Positions 1 to 64,000 of a stretch of DNA of 64,000 nucleotides are shown in pieces. Position 1 is the stretch's first letter, and every line of letters starts with the position of its first letter. Origin of the DNA: Chloroflexota bacterium (GTDB lineage Bacteria > Chloroflexota > Dehalococcoidia > UBA2979); the NCBI GenBank assembly GCA_947472995.1, contig CANJBO010000006.1, positions 1 to 64,000 of the forward strand, written 5' to 3'. The notes below the pieces were generated by a model, which saw nothing but the letters and a program-made list of their open reading frames with translations, did no database searches and was not told where the DNA came from. The position numbers and the translations under genes were made by a program.

Positions 1-2
1 CC

Positions 3-152
3 AGTCCAGAAGGCCATAGGGTTTGGACGATCTCCGGGCCGGTGGATGCGCAGAACGGTTTCGGGGCGATGCTTCGTTCGACTTACACGGTCGAAGTAAC
101 TGACCTCGGCGACGGCAATCACACGCGCAGCCGCGTTATTTCCATCAGGTAG
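3..152 (+). CDS. C-terminal fragment of a CDS truncated at the window start (hypothetical protein)
   Basis: Frame 3 reads SPEGHRVWTISGPVDAQNGFGAMLRSTYTVEVTDLGDGNHTRSRVISIR then TAG. Confidence 0.5.
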   Translation, partial: SPEGHRVWTISGPVDAQNGFGAMLRSTYTVEVTDLGDGNHTRSRVISIR

Positions 153-253
153 CCCCGGGCCGCCCGTGCCAGAAACGGTGGTGCCCCCGACTGACGACCG
201 CACACCGACACCGCGCCATCACCGCGACTCACAGCCCCCGAACGCCCCCCGGT

Positions 254-283
254 TTGAGCGAGTACGCCGTGCGTCCGTATACT
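254..283 (+). promoter_or_regulatory. Putative sigma70-type promoter for tRNA-Thr
   Basis: TTGAGC - 18 bp - TATACT just upstream of the tRNA. Confidence 0.5.
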
Positions 284-297
284 CTCAGGACGGATCC

Positions 298-372
298 GCC
301 GCTGTAGCTCAGTGGTAGAGCAGCTGTTTCGTAAACAGCAGGTCGTGAGTTCGAGTCTCACCGGCGGCTCCA
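298..372 (+). tRNA. tRNA-Thr (anticodon CGT), CCA encoded
   Basis: GCCGCTG/CGGCGGC acceptor stem, GCTGT-TTCGTAA-ACAGC anticodon arm, GTTCGAGTC T-loop, 3' CCA. Confidence 0.95.
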
Positions 373-464
373 GCAGTCCTCCACACCACTGTCCACTGCG
401 GCCCGTGATCCCGAGGGACCCCTCTGTCCCGAGGAACGGTCGGCCGCGTGAAGGGCGTCGCACC

Positions 465-1202
465 ATGAGCAAGCTCCGCAACCGCATCCGCGACCTCGGA
501 CGCACGCCGTCGGGCTTCGGCTTCGCCGCGCTCGCCCGCTCGGAGGCCGCGCGCCACATGCTCGTCGTCGCCGAGGCGACCGACGCCGCGTCCGCGACCG
601 CTGCGATCGAGGTCGGCGCCGACGCGATCATCGTGCGCGGCTCCGCCGCCGCCCTCGCCAGTATCGACACGAAGGGCGCGCTCGTGGGCCTCTGGCTGGA
701 GGACGCCACGGGCGCCGAGGTCACCGCCGCGAAGGACGCCGGCGCGGACTTCTTCCTCTTCGACGACGGCCGCGCGCAGGCCAGCGCCCTCACCCCGACC
801 GAGATCGGCCGCGTCCTGCTGCTCGGCCCCGACCAGGAGATGGAGCGCCTCCGCTCGATCGCCGTCATCGACCTCGACGCCGTCGTCGTGACGGGCGAGG
901 TTGGCGCGACCACGGTGCGCGACCAGCTGGCGCTGCGCCGGGTCGCCTCGCTCACCGGTGCGCCACTGCTCGTCGCCGCGAACGCGACGCCCGACACCGC
1001 GACCCTCGAGGCGTGGCGCGACGCCGGGGCGGCCGCCGTCCTCGTCGCCAGCAACGCGGACCTGCGCGCCACGGTGCAGGCCGCGCTCGCGGTACCCGCG
1101 CCGAAGCGCCGGGACAGCAGCGAGCGCGGCGCGATGCCGCTCATCGGTGCGCTCCGCAGCAATGACCACGATCACGACGACGACGAGGACGACGACCTCT
1201 AG
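465..1202 (+). CDS. Hypothetical protein, alpha/beta (TIM-barrel-like) with acidic C-terminal tail
   Basis: ORF, ATG at 465 (MSKLRNRIRDLGR...), high-GC codon usage. Confidence 0.8.
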   Translation: MSKLRNRIRDLGRTPSGFGFAALARSEAARHMLVVAEATDAASATAAIEVGADAIIVRGSAAALASIDTKGALVGLWLEDATGAEVTAAKDAGADFFLFDDGRAQASALTPTEIGRVLLLGPDQEMERLRSIAVIDLDAVVVTGEVGATTVRDQLALRRVASLTGAPLLVAANATPDTATLEAWRDAGAAAVLVASNADLRATVQAALAVPAPKRRDSSERGAMPLIGALRSNDHDHDDDEDDDL

Positions 1203-1218
1203 CCATATCTCCCTGTTT

Positions 1219-1261
1219 CCGCCCCCTCCCCCCTCGCGGGGGAGAGCCGGGGTGGAGGCTT
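1219..1261. repeat. Palindromic repeat, CCTCCCCC-NNN-GGGGGAG type, solo
   Basis: ccccctcccccctcgcgggggagagccggggtggagg; similar to many other intergenic copies in the window. Confidence 0.8.
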
Positions 1262-1387
1262 CCCTCGACGATTCGACGAGGCGCCAGATTTCGAGCCCCG
1301 TCGCCCCTCGATCCCCCCACAAGCGCGGCGCGATCCGCCACAATGCTGTTGACGCTCCAGCCGGGGCGTCCAGAGGATGCCCGCCTG

Positions 1388-1885
1388 ATGACCAACGTTG
1401 AGCCGATCGACAGCGCCACCGCCCGATTCCAGATCGGCGAGGTCGCCGATCGCACTGGCGTGACGCAGCGCACGCTCCGCTTCTACGAGGAACGCGGTCT
1501 CCTTCGCCCGCCGGAGCGCATGGACGGCGGCTTCCGCCTCTACTCCGAGAACGACGTCACCCGCATCGGCTACATCAAGCAGCTGCAGGACCTCCTGGGC
1601 TTCTCCCTGTCCGAGATCAAGGACATGGTCGAGGCCGAGGAGCTGCTCCAGCAGATCAGCTCGACCCGCCGCCCGGACCGCCAGCTCCCCGAGCGCCTGA
1701 AGCGCACCGAGCAGATCATGGGCGCGCTCACGCGTCAGCTCGATGTCGTCGACCACAAGGTCGAGCACCTCGCCGCCCTGCGCGAGGAGATCCACGCCAA
1801 GATCGAGCGCGTCTCCTCGCGTCACGCGGAGATCCTCACCGCGATGGAGCAGGAACCCGCCACCCCGGCGAAGCATCGCAACTAG
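1388..1885 (+). CDS. MerR family transcriptional regulator
   Basis: FQIGEVADRTGVTQRTLRFYEERGLLRP N-terminal MerR HTH, C-terminal coiled coil. Confidence 0.9.
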   Translation: MTNVEPIDSATARFQIGEVADRTGVTQRTLRFYEERGLLRPPERMDGGFRLYSENDVTRIGYIKQLQDLLGFSLSEIKDMVEAEELLQQISSTRRPDRQLPERLKRTEQIMGALTRQLDVVDHKVEHLAALREEIHAKIERVSSRHAEILTAMEQEPATPAKHRN

Positions 1886-1920
1886 CCACCTCGACCGTTT
1901 CCCGGCACAAATCGAACAAA

Positions 1921-1942
1921 CGGCGCACCCTCAGGTGCGCCG
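1921..1942. terminator. Bidirectional intrinsic terminator-like hairpin
   Basis: CGGCGCACC-CTCA-GGTGCGCCG between convergent genes. Confidence 0.7.
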
Positions 1943-1971
1943 TTCGCGTCTGCGACTCGGGAGCGAGGGCG

Positions 1972-2325
1972 CTAGTGCGCCGAGGGCGCGTGAGGAGCGG
2001 CGGACGCGGCGGACGCGGCAGCCGAGGCGGCGTGCGCGGCGTCGTGATGGTCGTCGTGCGGGACGGCCGGCGCCTGGAACGCCCAGTCGAGGTTGCGCTC
2101 GCGGCGGTACAGGTAGCCGAGCGTCGTGACCACGAACAGCCCGGTGAGGCCGAGGAGCGTGTAGAGCAGCGTCGAGCCCATGTCGGCGGGCGGCGGGATC
2201 GTGCGTGACGCGGCGGCCACGCCCGCGTGCGTGGGCTCGGCGGCCATCGCGATCACCGGCAGCAGCGCCGCACCGGCGCCCGACACCACCGCGCTGATCC
2301 GTCGCCTCATCGCCTGCCTCCACAC
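1972..2325 (-). CDS. Small membrane-anchored protein with Ala/His-rich tail
   Basis: Signal sequence, one TM (STLLYTLLGLTGLFVVTTLGYLY), HDDHHDAAH... tail. Confidence 0.65.
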   Translation of the reverse strand: MWRQAMRRRISAVVSGAGAALLPVIAMAAEPTHAGVAAASRTIPPPADMGSTLLYTLLGLTGLFVVTTLGYLYRRERNLDWAFQAPAVPHDDHHDAAHAASAAASAASAAPHAPSAH

Positions 2326-2444
2326 CCTGCGCGCATCCCGTTCGAGGAATCCTCGAACGGCCCCAGTCTACCGCGCGCGCGGCTCTCGGGGGAGCCACCT
2401 CGGCCCGCCCGGGGCGCGCGAGGCCGTGACGCATACGGGGCGCG

Positions 2445-2473
2445 TTGCCCGAGGCCCACCGGTTGCCTATACT
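2445..2473 (+). promoter_or_regulatory. Putative promoter for rpmH operon
   Basis: TTGCCC - 17 bp - TATACT. Confidence 0.55.
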
Positions 2474-2504
2474 AACCCGGCTAAGAGCAGCGATCGGAGC
2501 GACG

Positions 2505-2639
2505 GTGAAGAGGACCTGGCAGCCCAAGCGCAAGCCGCGCCAGCGCAAGCTGGGATTCCGCGCGCGCATGGCGACGAAAGACGGGCGAGCGATCATCGCG
2601 CGGCGGCGCGAGCGTGGTCGCGCGCGATTGACGGTCTAG
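2505..2639 (+). CDS. rpmH: 50S ribosomal protein L34
   Basis: [47 protein letters not shown] start. Confidence 0.97.
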
Positions 2640-2735
2640 TACCCGGACGCCCCCGACCGCATCGAGTCACGCACATCCTGACCCCCTCATCATTCCTCTC
2701 GCGCCCGCCGGCATCGACGCTCGCGGGACGGTGAC

Positions 2736-3182
2736 ATGACACAGGGCCGGCACACGCCACCACCCGCGACGGCGCTCGAGCTTCGAGACGTCCCGGAACG
2801 GCTGCGGCGGAGCCAGGACTTCGCGGCGACCATGCGGACTGGGCGGCGTGCGAGGCATGCGCTGCTGACAGCAGTGGCGCTCAGAACACACGGGCCTGGC
2901 ACTCGGATCGGCTTCGCAGTGAGCCGCCGGGTCGGGGGTGCCGTGGTGCGCAACCGCGTGAAGCGGCAACTGCGCATGATCATCCGCGCGGCCCGCTGGC
3001 AAGGCGGCTACGACGTGGTGATCGTCCCACAACCGACCTGCGCGAGCGCTCGATTCGACGAGATTGCGGGCGCTCTCGCGAGCACGTGCGAGAAACTGGG
3101 CATCCTCATGGGCCGCAACCTCGCAGGGAACCCCCCTGCTGGCCGGAGTTCAACGACGCGGAGCCAGGACACGACTTCGTGA
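2736..3182 (+). CDS. rnpA: Ribonuclease P protein component
   Basis: [27 protein letters not shown] signature; follows rpmH. Confidence 0.95.
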
Positions 3183-3418
3183 CCGGGCTCCTGCTCGCGC
3201 TCATCCGCACGTACCAGCGATACGTCTCGCCGGCCCTCGGCATCGCCTGCCGCTACGAGCCCTCCTGCTCCCACTACGGCTACGAAGCGATCGAGCGGCA
3301 TGGCGCGCTCCTCGGCTCGTGGCTGACGATTCGACGACTCGCCCGCTGCCGTCCCGGTGGCGGCGAGGGCTACGATCCCGTCCCCACGACGATCACCTCC
3401 GAAGGACGCGCCGCATGA
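3179..3418 (+). CDS. yidD: Membrane protein insertion efficiency factor YidD
   Basis: [34 protein letters not shown]. Confidence 0.95.
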
Positions 3419-4551
3419 CGATGTTTCACGTGAAACATCCCCGGACGCTCCTCGCGAGCGTGCTGCTCGCCTCGACGTTGCTCGTGGGCTGCACCGGGGA
3501 GCTGACGCCGGCGAAGGGCTGGGCGCCGCCGGTCGCGGGGCCGAACAACACGCTGCTCATCCAGTCCGGCGCGGGCCGCATCGCCGCCATCAAGACCGAC
3601 GGCTCTCCTGTCGCCAGCTTCGAGCTGAAGGGCGCGAAGACCCGCGACTTCATCGGCCGCGAGAGCCAGGCCGCCGCGACCCCGTTCTACGCCACCCCGA
3701 TCGTCGAGGGAAACACCGCCTACATCGTCTCGTACCAGGGCCGCGTCGCCCGCCTGAACCTGGAGGGCGGCTCGATCACGGAGCGCTGGGTCGTCGACCT
3801 GAACCACCACGTCGTCGCGACGCCCGTCCTGCGCGACAACCGCCTCTACGTCTCCACCGAGAACGGCCGTCTTGCCGTCGTGAACGTCGAGAACGGCAGC
3901 ATCGTCGGCGAGACCCGCCCGACCCCCGGTCGTGTCTGGGGCTCGCCCGCCGCCGCCGATGACCGCGTGTTCATCGGCACCCTCGACAGCAGCGAGATCC
4001 TCGCGGTGCAGGCCGGCAACGGCAGCACGCTCTGGCGCTACGACGGCGACGGCGCCACGGCCGCCGACCTGGTCGTGGACGGCAGCACGCTCCTCGTCCC
4101 CTCGTTCGACCGCGCCATCCACGCCCTGGACCTCGCCTCCGGCAAGGAGTCGTGGGCGTTCCCGGGCGACGGCTGGTTCGTCGGGAAGCCGCTGGTCACC
4201 CCCGGCGCCATCTACGCGGGCACGATGTCCGGCTCGCTCTACGCGATCGACCGCTCCGGCAAGCAGCAGTGGCAGTTCCACCGAGCCGGCCTGGAGTTCC
4301 GCGCCACCCCGCTCCTCGCCAACGGCACGCTGGTCGGCGTGAGCCGCAACGGCACGTTCGTCGGCCTCGACGCCGCCACTGGCGCCGAGAAGTGGTCACG
4401 CACGTTCGAGGGCGTCGAGATCGACGCGAACGGCCTGATGCTCGACAACGCGATCTTCTTCACCACGCACACGTACCGCCTGCTGCGCCTCGACCCGGCG
4501 ACCGGCGAGATCCAGCCCGTCAACGTCCAGCCGCCTTCGAGCGGCAACTAA
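3415..4551 (+). CDS. Lipoprotein with PQQ-type beta-propeller (BamB-like)
   Basis: ATG at 3415 overlapping the yidD stop; lipobox LLVGC; repeated GxxWxF/LYAID blades. Confidence 0.85.
3421..3438. promoter_or_regulatory. parS: parS centromere site (ParB-binding)
   Basis: Perfect 18-bp palindrome ATGTTTCACGTGAAACAT containing the consensus TGTTTCACGTGAAACA; parA/parB 4.3 kb downstream. Confidence 0.95.
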
Positions 4552-4568
4552 CCGCGGAGTAGCCGAGC

Positions 4569-5555
4569 ATGCCGCAGATCACCGCCATCTGGCAGATCGC
4601 GCTCGAGACGCCGCTGATCAACATCATGGTCCTGCTGACCGTGGTGCTCGGCGGGTCGTACGGGCTGGCGATCCTCGCCTTCACCGTCATCTCCCGCGCG
4701 CTGATGTTCCCGCTCACGCTCCGCATGCTGAACTCCATGAAGGGGCTGCAGGAGATCCAGCCCCAGATGGCGGAGATCCAGAAGAAGTACACGGATCCCA
4801 AGCGGCGCCAGGAAGAGGTGATGAAGCTCTACCGGGAGGCCGGGGTCAACCCGCTCGGCTGCCTCGGCCCGCAGCTCGTCCAGTTCCCCATCTTCATCGC
4901 CGTCTACCAGGTCATCCGCATGACCCTCGGCTCCACCCCGGAGGGCATGCTCGCCCTCTCCGGCCGCCTCTACGACTACCCGATCATCCAGAACGCCATC
5001 CCGCTGTCCTCGACGTGGCTCGGGATGGACCTCGCGGCGCAGGGGAACTACTTCCTCGTCGCGGCCGTGTTCGCCTCCATGTGGCTCCAGCAGCGCATCT
5101 CCAGCAGCCGGCCGATGGCCACCACGCAGGCCGCCAGCGACCAGCAGCGCCAGATGAACACGATGATGCAGTGGCTGATGCCGGCCATGTTCGCGTGGTT
5201 CGTGATCGCGACGCCGGCGGGCGTGGGCCTCTACTGGGCCTCCAGCACCATCATCGGCATCATCCTGCAGTGGATCTTCGTCGGCCCCGGTGACTTCACC
5301 TGGGGCTCACTGATCCCGAACGTCGTGCGCGAGCGGCTGGGCATGCCCCGCCTCGCCACCCCAGACCAGCGGCGCCTTGCGTCGCGAGCGGCACTCACCC
5401 AGCACGCGGAGGTCCCCGGCGGGGACCGGACCGAATCGAGGACCACAGATGAGGGTAGCGGAGACGAGCGGGAAGACAGTCGACGAGGCAATCGGGCGGG
5501 CGCTCGACCAGCTCGACCTGCGCCGAGACCAGGTCGACGTCGACGTAATCACTGA
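4569..5555 (+). CDS. yidC: Membrane protein insertase YidC
   Basis: MFPLTLRMLNSMKGLQEIQPQMAEIQKKY... NPLGCLGPQLVQFPIFIAVY. Confidence 0.95.
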   Translation: MPQITAIWQIALETPLINIMVLLTVVLGGSYGLAILAFTVISRALMFPLTLRMLNSMKGLQEIQPQMAEIQKKYTDPKRRQEEVMKLYREAGVNPLGCLGPQLVQFPIFIAVYQVIRMTLGSTPEGMLALSGRLYDYPIIQNAIPLSSTWLGMDLAAQGNYFLVAAVFASMWLQQRISSSRPMATTQAASDQQRQMNTMMQWLMPAMFAWFVIATPAGVGLYWASSTIIGIILQWIFVGPGDFTWGSLIPNVVRERLGMPRLATPDQRRLASRAALTQHAEVPGGDRTESRTTDEGSGDEREDSRRGNRAGARPARPAPRPGRRRRNH

Positions 5556-6795
5556 GGGTAAGGCGGGCTTCCTGGGCTTCGGCTCGGAGGACGCGATCGT
5601 CCGCGTCACCGCGAAGGACTCCGTGATGACCACCGGCGGCGGCAACCGCTCGCGCGGCGGCCGGGGTGGTCGCGGCGGCGGCGGTGCTGGACGCGGCGGA
5701 CGCCCCGAGGCGGACCGCAACCGCCAGCCGGAGGTCGCGCGTCCGCGTGACTTCGACGACGAGGACGACCACGAGGACGACGGCGACGACGCGCCCCCGA
5801 GCCTGGGCCCGAACGACGCGCCCCGCGCGGGCGGCCGACGTGACGACGCGACGACCGGCGACGGGACGACTGGCGAGGCGACCGGTGGCACTGGCGAGGG
5901 CGGCGACGAGGCACGCCGACGCCGCGGCCGTCGTGGTGGCCGTGGGCGGCGTGGCGGTGGTGGCGAGGGCGGCGGCGAGGGTGGCGAGCGCGCTCCCGAG
6001 GCCGGTGCCGCAGTGGGAGCCGCCTCGAGCGCCCCGCGTGGCGGACGCCGCGACGACGGCGCCGGCGATGACCGCGCCCCGCGCGAAGACCGAGGTCCCC
6101 GTGACGACCGTGCCCCCCGCGAGGACCGCGGCGGCAGCCGTGGCGGACGCGGCGGGCGTGGTGGCGGGCGAGACCGCGACGACGGGCCTCGTGGCGAGCG
6201 CGTCGAGCGACCGCGCGGCTACAGCGTCCCCGCGAACGAGGAGGTCCGCATCCCGGACGTCCCGGAGGACGCCCCCGACCGCCCCGCGGCGGAGTACGCG
6301 GACGAGCTGGACCTCGCCGGGAGCGCGCTGCGCGACCTGCTGAACCTGCTCGGCCTCACGCACACGGAGATCAGCGCCCGCGACCCGGAGACCCCCGGCG
6401 ACGGCGCCGGCCTCGTGGCGCAGGTGCTGGACGTGTACGGCGAGGACGACGCGACCTCGGACGAGCTCGGCCTGCTCATCGGACGCCGCGGCGAGACGCT
6501 CTCGTCGCTGCAGTACCTGGTGAACACGATCGTCGGCCGGACGGGCGAGGACGCCCCGGTCTACGGCCTGGACATCGAGGGCTACCGCCGCCGCCGCGAG
6601 CAGACGCTGGTCGACCTCGCGCACGAGGTGGCACAGGAGGTCCGCGAGACCGGCGACGTGATCACGCTGGAGCCGATGCCGGCCTCCGAGCGACGCATCG
6701 TCCACCTCGCGCTGGAGACGGAGGCCGGCGTGCGCACCGAGAGCGTGGGCTCCGGCGACCGCCGCCAGGTCGAGGTCCTGCCCGCAGACGAGTAG
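5449..6795 (+). CDS. jag: Jag/KhpB (SpoIIIJ-associated) RNA-binding protein with long RGG/acidic linker
   Basis: Jag_N (MRVAETSGKTVDEAIGRALDQLDL), KH (GLLIGRRGETLSSLQYLVN), R3H (YRRRREQTLVDLAHEVAQEV). Confidence 0.9.
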   Translation: MRVAETSGKTVDEAIGRALDQLDLRRDQVDVDVITEGKAGFLGFGSEDAIVRVTAKDSVMTTGGGNRSRGGRGGRGGGGAGRGGRPEADRNRQPEVARPRDFDDEDDHEDDGDDAPPSLGPNDAPRAGGRRDDATTGDGTTGEATGGTGEGGDEARRRRGRRGGRGRRGGGGEGGGEGGERAPEAGAAVGAASSAPRGGRRDDGAGDDRAPREDRGPRDDRAPREDRGGSRGGRGGRGGGRDRDDGPRGERVERPRGYSVPANEEVRIPDVPEDAPDRPAAEYADELDLAGSALRDLLNLLGLTHTEISARDPETPGDGAGLVAQVLDVYGEDDATSDELGLLIGRRGETLSSLQYLVNTIVGRTGEDAPVYGLDIEGYRRRREQTLVDLAHEVAQEVRETGDVITLEPMPASERRIVHLALETEAGVRTESVGSGDRRQVEVLPADE

Positions 6796-6839
6796 CATTC
6801 GACAGCAGAGCGCGGCACTCGACGCCACTACCAACGGTC

Positions 6840-7760
6840 ATGGCCCGAGAGCAGCCGACGATGCCTGAGAACGCCTCTCCCGAGCCCGTGCTGATCGTCG
6901 GCGCGGTGACGTGGGACGTCGTGGGTGACGAGCGCCGCGCGGGCGGGGCGGCGACCTTCGCCGCCCGCGTCGCGACCGCGCTCGGCGTGCGCGCGCACGT
7001 GCTCGTCCTGGCCGGGCCTGACGCGGGCCTCGACGCGTTCTTATTGCACGAATGTGCAGTGGTGCCGGTTGCGCGCACGCTGACCCTCGAGCACCGCTTC
7101 GTCGAGGGTGAGCGGCACCAGCGCGTGCTCGTCGGGCCGGAGCGCGCGCTCACGCCCGGCGATCTGCCTGCTGGCTGGCCCGCCGCCTATCGCACGATCG
7201 TGCTGGCACCGCTGCTCCCCGACGATATCGACGTCCCCGCGTTCCTCGACGCCTGCGCGGCGGGCCCGACGATCGAGGTGGCGCTGCTCGCGCAGGGACT
7301 GGGCCGCCAGGTCGCCGCTGACGGCGCGATCACCGACCGCGCGAGCCCGTCGCAGGTGTTCTTCGACGTCGCGCGCCCGAACGTCACGCTGTTCCTGTCC
7401 GCCGAGGAGACCGCCGGCTGGGCGCCGGGCGACCTCGACGCGCTGGTCGCGCGATCGAAGCGCGTCGTGCGCACCTTCGGGCGTGACGGCGCGGAGATCC
7501 GGACAGCCGCGGGCGTCCACGCCATCGAGGCGCTCCCGGCGACGCTGGTCGATGCGACCGGCGCGGGCGACGTGTTCGCGACCGCCCTTATACTCGCGAT
7601 GCGTGCGGGGGATGACGTGGCCGGCCGGCTCGCTGCCGCCTGCGCGGCTGCGTGCGTGGAGCGCATCGGCTCCGCGCCCCTTCCTGCACGCACGGAACTC
7701 GAAACCCGGGCTGGCATCGCCGCCTCGGATAGATCGCGTGCGCAGGGGGAACGAACGTGA
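6840..7760 (+). CDS. PfkB-family sugar kinase
   Basis: C-terminal LVDATGAGDVFATALILAMRAG PfkB signature. Confidence 0.85.
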   Translation: MAREQPTMPENASPEPVLIVGAVTWDVVGDERRAGGAATFAARVATALGVRAHVLVLAGPDAGLDAFLLHECAVVPVARTLTLEHRFVEGERHQRVLVGPERALTPGDLPAGWPAAYRTIVLAPLLPDDIDVPAFLDACAAGPTIEVALLAQGLGRQVAADGAITDRASPSQVFFDVARPNVTLFLSAEETAGWAPGDLDALVARSKRVVRTFGRDGAEIRTAAGVHAIEALPATLVDATGAGDVFATALILAMRAGDDVAGRLAAACAAACVERIGSAPLPARTELETRAGIAASDRSRAQGERT

Positions 7761-8677
7761 GCGTCGTGATCGCGCTGGCGAACCAGAAGGGCGGCGTCGG
7801 CAAGACGACGACCACGGTGTCGCTCGCCGCCGCACTCGCCGCGCGTCACCTGCGCGTGCTGATCGTCGACGCCGACCCGCAGGCCAACGCCACCTCCGCC
7901 GTCGGCGCGACGAAGGACGACGAGGGCGGACTGTACGAGGCGCTCGTCGACGAGCGCCCCCTCGGCGACGCGGTGCGCGACACGAACATCGCGAACCTCG
8001 CCGTGCTCCCGACGACGCCGGCGCTCGCGGGCGCGGAGGTCGAGCTGGTGTCGGTGATGGCGCGCGAGTACCGCATGAAGCGCGCACTCGACGCATTGCG
8101 CCCGCGGTTCGACGTGATCCTCGTCGACTGTCCGCCGTCGCTCGGCCTGCTGACGGTGAACGCGCTCGCCGCGTGCGACGAGGTGATCATCCCCGTGCAG
8201 TGCGAGTACTTCGCGCTCGAGGGGCTGAGCCACCTGTCGCACACGATCGAGCTGGTGCAGCGGAACCTCAACCCCCGCCTGGTGATCCGGGGTGTCGTGC
8301 TGACGATGTTCGACGGCCGCACCAACCTCTCGCGCGAAGTGGAGACCGAGGTGCGCACGCACTTCAAGCAGACGTTCCGCGCCGTCATCCCTCGATCGAT
8401 CCGCCTCGCGGAGGCGCCGAGTCACGGCGAGCCGATCAACGTCTTCGATCCGCTGAGCGCCGGCGCGAAGGCGTACGACGATCTCGCGGACGAGCTGATC
8501 GAGGCACTGCGCGCGCGCGACCTGCTGCCGCCGCTGCCCGTGAAGGTCACGCCGCCCGGCCTGCCCGTCGCGATCACCGCGACGCCGACCGCGATCATGA
8601 CCACCCCCGCGCCGACCTCGACGGCGATCACCTCGACGCACAACTCGCAGACGGAGCAGGCACATGGCGGCGCGTAA
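7757..8677 (+). CDS. parA: Chromosome partitioning ATPase ParA/Soj
   Basis: ANQKGGVGKTTTTVSLAAALA, VDADPQANAT, DCPPSLGLLTVNAL. Confidence 0.97.
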   Translation: MSVVIALANQKGGVGKTTTTVSLAAALAARHLRVLIVDADPQANATSAVGATKDDEGGLYEALVDERPLGDAVRDTNIANLAVLPTTPALAGAEVELVSVMAREYRMKRALDALRPRFDVILVDCPPSLGLLTVNALAACDEVIIPVQCEYFALEGLSHLSHTIELVQRNLNPRLVIRGVVLTMFDGRTNLSREVETEVRTHFKQTFRAVIPRSIRLAEAPSHGEPINVFDPLSAGAKAYDDLADELIEALRARDLLPPLPVKVTPPGLPVAITATPTAIMTTPAPTSTAITSTHNSQTEQAHGGA

Positions 8678-9557
8678 GGGCGGACTGGGACGCGGGCTGT
8701 CGGCGCTGATCCCGGACGCGGAGCAGGCGCCACGCGACGAGCGCGTGCCCACCTCGGAGGTCGCGCTCGCGGACATCGTCCCGAACCCCCAGCAGCCGCG
8801 CACGGTCATGGACCCGGCGCGCCTCGAGGAGCTCGCGGCCTCGATCCGCATGTACGGGATCATCCAGCCGCTGCTCGTCACGCAGGAGACCGGCGTCGAC
8901 GGACGCACCGTGTACCAGCTGATCGCCGGCGAGCGCCGCTTCCGCGCCGCGAAGGCGGCCGGCCTGGAGACGGTGCCCGTCACGATCCGCCAGACGACGC
9001 CGCAGGAGCTGCTCGAGATCGCGATCGTCGAGAACGTGCAGCGCGCCGACCTCAACCCCATCGAGGAGGCGATCGCCTACCAGCGGCTGATGGAGGAGTT
9101 CGGCCTGACGCAGCGCGAGGTCGCCGAGCGCGTCGGCAAGTCGCGCACCGCCGTCGCGAACACGCTGCGTCTCACCGAGCTGCCCGCCGACGTGCGCGCC
9201 TCGATCACCAACGGCGAGATCAGCGAGGGCCACGGCCGCGCGCTGCTCGGCCTGCCGACGGAGGGCGAGCGGATCGCCGCGTGGCAAGTGGTGGTGAAGC
9301 AGGAGTTGAACGTCCGCGAGACGGAGCGCATGGTACGCGAAGGCGTGAAGCCGAAGCGGACGACCGCACCGGCCCCGCCCGAGCGCGGCCCCGCCGCGAT
9401 CACGTCGGGGTTCGAGGCGGCGCTCCAGCGCAGCCTGGGCACGAAGGTCGCGTTGAAGCGCACCCAGAAGGGGCGCGGCACGCTGACGATCCACTTCTAC
9501 AGCGACGAGGAGCTGACCGGCGTCCTCGAGCGGATTCTCGGAGAGGACGCACTGTGA
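8664..9557 (+). CDS. parB: Chromosome partitioning protein ParB/Spo0J
   Basis: MAARKGGLGRGLSALIPD... NPQQPR... AGERRFRAAKAAGLETVPV. Confidence 0.97.
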   Translation: MAARKGGLGRGLSALIPDAEQAPRDERVPTSEVALADIVPNPQQPRTVMDPARLEELAASIRMYGIIQPLLVTQETGVDGRTVYQLIAGERRFRAAKAAGLETVPVTIRQTTPQELLEIAIVENVQRADLNPIEEAIAYQRLMEEFGLTQREVAERVGKSRTAVANTLRLTELPADVRASITNGEISEGHGRALLGLPTEGERIAAWQVVVKQELNVRETERMVREGVKPKRTTAPAPPERGPAAITSGFEAALQRSLGTKVALKRTQKGRGTLTIHFYSDEELTGVLERILGEDAL

Positions 9558-10015
9558 GCACTGTCGCGGACCGCCTGAAGGAACTCGGGATCGAACTGCC
9601 GCCCGTGCCGCAGCCGCTGGCGATCTACCGCCCCGCGGTGCGCACCGGGAACTACGTCTACATCTCCGGGCAGCTCCCCACCGTCGACGGCAAGATGGGC
9701 GTCACAGGCCGCCTCGGCGCGGGCGTGAGCATCGAGGACGCGAAGGAGAGCGCGCGCATCGCCGCGATCAACGCGCTCGCCGCCGCGAACACGCTGCTCG
9801 GCAGCCTCGAGGGATGCCGCGTGATCCGCACCGTCGGCATGGTCGCGTGTGCGCCGGAGTTCACCGACCACCCGCAGGTGGTCAACGGCGCGAGCGAGCT
9901 GTTCCGCGACGTCTTCGGCGAGGAGCGCGGCATCGGCGTGCGCCTCGCGTACGGCATCGCATCGCTGCCGCTGAACTCCCCGGTCGAGGTGGAACTGCTG
10001 CTGGAGATCAGCTAA
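9554..10015 (+). CDS. RidA/YjgF family protein
   Basis: RTGNYVYISGQLPTVDGKMGVTGRLG...; GTG start. Confidence 0.9.
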   Translation: MSTVADRLKELGIELPPVPQPLAIYRPAVRTGNYVYISGQLPTVDGKMGVTGRLGAGVSIEDAKESARIAAINALAAANTLLGSLEGCRVIRTVGMVACAPEFTDHPQVVNGASELFRDVFGEERGIGVRLAYGIASLPLNSPVEVELLLEIS

Positions 10016-10530
10016 TGCCCGGCCAGGGGAACCGCATCGACTTCGTGACCGGCGCGCCCGAGAAGTACGCCGCGCTGGTCGACGCGCTCTCCGTGGCGCC
10101 GAACCAGTACCGCGCCGCCCTCGGCCGCGTGTCCGACGCCGTCATGCGGCAGGAGCCGGCCGAGCCGGCGGGCGCGTGGGCGCCGCAGCGCATCCTCGCG
10201 CACGTCGCGTTCATCGCGGAGGCGAACGACGTGTTCATCCGCCAGATGGCGACGATGACCGAGCCGGTGCGCGCGCCCTTCCCCTCCGGCTTCGAAGCGA
10301 TCGACCTCGAGCCCCTGTCCGTCGAGGCGCTCCTCGATCGCATCGAGGAAGCCGTGAGCCGCACCGTGGAGCTGCTGGGCCACACCCCCGACGCCGCATG
10401 GGGCCGCCCCGGCTACGCGCGCGGGATGCGTCGCTCGCTGAAGCAGATGGTGGCGACCCACGCCGCGCACTTCGACGAGCACCTCGCCGAGATGCTCCGC
10501 CTCCTCGGCGCCCCGGTCACCTCGAGGTAG
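10015..10530 (+). CDS. DinB-like four-helix protein
   Basis: WAPQRILAHVAFIAEANDVF...; HAAHFDEHLAEM metal-binding-like His. Confidence 0.7.
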   Translation: MPGQGNRIDFVTGAPEKYAALVDALSVAPNQYRAALGRVSDAVMRQEPAEPAGAWAPQRILAHVAFIAEANDVFIRQMATMTEPVRAPFPSGFEAIDLEPLSVEALLDRIEEAVSRTVELLGHTPDAAWGRPGYARGMRRSLKQMVATHAAHFDEHLAEMLRLLGAPVTSR

Positions 10531-10566
10531 ACTCGGCCGCCGACCGAGCACGCGCGGCAGTGCGCG

Positions 10567-10628
10567 CTCCTCTCCCCTTCGCTCTGGCCCCCTCTCCCCT
10601 TGCGGGAGAGGGTTGGGGTGCGGGGTTC
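10567..10628. repeat. Palindromic repeat (CCTCTCCCCTTGCGGGAGAGGGTTGGGGTG)
   Basis: Between convergent genes; partial second arm upstream. Confidence 0.85.
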
Positions 10629-10663
10629 CGGATCCTGGCCACGGCCCACTGAGGGGCTCGGGG

Positions 10664-11518
10664 CTAGGACTTGCCGCCGGCCTCGATCGGGAGGTCGGTG
10701 CGGACGGACCACTCGGCCCATGAGCCGTCGTAGTTGCGGGCGTCGAGCCAGCCGAACAGCTCGTACATGACGAACCACGACACCGCCGAGCGGATGCCGC
10801 CGCCGCAGTACGGGAACACCGGCTTCGAACCGTCGAGGCCCGCCGCCGCGTAGAGCGAGCGCAGCTGCTCCATCGGCAGCAGCCGGCCGTCGCCGTCCAC
10901 CAGCAGCTCCCAGTTGAGGTGCACCGCGCGCGGGATGCGGCCGTTCCGCGCCGCGGCGTGCGCACCGGGCAGCCCGGCGAACTCGTCGTCCGTGCGGCAG
11001 TCGAGGACGCTCGCACTGTCGTCGCCCTGCGCGACGGCGAGCACGTCCTGCCACAGCGAGATCACGTTCACGTCGCCTTCGTCGAGGTGGCACGTGGCGG
11101 GCGTGACCTGCGGTGCCTCGAGCGTCGTCGGGATGCCGGCGCGGCCGAGCGCGGCGACGGAGCGGTCGGCGATGTGCACGTTGGGGAAGCGGTAGTACCG
11201 CAGCACCCAGTAGGCGCGGTAGGGCCACATCGACTTCGCCGAGGCCATGAGGACGACCGTCTTCGTCTCGCCGATGCCGAGCCGGCCGAGCGTCGCCTCC
11301 ATCTCGTCGCGCAGCGGCACCAGCGCGCGGATGCCGTCGCGCTCGACGGTGAAGTCGCCGTAGCCGTCGGCCCACACGGCGCCGTGCAGGTGACCGCTCT
11401 CGTACTCCGCGCGTGCGCCGCCGACGTGCACGAACACGACGCTCGGATCGTCGAGGTGCGCGCGCACCCACTCGAGGTCCACGATCGCGCGCGGGTTGAC
11501 CGGTTCGCGTGACGTCAT
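10664..11518 (-). CDS. Sulfurtransferase (tandem rhodanese, thiosulfate/3-mercaptopyruvate type)
   Basis: YESGHLHGAVWADGYGDFT; C-terminal FPYCGGGIRSAVSWFVM active-site Cys. Confidence 0.9.
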   Translation of the reverse strand: MTSREPVNPRAIVDLEWVRAHLDDPSVVFVHVGGARAEYESGHLHGAVWADGYGDFTVERDGIRALVPLRDEMEATLGRLGIGETKTVVLMASAKSMWPYRAYWVLRYYRFPNVHIADRSVAALGRAGIPTTLEAPQVTPATCHLDEGDVNVISLWQDVLAVAQGDDSASVLDCRTDDEFAGLPGAHAAARNGRIPRAVHLNWELLVDGDGRLLPMEQLRSLYAAAGLDGSKPVFPYCGGGIRSAVSWFVMYELFGWLDARNYDGSWAEWSVRTDLPIEAGGKS

Positions 11519-11543
11519 GCGTGTCTCCTCGTGCGTGCGGGCT

Positions 11544-12881
11544 CTACTCGGTCGCGGGCGTTCCGCCGGCGGGCGCGCCGCCCTCGCCATCGCCGCGTCC
11601 ACGCCCGCCGCGACGGCCACGACGACGGCGGCGACGCTCCGGGTCGCCCTCGCTGTCTGGTCGAGGCGACTCGTCAGCGGTCGCCGGGCGCGGCGGGCGA
11701 GGTGATCGTGCGGCACTGTCGGCGCGCGGCGCACCTGCGGCATCGCCGGCTGCGGCACCGGGGCGCGCGGGACGACGGCCGGCGACGCCGGGGCGGCCGG
11801 GGCGTGCCGTCGAGGATGCGTCGGGCGCGGCGCGTTCGCCGCGCGGGGCGGTGCGGCCGCGCGTTCGCGGGGGGCGCGCAGGGGCCTCGGCGTCGTCGCG
11901 CGCGGGGCGCGGGCGATCCGGACGGCCCTCGGTACGACGGGGCGCGGTGGGGATCGACACCGGCTCGAGGACGGCGAGCAGGTTGTCCTTGCGGTCGCGG
12001 TCCTGCGCGTGCAGCGCCTCCTCGAACTGCTCTTCGAGGTCGACGGGACGCACCGCCGTGCCGTACTGCGCGCGCAGTGCGGCGGCCGGCATCTCGACGA
12101 TCTCGTTGGTGTCGTCCATGCGCATGCGCACGGTCTCCGCGATCGCGTTGATCGAGATCACGCGCGCGCGGCCGACCGGCGTGCTGATGCGCTTGCCGAC
12201 CTTCGGCAGCGTGCCGAGGATCTCGCGGTACGCGTCGATCTCGAACGACAGGCAGCAGAGCAGCCGCCCGCACACGCCCGAGATCTTCGAGGGGTTCGGC
12301 GCGAGGCCCTGGTCCTTCGCCATCTTGATCGAGATCGCGGGGAACTCCACCTGCCATGACGAGCAGCACAGCGCGCGCCCGCACTGGCCGAGGCCGCCGA
12401 GCGACTTCGCGCGGTCGCGGTCGCCGACCTGCTCCAGCTGCACGTTCGCGTTCAGCAGTCGCGCGGCGTCGCGGCGCAGCCACTCCGCCTCGTCCTGATC
12501 GCGCGAGACGAAGGTGATGTCGGCGTGACGCGCGTCGAGGTCGTACATCAGGCTGGCGATGCGGATGCGAGCGTCGCGCTGCGTGGCGATCGCCTGCACG
12601 CGCGTCATGTCCTCGGCGGCGCGCGCCTGCTGGTCGCGGTACGCGAGCACGTCCGCCTCGCTCGCGAGCCGGTCGACGACGCGGATCGGTCCGTCGAACA
12701 CGGTGGCGAGCACCTGGTCGGCGGCGAGCACGACCCAGCCGAGGCGCTCGCCCCGGTCGGTGCGCACGACGACGTAGTCGCCGGTGCCCAGCCGCAGCGC
12801 GGCGGGCGAGCAGTAGGAGATGCGGCCCGCCTCGACGAAGCGGACGCCCACGATGGCGGTGTCGGTGGTCATGTTGGTCAT
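11544..12881 (-). CDS. ricT: PSP1-domain regulatory iron-sulfur protein RicT (YaaT)
   Basis: GQCGRALCCSSWQVEFPAISIKMAKDQGLAPNPSKISGVCGRLLCCLSFE. Confidence 0.92.
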   Translation of the reverse strand: MTNMTTDTAIVGVRFVEAGRISYCSPAALRLGTGDYVVVRTDRGERLGWVVLAADQVLATVFDGPIRVVDRLASEADVLAYRDQQARAAEDMTRVQAIATQRDARIRIASLMYDLDARHADITFVSRDQDEAEWLRRDAARLLNANVQLEQVGDRDRAKSLGGLGQCGRALCCSSWQVEFPAISIKMAKDQGLAPNPSKISGVCGRLLCCLSFEIDAYREILGTLPKVGKRISTPVGRARVISINAIAETVRMRMDDTNEIVEMPAAALRAQYGTAVRPVDLEEQFEEALHAQDRDRKDNLLAVLEPVSIPTAPRRTEGRPDRPRPARDDAEAPARPPRTRGRTAPRGERAAPDASSTARPGRPGVAGRRPARPGAAAGDAAGAPRADSAARSPRPPRPATADESPRPDSEGDPERRRRRRGRRGGRGRGDGEGGAPAGGTPATE

Positions 12882-12921
12882 CTGTCTGCGCGTCGCCCGT
12901 CCAGGGTGGACGCCGCCGGTG

Positions 12922-14067
12922 CTACCCGGCGGTCGCGGCGATGCGGTCCTCCGTGTTCTCTGTGACCGCACCTGCTGTCACCGCACCGGGCGGAAGCAGC
13001 GGCAGGTCGAGCATCATGATCTCCAGCGCGAGCTGCGCGCTGGTGTTGGCGAGCAGGTGCTCGCGTGCCGTCTGCACCGCGCGCAGCGCGCGCAGGGCGT
13101 CTTCGGCGGTGCAGTCGATGGGCGAGCGCGCGCCGGCCGCGCCCTCGACGCCCGCGCCGGCGAGGAGCGCACCGCGCCACCACTCGCGCCACAGGTCGAT
13201 CGTCGCGAGCACGCTCTCGCGCTCGCGGTACCACGCGTTGCCGAGGCGATCCGCGACGTCGAAGCGCTCGTTGCGGTCCGCGGTCGCGAGGCGCCCGGCT
13301 TCGGCCTCGGCCGACTCGCGCAGGACGGCCATCGTCGGGTCGGCGTGCATGCGCATCGCGAGCCCGTACCGCCCGTGCGCGAGGTGCGCGAGCGTCGCGG
13401 CCTCCTCGGCGGGCAGTCCGGCGTCCTCGACGAGCGCGGCGGCGAGCGCGGCGTGGGGCAGCGGGCGCAGCGTGAACTCCTGGCAGCGCGAGCGGATCGT
13501 CGGCAGCAGCGCGTCGACGTCCGCGGCGACGAGGACGAACAGCGCGCTCGCCGGCGGCTCCTCGAGCGTCTTCAGGATCGCGTGCGCGGCCTCGGGCTGC
13601 AGATCGTCGGCGGCGTCGATGATGAACACGCGGAACGGCGCGCCGAACGGGGCGAGCGAGGCGACCCGCTCGAGGCGACGCACCTGGCAGATGCGGATGC
13701 GCGTGGAACGGTCACCGGCGTGGTCGTGCGAGGTCTCGTCGCAGACGCCGCCGATGGTGATGCGCTCGATGTCGGGGTTCGTCCCTGCTTCGATCTGGCG
13801 CACGGCGCGCGACTCGAAGTCCGGCACCGTAGAGTCATCGGCGCTCGGCGCGGCGAGCGTGGCGGCGAGGCGACGCGCGAGCGCCGTCTTGCCGACGCCC
13901 GGCGGCCCGCCGAGCAGGAACGCGTGCGCGAGGTGCCCCGATCGCATCGCGCGGCGCAGCGCCTCGACGGTCGGGTCGTGCCCTCGTAGGCCCCACGCGT
14001 TTCGTCCCCCCTCCCCCTCGACGGGGGAGGGCTGGGGTGGGGGCGCTCCGCCGACCTCGCTCGTCAT
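12922..14067 (-). CDS. holB: DNA polymerase III subunit delta'
   Basis: HAFLLGGPPGVGKTALARRLA, ILKTLEEPPASALFVL; downstream neighbour of lysA. Confidence 0.9.
   Translation of the reverse strand: MTSEVGGAPPPQPSPVEGEGGRNAWGLRGHDPTVEALRRAMRSGHLAHAFLLGGPPGVGKTALARRLAATLAAPSADDSTVPDFESRAVRQIEAGTNPDIERITIGGVCDETSHDHAGDRSTRIRICQVRRLERVASLAPFGAPFRVFIIDAADDLQPEAAHAILKTLEEPPASALFVLVAADVDALLPTIRSRCQEFTLRPLPHAALAAALVEDAGLPAEEAATLAHLAHGRYGLAMRMHADPTMAVLRESAEAEAGRLATADRNERFDVADRLGNAWYRERESVLATIDLWREWWRGALLAGAGVEGAAGARSPIDCTAEDALRALRAVQTAREHLLANTSAQLALEIMMLDLPLLPPGAVTAGAVTENTEDRIAATAG
14004..14045. repeat. Palindromic repeat lying inside the holB coding start
   Basis: CCCCCTCCCCCTCGACGGGGGAGGGCTGGGGTGGGGG, translated PPPQPSPVEGEGG. 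Confidence 0.85.
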
Positions 14068-15411
14068 CTACTCGTCCACGTCCAGCGCGCCGAGGTCCTC
14101 GAACGTCTGGCGGCGGCGGATGAGGCGCGCGACGCCGTCCTCCACCATCACGACGGCGGGGCGCAGCGCGAGGTTGTAGTTCGACTCCATCGCGACCTGG
14201 TACGCGCCGGCGGCCGGCATCGCCAGCAGCTCCCCCGCGCGCAGTCGAGGCAGCGCGATGTCCTTGATCAGGATGTCGCCGGACTCGCAGTACTTGCCGG
14301 CGATGGTGACGGTCTCCTCGGCGGGGGCGAGCGGGCGGTCGGGCAGGACGGCCTCGTACTTCGAGTCGTACAGCGCGACGCGGGGGTTGTCCGCCATGCC
14401 GCCGTCCACGCTGACATAGGTGCGGATGCCCGGCACCTCCTTGCGCGCGCCGACCGTGTACACGGCCATGCCCGCGCGCGCGACGATGCTGCGCCCCGGC
14501 TCCAGCGAGATCCGAGGCAGCGCGAACCCGCGCGTGTCCGCCTCGCGCTGGAGGGTGGTGGCGATGACGTGGGCGTACTCGGCGTAGGCGGGGGCCTGCT
14601 GGTCGTCGCGGTAGGCGACGGCGAAGCCGCCGCCCGGCGAGAACTCCGGCACCTCGACGCCGATCTGCTTCCGCACGACCTCGTCGATGAACTCCGCCAT
14701 CACCTCGATCGCCTGCCCGTACGGCTCCATCTCGAAGATCGGCGATCCGAGGTGCATGTGGATGCCGCGGAAGTCGAGGTGCGGCGCGGCGACGATCGCG
14801 CGGATGGCGCGCTCGGCGGCGCCCGTGACGATCGGCAGCCCGAACTTGCTGTCGAGGATGCCGGTGGTGGTCTTCTCGTGCGTGTGCCCGTCGATGCCGG
14901 GCGAGACGCGCACCAGCACGCGCTGGGTGACGCCCGCCTCGGCGGCGACGCGCTCCAGCAGCTCGATCTCCCACTCGCCGTCGATGACGATGCGGCCGAC
15001 GCCGGAGGTCACGGCGTAGCGCAGCTCCTCGGGCGTCTTGTTGTTGCCGTGCAAGTACACCCGCCCCAGGTCCACCCCCGCCGAGGCGAGCGTGGCGATC
15101 TCCCCGCTGGAGACGGCATCGAACCCGAACCCCTCGGAGGCGATGAAGCGCGCGAACGGGCGGTTCAGGAACGCCTTGGAGGCGTAGAGCAGCTCGCTGT
15201 CCGGGTAGGCCGCCGTGAACGCCTCGCGGTACCCGCGCAGCTGGGCGCGCAGGGTGGCGGTGTCGTAGACGTAGAGGGGCGTCCCGAACTGGTCGGCCAG
15301 GTCGCGCAGATCACACCCGCCCACGGACAGCCGCCCGGCGGCGTTCACCTCGGCGGTCACAGGCAGGACGTGCGCCAGCGGCATCGCCGAGGCTCCAGGA
15401 GCAGTCGTCAC
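14068..15411 (-). CDS. lysA: Diaminopimelate decarboxylase
   Basis: YASKAF, HMHLGS, EPGRSIVARAG, CESGDIL motifs. Confidence 0.97.
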   Translation of the reverse strand: MTTAPGASAMPLAHVLPVTAEVNAAGRLSVGGCDLRDLADQFGTPLYVYDTATLRAQLRGYREAFTAAYPDSELLYASKAFLNRPFARFIASEGFGFDAVSSGEIATLASAGVDLGRVYLHGNNKTPEELRYAVTSGVGRIVIDGEWEIELLERVAAEAGVTQRVLVRVSPGIDGHTHEKTTTGILDSKFGLPIVTGAAERAIRAIVAAPHLDFRGIHMHLGSPIFEMEPYGQAIEVMAEFIDEVVRKQIGVEVPEFSPGGGFAVAYRDDQQAPAYAEYAHVIATTLQREADTRGFALPRISLEPGRSIVARAGMAVYTVGARKEVPGIRTYVSVDGGMADNPRVALYDSKYEAVLPDRPLAPAEETVTIAGKYCESGDILIKDIALPRLRAGELLAMPAAGAYQVAMESNYNLALRPAVVMVEDGVARLIRRRQTFEDLGALDVDE

Positions 15412-15547
15412 GTGTCACAACCCCGCGAGATGCGGGTGCGTCAGTCCTCGAGGATCGCCGGGCCCCGCCGCGACGCACCAAGCGGCGCGAGGCGCGATCG
15501 GTGACCAGTATCGCATGGGGAGGGGAGAGGCGGAGGGGCCGGCTCGG

Positions 15548-15973
15548 TTAGCTCCGATGGATATCGGTCTGAAGGAACTCGATGACCGCTTGGTTGAATT
15601 CGATCATCGTGTCATTGGTGACGCCGTCGCGTTCTCCGCGATGCACTATGCGATTGCGGAGGCGATATGCCTCCCTGAACGTCGTGAGCATGGTCGCGCG
15701 CCTCGTTGGAGAGACCGGAAGCAAGGAGAGGTAATCCTCAACATGCTCCATCTGGGTACGGGTAGCGTCCGACGCATGACCGAACCGCTCGGACGAGTAG
15801 CCGGAGTCGACCACAACTACAACCGCAAACCAGAGATTGACGAGTCGGATGGGAAGAGTGTCGCTAAGTACGCGCCTCCGCGAGCCACTCCAGCGCGAGT
15901 TCGTGCTTCGGCTCGAGCGAACCAAGTGCCATCTCAGCAGTTGCGTCGCGGCTCTTGATGAGGCCCGCGTCAC
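15548..15973 (-). pseudogene. C-terminal part of a HEPN-like gene, apparently frameshifted from the upstream ORF
   Basis: FREAYRLRNRIVHRGERDG HEPN-like helix; overlaps 15864..16475 in another frame. Confidence 0.45.
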
Positions 15974-16475
15974 TCACTCGTAGTTCGTATCGAGTGGCTC
16001 CAGCGCCTACCAATAGCGTCCCATCGAGGCGAATAATTGCTGGGCCTTCCCATACCAGCCGAGAACCGGTGAACAGATCCGTCCGAAGATGCATGTACCC
16101 GACGAGCGCTCGAACTCGATTTCGACCGATATCCCGCGCGCCAGACACTGTGGTGGCGTGTGTCTCCACTTGGACGGCCGCCAATGGTGCACCGCTCGCC
16201 CTCAGTGGCTCTTTGGCTCCAGCTAAAACGGGAGCATCAAAACTCTCGGGGAACCCGATCATCCAGTCCTTGCCACCCCAACCGGGATTGGGCGCAGGAC
16301 CTGGTTGAGCCAGTTCGTAGACACCAATCCACACGATCGGCGAACCATCAGCGAAATCAGGGAATGCCGCGTCCAAATCGGTTCTCGCAAGGGCGTCAGC
16401 TCCGACCCCATCGAATGGAATTTCCGTTCGAGTTGCCGTTTGTCGCTCGCGATCGGCTTGGTCACCGTTGGTCAA
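15864..16475 (-). CDS. Hypothetical protein, probable N-terminal part of the frameshifted HEPN-like gene
   Basis: MTNGDQADRERQTATRTEIPFDG...; region visibly less GC-rich than surroundings. Confidence 0.5.
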   Translation of the reverse strand: MTNGDQADRERQTATRTEIPFDGVGADALARTDLDAAFPDFADGSPIVWIGVYELAQPGPAPNPGWGGKDWMIGFPESFDAPVLAGAKEPLRASGAPLAAVQVETHATTVSGARDIGRNRVRALVGYMHLRTDLFTGSRLVWEGPAIIRLDGTLLVGAGATRYELRVSDAGLIKSRDATAEMALGSLEPKHELALEWLAEART

Positions 16476-16544
16476 AGGCAGGCCTCCTCGCAGATATTAC
16501 CCGCGCGGAGAGTTGCCCTGTTTCGAATTCGCCTCGTTCATCCC

Positions 16545-17960
16545 TCACCCACACCCGCTTTGCCCCACGAGCAGGTGCCCGCCGTCCGCGAGCCAGCGGA
16601 GCGTGATCGCGCCGCACGAGGTGCTGGCCGCGACGATCGAGGTGGTGCGGGCGGTCGAGGGGTCGAGGGTGTGGACGGTGGCGAGGCCACCGTCGTAGGT
16701 GGCGTAGGCGAGGCGGGTGGCGTCGGGGGACCAGGCGGGGGATGCGCCGCCGGGGACGCAGAGCTCGCCGCTCGCAGCGCCGTTCGAGGCGCGCGCGGCG
16801 GGGTGGATGACGAGCATGCCGGCGCAGCCGTGCCTCGGCGGGGTGCGCAGCGTGGCGAGCGTGGCGGCGAGCGCGACGACCGGCTCGTCGCCGGCGAGTG
16901 ACAGCGCGTCGTCGGGGCCGGCCGGGAGGTCCCAGCGGCGCACCTCGTGCCCGTCGAGCGCGCTGACGACGCGCGTCGAGGCGCCGTCGCTCGCGAAGAC
17001 GGCGCGCCCACCGTCCACGAAGCGCGCGTATCCTCGAGGCCCCGCGAGCACGACGGGCGCGCCCCCGGTCGGGTCGACGAGCCGCACGCCGCGATCCTCG
17101 ACGAGCAGGAGATCGCGCACGCCCCACGGGGCACCGCCGCGCAGCACGCTGCCGACCGTGCGCACCACGTTGGTGGTGGTGTCGTAGACCCACGCGGTGG
17201 ACTGGCCGGCCGGGCCGGCCTCGTACAGCAGGAAGCGCCCGCTCGGCGACCACGTCACCGGCGAGGGCGCCGGGCCGCAGCGGCACAGCGCGAAGTGCTG
17301 CGGCACCACGGTCTCCGCCCCCGTCACGACATCGCGCACGACGATCCGTCGAGGCGCGGGCGCGGGGTCCTCGGGCAGGTCGATGGCGACGCGGCGGCTG
17401 TCGGGCGCGAACGCGACGTTCGTCCACGGCGGCAGCACGCGGTCCACGACGCCGCCGACGCTGAGCACGGTCTCGCCGGAGATGCGGCGCAGCAGGCGGA
17501 TGCGGCCGTCGGGCGACTCCTCGACGCGGGCGAGCGTGCCGGCGATCGAGGTCTCCCGCGCGACATGCTCGACGACGCGCCCGTCGGCTGCGCGGCGGTC
17601 GACGCCATCGCCGGCGGGGATCCAGAGCGTCGCCCCATCGCGCGCGACCGTCGCCGCGTAGCGCACGCCACCCGCATCGACGCTCGGCACGGTGACGACC
17701 GCGCACGTCGCGACGTCGATGACCAGCGTCGCGCGGCCCACGTCGGCGCGCGTCGCCGCGCACGGCGGCGTCGAGGATGCCGCGACGATCTCGGGCGGCC
17801 TCGACGGCACGCCCGCGGCGGCGGTCGCCGTCGCGGGCGCGGTGCCGCGCGGCGGGGTGGCGCGAGGGGCGGTCTCGCGCGTGCACGCGACGAGCGCGCT
17901 CGCGAGGAGCGCGGCGATGAGCACGATGCTGCGCGCGCGGACGTTGGGCATCCTCGACAC
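16545..17960 (-). CDS. Lipoprotein with WD40/TolB-like beta-propeller repeats
   Basis: Lipobox LLASALVAC; repeated WSPDATRLAYATY / AFAPDSRRVAID. Confidence 0.8.
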   Translation of the reverse strand: MSRMPNVRARSIVLIAALLASALVACTRETAPRATPPRGTAPATATAAAGVPSRPPEIVAASSTPPCAATRADVGRATLVIDVATCAVVTVPSVDAGGVRYAATVARDGATLWIPAGDGVDRRAADGRVVEHVARETSIAGTLARVEESPDGRIRLLRRISGETVLSVGGVVDRVLPPWTNVAFAPDSRRVAIDLPEDPAPAPRRIVVRDVVTGAETVVPQHFALCRCGPAPSPVTWSPSGRFLLYEAGPAGQSTAWVYDTTTNVVRTVGSVLRGGAPWGVRDLLLVEDRGVRLVDPTGGAPVVLAGPRGYARFVDGGRAVFASDGASTRVVSALDGHEVRRWDLPAGPDDALSLAGDEPVVALAATLATLRTPPRHGCAGMLVIHPAARASNGAASGELCVPGGASPAWSPDATRLAYATYDGGLATVHTLDPSTARTTSIVAASTSCGAITLRWLADGGHLLVGQSGCG

Positions 17961-17969
17961 CTCGTTCCG

Positions 17970-18067
17970 GAGGCCCTCACCCTGCCCTCTCCCATGAATG
18001 GGAGAGGGTTCTGAGTCTGCACCCGGCCCCCTCGCCCATGTATGGGAGAGGGCTGGGGTGAGGGCCT
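17970..18067. repeat. Head-to-head pair of palindromic repeats
   Basis: GGCCCTCACCCTGCCCTCTCCC..GGGAGAGGGTTCTGA....CCCCCTCGCCC..GGGAGAGGGCTGGGGTGAGGGCC between divergent genes. Confidence 0.9.
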
Positions 18068-18125
18068 CTGCCGCCGAAGATACGGACGCTTTCGATCCGC
18101 CACGTTACTGACCTACGCTCACCGC

Positions 18126-19091
18126 ATGTCTCCCGTATCCGCGCCCCGATCCACGAAGGCCGCGCCCCCGACCGACCTCGGCCTCACGCCGGGGCGCATG
18201 CGCACGATCCGCTCGCGCCTCCTCGAGTGGCACGAGGCGCACCAGCAGCCGTTCCCGTGGCGCACGGCGCGCGACCCGTACTCCGCGCTGGTGGCGGCGG
18301 TCGCCGCGCAGCAGACCCAGATGGCGCGCGTCATCGAGATCCACGAGCGGTGGATGCGCGCGTTCCCCACGCTGGGCGACCTCGCCCGCGCCGACCGCGC
18401 CGACGTGCTCCGGGTGTGGGGGCGCGCGGGCTACCCGCGCCGCGCGGTCGCGCTGCACGAGACGGCCCTGCGCTGCATGAGCGAACACGACGGCGCGCTG
18501 CCTCGCGACCCGGTCGCGCTGCTTGCGCTGCCGGGCGTCGGGCCGTTCACGGCGGCGATCGTGCGCACCTTCGGCTGGGACGACGACGCCCCCGCCGTGG
18601 ACACCAACGTCGTGCGCGTCCTCGGCCGGTTGGTCTGCGGCGACCTGCAGCCGGCGCGCGAGACCTCGCCCGCGGCGATCGAGGCGATCGCGGCGCGGCT
18701 GTTCCCGCCCGGCGACGGCGCGCGCTGGAACCCCGCGCTGATGGACTACGGCGGGCGGGTCTGTCTGCCTCGACCGAAGTGCGACGAGTGCGTGGTCGCG
18801 TCGCTGTGCGCGGCGCGTCCGCGCTTTGCCGCTGGCGAGGTCGCCGAGCCGGTGCGCGCACAGGGGCGCTGGGCCGGCTCCGACCGCGAGGGCCGCGGCC
18901 GCATCATGCACGCGCTGCGCACGTCGAACGACGCCGAGGTGCGCGAGACGACGCTGCTGCGCCGCCTCGACGGCGGCGACGCCGAGGAGCGCGCGCGGCT
19001 GCGCCGGCTGCTCGGCACGCTCGTCGCCGACGGCCTCGCGTGGCGCGCGGGCGGTCGCTGCGGGCTGGGGACGGCGCGGGCAACGGAGTAG
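18126..19091 (+). CDS. mutY: A/G-specific adenine glycosylase-like HhH-GPD protein (MutY family)
   Basis: PWRTARDPYSALVAAVAAQQTQ, LPGVGPFTAAIV, C-x5-C-x2-C-x5-C. Confidence 0.85.
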   Translation: MSPVSAPRSTKAAPPTDLGLTPGRMRTIRSRLLEWHEAHQQPFPWRTARDPYSALVAAVAAQQTQMARVIEIHERWMRAFPTLGDLARADRADVLRVWGRAGYPRRAVALHETALRCMSEHDGALPRDPVALLALPGVGPFTAAIVRTFGWDDDAPAVDTNVVRVLGRLVCGDLQPARETSPAAIEAIAARLFPPGDGARWNPALMDYGGRVCLPRPKCDECVVASLCAARPRFAAGEVAEPVRAQGRWAGSDREGRGRIMHALRTSNDAEVRETTLLRRLDGGDAEERARLRRLLGTLVADGLAWRAGGRCGLGTARATE

Positions 19092-19114
19092 GCTTGCACC
19101 GCAAGGCACCACCG

Positions 19115-19157
19115 CGGGCGGCCCCCTTGCCCCTCCCGGCGCGGGAGGGGTTCTCAG
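19115..19157. repeat. Solo end-A type repeat (GGCGGCCCC..GCCCCTCCCGGCGCGGGAGGGGTTCT)
   Basis: Matches left ends of the composites at 52.6 and 62.5 kb. Confidence 0.8.
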
Positions 19158-19192
19158 AAGAGCGCGCTCAGCACGCTCCGGGAGTGACGAAC

Positions 19193-19840
19193 ATGAGCGA
19201 GATCGTCTACGACGCAACGCCGTACCTCGTCGAGGTCGTGGCGAACATCGGCTCGTACGGCAACAACGCGTACATCCTCAGCGGCGCGGACCGCGACCGC
19301 GTCACGATCGTCGATGCGCCCGAGGGCGCCGAGGCGATCATCGACGCCGTCGGCGCGCGGACGATCGAGCGCATCGTCGTGACGCACGCCCACTTCGACC
19401 ACTGGCTCGGCTTCGACGTGCTGCGCGCCGCGACCGACGCCCCGGTCCACGCCGGCGCCGACGAGGACGGCCTCGACGTCACGCGCGGCGCGCTGCCGCT
19501 CGTCCACGGCGACACGATCAGCGTCGGCGGCACGGACGCAACGGTGGTGCACACCCCGGGACACACGCCGGGCTCGATCTGCATCCGCTTCGGTGACGTC
19601 GTGCTGACCGGCGACACGCTGTTCCCCGGCGGCCCCGGCCGCACGCGCGATCATGCCGCGCTGCTCCAGGAGATCGAGTCGATCACCTCGAGGCTGCTCA
19701 CGCTCCCGCCCTCGACGCTCGTCCTGCCCGGCCACGGCCCGACGACCACGATCGCCCGCTCCGTCGAGGAGCACGCCGCGTTCGCGCGCAGGCCGCACGA
19801 CCCCGATCTGCACGGCGACGTGCTGTGGCTGGAGTCGTAG
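19193..19840 (+). CDS. MBL-fold metallo-hydrolase
   Basis: THAHFDHWLG, HTPGHTPGSI, LTGDTLFPGGPGR. Confidence 0.93.
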   Translation: MSEIVYDATPYLVEVVANIGSYGNNAYILSGADRDRVTIVDAPEGAEAIIDAVGARTIERIVVTHAHFDHWLGFDVLRAATDAPVHAGADEDGLDVTRGALPLVHGDTISVGGTDATVVHTPGHTPGSICIRFGDVVLTGDTLFPGGPGRTRDHAALLQEIESITSRLLTLPPSTLVLPGHGPTTTIARSVEEHAAFARRPHDPDLHGDVLWLES

Positions 19841-19921
19841 CCACCGCCGCGACCGCGTTTGAATCCCGGATAGCCGAGGACTACGATCCCTCGAATATCC
19901 CGCAATCACCATTGGAGACCC

Positions 19922-21217
19922 GTGGCGACGACTGACGCCCCTGCCCTTGCGCCGGTCGCGCACACCCTGAGCAACGGCCTGCGCCTCCTGGTGACGCCGA
20001 TGCCCTACGCGCGATCCGTCTCCATCTCCGTCTACTTCGCCGCGGGCTCGCGGTACGAGCCCGCCGAGGCCGACGCGGGGCTGTCGCACTTCCTGGAGCA
20101 CCTGTGCTTCAAGGGGACGACGCGGCGGCCGAAGCCCCTCGACATCTCGATGGAGCTGGACGCGACGGGCGGCAACATCAACGCCGCCACGCACCGCGAG
20201 CTGACGGTCTACTACGCGAAGGTCACGCCGGAGCACCTGGAGCAGGCGACCGACGTGATGGCGGACATGCTCCGCAACTCGCTGCTCGCCGACTCCGAGA
20301 TCGAGCGCGAGCGCGGCGTGATCCTCGAGGAGCTCGCCGCCGTCGAGGACTCCCCGACGGAGCAGGTGAGCGTGCTGCTCGACGGGCAGCTGTGGCCGGG
20401 CCAGCCGCACGGCCGCGACGTCGCGGGCACGGAACAGTCCGTCACCGAGCTGCCGAACGCGCGCATCGTCGACTACTACCACCGCCAGTACGTGCCCAAC
20501 GCGACGGTCGTCTCGCTCGCGGGCGCGATCACCGTCGAGGCGGGCCTCGACCTGATCCGCCGGCACTTCGACGACTGGGCGCCGGGCACGCCGCTCGACT
20601 GGGTGCGCAGCGTGGACGCGCCGCGCGGGCCGCGTCTCGCGCTGCTGGAGAAGGACACGGAGCAGGCGCACGTCGCGTTCGGCATGCGTGCGCTGTCCTC
20701 CGGCGACGAGGACCGCTACGCGCTCGACCTGTACTCGGTGATCCTCGGCGAGGGCATGTCGTCACGGCTGTTCTCGCGGCTGCGCGAGGAACTCGGGCTC
20801 TGCTACGACATCCACTCGTACATGTCGACGCTGCTCGACACGGGGATGTTCGGCGTCTACGCCGGCGTCGATCCCGACAACACCACGGAAACCGTGCGCG
20901 AGATCTCGCGCGAGCTGGCGCGGTCGCTGACGACGATCGGCGACGACGAGCTGGCACGCGCGAAGGCCGTGTCGCGCTCGCGCACGCAGCTGCGGCTGGA
21001 GGACACGCGCTCCGTCGCCGCGATGTACGGATCGCTCGCGATCCTCGGCCTGCCGATGCGCACGCCGGAGGAGGCGCTGGCGCGATCGCAGGCGGTGACG
21101 GTCGAGGACGTGCAGCGCGTCGCCGAGCGCGTGATCACCGAGGACGCGCTGCAGCTGGCGATCGTCGGGCCGGTCGACGGCGATCCCCTCGACGCCGCGC
21201 TCTCGCTCGGCGCATGA
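19922..21217 (+). CDS. M16-family zinc peptidase (processing peptidase-like)
   Basis: GLSHFLEHLCFKGT HxxEH motif; GTG start. Confidence 0.95.
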   Translation: MATTDAPALAPVAHTLSNGLRLLVTPMPYARSVSISVYFAAGSRYEPAEADAGLSHFLEHLCFKGTTRRPKPLDISMELDATGGNINAATHRELTVYYAKVTPEHLEQATDVMADMLRNSLLADSEIERERGVILEELAAVEDSPTEQVSVLLDGQLWPGQPHGRDVAGTEQSVTELPNARIVDYYHRQYVPNATVVSLAGAITVEAGLDLIRRHFDDWAPGTPLDWVRSVDAPRGPRLALLEKDTEQAHVAFGMRALSSGDEDRYALDLYSVILGEGMSSRLFSRLREELGLCYDIHSYMSTLLDTGMFGVYAGVDPDNTTETVREISRELARSLTTIGDDELARAKAVSRSRTQLRLEDTRSVAAMYGSLAILGLPMRTPEEALARSQAVTVEDVQRVAERVITEDALQLAIVGPVDGDPLDAALSLGA

Positions 21218-21678
21218 ACCCGCGCTTCGACGTTCCGGGGTTCTACGCCGGAGAGGCCGCGTCGCCGCGCGATCCCGAGCGCCTGATCATCGTCCCCCGT
21301 CGCGTCGAGGACGGCCGCTTCCTCTTCGCGCGCTGGGGCGACTGGCCGCACCCGACGATGCTCTCCACGCTCGTCCCGTCCGAGGACGAAGGGCTCGCGG
21401 ACGGCATCGAGTCGCTGCTCTACGCGCGGATGCGCGTGCGCGTCGCCGGCACGCCTCGACCGGCCGAGGAGCGCGTGACGGTGCGCATGCCGCACCCCCG
21501 CGGCGGTGGCCCGATGCTCGGCTGGCTGCGCCCCGTCGCCGTCGAGGTCTCCGGCGACCCCACCGCCGACGCGCTGCTCGAGGGCGTCGACGCGCTGACG
21601 CGACAGGAGGCGCTCGCCGGCCTCGCGACGGACGTGGAGCGCGCAGCGTTCCGCGCGGGCGCCGACGCGTTCGCGTAG
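21214..21678 (+). CDS. Hypothetical protein
   Basis: ATGA overlap with M16 peptidase. Confidence 0.7.
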   Translation: MNPRFDVPGFYAGEAASPRDPERLIIVPRRVEDGRFLFARWGDWPHPTMLSTLVPSEDEGLADGIESLLYARMRVRVAGTPRPAEERVTVRMPHPRGGGPMLGWLRPVAVEVSGDPTADALLEGVDALTRQEALAGLATDVERAAFRAGADAFA

Positions 21679-21696
21679 CCACACCCGACGACGTCC

Positions 21697-21790
21697 GCCG
21701 CCCCCATCCCAGCCCTCCCCCGCGAGGGGGAGGGGGCCGGAAGCAGATCAGAACCCTCTCCCCGTTTGGGGAGAGGGCAGGGTGAGGGCC
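21697..21790. repeat. Head-to-head pair of palindromic repeats
   Basis: CCAGCCCTCCCCCGCGAGGGGGAGGGGG...TCAGAACCCTCTCCCCGTTTGGGGAGAGGGCAGGGTGAGGGCC. Confidence 0.9.
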
Positions 21791-21821
21791 TCGGCCTGCT
21801 GCCTCCGCTACACTCCCCCGC

Positions 21822-22592
21822 ATGACAACCACCGACACCACCCCCTCCAACTTCGCCTGGGGCGCCGAGGCGTCCGCCGAGACCGGCGTGCGCGAGCGCG
21901 ACTTCACCGTGACCGTGGACGGCGAGGCGATCCCCGGCGTGCTGTGGAGCCCGGAGGGCGCGACCGGCCCGTTGCCGCTGGTGCTGATGGGCCACGGCGG
22001 CCAGTCCAACAAGCGCGCCGACCGCATGCAGTCGATCGGCCGGCGGCTCGCGCGGCGGCAGGGGTTCATGGCCGCCTCGATCGATCAGATCGAGCACGGC
22101 GACCGCGGGACGATCACCCTCGACGATGACACCGACTACCGCGCGATGTGGAAGCGCGACGGGCTGATGGCCGCCTCGACGCGCGGGTGGCGCGGGGTCG
22201 CCGCGGCGCTCACCGCGCTGCCCGAGGTCGACGCGGACCGCCTCGGCTACTGGGGCCTGTCGATGGGGACGATGTTCGGCATGGCGTTCGTCGCAGAGGA
22301 GCCGCTGATCCGCGCGGCGGTCCTCGGCCTCGCGAGCCTGACCGGGCCGAGCGTGGACCGCAGCGGCATCCGCCCGACGTTCGAGGCGTACGCGCCGCAG
22401 GTGACGTGCCCCGTGATGTGGGTCGTGCAGTGGGACGACGAGCGCTTCGACCTCGACGGCTCGATCGAGCTGTACAAGCTGCTGGGCAGCAAGAACAAGC
22501 GCCTGATCGCGTTCCCCGGCCTCCACGCCGAGGCCCCCGACGAATCGACCGCCCTCACCCGCGAGTTCCTCGGCCGCGAGCTGACGCGGTAG
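21822..22592 (+). CDS. Alpha/beta hydrolase (dienelactone-hydrolase-like)
   Basis: VLMGHGGQSNKR, YWGLSMGTMFGMA nucleophile elbow. Confidence 0.85.
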   Translation: MTTTDTTPSNFAWGAEASAETGVRERDFTVTVDGEAIPGVLWSPEGATGPLPLVLMGHGGQSNKRADRMQSIGRRLARRQGFMAASIDQIEHGDRGTITLDDDTDYRAMWKRDGLMAASTRGWRGVAAALTALPEVDADRLGYWGLSMGTMFGMAFVAEEPLIRAAVLGLASLTGPSVDRSGIRPTFEAYAPQVTCPVMWVVQWDDERFDLDGSIELYKLLGSKNKRLIAFPGLHAEAPDESTALTREFLGRELTR

Positions 22593-22627
22593 GCGAGCCT
22601 CCTGTGCGCCGACCTCGACGCAAGTAG

Positions 22628-23053
22628 CGATCGAGGCACCACGTTGGCGGCCCATCCCCTGCCCCTTCCCTGCGCGGGAAGAGGTTGTTTCTGATGGGGT
22701 TGCACCCCATCAGGGCGTTGCCCCGCTTGAGTGAACAGGCCCGGTCATCGCCCCTTGCAGCATCGAGAGCGACATCAGCGTCGCGAGCTCCGCCGGTGTC
22801 ACGACGCGCGAGGCGATGCAATGAGTTGTGTTCGTGCGCGACTGCCGCGCGTAGCCCTCGGTCGAGATCGGTCAGGACGCGCGAGACGAGTGCGTCGCGA
22901 TCACGCCGACGAACGTGCGTCGGGATCGGCGACGCCACACAAGTTCGTTGGTCTGCATCATGGATGTTTGAAGGACGAAGTCCTTCAATGTTCATCCCCT
23001 TCCCGCGCAGGGAAGGGGCAGGGGATGGGCCGCCCCACGTGGTGCCTCGATCG
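22628..23053. mobile_element. Composite 426-bp MITE-like element with ~57-bp terminal inverted repeats
   Basis: Ends CGATCGAGGCACCACGT(TG/GGG)GCGGCCCATCCCCTGCCCCTTCCCTGCGCGGGAAG(A/G)GG in inverted orientation; no transposase inside. Confidence 0.75.
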
Positions 23054-23105
23054 GAACTGGCTGCAGCGACGCCACTCAGGACGCACTCGCACCGCCGCCT
23101 CACGA

Positions 23106-24224
23106 CTACTGCTCGATGCGCTGCCAGAGGACGCGGTCGTCGATCTCCATGCGGCGCACGCGGCCGTCCTCGACGAGCACCTGCAGGTGCGACAGCGTCT
23201 CGCCGAGAGCGGCGCGGCGCTTGTAGATGCTGAACGTGTTCCACGGCTTGCTCCACGTCACGCCCTCGGCGACCTCGGTCGCGGAGAGGCGCGAGACGCC
23301 GAGCGCCGTGTCGACCTCGTCGAGGCGCTGGTCGTGGTGCTCGAGGATCTCGAGACAGCGAGCGGGCAGGTTCTCGATCGTGTCCTGGTGCGCGGGCAGG
23401 CCGAGCACAGTATCGAGCGCGGCGACCTTCTGCAGCGACTCGCGGAACTCGCGCAGCGGCGAGCGGGCGATGTCCTCGTCCTCCGCCGACACCGAGACGT
23501 TCGGGGTGATGCGCGAGAGCACGTGGTCGCCGGTGAACGTGAACTTGCGGTTGGGCTCGTGCAGGCAGAGGTGGCCGGGCGTGTGGCCCGGCGTCCACAC
23601 CGCCTGCAGCGTCCACCCGTCGAACGAGTACTCCTCGCCGTCGCGCAGCCGCACGTCCGGCTCGATGCGGCCCATCGCGCGCGTCGCCATCTCCGACTCG
23701 GTCGCGGTGTCGGACGTTCCGGCCGCGCGGCGCGCCGCCATCTCCTGCTCGACCTCGCGCTCCTCGCGGAAGCGCTGGTTGAAGCCGTCGTCGATGTCCG
23801 TCTCGCGCACCGACATGTCGAGGCCGTGGCGGAACGCCCACGCGTCCCCGCCTCGACGTGCCGCGTCCGGGTCGGTGTAGTGCGTGTGGGGGAAGCGCTC
23901 CTGCCCCATCATCACCAGCTCGCACCCGGGCGACTGCGACTTGATCCAGCGCGCCATGCCGAGGTGGTCGCCGTGTGCGTGCGAGACCAGCAGCCGCTTG
24001 ATGTCGGAGACCTCGCCGCCGATCTCGCGCACCTGCTCGGTCAGCGCGTCGATCGCGCCTCGCGTCCCGTAGCCGCAGTCGAAGAGCGTCAGCCCGTCGT
24101 TGCCGCGGAACACGTACGGCGTCGTCCAGCCGAGGCCGCCGGCGACCATGGGGATGCTGAGCCGGAACAGGCCGGGAATGATCTCTTGCACCACGGGACG
24201 GGCCTTTCCAGTCGACGCGCTCAT
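23106..24224 (-). CDS. MBL-fold metallo-hydrolase (large, lactamase_B type)
   Basis: LLVSHAHGDHLG, TPGHTPGHLCLHEP, FTGDHVLS. Confidence 0.93.
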   Translation of the reverse strand: MSASTGKARPVVQEIIPGLFRLSIPMVAGGLGWTTPYVFRGNDGLTLFDCGYGTRGAIDALTEQVREIGGEVSDIKRLLVSHAHGDHLGMARWIKSQSPGCELVMMGQERFPHTHYTDPDAARRGGDAWAFRHGLDMSVRETDIDDGFNQRFREEREVEQEMAARRAAGTSDTATESEMATRAMGRIEPDVRLRDGEEYSFDGWTLQAVWTPGHTPGHLCLHEPNRKFTFTGDHVLSRITPNVSVSAEDEDIARSPLREFRESLQKVAALDTVLGLPAHQDTIENLPARCLEILEHHDQRLDEVDTALGVSRLSATEVAEGVTWSKPWNTFSIYKRRAALGETLSHLQVLVEDGRVRRMEIDDRVLWQRIEQ

Positions 24225-24316
24225 GCATCGCCGCTGCGGGAGGTTCGGCCTTCCTTATAGCAGATGCCCTGTTACGAACCTCCGCGCGCGATCTGAGCGA
24301 TCGCCGGACAAGCAGC

Positions 24317-24338
24317 AGGGCCGCCTTGCGGCGGCCCT
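24317..24338 (-). terminator. Intrinsic terminator-like hairpin downstream of groEL
   Basis: AGGGCCGCC-TTGC-GGCGGCCCT. Confidence 0.7.
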
Positions 24339-24366
24339 GTGCGAATCAACGGACTGAGCGAGGTGG

Positions 24367-25998
<1,632 letters not shown>

Positions 25999-26014
25999 TC
26001 AGGTCCTTCGTTCA

Positions 26015-26039
26015 CCGCCCCGCGCATGACGCGGGGCGG
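26015..26039 (-). other. Perfect hairpin in the groES-groEL intercistronic region
   Basis: CCGCCCCGCG-CATGA-CGCGGGGCGG. Confidence 0.8.
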
Positions 26040-26062
26040 GCTCGCGTGCGGTCGCGCGCTGA

Positions 26063-26392
26063 CTAGCGGCGCTTGGAGGCGGCCGCCGGGGTCTTCACGT
26101 CCTCGAGCTTCGCGAGCACGTCCTGGAAGCGGATCACGATGTACTCGACGGAGTCGACCGTGACCTCCTGGCCCGTGTACTTCTGGTACAGGACGTGGTC
26201 GCCGGCCTGCAGCTCGATGGTCTCGAGCTTGCCCTGCTCGTTGACCTTGCCGGGGCCGACCGAGATCACGTTGCCGTGCTGCGGAGCCTCCTTGGCGGAG
26301 TCCGGGATCACCAGCCCGGAGGCAGTGACCTCTTCGGCTTCCACGGCCTTGAGCACAATGTGATCCGTCATCGGGACAACGTTTGTCGCCAC
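26063..26392 (-). CDS. groS: Co-chaperonin GroES
   Basis: TASGLVIPDSAKEAPQHGNVISVGPGK... YTGQEVTVDSVEYIVIRFQDVLA. Confidence 0.96.
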   Translation of the reverse strand: MATNVVPMTDHIVLKAVEAEEVTASGLVIPDSAKEAPQHGNVISVGPGKVNEQGKLETIELQAGDHVLYQKYTGQEVTVDSVEYIVIRFQDVLAKLEDVKTPAAASKRR

Positions 26393-26515
26393 AGCACCAG
26401 TCTCCTCGTTGCGTCGGGGTTGATTGTGTAGGGGTCGATTGCGCGCACCAGGACCGCCGTGGCCCGCGCGAGCGCCCGCACCCGTGGATGCGGCATCTCT
26501 CCGATGGGCGGGATG

Positions 26516-26542
26516 TTAGCACTCACCCGGGGAGAGTGCCAA
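26516..26542 (-). promoter_or_regulatory. CIRCE operator (HrcA-binding) overlapping putative groES promoter
   Basis: TTAGCACTC-N9-GAGTGCCAA. Confidence 0.93.
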
Positions 26543-26592
26543 CCCCTTTTTTCTTGGGACGGTCGATACCTGAAATCGTGTAACCTCCCGGC

Positions 26593-26898
26593 ATGCCAGA
26601 ACGTATCGACGAGGACTGGACACCCGACGAGGTGCAGCGGCTGCGCTCCTACCTCGACGTGTCGCAGGCGGAGCTCGCGGCGCGGGTGGGGACGCGGCAG
26701 CAGACGATCTCGGAGTGGGAGACCGGCACGCGCGCGCCTCGTCGCATGTCGCGACGCCTGCTCCACCTCGTCGCCGAGGCGTCCGGGTTCTACGCAGTCG
26801 TTCAGGAGGCGAACGCCGGGATACCCGGCACGCCTCCGGCGGACCTGCGGGCGTCGAGCGGCACCGACAGCACACCCCCCGCACCCCCGACTGCATGA
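26593..26898 (+). CDS. XRE-family HTH protein
   Basis: LDVSQAELAARVGTRQQTISEWETGTRAPRRMSRRLL. Confidence 0.85.
   Translation: MPERIDEDWTPDEVQRLRSYLDVSQAELAARVGTRQQTISEWETGTRAPRRMSRRLLHLVAEASGFYAVVQEANAGIPGTPPADLRASSGTDSTPPAPPTA
26810..26855 (+). repeat. GGGATACCC repeat (family 2) inside the HTH gene C-terminus
   Basis: GGCGAACGCCGGGATACCCGGCACGCC..GACCTGCGGGC, matching 53914-53962. Confidence 0.75.
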
Positions 26899-28037
26899 CC
26901 GCCGCGATGATCCGCGTCGTGCGCGAGGACGCCGCCGAGTACGCGCCGGGCGTCGCGCACGGCGTCGCCTCGCCCGGCTCGTCACCGTTCCCGGAGCACG
27001 CGCTGGTCGCGCTGTGGCTGCTCGGGCGGACACCGGCGGCGGCGTTGCCGTGGCCGCTGCTGCGCGCCGGCCGGGCGGGACCCGGCCCCGGCCCCGACGT
27101 GCGCGAGGCGACCGTGCTGCTGCCCAGCGGCGTGACGCGCACCGGGGACGTGGAGATGCACCTGCGCGCCTCGGACTTCGCGCGGCACGGGCACGCGACG
27201 GACGCCGCGTACGCGGGCGTGATCCTGCACGTCGTGTGGGAGGACGACCGGCCGCCGGGCGAGCGCGGCACCCCGACCGTGCTGCCACCCGCACCGGGCG
27301 CCGCGCCGGGACAGCCCGGCGGCAGCGCCGCGATCGTCGAGGTCGCGCCGCACCTGAGGCACGACCCGGCGCGCCTGGAGGCACTGGTCGCGCGCGGGCC
27401 GACGGGCGCCGAGCCGTGCGCGGAGATCGCAGCGATGCGCGGCGTCGAGGCGACCGCCGCGCTCGTGCGGCGCGAGGGGCAGCGGCGGCTCGCCGAGCGG
27501 GCGTGGCGCGTGGGCCACCTCGCCGCGCGCTACGACTGGCCGGGCGCGTGGGCGCTGCTGCTCGACCGCGCCGTGCGCGCGACCGCAGGACGGCGACGCG
27601 AGAGCGAGGCGGCACACGCCGCGCACCTCGCGGCGATCGAGGTGCGCCTCCGTGCGGAGCCGCTCGCCGGGCTGATCGCGGCGGCGCGGCTCGCGCGCCC
27701 GCACGCGCTGATCGAGGCGGTGCGCGCGCCGGGGATGGGCGCCGGACGCGCGGCGGAGATCGCGTGGAACGCGGCGCTGCCGCTGCTGATCGCTGCCGCG
27801 GCGGAGTTCAGCGACCTCGACCTCGCGCGCGCGACGGCGACGCTGGCCGGGGCGTGGCCGACGCCGCGGCCGTACGGGCGCACGCTCGCACTCGCGCGGC
27901 TGCTCGGTCCGGCGCCGGCGCGGCCGGGGGCGCTGCATGCGCAGGGGCTGCTGCACCTGCAGGACCTGTGGTGCATGCGCGGCGGCTGCGGGGCGTGCCC
28001 GCTGTCCTCGACGAGCGGGGAACCAACGGGCGACTAG
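26895..28037 (+). CDS. DUF2851-like protein
   Basis: GPGPGPDVREATVLL..GDVEMHLRASDFARHGH; C-terminal LWCMRGGCGACPLS. Confidence 0.7.
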   Translation: MTAAMIRVVREDAAEYAPGVAHGVASPGSSPFPEHALVALWLLGRTPAAALPWPLLRAGRAGPGPGPDVREATVLLPSGVTRTGDVEMHLRASDFARHGHATDAAYAGVILHVVWEDDRPPGERGTPTVLPPAPGAAPGQPGGSAAIVEVAPHLRHDPARLEALVARGPTGAEPCAEIAAMRGVEATAALVRREGQRRLAERAWRVGHLAARYDWPGAWALLLDRAVRATAGRRRESEAAHAAHLAAIEVRLRAEPLAGLIAAARLARPHALIEAVRAPGMGAGRAAEIAWNAALPLLIAAAAEFSDLDLARATATLAGAWPTPRPYGRTLALARLLGPAPARPGALHAQGLLHLQDLWCMRGGCGACPLSSTSGEPTGD

Positions 28038-28080
28038 CGCGGCGGGGAACATCGAGGATCGGGGCGGGTAAGTCGACCCC

Positions 28081-28206
28081 GAGCCCCCACCCCAGCCCCT
28101 CCCCCGCGAGGGGGAGGGGCTGGACGCCCCAGGATCACCGGCCGACGCGCGAGTAGCGCCCTTCAGAACCCTCGTCCATTGATGGGAGAGGGCAGGGTGA
28201 GGGCCG
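28081..28206. repeat. Pair of palindromic repeats
   Basis: CCCCACCCCAGCCCCTCCCCCGCGAGGGGGAGGGGCTGG ... CAGAACCCTCGTCCATTGATGGGAGAGGGCAGGGTGAGGGCC. Confidence 0.9.
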
Positions 28207-28284
28207 CTTCAACTCGAGATCGGCACGAGGAACACCGCGAGATCGCACGAGCAGCGGCAGCCCGAGGAGCGGCGTGCCGCCCGA

Positions 28285-29307
28285 CTAGGAGAAGCGGCGG
28301 CCGCGGCGGACGGCCGTCGGGGTGATGTCGAGCGGGGACTCCGGCGCGACCGCGTCGTCGAGGTGGCGGAAGGCGGCGGCGGCGATCATCGCGGCGTTGT
28401 CCGTGCAGAGCACGGGCGGGGGGATGTGCACCGGGACGGGGGAGCGCTCGACGACGCGCTCGCGCAGGCGGCGGTTCGCGGCGACGCCGCCGGCGACGAG
28501 CATCGAGGCGACACCCTCGCGCTCGGCGGCGCGCGCGGCCTTCTGCGACAGCACGTCGACGACCGACTCCTCGAACGCCCACGCGATCTCGGCGGGGGGC
28601 GGCGCGTCGCTGGACTGGACGAGGTGCAGGACCGCGGTCTTCAGCCCGGAGAACGAGAAGTCGTCGCCCGTGCGGAGCCACGCGCGCGGGAGGCGCAGCT
28701 TGCGCACCTCGGCAGTGGCGGCGAGGTGCGAGATCGGCGGGCCGCCGGGGTACGGGAGGTCGAGCAGCCGCGCGACCTTGTCGAACGCCTCGCCCGCCGC
28801 GTCGTCGCGCGTGCCGCCGAGGCGCTCGAAGCGGCCGTGCTCGCGCATCAGCAGCAGCTCGGTGTGCCCGCCCGACACGACGAGCGCGAGCGCCGGCAGC
28901 TCGGGCGGGGCGCCGTGGCCGCTCGGCGCGCCGGTCGCGGCGTCCAGCCAGTTCGCGCAGACGTGGCCCTCGATGTGGTCGACGGGGATCAGCGGCAGGC
29001 CGCGCGCGTAGGCGAGGCCGCGCGCGCCGTTCAGGCCGATGACCAGCGCGCCGGGGAGTCCGGGGCCAGCCGTCGCCGCGATCGCGTCGATGTCGTCCCA
29101 CGTGCACTCGGCGTCGGCCAGCGCGCGACGGACGACCGGGACGAGCGCGCGCAGGTGGGCGCGCGCAGCGACCTCGGGGACGACGCCACCGGTCTCCTCG
29201 TGCAGCGCGGTCTGGGAGGCGACGACGTTGGAGAGCATGCGCGTGCCATCCGCGACGACCGACGCGGCCGTCTCGTCACACGAGCTCTCGATGCCGAGGA
29301 TGCGCAT
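28285..29307 (-). CDS. tsaD: tRNA N6-adenosine threonylcarbamoyltransferase
   Basis: MRILGIESSCDETAASVV, VVPEVAARAHLRAL, HTELLLM. Confidence 0.98.
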   Translation of the reverse strand: MRILGIESSCDETAASVVADGTRMLSNVVASQTALHEETGGVVPEVAARAHLRALVPVVRRALADAECTWDDIDAIAATAGPGLPGALVIGLNGARGLAYARGLPLIPVDHIEGHVCANWLDAATGAPSGHGAPPELPALALVVSGGHTELLLMREHGRFERLGGTRDDAAGEAFDKVARLLDLPYPGGPPISHLAATAEVRKLRLPRAWLRTGDDFSFSGLKTAVLHLVQSSDAPPPAEIAWAFEESVVDVLSQKAARAAEREGVASMLVAGGVAANRRLRERVVERSPVPVHIPPPVLCTDNAAMIAAAAFRHLDDAVAPESPLDITPTAVRRGRRFS

Positions 29308-29385
29308 CGGTCGAGTCTAGCGCGCGGGCGGCGCAGCGGCTTCGGGGGTGCGTGCAGGGTGCTGTGTGGTTCGGATCGGGATCGG

Positions 29386-29574
29386 ACCCTCCCCCTTTAC
29401 GGGGGAGGGCAGGGTGGGGGTTCCGCTTCGGCGAGTCGGCGACGAGGACCACGTCACCGCCCCGCCGCCGTCGACGCCGTGCGGTCCGCGCGGGCCGACA
29501 AGCGGCATGTGCGAGTCGGTGGGGTGAGCGCCCCCCACCCCAACCCTCCCCCGCGAGGGGGGAGGGGGCGGAGC
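29386..29574. repeat. Pair of palindromic repeats separated by ~115 bp
   Basis: CCCTCCCCCTTTACGGGGGAGGGCAGGGTGGGGG ... CCCCCCACCCCAACCCTCCCCCGCGAGGGGGGAGGGGG. Confidence 0.85.
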
Positions 29575-29595
29575 ACGCTGCGAGATGGGGTGCCG

Positions 29596-31737
29596 CTAGC
29601 GCGCGGGCGTCGCAGCGGCGCCTGCCCCGACGGGGGTGCTCGCGGCGACGGGCGGCGTGGGGCTCGAGGACGCGCCGTTGGCGGGCGTGCCGGAGGGGGA
29701 CGCAGACGGGGAGCCCGAGGGCTGGACCGGCGGCTGGCCCGCCGGGGCGACGTCGAAGTAGCTGATGCCGTCGCCGCTCAGCAGGAACAGCCGCGATCCG
29801 TCCGCCGAGATGGCGAGGCCGCGCAGGTCGCCGAAGCTCGGGTTGCGGTACTGCCGCACGAACCTGCCCTCGCGGTCGCCGACGACGATGCGCTTGTTGC
29901 CGCGGTCGGCGAGGAACAGCAGCGAGCGCTGGAGGTCCTCGACCAGCGCGACCGGGCCCTTCGGCGGCGTGTCGATGCCGTCGAGGAGCGGGGCGGTCTC
30001 CTTGCCGGAGCGGAAGCGCCGCAGCCGGCCCTGGTCGACGACGTACACATCGCCGTCGACGACGAGCCCGGTCGCGGTGCCGAGGTCGACACCACCGAGC
30101 ATCCCGGTGCGCTCCGAGTCGTAGCCCTCGGACGCCGGGAAGTATTTCCAGATCTCACCCTTGCCGGGGTCGAGGATGTAGAGGCTGCGCTGGTAGACGG
30201 CGATCGCGTTCGGCGAGCCCAGCTCGGGCGCGCCGCGCAGCACCACCGGCACCGGCGTCTTCGCCGTCTCCGACATGGTGAACAGGCTGCGCCCCTCGTC
30301 GAGGAGCAGCAGGCGTCCGCTCTGCGCGTCCCACGCGATGCTCTTCGGGTCGCGCGCCGGCGTGCCGCCGTAGGTCGATCCGGCGCGGTACACCTCCTCC
30401 GGCGTCGAGGGCTGCGCGGCGTCCATGCGGAAGACGCGGCCGCGGTCCGACTCCACGAACCAGATCGAGCGGCCGCCGACGACGACGGTCTGCGGGTTCA
30501 CCGGCGCGGTCACCGTGCCCTCGAACTTCAGCAGCTGCGTCGCGGTGCCGACGTCGCTGACAGCGTCGAGCTTCGACAGCTCCGCCTGCGCCTGTGCCGC
30601 GTACGTGCGGACGCGCGCATCGTCGGGCGCGATGGCGCGCGCCTTCTCGGTCGCCGCGAGGACGGCCTGCAGCGCCTTGCGTCGATCGTCCGCGCGCTGC
30701 GCCGCGGTGGCGGTGGTGAGCTGCTGCTGGGCCGTCGCGAGCACCTTGTCCAGCTCGGCGGCGCGGTCCTGCGTCAGCAAGCCGGGGCCGATCGTCCACG
30801 AAAGGAGCCCGACCGCCAGCAGCGCGCCGACCGCGAGTGCGATCCAGCGCCAGGGCAGCTGCGCCTCCAGCGGCGTGCGACCGACGGTGCGCGCGGGCCG
30901 GCGGATCGAGGGGAACGGGATCGGCTGCGAGGACTGCGGCCCCCAGCGCCGCCGCGCCGTCGGCTCCGGCGCGCGCTCCGCCTCGAAGCGCGGGGCGGCC
31001 GTGCGGTGGCCGGAGTCGATGTCCGGCAGCACGACCTCGCGCCCCTCGATGTCGTCGAGGTCCATGTCCAGCGGGGCGGGCATGCCGCCGTCCTCGATGT
31101 CGAGGTCGGCGACCAGCACGGCGGTCATGTCCGTGACGTCGCGCGTGCGGCGGAACAGCTCCGCGAGCGCGCCCTCCGGCCCGGCGGCGAGCGACTCCTC
31201 GACCTGGCGCAGGCCGATGATCTCCTCGACGGTCGAGGTGAGCAGCAGCACCTCGCGGCCGGAGATGTCGGTCGCGGTGAAGCGCGGCTCGATCTCGTCG
31301 GGACCGCCGAGGGGCGCGGCGGCGGGGAGGCCCTCGGTGGAGAGGCGCGTCATGCTGTGCTGGCCGGAGACGTAGGCGAGGCCGGGGCCGACCTGCACGA
31401 TCGTCGCCTCGCCGTCGCGGATGACCACGCACGTGACGCCGACGGCGACACGGTGCTCGCGCAGGGAGCGGCGGTTCCACTCGGCGAGGTTCGTGTGTGC
31501 CTGCTGGAGCGCGCGGAGCAGGCCGCCGGTGATCGAGAGCGACTCCCGCGCGAACAGCGCGGCGACCGCCTCGGCGACCTCGGAGCAGAACTCGGCGGAG
31601 CGGCGATCGGCCGGCTCGGCGAGGACCAGCAGGCGGATCGTCTCGTCCTCGCGCTCGCGGCGGCGATCCACGAGCCACGGCCCGTGCTCGCGCACCTGCC
31701 CGTCGACGATCGCGTAGCGGCCGACCCACGTGCCCAC
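29596..31737 (-). CDS. Degenerate PP2C-like domain, TM segment and beta-propeller (NHL-like) protein
   Basis: N-terminal PP2C-like fold (AVGVTCVVIRDGEATIVQVGPGLAYV), TM WRWIALAVGALLAVGLLSW, repeated propeller blades; GTG start. Confidence 0.65.
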   Translation of the reverse strand: MGTWVGRYAIVDGQVREHGPWLVDRRREREDETIRLLVLAEPADRRSAEFCSEVAEAVAALFARESLSITGGLLRALQQAHTNLAEWNRRSLREHRVAVGVTCVVIRDGEATIVQVGPGLAYVSGQHSMTRLSTEGLPAAAPLGGPDEIEPRFTATDISGREVLLLTSTVEEIIGLRQVEESLAAGPEGALAELFRRTRDVTDMTAVLVADLDIEDGGMPAPLDMDLDDIEGREVVLPDIDSGHRTAAPRFEAERAPEPTARRRWGPQSSQPIPFPSIRRPARTVGRTPLEAQLPWRWIALAVGALLAVGLLSWTIGPGLLTQDRAAELDKVLATAQQQLTTATAAQRADDRRKALQAVLAATEKARAIAPDDARVRTYAAQAQAELSKLDAVSDVGTATQLLKFEGTVTAPVNPQTVVVGGRSIWFVESDRGRVFRMDAAQPSTPEEVYRAGSTYGGTPARDPKSIAWDAQSGRLLLLDEGRSLFTMSETAKTPVPVVLRGAPELGSPNAIAVYQRSLYILDPGKGEIWKYFPASEGYDSERTGMLGGVDLGTATGLVVDGDVYVVDQGRLRRFRSGKETAPLLDGIDTPPKGPVALVEDLQRSLLFLADRGNKRIVVGDREGRFVRQYRNPSFGDLRGLAISADGSRLFLLSGDGISYFDVAPAGQPPVQPSGSPSASPSGTPANGASSSPTPPVAASTPVGAGAAATPAR

Positions 31738-31987
31738 GGGCTAGCGACCCACCGCGTGCGACGCGCGATGGAAGCAGGGTGCGAGGAGGCAACGCGGACG
31801 ATGAGCCACGGGTGGTCCTGGAATCCCCGCCCGGGGAGGCGCCGTCATGATAGCGACCGCCCGGGACGGGCGTCGATCCGCGAGCCTCGTGTGGACGTGA
31901 TGCAGCGTGCGTGACGCGCGGGCGGGAGCAGGCGGCACGCTCTCAGAACGAGCACGCACCGCCCGACGTTCGCGGCTGGCCGGCGTG

Positions 31988-32470
31988 CTAGCTGGCTTGA
32001 TAGTCGCCCGAGCGGCCGCCGGACTTCGCGACGAGGCGGATGGCCTCGATCGCCATGCCGCGCTCGACGGCCTTGCACATGTCGTAGACGGTCAGCGCGG
32101 CGACGGAGACAGCGGTGAGCGCCTCCATCTCGACGCCGGTGCGCGAGGTGACGCGGACGGTCGCCTCGATCTCGATCGACGTGCCGTCACCGGACGGTTC
32201 GAGGTTCACCTCGACGCCGGAGATGGGGAGCGGGTGGCAGAGCGGGATCAGCTCGTGGGTGCGCTTCGCCGCCATGATGCCGGCGATGCGCGCGGTCGCG
32301 AGCACGTCGCCCTTCGGCAGACGTCCCTCGACGATCAGCGCGAGCGTCGAGGGCTCCATGACGACACGCCCGCGTGCGGTCGCCTCGCGCTGCGTGACGT
32401 CCTTGTCGGAGACGTCGACCATCCGCGCGTGGCCCTGCGCGTCGAGGTGCGAGAGGGCGTCAGAGGTCAT
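31988..32470 (-). CDS. moaC: Cyclic pyranopterin monophosphate synthase
   Basis: [51 protein letters not shown]. Confidence 0.97.
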
Positions 32471-32474
32471 CTCG

Positions 32475-33548
32475 CTAGCCTCCGATGTACGACATCTCGA
32501 CGCGGCGGAGGCCGGCGGTCGAGGCGGAGCGCTGCTCCGAGTAGCGATCCTCGCGCGCCGTCCACGTGGCGTCGATGAGCGCGAGGAGATCTTCATCGGT
32601 CGCGCCGCTGCGCATCGCGGCGCGGAAGTCGGCGCCGGCCTCGGCGGCGAAGAGGCAGGTGTAGATCGATCCCTCCGCGGAAAGGCGGGCGCGGGTGCAG
32701 GTGCCGCAGAACGGCTGCGTCACGGAGGTGATGACGCCGATCTCGCCGGCGCCGTCGCGGTAGCGATAGCGCCGCGCGACCTCGCCCTCGTAGCTCGCCT
32801 CGATCGGCTCCAGCGGGAACTCGGCGTCGATCTGGCGCACGAGGTCGGCGGCCGGGACCACCTCGTCCATCTGCCAGCCGTTGGTGCTGCCGACGTCCAT
32901 GAACTCGATGAACCGCACGATGTGCGGCGTGCCGCGGAAGTGCCGCGCGAGGTCGAGCAGCGTGTGGTCGTTCACGCCGCGGCGCACGACCGCGTTCACC
33001 TTCACCGGCAGCCCGGCGGCCTCGGCGGCGTCGATGCCCTCAAGCACCATCGCCACCGGGAAGTCCATGTCGTTCATCGAGCGGAACACCGCGTCGTCGA
33101 GGGAGTCGAGGCTCACGGTGACGCGATCGAGGCCGGCGCGGGCGAGCGGCTCCGCCATCGTCTTCAGCAGCGTGCCGTTGGTGGTCATCGCAATGTCCAT
33201 GCCGGGGATCGCGTCGAGCATCTCCACCAGCGCCGGAAGCTGGGCGCGCAGCGTCGGCTCGCCCCCGGTGAGGCGGAGCTTCCTCACGCCGCGCGAGGCG
33301 AACAGGCGGGCGATCCGCGCGATCTCCTCGAACGTCATGATCTCGGCGCGCGGGAGGAAGGCGAAGTCCGCGCCGAAGACTTCCTTGGGCATGCAGTAGC
33401 GGCAGCGGAAGTTGCAGCGGTCGGTGACCGAGATGCGGAGATCGTGCAGCGGCCGCCCGAGCCGGTCCACGAGGACAGGCGCGCCCGAGGATGCCTCGAG
33501 GGGCGCGTGCCCCTCGATCTCCGAGGAGTCGAGGTCTGGGTGGGGCAT
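32475..33548 (-). CDS. moaA: GTP 3',8-cyclase
   Basis: [41 protein letters not shown]. Confidence 0.97.
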
Positions 33549-33605
33549 GCATCCAGTGTAATCCCTGTCGTGCGCTGGACCGGAGGCGGGAGGGACGGAA
33601 GCGGA

Positions 33606-33652
33606 AGCCCTCACCCCAGCCCTCTCCCACAGGTGGGAGAGGGGGCCGGATG
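33606..33652. repeat. Solo palindromic repeat between divergent moaA and rsmJ-like gene
   Basis: GCCCTCACCCCAGCCCTCTCCCACAGGTGGGAGAGGGGGCC. Confidence 0.85.
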
Positions 33653-33675
33653 CTCGTTCCCGCTACGATCACCTG

Positions 33676-34506
33676 ATGGACGACCTGACCGAGGCCTCCG
33701 AGCGCGCAGTGGTGGTCGTCGTCACCTCGACCGACCCGGCGCTGCGCGCGACGGCCGCCGCCCGCGCCGAGGCGCTCGGCCTGTCGTTCGTCAACGACGC
33801 CGCGGGGCTCCCCGCGGGGACGCTGCTGCTCACCCTCGACGCCGACGGCTGGTCGCTGGCCGACCCGGCGCCGGGCGCACCGGGGGCGGTCCGCGCCGAT
33901 CTGATCGGGGGCGGGCTGGGCGAACGGCTGCGGCAGGGGGGGCGCGGCGAGGGCCGCCTGGCGTCCGCGCTGGGCCTGAAGCGCCACCCGGGCGCGCGCG
34001 TGCTGGACGCGACGGCCGGCCTCGGGCGGGAGAGCGCGCTCGCGGCGGCGCTCGGCTGCACGGTGATCGCCTGCGAGCGCTCGCCGATCGTCGGCACGCT
34101 GCTGCGTGACGGCTTCGACCGCGCCGCCGAGGAGCCCGGCCTCGCGCTGGTCCTCGATCGCATCGACCTGCGCGTCGAGGATGCGCGCGACGTGCTGGCG
34201 TCGCTCGCCGCGGGCGACGACGAGGCGCGCCCGGACGCGGTGATCGTCGACCCGATGTTCCCCGAGCGCAGCAAGGCGGCACGCGCGAAGAAGGAGATGC
34301 AGCTGCTGCAACGGCTGCTCGGCCCGGACGACCCGCGCGACACGATCGCGCTGATCGAGGCGGCGCTCGCGACGGCGCGGCGACGCGTGATCCTCAAGCG
34401 CCCCGCGCACGCGCCGCAGGTGGCCGGCGTGCGCGCGCCCGACCTCGAGGTGCCCGGGCGCTCGGCGCGCTACGACGTGTACCTGATCGCCCCGCCGCGG
34501 CTGTAG
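33676..34506 (+). CDS. rsmJ: RsmJ-like 16S rRNA (guanine1516-N2)-methyltransferase
   Basis: RLRQGGRGEGRLASALGLK..VLDATAGLGRESALAAALGCTVIACERSPI..DPMFPERSKAARAKKEMQLLQRLLG..ILKRP. Confidence 0.85.
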   Translation: MDDLTEASERAVVVVVTSTDPALRATAAARAEALGLSFVNDAAGLPAGTLLLTLDADGWSLADPAPGAPGAVRADLIGGGLGERLRQGGRGEGRLASALGLKRHPGARVLDATAGLGRESALAAALGCTVIACERSPIVGTLLRDGFDRAAEEPGLALVLDRIDLRVEDARDVLASLAAGDDEARPDAVIVDPMFPERSKAARAKKEMQLLQRLLGPDDPRDTIALIEAALATARRRVILKRPAHAPQVAGVRAPDLEVPGRSARYDVYLIAPPRL

Positions 34507-34512
34507 CGGTCG

Positions 34513-35052
34513 CTAGGACAGCGCGCGGCGCATGCGGAACTCGCGGTACGCGGGACGGCCGGGCAGCGGCTCCACGTACCCGGTGAACGCGAACCCGCAC
34601 GACTCGTACAGCGCGATCGCCGGCGCGTTGCCTTCCGTCACCATCAGCTGCAACGCGCCTGCGCCGCCCTCGACGGCCCACGCCGTGACGGCGTCGAGGA
34701 GCCCGCGCGCGATGCCGAGGCGGCGGGCGGGCGGGTCGATCCACATCGAGATCACGTCCCACGGGGCGGCCGGGTCGAGCGGCGCGTCATCGATCAGCCC
34801 GCCCTGCGCGCCGCCGATCAGCCCGCACCAGCCCTCGGCGGTCTCCGCGATGAACAGCGCCGAGGCGCTCCCGGTCGCGCAGTCACGCACCCGCTCCTCC
34901 CACCACTCGGGTGGGCGGGCCAGCGCCTCCTCGATCGTCGAGCCGAACGCGAGCGGCTCGCCCTCCAGTGCGCGCAGCCGGATCGCGCGGTAGGGCACAG
35001 CCTCGCCGGCGCGGATGCGGCGGATCGTGACGCTCGGCATCTCGCCGGCCAT
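34513..35052 (-). CDS. GNAT family N-acetyltransferase
   Basis: MWIDPPARRLGIARGLLDAVTAWA..NAPAIALYESCGF. Confidence 0.93.
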   Translation of the reverse strand: MAGEMPSVTIRRIRAGEAVPYRAIRLRALEGEPLAFGSTIEEALARPPEWWEERVRDCATGSASALFIAETAEGWCGLIGGAQGGLIDDAPLDPAAPWDVISMWIDPPARRLGIARGLLDAVTAWAVEGGAGALQLMVTEGNAPAIALYESCGFAFTGYVEPLPGRPAYREFRMRRALS

Positions 35053-35058
35053 CGAGGG

Positions 35059-35667
35059 CTACGCCTGCGCGCGCAGCTCGGCGAGCAGCGGACGCAGTGC
35101 CGCCAGCGCGAGCGCGCGGTGGCTGATGCGGTCCTTCTCCTCGCCGATCTCGGCGGTGGAGCGGCCGTCGGGCAGCAGGAAGATCGGGTCGTAGCCGAAG
35201 CCGTTCGCCCCCTGCGGCGCGAGCGCGATGCGCCCCTCGATCACCCCTTCGCGCGTGAACACGCGGTCGCCGGGGAACGCCAGCGCGACGACGGCACGGA
35301 AGCGCGCGGTGCGCTTCGCCGCCGGCACACCCTCCAGGCGGCGCAGCAGCAGCGCGTTGCGGTCGAGGTCGTCGCGCATCGAGGGGCCGCCGAAGCGCGC
35401 GCTGGTCACGCCGGGCTGCCCGTCCAGCGCGTCCACCTCGATGCCGGAGTCGTCTGCGATCGCGGGGAGGCCGCTGGCGCGCGCCGCCGCCACCGCCTTC
35501 GCGATCGCGTTCTCGCTGTACGAGCGCCCGCTCTCCGCGACGGGCGCCAGCGCGACGCCTGCCTCGGCCGGCGTGACGATGCGCCACCCCGCGTCGCCGA
35601 GGATCGCGCGTATCTCGCGCACCTTGCCCGCGTTGCCGGTGGAGAGCATGAGCGTGGGGTCGGTCAT
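35059..35667 (-). CDS. rdgB: XTP/dITP diphosphatase (RdgB/HAM1)
   Basis: STGNAGKVREIRAIL, ADDSGIEVDALDGQPGVTSARF, FGYDPIFLLPDGRSTAEI. Confidence 0.95.
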   Translation of the reverse strand: MTDPTLMLSTGNAGKVREIRAILGDAGWRIVTPAEAGVALAPVAESGRSYSENAIAKAVAAARASGLPAIADDSGIEVDALDGQPGVTSARFGGPSMRDDLDRNALLLRRLEGVPAAKRTARFRAVVALAFPGDRVFTREGVIEGRIALAPQGANGFGYDPIFLLPDGRSTAEIGEEKDRISHRALALAALRPLLAELRAQA

Positions 35668-35689
35668 CGTGTCCTCGTTCGTTGCGCGG

Positions 35690-35790
35690 AGGGCCCTCAC
35701 CCTGCCCTCTCCCCAAACGGGGAGAGGGTTCTGATCTGTTCCGACCCCTCTCCCCGTTTCGGGGAGAGGGTTGGGGTGAGGGCTTCTGCT
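35690..35790. repeat. Head-to-head pair of palindromic repeats
   Basis: GGCCCTCACCCTGCCCTCTCCCCAAACGGGGAGAGGGTTCTGAT...CCCCTCTCCCCGTTTCGGGGAGAGGGTTGGGGTGAGGGC. Confidence 0.9.
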
Positions 35791-35795
35791 TCTGC

Positions 35796-36890
35796 CTAGA
35801 TCTCGCTCCAGCGGCTGGCCATCTTCGCGGCGACCGCGGGCATCGTCGTGTACTCCATCTCGTCGAGCGGGAGGCGGTGCGGCTCGAAGGGGCCGTGCAG
35901 CCGCAGGAAGTCCGCGATGTCGTTCGCCTTCTGGCGCGCGTTGTCATACGACGGGTCGTCGAAGAGGTCGCGCGGGCCGATGAGCTTGCCGTTCGCGAGC
36001 TGGAACCCGAGCGCGACGATGCGCGGCGGGCCGTCGAAGCGCGCCGGGTGCGCATCGCGCTGCGCGGTCGGCATCCACGGGCCGATGTGCGAGCCGCGCA
36101 TGAAGCCCTCCACGAGGTACGGCGTGGTGAACGGCTCGATCACCTCGCCCACCGCGGGGAACTGGTTCTGGCAGCGCACGATCGCGGTCGGGTCGTCCTT
36201 GCCGACGTAGCGACCGGCGATCAGCGAGAGCTTGTCCGTCGAGGACACCGCGGCGACCTCGCCGGTGGAGCGCGCGATCACGCGCTTGACCGCGTAGCGC
36301 GAGGGCGATCCGATGAACGCGAGCAGGTCGTACAGCTCCTCGGGCGCGGTGAACATGATCTTGCGGTGCTGCTTGAGATCGTGCACCTCGAACGCGAAGC
36401 CCGCGTGCAGCGACTCCGCGATCACGAGGCCGGCCGTGTTGAAGGGGTCCGCGAACATCTTGTAGAGGGGGAGGTTGAACGACCCCGACGAGGTCTTGTC
36501 GCCCATGAACACGACGATCGGCTCGGACGGCCGCTCGACCAGCTCCAGCTCCGCCGAGCCGGGCCCCATGCCGCGGATGTTGCCGGAGAACGCGTCGACG
36601 AGGAGGTCCTGGCCGGCGCCGTAGAGCTTCAGCTTCTTCGCGACCTCCGTGCCGGCGGTGAACGTGTCCCATGCGTACTCGTGCAGCGTCGGGTCGTCCT
36701 GCCCGTGCTCGTGCGACATGACGAGGAACAGGTCGTCGCCGCAGGCGTGCGCCTGCCCGTCGATCAACAGCCCGCTCTGCACGGCCTGCGCCATGCGCTC
36801 GCGGCCGCGGTCGAGGACCTCGGGGTGCATCGCAGAGTGGCCGACCCACCCGCCGACGTCGGCCTTGATCACGCTCAGGGTCTGGGGCAT
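35796..36890 (-). CDS. fbp: Archaeal-type fructose-1,6-bisphosphate aldolase/phosphatase (type V FBPase)
   Basis: LSVIKADVGGWVGHSAMHP, CGDDLFLVMSHEHG, GFMRGSHIGPWMP. Confidence 0.93.
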   Translation of the reverse strand: MPQTLSVIKADVGGWVGHSAMHPEVLDRGRERMAQAVQSGLLIDGQAHACGDDLFLVMSHEHGQDDPTLHEYAWDTFTAGTEVAKKLKLYGAGQDLLVDAFSGNIRGMGPGSAELELVERPSEPIVVFMGDKTSSGSFNLPLYKMFADPFNTAGLVIAESLHAGFAFEVHDLKQHRKIMFTAPEELYDLLAFIGSPSRYAVKRVIARSTGEVAAVSSTDKLSLIAGRYVGKDDPTAIVRCQNQFPAVGEVIEPFTTPYLVEGFMRGSHIGPWMPTAQRDAHPARFDGPPRIVALGFQLANGKLIGPRDLFDDPSYDNARQKANDIADFLRLHGPFEPHRLPLDEMEYTTMPAVAAKMASRWSEI

Positions 36891-36900
36891 CGGGTCTCCT

Positions 36901-37677
36901 TCATGCGCGGCCGTTCGTCGACGGGCCGTTCGCGAACGGACCCTCGGGCACGTCGAGGCGCTCGCGCAGCACCGTCACCGCGGCGTCGGCGAGCGGGCGC
37001 ACCAGCGCCTGCACGCCCCAGTCGAGATCGCGCGTCGCGGGGATGAACGCCTCCAGCGCCGCGAGCATCTCGCGGCCGCGGCGATCCTCGTGCGCACCGT
37101 TCGCCGCACGGAAGCCCTGCAGCTTGCGCGCGCCCTCGCGGCCGCCCTCGGCGATGTACCAGTCGGTGAACGCGACGCCGCAGCCGGCGGCGAACATCAT
37201 CGCGCCGAGGGGCGTCGCGACCGGCGGGACGTTCGCCATCAGCGCGCGCGCGGTGCTGTCGCGGTGCGGCGCGTCGTACTCGATCATCAGGTGCCCGCCG
37301 CGCGGGACGAGCGAGGCGAGCGCATGGACGATCTGCAGCTCCACGCCCTCCGGCACCTCGACGGCGTCGCCGCTCTCCAGCGTGACGCGGTTGGTGGAAT
37401 CGGTGACCTCGACCCAGTTGTAGCCGGGGAACGGGCCGCGGTTGATCAGCCCGCGCAGCACCGGCTCGGCGGTGCGCCCGAGCGAGTCGCTGACGAGGAA
37501 CGCACAGAAGTAGTCGCTGCCGACGGCGTTCTTCGGGCCGACCTCGACCGCCAGCCGCACGCCGTTACCGACCTCGACGCCGTCGATGGCGCACAGCGGG
37601 TGGCCGGGCGCGGCCGACAGCGGTCGCCACGGGGTGTTGGTGTTGTCGCTGGAGCGGGGGATGGTCATCGTCCGCAC
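36901..37677 (-). CDS. Hypothetical protein (possibly DUF1122-like)
   Basis: HLMIEYDAPHRDST...; adjacent to fbp. Confidence 0.6.
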   Translation of the reverse strand: MRTMTIPRSSDNTNTPWRPLSAAPGHPLCAIDGVEVGNGVRLAVEVGPKNAVGSDYFCAFLVSDSLGRTAEPVLRGLINRGPFPGYNWVEVTDSTNRVTLESGDAVEVPEGVELQIVHALASLVPRGGHLMIEYDAPHRDSTARALMANVPPVATPLGAMMFAAGCGVAFTDWYIAEGGREGARKLQGFRAANGAHEDRRGREMLAALEAFIPATRDLDWGVQALVRPLADAAVTVLRERLDVPEGPFANGPSTNGRA

Positions 37678-37703
37678 AGATTACACGCCTGTATCGTGCG
37701 AGC

Positions 37704-37765
37704 CGCAGGTCGGGATACCCGGCCCGGCCTCCGGGAGGTCGCGAGGCGTTTCGGCCACTCGTTGC
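37704..37765 (+). repeat. GGGATACCC repeat (family 2)
   Basis: GCAGGTCGGGATACCCGGCCCGGCCTCCGGGAGGTCGCGAGGCGTTTCGGCCACTCG. Confidence 0.8.
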
Positions 37766-37837
37766 TCGCGCGCTCGCGAAGACGAGGCGGTAGAGTCGCG
37801 GGGCGTGGTGCGCGCCATCGAGAAGGGCAACCGTCGA

Positions 37838-39253
37838 GTGACCACTGCTCCCTCCGAGGCTGACCTCGCCGCGTACGCCGACGTGATGCGGCGGCTGCTG
37901 GCGCACGGCGGCTACGAGCGCACCGGTCGCACCGCCGAGGCCGCGCGCTGGGACCTGGACCACGTCGTGGCGTACCTCGACGCGCAGGGGCGGCCGGACC
38001 GGCGCAGCACGGTGCACGTCGCCGGGTCGAAGGGCAAGGGCTCGGTCGCCACGATCACGGAGGCGATCCTGCGGGCCGCCATCTCCGAGACGGGCGCGCA
38101 CACGCTGCTCATCACCTCCCCCGACCTGCACTCCGCGCGCGAGCGGATCGCGATCGACGGGCAGCCCGTCGCCCCCGCGACGTTCGCGCGCGCGGCGTCG
38201 AGGCTCCTCGGCGACCCGGCCACCGCGAGCTGGTCGTACTTCGAGCTGCTGACGGTGATGGGCTGGCTCGTCGGGGCGGAGGCGCAGTGCGACTGGCAGG
38301 TCGTCGAGGTCGGCCTCGGCGGGCGGCTCGACACGACCAACGCAATGGCCGCGTCGAGCAAGGCCGCGACCGTGATCACGCCGATCGACCTGGAGCACAC
38401 GGAGATCCTCGGCGACACGATCCCGCTGATCGCGGCGGAGAAGGCGGGGATCATCGTCAGCAACGCCCCCGTGATCGCGGCGCCGATGCGCGCGAGCGCG
38501 CTCGAGGTGGTGTGCGCGCGCGCCCTCGAATTCGGTGCGCCGCTGCACTCCGTGCCGGACGAGTGCGCGATGCGCGTCACCGCGCACAGCCTCGAGGGGC
38601 AGACGCTCGACCTGAAGACGCCGGTGCGGACCTACCGCGGGCTCAAGTCGCCGCTGATCGGGCCGCACCAGTCGGAGAACATCGCCACCGCCGTGCGCGC
38701 CGCCGAGGAAGCGTTCGCGTTCCGGGCGCGTGGTGGCGCATCGGCGGGGAGCGAGGGGGACGCCGCGATCGCGATCCCCGAGGCGGCCGTGATGCGCGGC
38801 GTCGCGGGCGCGCGGATGCCCGGACGCTTCGAGGTGGTGCGGCAGCGTCCGCTCACGATCCTCGACGGGCTGCACACGCCGCTGGCGGCGCGCCGGTTCC
38901 GGCAGGCGCTCGACGGCGTCTCGGTGCCGCGGCACCGCGTGTGGGTGATCGGCATGCTCGCGGGCAAGGACGCCCCGGCGATCCTCGAACCGCTCGTGGG
39001 CGAGGGCGACGAGGTGATCGTCGCGCCGCCGCCGACCCAGCGCGCCGCCGACGTCGCCGACCTCGTGCGGGCCGTCCGCGATCGCGGCGCCAGCGCGCAG
39101 CGCGCGAGCACGATCGGCGCCGCGATCGACCTCGCCAGCGAGCAGGCGGGCGAGCGCGGCGCGGTGATTGTCGCGGGCAGCCTGTACACCGTCGCCGCCG
39201 CGCGCGAGCATCTGCTGGGGATCACCGGCGACCGACTGCTCGGTCTGCGCTAG
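37838..39253 (+). CDS. folC: Folylpolyglutamate synthase/dihydrofolate synthase-like Mur ligase
   Basis: VHVAGSKGKGSVATITEAIL, LITSPDLHSARERIAIDG, VEVGLGGRLDTTNAM. Confidence 0.92.
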   Translation: MTTAPSEADLAAYADVMRRLLAHGGYERTGRTAEAARWDLDHVVAYLDAQGRPDRRSTVHVAGSKGKGSVATITEAILRAAISETGAHTLLITSPDLHSARERIAIDGQPVAPATFARAASRLLGDPATASWSYFELLTVMGWLVGAEAQCDWQVVEVGLGGRLDTTNAMAASSKAATVITPIDLEHTEILGDTIPLIAAEKAGIIVSNAPVIAAPMRASALEVVCARALEFGAPLHSVPDECAMRVTAHSLEGQTLDLKTPVRTYRGLKSPLIGPHQSENIATAVRAAEEAFAFRARGGASAGSEGDAAIAIPEAAVMRGVAGARMPGRFEVVRQRPLTILDGLHTPLAARRFRQALDGVSVPRHRVWVIGMLAGKDAPAILEPLVGEGDEVIVAPPPTQRAADVADLVRAVRDRGASAQRASTIGAAIDLASEQAGERGAVIVAGSLYTVAAAREHLLGITGDRLLGLR

Positions 39254-39273
39254 CCCGAATCGAGGAGACCGCC

Positions 39274-39681
39274 ATGACCGAGGAACTGAAGAGCATCGCG
39301 CGCCGCTACGTCCTCGACGTGTGGGGCCGGGGCGACTACGACACGGAGCGCGAGATCATCGCGGTGGACGCGATCGACCACCACCCGACCTCCGGCGGTG
39401 CGGGCGGCCTCGAGGGTCACCACGCGACGGTGGCGGCGGTACGCGCGGCGTTCCCCGACATGACGATGACGATCGACGAGATCCTCGCGGAGGGCGACCG
39501 CGTCGTGGACTGCTGGACGGCGACCGGCACGCACCTGGGCGACTTCTTCGGCATCCCGCCGACCGGGCGCTCGTTCTCCTTCACGGGCATCGACGTGCTC
39601 CGCGTCGCGGACGGCAAGATCGTCGAGTTCCGGCACGTCGAGGACATCTACGGCCTGGTACTCCAGCTGACCGCGGACTAG
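39274..39681 (+). CDS. SnoaL-like ester cyclase-fold protein
   Basis: AVRAAFPDMTMTIDEILAEGDRVVDCWTATGTHLGDFFGIPPTGR. Confidence 0.88.
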   Translation: MTEELKSIARRYVLDVWGRGDYDTEREIIAVDAIDHHPTSGGAGGLEGHHATVAAVRAAFPDMTMTIDEILAEGDRVVDCWTATGTHLGDFFGIPPTGRSFSFTGIDVLRVADGKIVEFRHVEDIYGLVLQLTAD

Positions 39682-39755
39682 CCGCGCGACCGCGACGGGA
39701 GCGGGCGCGCGCGCCTGCGGTACGATCGACCAGGTTCAATCGTCGACGAGTCCGG

Positions 39756-41027
39756 ATGGGGTGCAGCGTGGTGAATCCAGCGGACCGTCGACGTGTCGTG
39801 ATCACCGGCATGGGCGCGATCACTCCGCTGGGCGTGGGCGTCGAGCAGTTCTGGGAGAACGCGGTCGCCGGGCAGTCCGGCATCCGCCGCATGACGCTCG
39901 CCGACCCCTCCAACTACCCGTGCCAGGTCGCCGGCGAGGTGCCCGACTTCGACTACACGCAGTTCATGGACCGCAAGGACGGGCGGCGCATGGCGCGCTT
40001 CTCCCAGTACGCGGTCGCGGCGACCAGGATGGCCGTGGACCACGCCGCCCTCGACCTCGACCACGTCGACCGCGAGCGCGTCGGCGTCATCATCGGCAAC
40101 GGCGGCGGCGGCATCCCGAACGATGACGAGGCGATGCGCACGCTGTTCGAGCGCGGCGGCATGAAGGTCGACCCGTTCTACATCTCGAAGCGGCTGAACA
40201 ACATGGCGGGCGGGAACATCTCGATCCAGTTCGGCCTGCTCGGCTACAACAACACCGTCGCGACCGCGTGCGCCGCCGGCACGCAGGCGATCGGCGACGC
40301 GACCGAGGTGATCCGGCGCGGTGCCGCGGACGTGATGATCGCGGGCGGTGCGGAGGCCGGCGTGTGCGAACTGGGCCTCGCCGGGTTTGCCTCGATGCGC
40401 GCGCTGGCGTCGGCGCACAACGGCGACCCGGCGCACGCCAGCCGCCCGTTCGACCGCGACCGCGACGGCTTCGTCCCCGCCGAGGGCGCGGGTATCCTCG
40501 TGCTGGAGGCGCTGGACCACGCGCTCGCGCGCGGCGCCGTGCCGCTGGCGGAGCTGATCGGCTACGGCGTCAGCGCGGACGCCGCGTACCTCGTCGCGCC
40601 GGCGGACAACGGCAGCGGCGCGGCCCGCGCGATCAAGACCGCGCTCCGCGACGCCGGCATCACGCCCGACGAGGTGGACTACGTGTCGGCCCACGCCACC
40701 GCCACCGACGTCGGCGACGTCGCGGAGACCGGCGCGCTGAAGACCGTCTTCGGCGAGCGCGTGTACGAGGTGCCGGTGTCCGCGCTGAAGTCGCAGATCG
40801 GCCACCTGCTGGGCGGCTCGGGCGGCGTGGAGACGATCGCCGCGATCCAGACGATCCGCACCGGCATGATCCTGCCAACGCTGAACCTCGAGCACCCCGG
40901 CGAGGGCTGCGACCTAGACTACGTGCCGCTGACGGCGCGCGCCGCCGACGTGCGGACGGTCGTGAAGAACTCGTTCGGCTTCGGCGGACAGAACGCCGTG
41001 CTGGTGCTGCGCCGCTACGACGCGTAG
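39756..41027 (+). CDS. fabF: Beta-ketoacyl-ACP synthase II
   Basis: VVITGMGAITPLG, ATACAAGTQAIGDA, HATATDVGD, NSFGFGGQNAVL; alternative GTG starts at 39768/39771. Confidence 0.95.
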   Translation: MGCSVVNPADRRRVVITGMGAITPLGVGVEQFWENAVAGQSGIRRMTLADPSNYPCQVAGEVPDFDYTQFMDRKDGRRMARFSQYAVAATRMAVDHAALDLDHVDRERVGVIIGNGGGGIPNDDEAMRTLFERGGMKVDPFYISKRLNNMAGGNISIQFGLLGYNNTVATACAAGTQAIGDATEVIRRGAADVMIAGGAEAGVCELGLAGFASMRALASAHNGDPAHASRPFDRDRDGFVPAEGAGILVLEALDHALARGAVPLAELIGYGVSADAAYLVAPADNGSGAARAIKTALRDAGITPDEVDYVSAHATATDVGDVAETGALKTVFGERVYEVPVSALKSQIGHLLGGSGGVETIAAIQTIRTGMILPTLNLEHPGEGCDLDYVPLTARAADVRTVVKNSFGFGGQNAVLVLRRYDA

Positions 41028-41050
41028 CGCACGCGATCCGTTCGAGGGCC

Positions 41051-41126
41051 ACGTGGGGCGGCCCACCCCTGCCCTCCCGGCGCGGGAGGGGTTGAGATTG
41101 ATGAGCTTCCACCCTCATCGGCTCCC
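41051..41126. repeat. Solo end-A type repeat with second hairpin
   Basis: GGGCGGCCCACCCCTGCCCTCCCGGCGCGGGAGGGGTTGAGATTGATGAGCTTCCACCCTCATC. Confidence 0.8.
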
Positions 41127-41208
41127 GGATCGGTACCCGAGAGCCCCCGCGGACACTGAGAACGAAGCGCCGGGGTAGCCCGCGGGGAGAGCGGGCTCCT
41201 CGACGTCT

Positions 41209-41451
41209 CTACGCGACCGCGGCGGCCTGCTCACGTCGCATGCCGGTGCCGTCGAGCATCACCTCGAGGGCGATCGTGTGGGCGCAGGCGCGGTGGAGCT
41301 GGTAGTAATCGCAGTCGCAGGACCACCGGTCGCCGTCGAAGTGGACGGTGTGGTCACTGTTGTTGCCGTGCACGGTGACGACCATCGACTGGAACTCGAA
41401 GCGGCTGCGCTCCTCGGCGTAGCGGTGCGCCTTCTCGATCTTGCCGATCAT
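41209..41451 (-). CDS. Short stand-alone SWIM-type zinc-finger protein
   Basis: HFDGDRWSCDCDYYQLHRACAHTIALE CxCx(n)CxH. Confidence 0.8.
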   Translation of the reverse strand: MIGKIEKAHRYAEERSRFEFQSMVVTVHGNNSDHTVHFDGDRWSCDCDYYQLHRACAHTIALEVMLDGTGMRREQAAAVA

Positions 41452-41525
41452 GCCTGACTGCAATCGAAGCCTCCTCCCCGCGACGCGGTCGCGGGTACTG
41501 CGAGGGGCCGTCCCACGAACACAAA

Positions 41526-41549
41526 ATCGCCGCGGCAAGCCGCGGCGAT
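41526..41549 (-). terminator. Intrinsic terminator (minus-strand transcript)
   Basis: ATCGCCGCGG-CAAG-CCGCGGCGAT; minus strand continues TTTTGT. Confidence 0.75.
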
Positions 41550-41710
41550 CAACGTCGTGAACGGTCTCGAATGCTGGAAGGAAGTGCGTCCATCGACCAC
41601 CCCTGCGCGCAACCTAGACCTGCCCTCGGCGGCCCGTCAACTTCGTGCGCCGGCGCACAGACCGCACTCCTGCGCACTCCCGTCATACCTCGCAATACCG
41701 GGCGACAGAA

Positions 41711-41757
41711 CGCGGAACCCCCACCCAACCCTCCCCCGCGAGGGGGAGGGGCCAGAG
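41711..41757. repeat. Solo palindromic repeat
   Basis: CCCCCACCCAACCCTCCCCCGCGAGGGGGAGGGGCC. Confidence 0.85.
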
Positions 41758-41767
41758 TCCGCGCCCG

Positions 41768-42337
41768 CTACGGGTGGCGCGAGAGCACCTCGTAGCGCGG
41801 CGACGGGCCGTCGAGGTGGGAGCGCACGAGCAGCAGCTGCGACGCGATGAACGGCGCGAGCGGCGGCGGCTCCAGCGACTGCACGGCCTCCGCGACCAGC
41901 CGGCGCTCCTCCGGCGTCGCGCCGCGGGCGAGGCGAGCCAGCGTGAGGTGCGCGGTGAACGGGCGCTCCTCCGCGCGCATGCCGACGAGCCGGACGGCGC
42001 GCTCCACGTCCCGCGCGAGCACGCGCAGCGCGCGCATCTCGCCCTCCACACCGAGCCACGCGACGCCGGTGCGCGCCGGCGGGCCGAACGTGCCGGCGCG
42101 GTCGAGCGACAGCGTGATCGCGAACGGCAGCACGACGTCGAGCGCCGCCTGCAGCGGCATCAGCGCGGCCTCGTCCAGCTCGCCGAGGAAGCGCACGGTG
42201 AGGTGCATCAGGTCGCCGCGCACGGGACGCAGCACGCGACGCACCTCCAGCGGCAGCAGCTCCTCGAGCGCCTGCTGCTGGATCGCGGCGGCGGCGCGCC
42301 ACGCGTCCGGGACGTCGATCGCGATGAAGAGGCGCAT
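41768..42337 (-). CDS. thpR: RNA 2',3'-cyclic phosphodiesterase
   Basis: MRLFIAIDVPD; HLTVRFLGEL and HLTLARL motifs. Confidence 0.95.
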   Translation of the reverse strand: MRLFIAIDVPDAWRAAAAIQQQALEELLPLEVRRVLRPVRGDLMHLTVRFLGELDEAALMPLQAALDVVLPFAITLSLDRAGTFGPPARTGVAWLGVEGEMRALRVLARDVERAVRLVGMRAEERPFTAHLTLARLARGATPEERRLVAEAVQSLEPPPLAPFIASQLLLVRSHLDGPSPRYEVLSRHP

Positions 42338-42346
42338 CGCGACGCG

Positions 42347-43153
42347 CTACTCGCGCCGCAGGTCGAGGAAGCGCACGGCGTTGCCGCCGAGCACGGCGGC
42401 GCGCTCCGCGGGATCCGGCAGCGCCGCCTCGATCAGCGCGCGGTCGGCGGCCTGGTCACGCAGCGGGAAGTCCGACCCCCAGCACACGGCGCCGGCCCCC
42501 GCGAGGTCGAGGCCGCGGCGCACCGCCTCCGGCGCGTACAGCAGCGACGACGCGGCAGTGTCGAACACCAGCCGGCCCGCCTCGATCACCGTGCGCACCT
42601 CGGGCATCAGCGCGTAGAACGGGAAGCCGCCGCCCCAGTGCGCCGCGATCACGCGCGCCCCGGGCTGCGCGTCGAGCAGCCGCCACAGCGCGCCCGGCGT
42701 GAGCCCGCCGGGCTTGCCGGGGTACGCGTGGCCGACCTCCTCCGAGCAGTGCACGAGGATCGGCAGATCGTCGACGTCGAGGCTGGCGGGATCGGCCACA
42801 CGGACCTCCCCGCGACCGGCGGCGCCGGGCAGCGCGTCGCCTGCGGACTGCGGCACGAACGGGACGATGCGATCGGGGTAGCGCAGCGCACTGGCGAGGA
42901 GGTACGCGGCGTGCTCGCCTCGGCGGGCGCGGTCCCGCCACCAGAAGCCGGCGGCGACCGCCACGTCCACGCCCGCCGCGTCCATCGAGGCGATCAGGTC
43001 CTCGGCCGTCGCCATCTGCGCCCGCGCGGATCCGTACATCTCGCCGAACGCGGCGTCGGAGCCCGACAGGCGCGCGCGATCCTCGATGAAGTGTGGCGGG
43101 AAGATGTGCGTGTGGATGTCCACGACGAGCGGGTTCGGGGTGGTGGATGCCAT
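42347..43153 (-). CDS. Amidohydrolase family protein
   Basis: VVDIHTHIFPPHF, VIAAHWGGGFPFY, CWGSDFPLRDQ. Confidence 0.92.
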   Translation of the reverse strand: MASTTPNPLVVDIHTHIFPPHFIEDRARLSGSDAAFGEMYGSARAQMATAEDLIASMDAAGVDVAVAAGFWWRDRARRGEHAAYLLASALRYPDRIVPFVPQSAGDALPGAAGRGEVRVADPASLDVDDLPILVHCSEEVGHAYPGKPGGLTPGALWRLLDAQPGARVIAAHWGGGFPFYALMPEVRTVIEAGRLVFDTAASSLLYAPEAVRRGLDLAGAGAVCWGSDFPLRDQAADRALIEAALPDPAERAAVLGGNAVRFLDLRRE

Positions 43154-43254
43154 GCTCGAATCGTACGACCGCGGCGGCCCGGGCGTGCCCGTGCGGCTCA
43201 CGCGCGGGCATGGGACGATGCGCTCGACGGGTGTCGATGACCGGGAGCGAGCGG

Positions 43255-44229
43255 ATGACGACGGACGACGAGGCACGCGACGCGCAGGACGGCGAGCCGC
43301 AGGAGCGCCCGCGCATGACGCCCCCGCGCGCCTTCGACGAGGAGCAGGCCGAGGCCGCCGCGCCCGCCGTCGCGGAGCCCGAGGCCGATGAGCCGCCCGC
43401 CGACGAGCTCACGTTCGAGGTGCTCGCGGAGGGCGTGGAGCCGGAGCAGGCCGCGCTCTTCGACGACTTCGCCGGGCTGCCGATGGTGATCGAGTCGCTG
43501 CTGTTCGTCGCCGACCACCCGATCGAGGAGTCCTACCTCGCACGTGCGCTTGACGTCACGTCCACGCGCATCGAGCGCGCGCTCGACGACCTCGGCGAGA
43601 CGCTGCGCGCCGGCGACCGCGGCATCCGCCTGCAGCGCGGCCCCGAGGGCGTGCAGCTGGTCACCGCGCCGGAGGCCGCCGGGCGCATCGAGCACTTCCT
43701 CGGCCTCGAGGCCAGTCGCAAGCTCAGCACGGCGGCGCTGGAGACGCTCGCGATCATCGCGTACCGCCAGCCGATCACGCGCGGCCAGATCGACACGATC
43801 CGCGGCGTCAGCAGCGACGGCGCGGTCGCCACGCTGCGCGCACGCGCGCTCATCGCGCCGGCCGGCTATGCGGCTGGGCCGGGCCGCCCGATGCTGTTCC
43901 AGACCACGCAGCGCTTCCTGGAGCACTTCGGGCTGGAGCGCGCGGGCCAACTGCCGCCGCTCCCCGAGGACATCGACCTGCCGCCCGGCGAGATCAGCGA
44001 GCAACTCGGCCTCGCCGAGCAGGACGTCCTCGACGCGCTCACGCCGCTCGAGCCGGAGCCCTCCGGCGACGAGCCGGTCGTCGAGGCGGGCGCGGACGAC
44101 GAGGTGCGCGACGACGAGCGCGTCGAGATCCCCGCGGACCTCCAGGCGCTGAGCGAGGCCGCGGAGGCCGCGCTCGCGCACCCGGCCGAGACGCCCGACC
44201 TCGACGACGACGACAACGCCGAGGCGTAG
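43255..44229 (+). CDS. scpB: Segregation and condensation protein ScpB
   Basis: LPMVIESLLFVADHPIEESYLARAL, LETLAIIAYRQPITRGQIDTIRGVSSDGAVATL. Confidence 0.95.
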   Translation: MTTDDEARDAQDGEPQERPRMTPPRAFDEEQAEAAAPAVAEPEADEPPADELTFEVLAEGVEPEQAALFDDFAGLPMVIESLLFVADHPIEESYLARALDVTSTRIERALDDLGETLRAGDRGIRLQRGPEGVQLVTAPEAAGRIEHFLGLEASRKLSTAALETLAIIAYRQPITRGQIDTIRGVSSDGAVATLRARALIAPAGYAAGPGRPMLFQTTQRFLEHFGLERAGQLPPLPEDIDLPPGEISEQLGLAEQDVLDALTPLEPEPSGDEPVVEAGADDEVRDDERVEIPADLQALSEAAEAALAHPAETPDLDDDDNAEA

Positions 44230-44244
44230 CGCGCCGCGGTCGCG

Positions 44245-44541
44245 ATGATCACGGTCAGCGTCCTCGTAACGATCGATATCCCCTGGGCACGGTCGTTGAA
44301 GGACAAGCGGGGCGTCGTGCGGTCGCTGGTCGAGCGGTTGCGGCAGCGCCTCCACGTCGCGGCGGCGGAGACCGGGATGCAGGACGACGTGCGCGCGGGC
44401 GAGGTCGGCTTCGCCGTCGTCTCCGGCAGCCGAGCCGCCGCGCGCCACCAGGTCGACGAGACGCTCCGCTTCATCGAGTCGGAGCTCCTCGGCCGCGCCG
44501 AGGTCCGCGACGTCGCGCAGGACGAGACCGAACTGGAGTAG
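44245..44541 (+). CDS. DUF503 family protein
   Basis: SLKDKRGVVRSLVERLRQRLHVAAAETGMQDD. Confidence 0.85.
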   Translation: MITVSVLVTIDIPWARSLKDKRGVVRSLVERLRQRLHVAAAETGMQDDVRAGEVGFAVVSGSRAAARHQVDETLRFIESELLGRAEVRDVAQDETELE

Positions 44542-44550
44542 GGGGGAGCC

Positions 44551-44600
44551 GGAGGCCCTCACCCCAACCCTCTCCCCGAACGGGGAGAGGGGGCCGGAGC
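44551..44600. repeat. Solo palindromic repeat
   Basis: GGCCCTCACCCCAACCCTCTCCCCGAACGGGGAGAGGGGGCC. Confidence 0.9.
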
Positions 44601-44663
44601 AGGTACCTCGACACGGCTACGCGCCTCGACATCGCCGGGCGCGGGCAGCCATCGATGGTCTCC

Positions 44664-44765
44664 GGAGGTGGCAGAGGCGCCCCGCGACCTCTCGCCAGCC
44701 GGGTATCCCGGCATCGCAGAGATGCTGCCGGCGCGGGTATCCCGCGCTTCGGCCGCAAGAAGAAA
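44664..44765 (-). repeat. GGGATACCC repeat (family 2), two core copies, minus orientation
   Basis: Reverse complement: GCGCGGGATACCCGCG...GCCGGGATACCCGGCTGGCGAGAGGTCGCGGGGCGCCTCTGCCACC. Confidence 0.75.
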
Positions 44766-44777
44766 AGCACAGACGCG

Positions 44778-44807
44778 AAGAGCGCCCCGCGGGGACGGGG
44801 CGCTCTT
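44778..44807 (-). terminator. Intrinsic terminator-like hairpin
   Basis: AAGAGCGCCCC-GCGGGGAC-GGGGCGCTCTT. Confidence 0.65.
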
Positions 44808-44869
44808 CAAAGGGTTCGACCGGGAATCCCGCGGCGGGGGAGGGGTCCCTCCGCGAGCGGCCTACCGTG

Positions 44870-45010
44870 CTAGGCGCGAGCCTCGAAGCTGACGCGGTCG
44901 AGGATCTCGCTGCGCGTCTCGCGCTTGACCTCGGCGTACGTCGGCACCGAGCGGGTGCCGCGGGCGACGATGGCGTTATAGAGGCGCTGTACCTGGTTGG
45001 TCTCAATCAT
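44870..45010 (-). CDS. Small hypothetical protein (46 aa)
   Basis: MIETNQVQRLYNAIVARGTRSVPTYAEVKRETRSEILDRVSFEARA followed by a terminator. Confidence 0.5.
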   Translation of the reverse strand: MIETNQVQRLYNAIVARGTRSVPTYAEVKRETRSEILDRVSFEARA

Positions 45011-45256
45011 CTGTCGTTCCAACTCTCTCCGGTTCGGCAAGGGCCTACACCCCGACCGCCCAGACTTCGCTCGAGATTCGGGTTCAGTGGTGAATCTCGA
45101 TGTCTGTAGTTTCCCCCTGCCGGGAGGCCTTCGCAAGTGAATGTGCGCACAATCACGTAAATTCGACGTTAAATCGCGGCGAAACATCCCGGCAGCGTCA
45201 GGGGCCACCCTGACACCGGGACGGGAGATCACCTAGCGGGCAATGGCACGAGGGGG

Positions 45257-46564
45257 CTAGGAGCGGGCGAGGGCCTCGACCGGCGTGCAGAGCAGGTCGT
45301 ACGGGAGCGCGCCATCGATGTGGACGCGCACCATCGAGCCCATCGGGTAGGTGCCCTTCACGAGCGCGAGGCCGTCGACCTCCGGGGCGTCGCGGGCGGT
45401 GCGGCCGACGACGATCGCCTCGCCGGTGGCGGACTGGCCGGGCTCGCGTGACTCGATCAGCACGTCGACCTCGCGACCGACCTGTGCGCGGTTCGCGGTG
45501 TGCGAGATGCCCTGCGCCAGCTCCATCAGGCGGCCGTAGCGCTCCTGCTTCACCGCCTCCGGCACCTGGTCGGCGTACGCGGCCGCGGGCGTGCCGACCT
45601 GCGGCGAGTACGTGAACGCGCCGACGTGGTCGATGCGCTCCTCCTCGACGAAGCGCAGCAGCTCGCGGAACTCCTGCTCCGTCTCACCGGGGAAGCCGAC
45701 GATGAACGTCGAGCGCAGCGTCACGTCCGGGATCGCGCGGCGGATCGTCTCGATGCTCCGGTAGGACTTCGCCAGCGTCGGCCGCTTCATGCGCCGCAGC
45801 ATCGAGTCGCTGCCGTGCTGGAGCGGCATGTCGAGGTACGGCACGACGTTCGGCAGCGACGCCATCGCCTCCGCGAGGCGCGGCGTGACGCGGCCGGGGT
45901 ACGCGTACATCAGGCGGATCCACGGCACTTCCGGCACGCCGGCCGAGAGGTCCTCGAGCAGCGCGGCGAGGCCGTCGCGCATGCTCTCGTCCTCGGCGTA
46001 CGCGGTGGAGTCCTGCGCGACCAGCACCAGCTCCTTCGCGCCGGCGGCGGCGTACATGCGCGCCTCGGCGACGAGGCGACCGACGGGCGCCGAGTGCATG
46101 CCACCCTTGATCGTCGGGATGATGCAGAACGTGCACGGCCGGTCGCAGCCGTCGGAGATCTTGAGGTACGCGCTGGGCGCGCCGAGCACCGGCAGCGCGA
46201 CGGCCGGGATGTCGTACGTCTCGCTCGCCGCGCCGATCGAGGCGGAGATCTCGTCCCACTGCTCCACGCCGAAGGTCGCGTCGATGTTCGGGACGGCGGC
46301 ACGCACCTCGTCCTCCGCGATCTGCGTCATGCAGCCGACGACGTAGAGCTTCTGGTCCGCGCGACGGTTCGCATCGAGCTGGCGAACGACGTCGACGGAC
46401 TCGTCCTTCGCGGCGTCGATGAAGCCGCAGGTGTTGACCACCAGCAGGTCGGCATCCTCGGGCGTGGTGACGCCGACGTGGCGGCCCGTGCGCAGCGCGT
46501 GCTCCAGTCGCATCGAGTCGACGGTGTTCTTCGCGCAGCCGAGGGTGACGAGGTGGTACTTCAC
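45257..46564 (-). CDS. rimO: Ribosomal protein S12 methylthiotransferase
   Basis: LVTLGCAKNTVDS, ISDGCDRPCTFCIIPTIKG, TRAM domain. Confidence 0.97.
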   Translation of the reverse strand: MKYHLVTLGCAKNTVDSMRLEHALRTGRHVGVTTPEDADLLVVNTCGFIDAAKDESVDVVRQLDANRRADQKLYVVGCMTQIAEDEVRAAVPNIDATFGVEQWDEISASIGAASETYDIPAVALPVLGAPSAYLKISDGCDRPCTFCIIPTIKGGMHSAPVGRLVAEARMYAAAGAKELVLVAQDSTAYAEDESMRDGLAALLEDLSAGVPEVPWIRLMYAYPGRVTPRLAEAMASLPNVVPYLDMPLQHGSDSMLRRMKRPTLAKSYRSIETIRRAIPDVTLRSTFIVGFPGETEQEFRELLRFVEEERIDHVGAFTYSPQVGTPAAAYADQVPEAVKQERYGRLMELAQGISHTANRAQVGREVDVLIESREPGQSATGEAIVVGRTARDAPEVDGLALVKGTYPMGSMVRVHIDGALPYDLLCTPVEALARS

Positions 46565-46640
46565 AGAACCACCAGTCTACGGCCGCACGGGTTCAGGGCG
46601 CGATTCGGGTGCGCGAGGACAATCGCGGGTCGTCAGAGGG

Positions 46641-46692
46641 AACCCCCTCACCCTCACCCTCTCCCCCGTGAAGGGGGCGAGGGGATCAGAGC
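46641..46692. repeat. Solo palindromic repeat
   Basis: CCCCCTCACCCTCACCCTCTCCCCCGTGAAGGGGGCGAGGGG. Confidence 0.75.
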
Positions 46693-46725
46693 GGAAGAAT
46701 CGAGCAGAACAGCAGCCCTTCGAAG

Positions 46726-47493
46726 CTACCGGGCGGGCGTTGCGCTCGGCGTGGGCGTCGAGGCGCCGCCGGCGGCCTGCGAGATGAACAGCGTGATCAC
46801 GTCGCCGCGCTTCACCGGCTGGCCGGCACCCGGCGACTGCCGGAAGACCGTCCCGGCGGGGGCGCTGTTCTGCGACTCGAAGATCAGCGGGGTCAGGCCG
46901 GCGCTGGCGAGCGTGGCGGTCGCCGCCTCGCGCGTCGCACCCACGAGGTTCGGCGCGTCGAGGTCGACCTGGAGCGCGGCGGTCGCGGTGGGCGTCGGGG
47001 CGCTGTCCGTGCCGGTCGTGCCGCGGAGCCGGGGCACCACCACGAAGCCGGCGATCAGCAGCACGGCCGCCGCGGCGAGGCCGATCAGCATCGGCGGGCT
47101 GAGCGTGGGCAGCGTCGGCAGCGAGGCGGGAGCCGAGCGGCGCAGGCCGGGCATCGGGTCGAGCTCGGTCGGGCGTGGTAGGTCGCGCGGGACGGCCCGC
47201 ACGGCCTCGTCCGGGTCGAGGCCGAGGTAGCGCGCGTAGGAGCGCATGAACCCGCGCGCGTAGACCGGCGCCGGCAGCGCGTCGAAGCGCGCGTTCTCCA
47301 GCGCCTCGATGTACGTGCGGTTGATGCGGATGTCCTGCTCGACGTCGGACAGCGTGATGCCGCGCTCCGTGCGCGACTGGCGCAGGACGTCGCCGGTGCG
47401 GCGAGCACGCTCGCGCGCCTCGCCGGCGCTGGCGGCCGCGCGCTCCTCGGCCTCCGCGCGCTGCGCCCGCTCGCCGCGTCCCGGCCAGTTCAT
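46726..47493 (-). CDS. RodZ-like HTH, TM and PASTA-domain protein
   Basis: LRQSRTERGITLSDVEQDIRINRTYIEALENARFDALP..YARGFMRSYARYLGLD; TM; PNLVGATREAATATLASAGLTP. Confidence 0.85.
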   Translation of the reverse strand: MNWPGRGERAQRAEAEERAAASAGEARERARRTGDVLRQSRTERGITLSDVEQDIRINRTYIEALENARFDALPAPVYARGFMRSYARYLGLDPDEAVRAVPRDLPRPTELDPMPGLRRSAPASLPTLPTLSPPMLIGLAAAAVLLIAGFVVVPRLRGTTGTDSAPTPTATAALQVDLDAPNLVGATREAATATLASAGLTPLIFESQNSAPAGTVFRQSPGAGQPVKRGDVITLFISQAAGGASTPTPSATPAR

Positions 47494-47518
47494 CGGATCT
47501 GCCTCGACAGGAGCGTCA

Positions 47519-48568
47519 CTAGGCGGGGTCGACGCCGGCGAACTGCACGAGCGACTTCAGCCCGTTCATCGCGAGACGCGCGGTGTAGGCCTCGGGCGAC
47601 GTCTCGACGGTGTAGCGGTTCGTCACCACCTCGTCGATGTGGGGGGTCGTGCGGAGCAGGCGCAGCGTGCGGCGGTACTGGTCCGTCGTCGCGTTCTGGC
47701 TGCCGGTGAGCGACACCTCGGAGTAGTGCACGAGGTTCGGGTCGAACGGCACCGCCGCACCGCCGCGCGGGAAGCCCGCGAACAGGTTGATCACCGCTTG
47801 CGGTCGCGCGAGATCGAGGGCCGGCGCGACCAGCTCGGCGATCCCGACCGAGACGATCACCGCGTCCGCGCCCAGCCCGCCGGTCGCGGACTTCACGGCG
47901 CCCTTCACGTCGTCCGTCGCCGGGTCGAGCACGAGGTCCGCGCCCCAGCGCTTCGCGATCTCGCGGCGCTCCGCGATCGGCTCGCTGACGATGATCGGGC
48001 CGGCGCCCAGCGCCTGCGCCATGATCAGGTGCAGCAGCCCCATCGGCCCCGCGCCGACGATCGCCATCGAGGTGCCCGCGCCCACCTGGCACAGCTCCAG
48101 TGAGGCGAGCGTGCACGCGGCGGGCTCGGTCAGCGCCGCGATGTCCAGCGGCAGGTCCGACGAGACCTCGAACACCTGCCCCGCGGAGACGATCGACGCC
48201 GGCACGACGAGGTAGTCGGCGAACCCGCCGTCGAGGTCGTAGCCGAGCGTGAGCCGCTTCGAGCAGCGGTTGCGCCGGCCGAGCTGACAGTAGAGGCACT
48301 GGTTGCATGCGACGATCGGGCAGACGATCACCCGCTGGCCCTCGCGCAGCCCCGCGACGCCCTCCCCGACCTGGTCGATGACGCCCGACACCTCGTGACC
48401 GGGGATGACGCCCGCGGCGGCGTACTTCTCGCCGCGGTACACGCGCACGTCCGAGGCGCAGAGCGAGGCCGCGGCGATGCGCATCCGGATCTCGCCCGGC
48501 CCGGCGGTCGGCTCGGGGCGATCCTCGACGGTGACGTTGCCGGGGGCGTTGAAGATCGTGGCGCGCAT
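47519..48568 (-). CDS. Zinc-dependent alcohol/sorbitol dehydrogenase (MDR family)
   Basis: CASDVRVYRGEK, GHEVSGVIDQVGEGV, CNQCLYCQLGRRNRC. Confidence 0.93.
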   Translation of the reverse strand: MRATIFNAPGNVTVEDRPEPTAGPGEIRMRIAAASLCASDVRVYRGEKYAAAGVIPGHEVSGVIDQVGEGVAGLREGQRVIVCPIVACNQCLYCQLGRRNRCSKRLTLGYDLDGGFADYLVVPASIVSAGQVFEVSSDLPLDIAALTEPAACTLASLELCQVGAGTSMAIVGAGPMGLLHLIMAQALGAGPIIVSEPIAERREIAKRWGADLVLDPATDDVKGAVKSATGGLGADAVIVSVGIAELVAPALDLARPQAVINLFAGFPRGGAAVPFDPNLVHYSEVSLTGSQNATTDQYRRTLRLLRTTPHIDEVVTNRYTVETSPEAYTARLAMNGLKSLVQFAGVDPA

Positions 48569-48668
48569 GGGTACCTCGTCGAATGGCAGGGGGGTGAAGC
48601 GCAGTATCGCAGTCCGCGAACGCCCGCGCATCGTGGGCCTGAGCATGGCGCGGTGAACAGCGCCCGGG

Positions 48669-49106
48669 CTAGCCGAGCTTCTCGGCCAGCTCGACGATGA
48701 TCCCCTCGGGACCGCGGACGTAGCAGAGGCGGTAGCTGTCCTCGTACTGCTCGATCTCGCCGACGAGGTCTCCGCCGTGGGCGCGCACGGTGGCGACGGC
48801 GGCGTGGACGTCATCGACGCCGAACGAGAGGTGCCGCAGGCCGAGGGTGTTCGTGGGCGCGCCCGGGTCACCGGGAAGCGTCACCGGGCTGTGGAACTTC
48901 GAGAGCTCGAGGCGGCTGTGGCCATCCGGCGTCTCGAGCATCGCGATCTCCGAGCGGACATCCTGGACGCCGATGATGCGCTCCACCCAGCCACCCTCGA
49001 CGGTGGCCCGATCCACGAGCCGCAACCCGAGCGCGACGAAGAACTCGATCGCCGTGTCCATGTCGTTGACCACGATGCCCACGTGGTCCATGCGTTGAAT
49101 CGTCAT
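48669..49106 (-). CDS. VOC (glyoxalase) family protein
   Basis: RMDHVGIVVNDMDTAIEFFVALGL..LRHLSFGVDDV..VRGPEGIIVELAEKLG. Confidence 0.93.
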   Translation of the reverse strand: MTIQRMDHVGIVVNDMDTAIEFFVALGLRLVDRATVEGGWVERIIGVQDVRSEIAMLETPDGHSRLELSKFHSPVTLPGDPGAPTNTLGLRHLSFGVDDVHAAVATVRAHGGDLVGEIEQYEDSYRLCYVRGPEGIIVELAEKLG

Positions 49107-49200
49107 GCTGCCTCCAGCGCGAAATGGTGCTGCCTCGACGATACCGCCCGTCGAGGCACTCCCGCGTGCGCATCACCTCGCAGCGTCCGGACACGAAGAA

Positions 49201-49218
49201 CCCCCGCTCGCGCGGGGG
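49201..49218 (-). terminator. Terminator-like hairpin downstream of rpsT
   Basis: CCCCCGC-TCGC-GCGGGGG. Confidence 0.65.
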
Positions 49219-49246
49219 CTCATCGACGTCTTGCGGAGGTCGCGGA

Positions 49247-49522
49247 CTAGGCCGCGACGGCCGTCTGCTTCGCCTTCAGCTGCTGCGCGAGGCGCGACTT
49301 GCGGCGGGCGGCGGCGTTCGCGTGGATGACGTTGCGGCGCGCGGCGCGGTCGAGCGCGGACTGCGCGGCGCGGACCAGCTCGGTCGCATCGTCGGCGTTG
49401 CGCTGGATCGCGGTGCGGGCGTCACGCACGGCGTGGGCCGCGCGGGTGCGGAACGGCTTGTTGCGCTCCGTGTGGGTAATGGTCTGACGGACGCGCTTGC
49501 GCGCCTGAAGCGAATGAGCCAT
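49247..49522 (-). CDS. rpsT: 30S ribosomal protein S20
   Basis: MAHSLQARKRVRQTITHTERNKPFRTR..VIHANAAARRKSRLAQQL. Confidence 0.95.
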   Translation of the reverse strand: MAHSLQARKRVRQTITHTERNKPFRTRAAHAVRDARTAIQRNADDATELVRAAQSALDRAARRNVIHANAAARRKSRLAQQLKAKQTAVAA

Positions 49523-49618
49523 CGAGCAATCCTCCTGAAGACGGACGAACATCGTAGGCGAGCCGCGCGGGCTGCGTCTATCCGCCCCCGCCCCGGGCCT
49601 GGAGCAGCGCCGAGGCTC

Positions 49619-49810
49619 TTACCGCTCCCGGCCGTCGAGGGTCGCCACGAAGGTATCCCACTCCGGGATGTCGAAGACGATCTGGTTGTCGCGGGCGGTG
49701 CGGCCGTGCTGCGTGCGGATGTGCACCTCGTGCCCGGCGGCGATGTACGAACGCAGGGCGTCGCAGAGGCCCATGAGGTACTGCTGCCGCAGCTCATCCC
49801 TCCTGGACAT
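49619..49810 (-). CDS. Small hypothetical protein
   Basis: MSRRDELRQQYLMGLCDALRSYIAAGHEVHIRTQHGRTARDNQIVFDIPEWDTFVATLDGRER. Confidence 0.65.
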   Translation of the reverse strand: MSRRDELRQQYLMGLCDALRSYIAAGHEVHIRTQHGRTARDNQIVFDIPEWDTFVATLDGRER

Positions 49811-50021
49811 CGCGCCCTCCACGTCTGGACCGCACCCGTGATGCGGTGGTTCACCCTGCCTATCGAGGCTATCGCCTCTCCCGGTCCGGTCCGGCGACCG
49901 TCACCCACGTGTGCGATGCAGATCGATGGCAGACGCGGAATCGCCTTGCAGAGACCTTTCGCGGAACGGCGAACACGCATCATCGACGCCCGGTTTGCCC
50001 CCCCGACGGGCGAGGTCGATC

Positions 50022-51809
50022 ATGGCGGACATGCCGGACGTGCCGCCCCTCGACTCCTCGCCGCGCTCGCGGGACCCGTTCGACGACGGCACGCCGACGC
50101 CCGGAGAGCAGCCCGGTGACCGCCGGCGCGACCTGCTGCGGCCCGCCGAGATCCCGGACGCCCCCGATGGCCCGACGCCGTACGAGGAGCACCAGCGTGA
50201 CCGCGGCCGCCTGCGCCGCTACCTGATCGGCGAGCCCGCGGCGCCGCAGCGCGGACGGCTGGGGATGCTCGCCGGCGCGGCCGGCATCGTCGCCGCGGGG
50301 TTCCTGCTGTCGAGGCTGCTCGGCGTGGCGCGCTCGGTGGCGATCGCGAACGCCTTCGGCACCGACCCGGAGCTGTCCGCGTACTGGGTGGCGTTCCGCC
50401 TGCCCGACCTCGTGTTCCAGCTGCTCGCCGGGGCCACGCTGTCGTCGGCGTTCATCCCCACGTTCAGCCGCCTCCGCCTCGAGCGCGGGTCGCGCGAGGC
50501 GTGGCGGATGGCGTCCAGCGTGCTGCACCTGGTCAGCGTGGCGACGTTCGTCGCGACCGGCCTCGCGTTCCTCGCCGCGCCGACGATCGTGCCGTGGCTC
50601 GCGCCGGGCCTCGGCCAGGCGACGGGGCGCGAGGTGGAGCTGACGGCCGACGCGGTGCGCCTGACGCGGCTGATGCTGCTGTCGCCGCTGTTCTTCGGCA
50701 TCTCCGGGATGCTCACGGGCATCCTGAACGCGCGGCAGCACTTCCTCGCGCCGGCGCTCGCGCCGCTGATCTACAACCTCAGCATCATCTTCGGCGCGGT
50801 GTTCCTCGCGCAGCCGTTCGGCGTGACGGGGCTCGCGTGGGGCGTGGTGATCGGCTCGGCGGGCCACCTGCTGGTGCAGCTCCCCGCGCTGTCGAGCGTG
50901 GGCATGCGCTGGACGCCGAGCCTCGACGTGTTCGCCGAGGGCGTGCGGGACGTGATGGCGCTGATGGCGCCGCGCGTGATCGGCCTCGCGGCGTCGCAGG
51001 TGAACTTCCTCGCGGTGATCTTCTTCGCCTCGTTCGTCTCGGACGAGGCGATCAGCGCGATGAACTACGCGTTCCTGATGATGATGCTGCCGGTGGGCGT
51101 GATCGGGATGGCGATCTCGACAGCGGTCTTCCCGACGCTGGCGCAGCACGCCGCCGCGCGCGAGACGATGCTGCTGCGCAACGCGCTCACGCACGCGCTG
51201 CGCACGATCCTGCTGCTGGCGATCCCCGCGTCGGTGGGCCTGATCCTGCTCGCCGGCCCCGCCGTGCAGCTCTTGCTCGAACGAGGCGCATTCGATGACC
51301 GCTCGGCGGACCTCGTGGTGAGCGCGCTGGTGGTGTACGGGGTCGGCATCTTCGCGCACAGCGGCGTCGAGATCCTGAGCCGCGGCTTCTACGCACTCTC
51401 CGACACGCGCACGCCGGTGGCCGCGGCGGTCGTCGCGATGATCCTCAACGTCGCGCTCGCCGCGCTCCTCGTGAGGCCGTTCGAGCTGCGCGGCCTCGCG
51501 GCGGCGGCGACGATCACCGCGATCATCGAGTTCGGGCTGCTGGTGCTGGCGCTGCGCGGTCGCATCGGCGGCCTCGACGCGCCGGTGCTCACCCGCTCCG
51601 TGCGCAGCACGCTGATCGCGAGCGCGGTGATGGGCGGCGCGATCGTCGCGACGCGGTTCGGGCTGGGGTACCTTGGCGTGCGGGCGGACGGCACGCTCGG
51701 CGCGTTCGCCGTGCTGCTCGTCGCGGGCAGCCTCGGCGCCGTCGTCTTCGCCGCCGTCTCGTACCGCCTCAACCGCCAGGACTTCGAGGCGCTCCTGGCC
51801 CTCCGCTAG
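50022..51809 (+). CDS. murJ: Lipid II flippase MurJ (MviN), with ~85-aa N-terminal extension
   Basis: SRLLGVARSVAIANAFG, LPDLVFQLLAGATLSSAFIPTFSR, 14-TM pattern. Confidence 0.95.
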   Translation: MADMPDVPPLDSSPRSRDPFDDGTPTPGEQPGDRRRDLLRPAEIPDAPDGPTPYEEHQRDRGRLRRYLIGEPAAPQRGRLGMLAGAAGIVAAGFLLSRLLGVARSVAIANAFGTDPELSAYWVAFRLPDLVFQLLAGATLSSAFIPTFSRLRLERGSREAWRMASSVLHLVSVATFVATGLAFLAAPTIVPWLAPGLGQATGREVELTADAVRLTRLMLLSPLFFGISGMLTGILNARQHFLAPALAPLIYNLSIIFGAVFLAQPFGVTGLAWGVVIGSAGHLLVQLPALSSVGMRWTPSLDVFAEGVRDVMALMAPRVIGLAASQVNFLAVIFFASFVSDEAISAMNYAFLMMMLPVGVIGMAISTAVFPTLAQHAAARETMLLRNALTHALRTILLLAIPASVGLILLAGPAVQLLLERGAFDDRSADLVVSALVVYGVGIFAHSGVEILSRGFYALSDTRTPVAAAVVAMILNVALAALLVRPFELRGLAAAATITAIIEFGLLVLALRGRIGGLDAPVLTRSVRSTLIASAVMGGAIVATRFGLGYLGVRADGTLGAFAVLLVAGSLGAVVFAAVSYRLNRQDFEALLALR

Positions 51810-51842
51810 GGGCGCTGCGGCAGGACTGCTAACGTCGTCGGC

Positions 51843-52580
51843 ATGCACGACGATGGCTACTTCGACGAACGCATCGCCGCCCGCTACGACGAGTCCTCCG
51901 CCGAGATGTTCGAGGCGGCGAGCGTCGATCCGGTGGTCGATTTCCTCGTGCCGCTTGCGGGCGACGGCCGCGCGCTGGAGCTGGGCATCGGCACGGGGCG
52001 GATCGCGCTGCCGCTCGCGCGTCGCGGTGTGCCCGTGCACGGCATCGACCTGTCGAGCGCGATGATCGCGCGGCTGCGCGCGAAGCCGGGCGGCGCGGAC
52101 ATCGGGGTGACGGTCGGCGACTTCGCGACCGCGCGCGCGGAGGGGACGTTCGCCCTCGCGTACCTCGTCTTCAACACGATCATGAACCTCACGACCCAGG
52201 AGACGCAGACCGCGTGCTTCCGCAACGTCGCGGCGCACCTCGAACCCGGCGGCACGTTCGTGATCGAGACGATGCTGCCGGACCTCCAGCGCCTCCCGCC
52301 CGGCGAGACGGTCCGCCCCTTCCGCGTCGCCGAGGACCGCTGGGGCTTCGACGAGTACGACGTCGCAAACCAGGGCCTGACGTCGCACCACTTCGCCGTC
52401 GTGGACGGCCGGCTGGAGCGCTTCTCCGCTCCGTTCCGCTACGTGTGGCCCGCCGAGCTGGACCTGATGGCGCGCCTCGCCGGGATGACGCCACGCGAGC
52501 GGTGGTCGGGCTGGCAGCGCGAGCCGTTCACGAGCGACAGCCGACGCCTCGTGGCGGTCTGGGAGAAGCCCCGCGACTAA
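51843..52580 (+). CDS. Class I SAM-dependent methyltransferase
   Basis: ALELGIGTGRIALPLARRGVPVHGIDLSSAMIARL. Confidence 0.93.
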   Translation: MHDDGYFDERIAARYDESSAEMFEAASVDPVVDFLVPLAGDGRALELGIGTGRIALPLARRGVPVHGIDLSSAMIARLRAKPGGADIGVTVGDFATARAEGTFALAYLVFNTIMNLTTQETQTACFRNVAAHLEPGGTFVIETMLPDLQRLPPGETVRPFRVAEDRWGFDEYDVANQGLTSHHFAVVDGRLERFSAPFRYVWPAELDLMARLAGMTPRERWSGWQREPFTSDSRRLVAVWEKPRD

Positions 52581-52625
52581 GCGACGGCGGTGCGCAGCGT
52601 TCTTCGAGTACCGACGGGAGACTGC

Positions 52626-52834
52626 GAGGGGCGGCCCACCCCTGCCCCTCCCGGCGCGGGAGGGGTTCTGAACTTCAGAGATGATGCGAGGAGCTGCGCC
52701 CTCACACTCCCGGCGGATTGGTCAGACTCCGACTCTGCGTTCGGATCAGGATGCTCGAAGGGGCTACGCCCCTTCGAATCTCATCCCCTTCCCGCGCAGG
52801 GAAGGGGCAGGGGATGGGCCGCCCTGCGGTTGAA
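52626..52834. mobile_element. Composite repeat element (end A ... end B, inverted)
   Basis: Left GGGCGGCCCACCCCTGCCCCTCCCGGCGCGGGAGGGG; right CCCCTTCCCGCGCAGGGAAGGGGCAGGGGATGGGCCGCCC; inner hairpin TCGAAGGGGC-TAC-GCCCCTTCGA. Confidence 0.7.
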
Positions 52835-52914
52835 CTTCGACCGCTCTCGTAGCCACGCCATCCACCGACCGGCCCGCTGCACGGCTGTGACGGCGTCGCA
52901 CTTCGACGGGCTGC

Positions 52915-52920
52915 TATACT
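52915..52920 (+). promoter_or_regulatory. Putative -10 box upstream of zinc-ribbon gene
   Basis: TATACT; -35 not clear. Confidence 0.35.
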
Positions 52921-52954
52921 GACAGCGCCCCCACCTTCACAAGGGAGCATCGGA

Positions 52955-52979
52955 AAGCGGACGCGCGGTGCGTCCGCTT
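52955..52979 (+). other. Perfect hairpin in the 5' leader of the zinc-ribbon gene
   Basis: AAGCGGACGC-GCGGT-GCGTCCGCTT. Confidence 0.7.
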
Positions 52980-53020
52980 CTTGGCGTGTGCTTCCGCGTG
53001 AAGCGCGATAGGAGCCTCGA

Positions 53021-53548
53021 ATGGCATTCAACGACCGCGAACTGGCATGCCGCGACTGCGGGTCGACGTTCGTCTTCACCTCCGGTGAGCAGGAGTTCTA
53101 CGCGACGAAGGGCCTCCAGCACGACCCCGTGCGCTGCCCGTCCTGCCGCCAGACCCGCAAGCTGCTGCGCCCCGAGGACCGCGAGGAGTCGCCGACCTTC
53201 GGCGTGTACGTCTCGTGGGGCGGGCGCACGCCGCGCCAGCTGCACGTCGCCGCCTGCCACCAGTGCGGCCAGACGACCGAGGTGCCGTTCGTGCCTCGTG
53301 GCGACCGCCCGGTGTACTGCTCGAACTGCTACAACGACGTCCGCCAGAAGCTCGAGGCGCAGGAGGCTGTGGAGGCCGAGGCCGCCGCGGCCCGCATCTC
53401 CGCCGCCGCCGGCCACGCCGCTGCCGCCCTGGAGGGCAACGGCCCGCCGCGTGTCGTCGTCATGGACACCGACGCCGACCGCATCGAGGTGAGCAGCGCG
53501 TCGGTCGCCGTCGTTGATCCGGAAGAAGCCGAAGACCTAGACTCGTAG
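53021..53548 (+). CDS. Multi-CxxC zinc-ribbon protein
   Basis: LACRDCGSTFVFTSGEQEFY..RCPSCRQTRK..ACHQCGQTTEVPF..VYCSNCYNDV. Confidence 0.88.
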   Translation: MAFNDRELACRDCGSTFVFTSGEQEFYATKGLQHDPVRCPSCRQTRKLLRPEDREESPTFGVYVSWGGRTPRQLHVAACHQCGQTTEVPFVPRGDRPVYCSNCYNDVRQKLEAQEAVEAEAAAARISAAAGHAAAALEGNGPPRVVVMDTDADRIEVSSASVAVVDPEEAEDLDS

Positions 53549-53579
53549 CCAGCAACGCAGACACAGACAACAGCGACGA

Positions 53580-53896
53580 CGGAGACAAGTAGTCCTGCAG
53601 CGACCGGTGAGCGAACCCGGGACGGTGTGAGCCGGGGACGAGCCGCGCAGGACGAAGATCCCTCCCGAGCTGCCGCCCGAACCCCTCGACCGCTCCCGGA
53701 GTCATCGCTCCCCGGAGCCGTCGAGGACAGTAGACGCGGCCGGAGCGCCCACCGTTACCAGGGGCAGCGCGGTGACTGCCGCGCAGTGAGCGGCGCGATG
53801 CACGAGAGTGCGCGCGCAACGCGGGTGGTACCGCGGGTGTTCGATCTTCGAGCGCTCGTCCCGCACCAGACATGGTGTGTGGACGGGCGCTTTTTG
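53580..53896 (+). ncRNA. T-box riboswitch (Ile) leader of ileS
   Basis: Candidate specifier ATC at 53658-53660; T-box GCGGGTGGTACCGCGG 53821-53836 with TGGT bulge; terminator GCGCTCGTCC...GGACGGGCGC-TTTTT. Confidence 0.88.
53852..53895 (+). terminator. T-box-controlled intrinsic terminator
   Basis: GCGCTCGTCC-(CGCACCAGACATGGTGTGT)-GGACGGGCGC TTTTT. Confidence 0.88.
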
Positions 53897-53913
53897 TTGC
53901 GCGCATTTCATCG

Positions 53914-53962
53914 GGCGAAGGCCGGGATACCCGGCCCGCCCGAAACAGACCTACGGGCTACG
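53914..53962 (+). repeat. GGGATACCC repeat (family 2) between T-box terminator and ileS
   Basis: GGCGAAGGCCGGGATACCCGGCCCGCC..GACCTACGGGC. Confidence 0.8.
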
Positions 53963-53977
53963 AGGATCGAGGGTTCG

Positions 53978-57346
<3,369 letters not shown>

Positions 57347-57348
57347 GC

Positions 57349-57442
57349 CCCTCGCCCTGCCCTCTCCCGACCGGGAGAGGGTTCTGAGTTCGGAAGTCTG
57401 GCCCCCTCTCCCCGTTCGGGGAGAGGGCTGGGGTGAGGGCAT
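57349..57442. repeat. Head-to-head pair of palindromic repeats
   Basis: CCCCTCGCCCTGCCCTCTCCCGACCGGGAGAGGGTTCTGAG...CCCCCTCTCCCCGTTCGGGGAGAGGGCTGGGGTGAGGGC. Confidence 0.9.
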
Positions 57443-57451
57443 CCCCGCTCG

Positions 57452-58633
57452 CTACCGCCGCATCCCCGGATCGGCCTCGTGCGGCGCGGGGGCGCCGGGG
57501 GCGCCGACGGGCGGCAGGCCGACGACGGAGCGGTCGTCTGCGAAGACGAGGCCGCGCAGCAGCGACAGCGCAGACATGCGCCAGTCGCCCTCGCCGTCGG
57601 GGCCGCTGCCCCAGCGGCCGTGTCGCGGCTCGCCGCGCAGGACGTGGGGCACCTCGGCGGCGACCTCGCCACCGAAGATGACGAGGTTCGCGACGAGGTA
57701 GACCCAGAACAGCAGCACGATCACGGAGCCGAGCGACCCGTAGATCAGGTTGAACGAGCCGAACTGCTCCACGTACCAGGCGAATCCGGCCTTCAGCGCC
57801 TCGAACCCCACGGCGGCGAGGAGCGCGCCCGGCCACATGTCGCGCACGCGCACGCGGCGGTTCGGCAGCAGCCGGTACATCAGCAGGAACGCGACGAACG
57901 ACAGCGCGAACGGGACGACCAGCGCGCCGATCGCGGAGGCGATGCCCGTGTCCGCGAACGGCACCTGCACCGGGCTGTCGAGGTACGCCCACGCGCGGCC
58001 GAACTCGGTGCGGACGACGCGCCACGCGGCCGTCAGCACCACGCCACCGAGCAGCGGCAGACCGATGATCGGCAGCAGCGCGTAGTCGATCAGCTTCGCG
58101 CGCAGCCACGGCCGCCCCACGGTCACATCGAACGCCACGTCGAGCGCGGAGCGCACCGCCGCGGAAAGCGCGCCGGCGGTCCAGATCGAGCCGAGCGCGG
58201 AGACGATCGTGAGCGTCGGGCCGAGCTTGGCGACGTTCCGCAGCGAGTCGGCGATACTCTGGTCCTGCGTCGGGAGGAACGTGATGATCGCGTTCAGCAC
58301 CTGCTCCTGCACCCCGGGCGCGCGCAGCACGATGCCGAAGATCGAGACGGCGAGCAGGGTGATCGGGAAGAGCGAGAACAGCGCGTAGTAGGAGATGGCC
58401 GCCGCCATCCTCGACCCGCCGTCATCGATGAAGTTGGTGAGGGCGCGGCCGAGGATCCGCAGGGGGACTCGCCACTGGGCGCGGATCAGGCGCACGATCG
58501 GGATCGGTCGGGTCTGACCCGGCTCGGTCGGGCTCGGTCGGAGCAGCGTCGGCCTCCCGCGGTTCACCGGCCCGTTCCGCCGGAACATCGTAGCCGGTCG
58601 CATTCCAACGCTCCCGAGGGGGGAGCGCGCCAT
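57452..58633 (-). CDS. YihY/BrkB family membrane protein
   Basis: AAAISYYALFSLFPITLLAVSIFG..FGSFNLIYGSLGSVIVLLFWVYLVANLVIFGGE; true start may be internal. Confidence 0.9.
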   Translation of the reverse strand: MARSPLGSVGMRPATMFRRNGPVNRGRPTLLRPSPTEPGQTRPIPIVRLIRAQWRVPLRILGRALTNFIDDGGSRMAAAISYYALFSLFPITLLAVSIFGIVLRAPGVQEQVLNAIITFLPTQDQSIADSLRNVAKLGPTLTIVSALGSIWTAGALSAAVRSALDVAFDVTVGRPWLRAKLIDYALLPIIGLPLLGGVVLTAAWRVVRTEFGRAWAYLDSPVQVPFADTGIASAIGALVVPFALSFVAFLLMYRLLPNRRVRVRDMWPGALLAAVGFEALKAGFAWYVEQFGSFNLIYGSLGSVIVLLFWVYLVANLVIFGGEVAAEVPHVLRGEPRHGRWGSGPDGEGDWRMSALSLLRGLVFADDRSVVGLPPVGAPGAPAPHEADPGMRR

Positions 58634-59795
58634 GACGGGACAGCGCCTCCAGCCACAGCACGTCGCCTATCGCCGCGTCGTGGTGAAGGTCGGCTCCAAC
58701 GTGCTCACGGGCGGCACCGATCAGATCGACACGGTCGCGATCGCGGCGATCGTCGAGCAGATCGCGGGCCTCGTCGGGCGCGGCGTGCAGACGATCGTCG
58801 TCACCTCGGGCGCGGTCGCCGCGGGGCGGCATCGCGTGCGGGCGCACCACGAGGCGCGCGCGCTCGCGCTGCGCGAGGCGCAGTCGAGGCAGGCGCTCGC
58901 GGCGATCGGGCAGTCGCGACTGATGGCGCTGTGGGACCAGCTGTTCGAGCAGCACGACGTGCCCACCGCGCAGGCGCTGCTGACACGCCGTGACCTCGCG
59001 GACCGCCTCGGCTACCTCAACGCGCGCAACACGCTGCTCGAGCTGGTCGAGCTCGGCGTCGTGCCGATCGTCAACGAGAACGACGTCGTCTCCGTCGAGG
59101 AGCTGCGCGAGCTGACGGTGATCGGCGACAACGACAACCTCTCCGCGCAGGTCGCGAACCTCGTCGACGCGGAGCTGCTGCTGATCCTCTCGGACATCGA
59201 CGGCCTCTACACCGCCGACCCGAACCGCGACCCCGCCGCGCGCCGGATCGAGGAGGTCCCCGTCATCGACGACGCGATCCTCGCGGCGGCGCAGGGCGGC
59301 ACCGGGAGCAGCCGCGGCACCGGCGGGATGCTGACAAAAATCCAGGCGGCGCGCATCGCGACGCAGGGTGGGACGCACGTCGTGATCGCGGCGGGCGCGG
59401 CGCGCGAGGTGGTGCTGCGCGCCGTCGCCGGCGAGCCGATCGGCACGCACTTCCTCCCCGTGGGCGACCGCCTCGAGAGCCGCCGGCGCTACCTGCTCTC
59501 CGGCCTCCAGTCGCGCGGCTCCGTGACCGTGGACGACGGCGCGGCGGGGGCGCTGCTGCGCGGGGGCTCCTCGCTCCTCCCGGCCGGCGTGACCGGCTGC
59601 GACGGGACGTTCGTCCGAGGCGACGTGGTGCACGTGATGACGCAGGCGGGCCGCCACCTCGCCAGCGGCATGGCGAACTACTCCCGCGAGGAGGTCACGC
59701 GGATCCTCGGCCGGAAGTCGGATCAGATCGCGGAGCTGCTGGGCTACGAGTTCGGCGCGGAGGTCATCCACCGCAACAATCTCGTGCTCGTGTAA
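58632..59795 (+). CDS. proB: Glutamate 5-kinase (with PUA domain)
   Basis: VVVKVGSNVLTGG, VTSGAVAAGRHRV, FGDNDNLSAQVA-like VIGDNDNLSAQVAN. Confidence 0.96.
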   Translation: MTGQRLQPQHVAYRRVVVKVGSNVLTGGTDQIDTVAIAAIVEQIAGLVGRGVQTIVVTSGAVAAGRHRVRAHHEARALALREAQSRQALAAIGQSRLMALWDQLFEQHDVPTAQALLTRRDLADRLGYLNARNTLLELVELGVVPIVNENDVVSVEELRELTVIGDNDNLSAQVANLVDAELLLILSDIDGLYTADPNRDPAARRIEEVPVIDDAILAAAQGGTGSSRGTGGMLTKIQAARIATQGGTHVVIAAGAAREVVLRAVAGEPIGTHFLPVGDRLESRRRYLLSGLQSRGSVTVDDGAAGALLRGGSSLLPAGVTGCDGTFVRGDVVHVMTQAGRHLASGMANYSREEVTRILGRKSDQIAELLGYEFGAEVIHRNNLVLV

Positions 59796-59809
59796 CCTTC
59801 TTCATGCGG

Positions 59810-59940
59810 GCGCAAGCGGGGATACCCCGCCCGCCCTCCGAGAGGTCGCATCTCTCTTGCGGGCCTCATGCGAGGAATACCTCGCCGGCCCTCCGGAGGT
59901 CGCGAGGCGCCTCAGCCACTCTCGGATCTCGCTTGCGGTC
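59810..59940 (+). repeat. GGGATACCC repeat (family 2), two diverged tandem units between proB and proA
   Basis: GCAAGCGGGGATACCCCGCCCGCCCTCCGAGAGGTCGCATC...CCGGCCCTCCGGAGGTCGCGAGGCGCCTCAGCCACTC. Confidence 0.75.
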
Positions 59941-59959
59941 TCACGCAGAGGAACGACCG

Positions 59960-61255
59960 ATGACCAGCACCATCTCCCGCCCCCAGGACACCGCGGAGTC
60001 CGAGGCGACCCGCAAGGCAGCGCTGGCACGCGCCGCGAGCCGCCGCATGTCCGCCGTCACCAGCGACCAGCGCAACGACGCGCTACGCCGCATCGCCGAC
60101 GCGATCGAGGCGGAGACGCCGCGCATCCTCGCCGTCAACGGGCCGGAGGTCGAGCGCGGGCGCGCGAACGGGATCATGGCGGCGTTCATCGACCGCATGG
60201 AGTTGAACGAGGCGCGCCTGAAGGCGATCGCGAACGACACGCGCGCGGTCGCCGCACTGCCCGATCCGATCGGCGTGATCGAGGAGATGGTGACGCGCCC
60301 CAATGGCCTGCAGATCGGGCGCATGCGCGTGCCGCTGGGCGTGATCGCGACGATCTACGAGTCGCGACCCAACGTCACCGTCGACATCGCCGCGGTGTGC
60401 CTGAAGTCCGGCAACGGCGTCGTGCTGCGCTCCGGCACCGACGCACATGCGACCTCGGCGGTGTTCGCCGAGATCATCGCGCGCGAGGCGGTCGCCGCCG
60501 GGCTGCCCGACGGCATCGTGCAGTTCATCGAATCGACGGACCGCGAGGAGGTCGGCGCGCTGCTGAAGGCGGGCGCGCTGGTCGACCTGATGGTGCCTCG
60601 AGGCGGCGCGGACCTGATCCGGCGCGTGCAGCAGGAGGCGACGATGCCCGTCGTCGCCGGCGGCATCGGCGTATGCCACACCTTCGTCGATGAGGACGCG
60701 AGCCTCGACATGGCGCGCGACATCGTGATCAACGCGAAGACCGTGCGCCCCTCGGTGTGTAACGCGATGGACACGCTGCTCGTGCACGCGGCCGTCGCAG
60801 AGCGCTTCGTGCCGATGATCGCGGAGGCGCTGGGCGCGAAGGGCGTGACGCTGCACGCCGACGCGCGCGCACTGCCGCTCGCGCAGTCCGCGCGCGGCGT
60901 CGACGTCGTGCCGGTGCGCGACGAGGACTACGACCGCGAGTGGCTCTCGCTCGACTGCTCCGTGCGCATCGTCGACACCCTCGACGACGCGCTCGGCCAC
61001 ATCGAGGTGCACGGCAGCGGGCACTCCGAGGCGATCGTGACGGACTCATGGGCCGCGTCGCAGCGCTTCCTGCGCGACGCCGATGCCGCCGCGGTGTTCG
61101 TGAACGCCTCGACGTACTTCAACGACGGCGCGCAGTTCGGCCTCGGCGTGGAGGTCGGCATCTCGACGCAGAAGATGCACGCGCGCGGGCCGATGGGCCT
61201 GAAGGAGCTGACGTCCTACAAGTGGATCGTGCTCGGCAACGGCCAGACGCGGTAA
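59960..61255 (+). CDS. proA: Gamma-glutamyl phosphate reductase
   Basis: RMRVPLGVIATIYESRPNVTVDIAAVCLKSGNGVVLRSG, VGISTQKMHARGPMGLKELTSYKW. Confidence 0.97.
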   Translation: MTSTISRPQDTAESEATRKAALARAASRRMSAVTSDQRNDALRRIADAIEAETPRILAVNGPEVERGRANGIMAAFIDRMELNEARLKAIANDTRAVAALPDPIGVIEEMVTRPNGLQIGRMRVPLGVIATIYESRPNVTVDIAAVCLKSGNGVVLRSGTDAHATSAVFAEIIAREAVAAGLPDGIVQFIESTDREEVGALLKAGALVDLMVPRGGADLIRRVQQEATMPVVAGGIGVCHTFVDEDASLDMARDIVINAKTVRPSVCNAMDTLLVHAAVAERFVPMIAEALGAKGVTLHADARALPLAQSARGVDVVPVRDEDYDREWLSLDCSVRIVDTLDDALGHIEVHGSGHSEAIVTDSWAASQRFLRDADAAAVFVNASTYFNDGAQFGLGVEVGISTQKMHARGPMGLKELTSYKWIVLGNGQTR

Positions 61256-61384
61256 CGGCAGACGCGGTAGCAACCGCCGCCAGCAAGCAGCCCGCGACCG
61301 CCTCGGCGGTCCGCACACACCACCCACCGCACAGCCAGCCACCCGCATATCCCACCCACCGCCGAGAACGAAGCGAGACGCACC

Positions 61385-61780
61385 GTGCCCTACACCTTTG
61401 AACGCATCGCCCGCACGCCGCACTCCGAGGAGTGGCGCGTGGACGCCGAGGCCGGCGCGATCGGCCGCGTCGACCTGCACTTCACCGGGTCGAAGGTCTA
61501 CGGGACGCTGGTCGTCCAGACCGCGATCGCGGAGGACGAGATCGAGGACCTGATCGGCGAGATCGACGCGCGTCTCGTCTCCACCGCCGACGAGTACCGC
61601 GAGGACTTCGTGGTCACCGTCTGGCGCGGCGTCGAGTTCGGCACGTATGCCGAGGACGGCCCGCGCGTGCTCGACGACTTCGAGGACGACGCCGTCACGG
61701 TCGACGATGTCGATGACGAGCTCGACGAGGAAGACATCGACGACGACGAGCTGGACGAGGACGACGACGCCCGGCGATAG
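61385..61780 (+). CDS. Hypothetical protein with strongly acidic C-terminus
   Basis: GTG start; DDELDEEDIDDDELDEDDDARR tail. Confidence 0.7.
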   Translation: MPYTFERIARTPHSEEWRVDAEAGAIGRVDLHFTGSKVYGTLVVQTAIAEDEIEDLIGEIDARLVSTADEYREDFVVTVWRGVEFGTYAEDGPRVLDDFEDDAVTVDDVDDELDEEDIDDDELDEDDDARR

Positions 61781-61793
61781 CGCGCGCCTCGAC

Positions 61794-62525
61794 TTGCCCG
61801 CGTTCGACGCGGGGCGCATCGAGGTCGTCTCGTTCGACCTCGACGGCACGCTGCTCGACTCACGCTCCGCATGGCGACGCGGGTTTGAGGCGCCGTTCGC
61901 GCGCCTCGCCGAGCGACACCCCTCGCTGCTGACGCTGGGCGACTTCGCGCACGTGCACGACCACGTGTTCCAGCCGTTCCTCATGGCGCTCTGGGAGCGC
62001 GACCGCGGCGAGTGGACGCCCGACTACGTGCGGGACGGCTGGCGCCTGCTCCTCGATCACCACGCAACGACCGACCACGCCGCGGCCGACGCCGCGTTCG
62101 AGGAGTACGAGTCGACGTGGCCCGGCCTGATGCAGCTGTTCGAGGAGTCGCTCGCCGTCCTCGAGGCGGTGCAGGCGCGCTACCCGATGGTGCTGCTGAC
62201 GAACGGCAACACCACGCAGCAGCGCATGAAGATCGTCGCGCACGACCTCGAACGGTGGTTCCGGCACGTCGTGGTGTCGGAGGAGGTCGGGCTGCTCAAG
62301 CCGGACCCGGCGATCTTCGCGCACGCGATCGCGCCGCTCGGCGCGCTGCCGCATGCAGCGCTGCACATCGGCGACACGCGATCGCAGGACATCGCGGGCG
62401 CGCGCGCGGCGGGCTGGCAGTCCGCGTGGATCAACCGCAGCGGCACCCCCGCCACCGACGAGGATCACCCCGACGTCGAGATCACGTCGCTCGATGAGCT
62501 GGTGGTGTTGCTCGGGTTGCGGTAA
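61794..62525 (+). CDS. HAD-superfamily hydrolase (subfamily IA)
   Basis: VVSFDLDGTLLDSR, LLTNGN, LLKPDPAIF, HIGDTRSQDIAGARAAG; start (TTG) uncertain. Confidence 0.88.
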   Translation: MPAFDAGRIEVVSFDLDGTLLDSRSAWRRGFEAPFARLAERHPSLLTLGDFAHVHDHVFQPFLMALWERDRGEWTPDYVRDGWRLLLDHHATTDHAAADAAFEEYESTWPGLMQLFEESLAVLEAVQARYPMVLLTNGNTTQQRMKIVAHDLERWFRHVVVSEEVGLLKPDPAIFAHAIAPLGALPHAALHIGDTRSQDIAGARAAGWQSAWINRSGTPATDEDHPDVEITSLDELVVLLGLR

Positions 62526-62530
62526 CCCGT

Positions 62531-62782
62531 GCAGGGCGGCCCACCCCTGCCCCTCCCGGCGCGGGAGGGGTTCTGAATCAGAAAGATGTTGTGAGGAGCT
62601 GCGCCCCTCACACTCCCGGCGGAGCCAGAACCGGGAGCCAAATACCGCCGGAATCGGTCGTTCACAACGAGCGACCGGGTCCTGAACAGCGGGGCGCAGT
62701 GCTGATGGGGTGCAACCCCATCAGAGAACCAAACCCCTTCCCGCGCAGGGAAGGGGGGCAGGGGGATGGGCGCCCCGCGATA
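62531..62782. mobile_element. Composite repeat element (end A ... end B, inverted)
   Basis: Left GGGCGGCCCACCCCTGCCCCTCCCGGCGCGGGAGGGGTTCTGA; right CCCCTTCCCGCGCAGGGAAGGGGGGCAGGGGGATGGGCGCCCC; inner hairpin CTGATGGGG-TGCAA-CCCCATCAG. Confidence 0.7.
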
Positions 62783-62794
62783 CCTCGACGGTGG

Positions 62795-63745
62795 TTAGCG
62801 CTTGCGGGCGACGACGCGGCGGACGGCCTGCTCCACGCCCTCGGCGGTGAGGCCCATGATCTCCAGGACCTCGTCCCACGTGCCCGACTCGCCGTAGCGG
62901 TCGTTCACGCCGACGAACTCCATCGGCACGGGCTGCGTGCTCGCGGCGATCGCCTGCGCGCACATCGCGCCGAGGCCCGAGTGGGTCAGGTGCTCCTCCG
63001 CGACGACGATCGCGCCGGTGTCGCGCGCGGCCGCCTCGAGCGCCGCGACGTCGAGGGGGCGGATCGTGCCCATGTTCAGCACGCGCACGGAGATGCCCGC
63101 GCGCTCCAGCACCTCGGCCGCGTCGAGCGAGCGGCCGACGAGCAGCCCGCACGCGACGATCGTCACGTCAGAGCCGTCGCGCAGCATGTTCGCCTTGCCG
63201 ACCTCGAAGCGCGGGCCGTCCGTGTAGATGACAGGGATCTTGGGGCGGCCGGTGCGGATGTACCACGGGCCGGGCGTCGCGATCGCGGCCTCGACCATCG
63301 CCTGCGCCTCGACGACGTCGGCGGGGACGCACACCGTGAAGTTCACGAGCGAGGAGAAGAGCGCGTAGTCCTCGACGGACTGCGCGGACGCGCCGTCCTC
63401 GCCGGTGGAGACGCCGCCGTGGCTGGCGACGATCTTCACGTTGAGGCGGGGCTGCGCGACGGACATGCGGAGCTGGTCGAACGCGTGCTCCGCGAACACC
63501 GCGAACGTCGAGGCGACGACGGTGTGCCCGGTGGTCGCGAGGCCGCCGGCGGCGGAGATCATGTTCTGCTCGGCGACGCCGAACGAGAAGAAGCGCTCGG
63601 GGAACACGTCGCGGAACGTGCGCGCCGACGTGGACTTCCCGAGGTCCGCATCGACGACGACGATGTCGGCGCCCTCCTGCTGCATGCGGACGAGCGTGGG
63701 GCCCAGGGCCTCGCGGGTGGCGGCGGAGGGGAGCGTGGTGGTCAT
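62795..63745 (-). CDS. Transketolase C-terminal subunit
   Basis: RFFSFGVAEQNMISAAGGLATTGHTVVASTFAVF..SHGGVSTGEDGASAQ. Confidence 0.94.
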   Translation of the reverse strand: MTTTLPSAATREALGPTLVRMQQEGADIVVVDADLGKSTSARTFRDVFPERFFSFGVAEQNMISAAGGLATTGHTVVASTFAVFAEHAFDQLRMSVAQPRLNVKIVASHGGVSTGEDGASAQSVEDYALFSSLVNFTVCVPADVVEAQAMVEAAIATPGPWYIRTGRPKIPVIYTDGPRFEVGKANMLRDGSDVTIVACGLLVGRSLDAAEVLERAGISVRVLNMGTIRPLDVAALEAAARDTGAIVVAEEHLTHSGLGAMCAQAIAASTQPVPMEFVGVNDRYGESGTWDEVLEIMGLTAEGVEQAVRRVVARKR

Positions 63746-64000
63746 CAGTCAGCCAGTTCCTGCATCGCGAGCGCGAACTGCTCGGCGTTCGGGGCGGCGC
63801 CGTGGAACCCCGGGTTGTTCTCCATGAAGGAGACGCCCTTGCCCTTCACGGTGTCGAAGATCACCAGCGCCGGCTTGCCGCGCACGTCGCGCGCCCAGGC
63901 CAGTGCCTCCTCGATCGCCTCGTGGTCGTGGCCGTCGATGCCGGCGCGCACTTCCCAGCCGAACGCGCGGTACTTCTCGTCCAGCGGCTCGGTGCGCATC
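63745..64000 (-). CDS. Transketolase N-terminal subunit (partial, runs off the window)
   Basis: FGWEVRAGIDGHDHEAIEEALAWARDVRGKPALVIFDTVKGKGVSFMENNPGFHGAAPN. Confidence 0.92.
   Translation of the reverse strand, partial: MRTEPLDEKYRAFGWEVRAGIDGHDHEAIEEALAWARDVRGKPALVIFDTVKGKGVSFMENNPGFHGAAPNAEQFALAMQELAD

Follow-up and report, generated by a model that had tools for sequence, protein, structure and literature searches.

What kind of sequence occupies the 426 bp at 22628-23053 of this window (the whole 64-kb stretch of DNA analysed, from a freshwater Chloroflexota (Dehalococcoidia) draft genome), and how did it acquire its present form? The first-pass annotation described a MITE-like element with near-matching inverted ends, no transposase, and a site between convergent genes. 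When aligned by BLAST in inverted orientation, 22628-22687 and 22993-23053 are identical in 57 of 61 columns; the remaining four comprise three mismatches and a single-base gap. The inverted arms thus stand as described, with two corrections: the match runs weakly outwards to 22620 and 23061 (22620-22687/22993-23061, 69 columns, 90%, E=4e-18), and the inner segments are hairpins that differ between the two sides. No other close long inverted repeat is found in the whole window at E<=1e-4 by strand-against-strand BLAST. The convergent setting and the lack of a transposase inside 22628-23053 are both confirmed. The locus is organized as follows.

Stop at 22592, plus strand: alpha/beta-hydrolase gene, the upstream neighbour.
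22628-22687, plus strand: left R-type arm with outer box CGATCGAGGCACCACGT, TGGCGGCCCATCCCCTGCC, and hairpin 1 (22662-22684), recognized by inverted identity to the right arm.
22691-22713, no strand: inner hairpin CTGATGGGGTTGCACCCCATCAG, R-inner variant 1, by direct reading.
22734-22961, no strand: interior of 228 bp, unique except for the captured fragment.
22767-22815, minus strand: captured 49-bp fragment from the 3' part of an RluB/RsuA-type pseudouridine synthase gene (ASRV.TPAELA.LMSL; 92% identity).
22968-22988, no strand: inner hairpin TTGAAGGACGAAGTCCTTCAA, R-inner variant 2, different from the left one, by direct reading.
22993-23053, minus strand: right R-type arm with hairpin 1 (22996-23018) and outer box ACGTGGTGCCTCGATCG.
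Stop at 23106, minus strand: gene for a metallo-beta-lactamase-fold protein, the downstream neighbour.

Used as queries against the draft genome that contains the window (1.78 Mb in 55 contigs, 73% complete), the ends of this copy recover about 50 arm matches, most of which pair convergently, 185-390 bp apart. The exact pattern GGCGGCCCAYCCCC occurs 29 times, compared with a single occurrence of the reversed control. A normal copy consists of two different arms, L and R. The L arm is GGCGGCCCACCCCTGCCCCTCCCGGCGCGGGAGGGGTTCTGA followed by an inner hairpin such as TGTGAGGAGCTGCGCCCCTCACA, and the R arm is the reverse complement GGCGGCCCATCCCCTGCCCCTTCCCTGCGCGGGAAGGGG followed by a variable inner hairpin. 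A looser outer box, roughly GTCGAGGTGGCAGCGTGG, lies outside both. Solo arms are common in the family, and the window harbors both paired and solo forms.

52630-52823, plus strand: canonical L-R copy of 194 bp.
62535-62773, plus strand: canonical L-R copy of 239 bp.
41039-41117, plus strand: solo L arm with outer box.
19116-19160, plus strand: degenerate solo L-like arm.

The left arm of the 22628-23053 copy is typed R because it shares CATCCCC and CTTCCC...GGGAAG with the R ends of other copies, such that R arms occupy both sides. The hairpin class of CTGATGGGGTTGCACCCCATCAG also adjoins the R arms of W62, L005, L014, L017, L020, and others, and that of TTGAAGGACGAAGTCCTTCAA adjoins the R arms of L002, L015, L026, and L029. 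Because the two inner hairpins differ, one arm was not copied onto the other, and the R ends derive from two sources. The copy is therefore an R-R recombinant, a non-canonical member of an L-R family; the MITE-like label given by the first-pass annotation holds up. L012 is a second R-R copy. The preferred reading, to which a probability of about 0.68 is assigned, is that 22628-23053 represents an aberrant R-R member of a multi-hairpin, non-autonomous family of the MITE-like/TIR-dimer kind, reshaped by template switching and arm exchange.

Family copies are also scattered in the sister species, and five genomes of the same genus are copy-rich. Most other genera of the same taxonomic family have no copies or few, and the few exact arm matches in a GTDB-based collection fall mostly in Chloroflexota/Dehalococcoidia drafts. 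One exact match lies on CANREY010000024.1 (L094), which is titled uncultured Oscillospiraceae, possibly through binning contamination or mis-titling; the title Dehalococcoides mccartyi of the CAMDAY01 records L095 and L097 (38-kb and 4.6-kb contigs) likewise looks wrong. A phage carrier was rejected, the viral collection being free of exact arm matches, as was a known RNA family, since Rfam identifies one tRNA only in the window. By a rough codon-composition call, the gene context of the copies is convergent in 18 cases, tandem in 15, and divergent in 5.

Comparison with sister genomes shows the same gene pair separated by about 40 bp in G001, 108 bp in G003, and 140 bp in G005, all without the element, and G004 carries a different family copy beside the downstream gene. 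The annotation had named two findings that would speak against a mobile element, the same sequence fixed at this site in sister strains and ends that never pair elsewhere. Neither is seen: empty sites exist, and paired ends are found dozens of times elsewhere. Thirteen G005 sites could be located in the sister G003, with flanks roughly 82-97% identical; in G003, eight of them are coreless, one has the core inverted, and four carry a core. In both of the core-bearing sites compared in full (2 of the 4), the interiors differ. At L152 (G003:C2:8300-9800), G003 has an unrelated, possibly coding segment of about 1.2 kb where G005 has a copy.

Two of the coreless G003 sites retain a small hairpin built of the outer boxes. 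This prompted the idea that the outer box is an independent target hairpin into which cores insert, a candidate that was rejected. A search for free-standing outer-box hairpins lacking a core gave one in 258 kb, adjoining a copy, and the box is therefore assigned to the arm itself. In G003, half of a neighbouring hairpin is missing as well at the L202 site, and this coreless site is better read as a deletion. Since some "empty" sites look like deletions, part of the presence/absence pattern may be loss. The difference between sisters is real, with gain and loss inseparable in these genomes, which are incomplete drafts (73-93%) in which short-read assembly of repeats can err.

In each of 37 L-R copies, the two outer arms form a single terminal stem with each other, accompanied by hairpins. 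The R-inner base pairs vary among these copies as CG/GC/TA, AT/TA/GC, and AT/GC with pairing kept by compensatory changes; thus, R-inner is conserved as a hairpin and not as a sequence. Beyond the consensus, the two flanks of several copies match each other in inverted orientation, in a sequence peculiar to the copy and equally far out on each side (20 bp at 10/10 in L002, 13 bp at 8/8 in L114, and 14 bp at 29/29 in one G005 copy), and the 22628-23053 copy has 17 bp of such flanks. Template switching between imperfect inverted repeats reportedly makes the arms alike and flips the spacer (PMC8604942), and the matched flanks, like the sister copy in opposite orientation, resemble such products.

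The interior provides a further line of evidence. Across six genomes of the genus, the strong matches of 22734-22961 are itself and the 49-bp gene fragment, 22767-22815, which is 92% identical to G000:C1:13103-13151 (E=7.7e-13 per genome). The minus-strand ORF-like stretch, previously taken as a possible passenger remnant, proves to be one in part, as 16 of its codons derive from a real gene. Gene pieces of 64-99 bp are present in three of the four other copies with long interiors; these three copies lie at C12:23811-24191, C25:1594-1907, and C15:24262-24651. The longest of them has its source within the window.

21286-21384, plus strand, in the gene 21237-21680: source of the 99-bp fragment in L014 (contig C12), 92% identity, E=2e-33.

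The second is a 64-bp piece of pyrG, 84-89% identical to sister species (the host's own pyrG is absent from the assembly), and the third is about 65 bp of purL, roughly 75-82% identical to sister species and, at 55 bits, the weakest case. In 400 Markov-resampled interiors, scores did not exceed 41.9 bits against a target set smaller than whole genomes, which argues that the fragments, sampled from one genome, are not a by-product of GC-rich composition. Six G005 interiors gave no gene match.

Three further explanations can be weighed against these fragments. In the first, the element would be a bacterial Pack-MITE: template switching at the hairpins of a structured, non-autonomous repeat would bring in 50-100-bp core-gene fragments time after time and would also keep its arms matched. 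This extension is regarded as possible but tentative. Plant Pack-MITEs and Pack-MULEs are TIR elements with host gene fragments; they are eukaryotic and far more numerous, and their transposases are known. The likeness to the present family lies in the host-gene fragments within a TIR element and is a resemblance only. A term search of a review of prokaryotic MITEs (PMC10969869) returned no mention of gene fragments or their capture.

In the second, the locus would be a composite of two adjacent decayed elements and a decayed gene, with the R-R arrangement and the fragment as leftovers of deletions. Solo arms are common, in keeping with this, and the L006 locus has an intact fpg-like gene with an L arm on one side and a degenerate L..R copy on the other. 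However, all four fragments measure 49-99 bp and each lies between conserved inner hairpins, and the assembled source genes are intact elsewhere, such that an extra gene copy would be needed every time. A composite origin is accordingly judged unlikely. The L006 gene itself (G000:C15, ~32685-33877; a Fpg/MutM-like DNA glycosylase, named by eye) was considered as the cargo of an fpg-carrying composite element, and this was rejected because the upstream solo L arm and the degenerate downstream copy are separate.

In the third, the elements would act as functional guides, structured RNAs whose antisense or sense pieces regulate the corresponding core genes. Three of the four sources are indeed core genes (pyrG, purL, and pseudouridine synthase), and the pieces reside in a structured element beside transcribed genes. 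This is nevertheless highly improbable given that orientations are mixed, identity is 75-92% and partly to sister species, one fragment carries indels, and the six tested sister interiors have no fragments.

The identity of the mover bears on the two remaining alternatives. The first-pass annotation suggested a trans-acting IS200/IS605 or REP-associated TnpA. The transposase search covered Y1 families: PF01797 (Y1 transposase) is absent from six genomes of the genus, which, as incomplete drafts, make absence short of proof, and none of 37 Y1 loci of the class is flanked by the family's GGCGGCCCA arms. A RAYT/IS200-type transposase is therefore not supported as the mover by these searches.

A second hairpin-pair family, family B (CCCTCACCCTGCCCTCTCCC...GGGAGAGGGTTCTGA, ~95-120 bp), is also present in the window.

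17972-18066: family B copy.
21700-21790: family B copy.
28085-28204: family B copy.
35693-35786: family B copy.
57348-57441: family B copy.

The GGGGTGAG present in family B agrees with GGGGWSAS, the motif of TIRYT-flanking TIRs, and the family has the GGGTTCTGA step in common with the L arm of the main family. In G005, L118 (93-414) consists of a half copy of this second (CCCTCACCC) family nested within a main-family copy.

In a REPIN/TIRYT-type element, a Y1 tyrosine transposase (RAYT/TIRYT) would move pairs of hairpin TIRs in single-stranded form. Inverted pairing of hairpin arms with the dimer as the normal state, sites at gene 3' ends and between convergent genes as for REPs (PMC3733652), and the GGGGTGAG of family B are all in keeping with it. 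However, besides the Y1 results (0/6 genus genomes and 0/37 class loci), the GTAG tag and GGGGWSAS are absent, by reading, from the main-family arms, which show GGGGATGGG or GGGGTGGG, and such an element is an improbable identity for 22628-23053. Like TIRYT-associated TIR dimers (Di Nocera et al. 2013, PMC3733652), the family is made of dispersed inverted pairs of self-complementary units that carry no gene; unlike them, it has no linked Y1 transposase among the loci searched. The repeating unit of REPINs/RAYT (PMC3116915) is likewise two inverted hairpin units, whereas the units here are larger (~90-100 nt, two hairpins each) and no RAYT was found in the genus. Many outer boxes of the main family start with CGTC. 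CGTC-tagged REPs have a single short hairpin with an 8-9-bp stem and an unpaired CGTC tag, in contrast to the two long hairpins per unit observed here.

Alternatively, the parent could be a classical DDE-transposase IS with long TIRs, and the family would be a MITE that it moves in trans. Long near-perfect TIRs in many copies without a transposase fit this proposal, as does one G005/G003 site where the insertion as a whole is bordered by an 8-10-bp direct repeat, GAGGTGCG(CG). Target-site direct repeats of MITEs are expected in young copies and are lost with age. In 38 copies, however, flank direct repeats average 7.6 bp in true pairs and 7.7 bp in mismatched pairs; a general target-site duplication was rejected for want of any excess, in agreement with the earlier remark that none was clear at this locus. 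The lone direct-repeat site could be a microhomology deletion, and among the loci read, no transposase-bearing autonomous copy lies between such arms. A DDE-moved MITE is thus a doubtful, though conceivable, identity.

In comparison with prokaryotic MITEs (e.g., Chunjie and QMITE1/2; PMC10969869), the family shares a size below 500 bp, inverted repeats, absence of a transposase, multiple intergenic copies, folding transcripts, and truncated copies. It differs in being GC-rich, in TIRs longer than the usual 4-30 bp and bearing their own hairpins, in lacking general target duplication and, in the search for Y1 transposases, any parent IS found, and in containing host-gene fragments. TIME/TIME-COMP (PMC4133298) similarly show that paired miniature elements can enclose unrelated DNA, although TIMEs are Tn3-related and enclose functional genetic modules rather than 50-100-bp scraps. 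The present family is new but belongs to a known kind, that of non-autonomous inverted-repeat/TIR-dimer repeats, and is unusual in its strong copy-specific arm matching and its repeated core-gene scraps.

For the preferred R-R reading, the following course of events is proposed. We infer that family members transposed, and their past spread would have depended on a trans-acting enzyme. The resident arms and hairpins would then cause DNA polymerase template switching or recombination, which would equalize both arms of a copy and, by the same process, invert or swap the core. L and R arms exchanged between copies would give rise to the R-R form at 22628-23053, and short filler pieces of other genes would be stitched into the interior as a further product. 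At gene 3' ends, the transcribed hairpins may double as terminators or mRNA caps.

Many families of REP-like and MITE-like repeats have no evident mover, and they are poorly explained. In this one, arms match copy by copy, cores are inverted or replaced while the site stays the same, and the repeat contains pieces of pyrG, purL, and a gene for a pseudouridine synthase. Template switching at hairpins is therefore a testable route by which bacterial repeats may change and gain host sequence.
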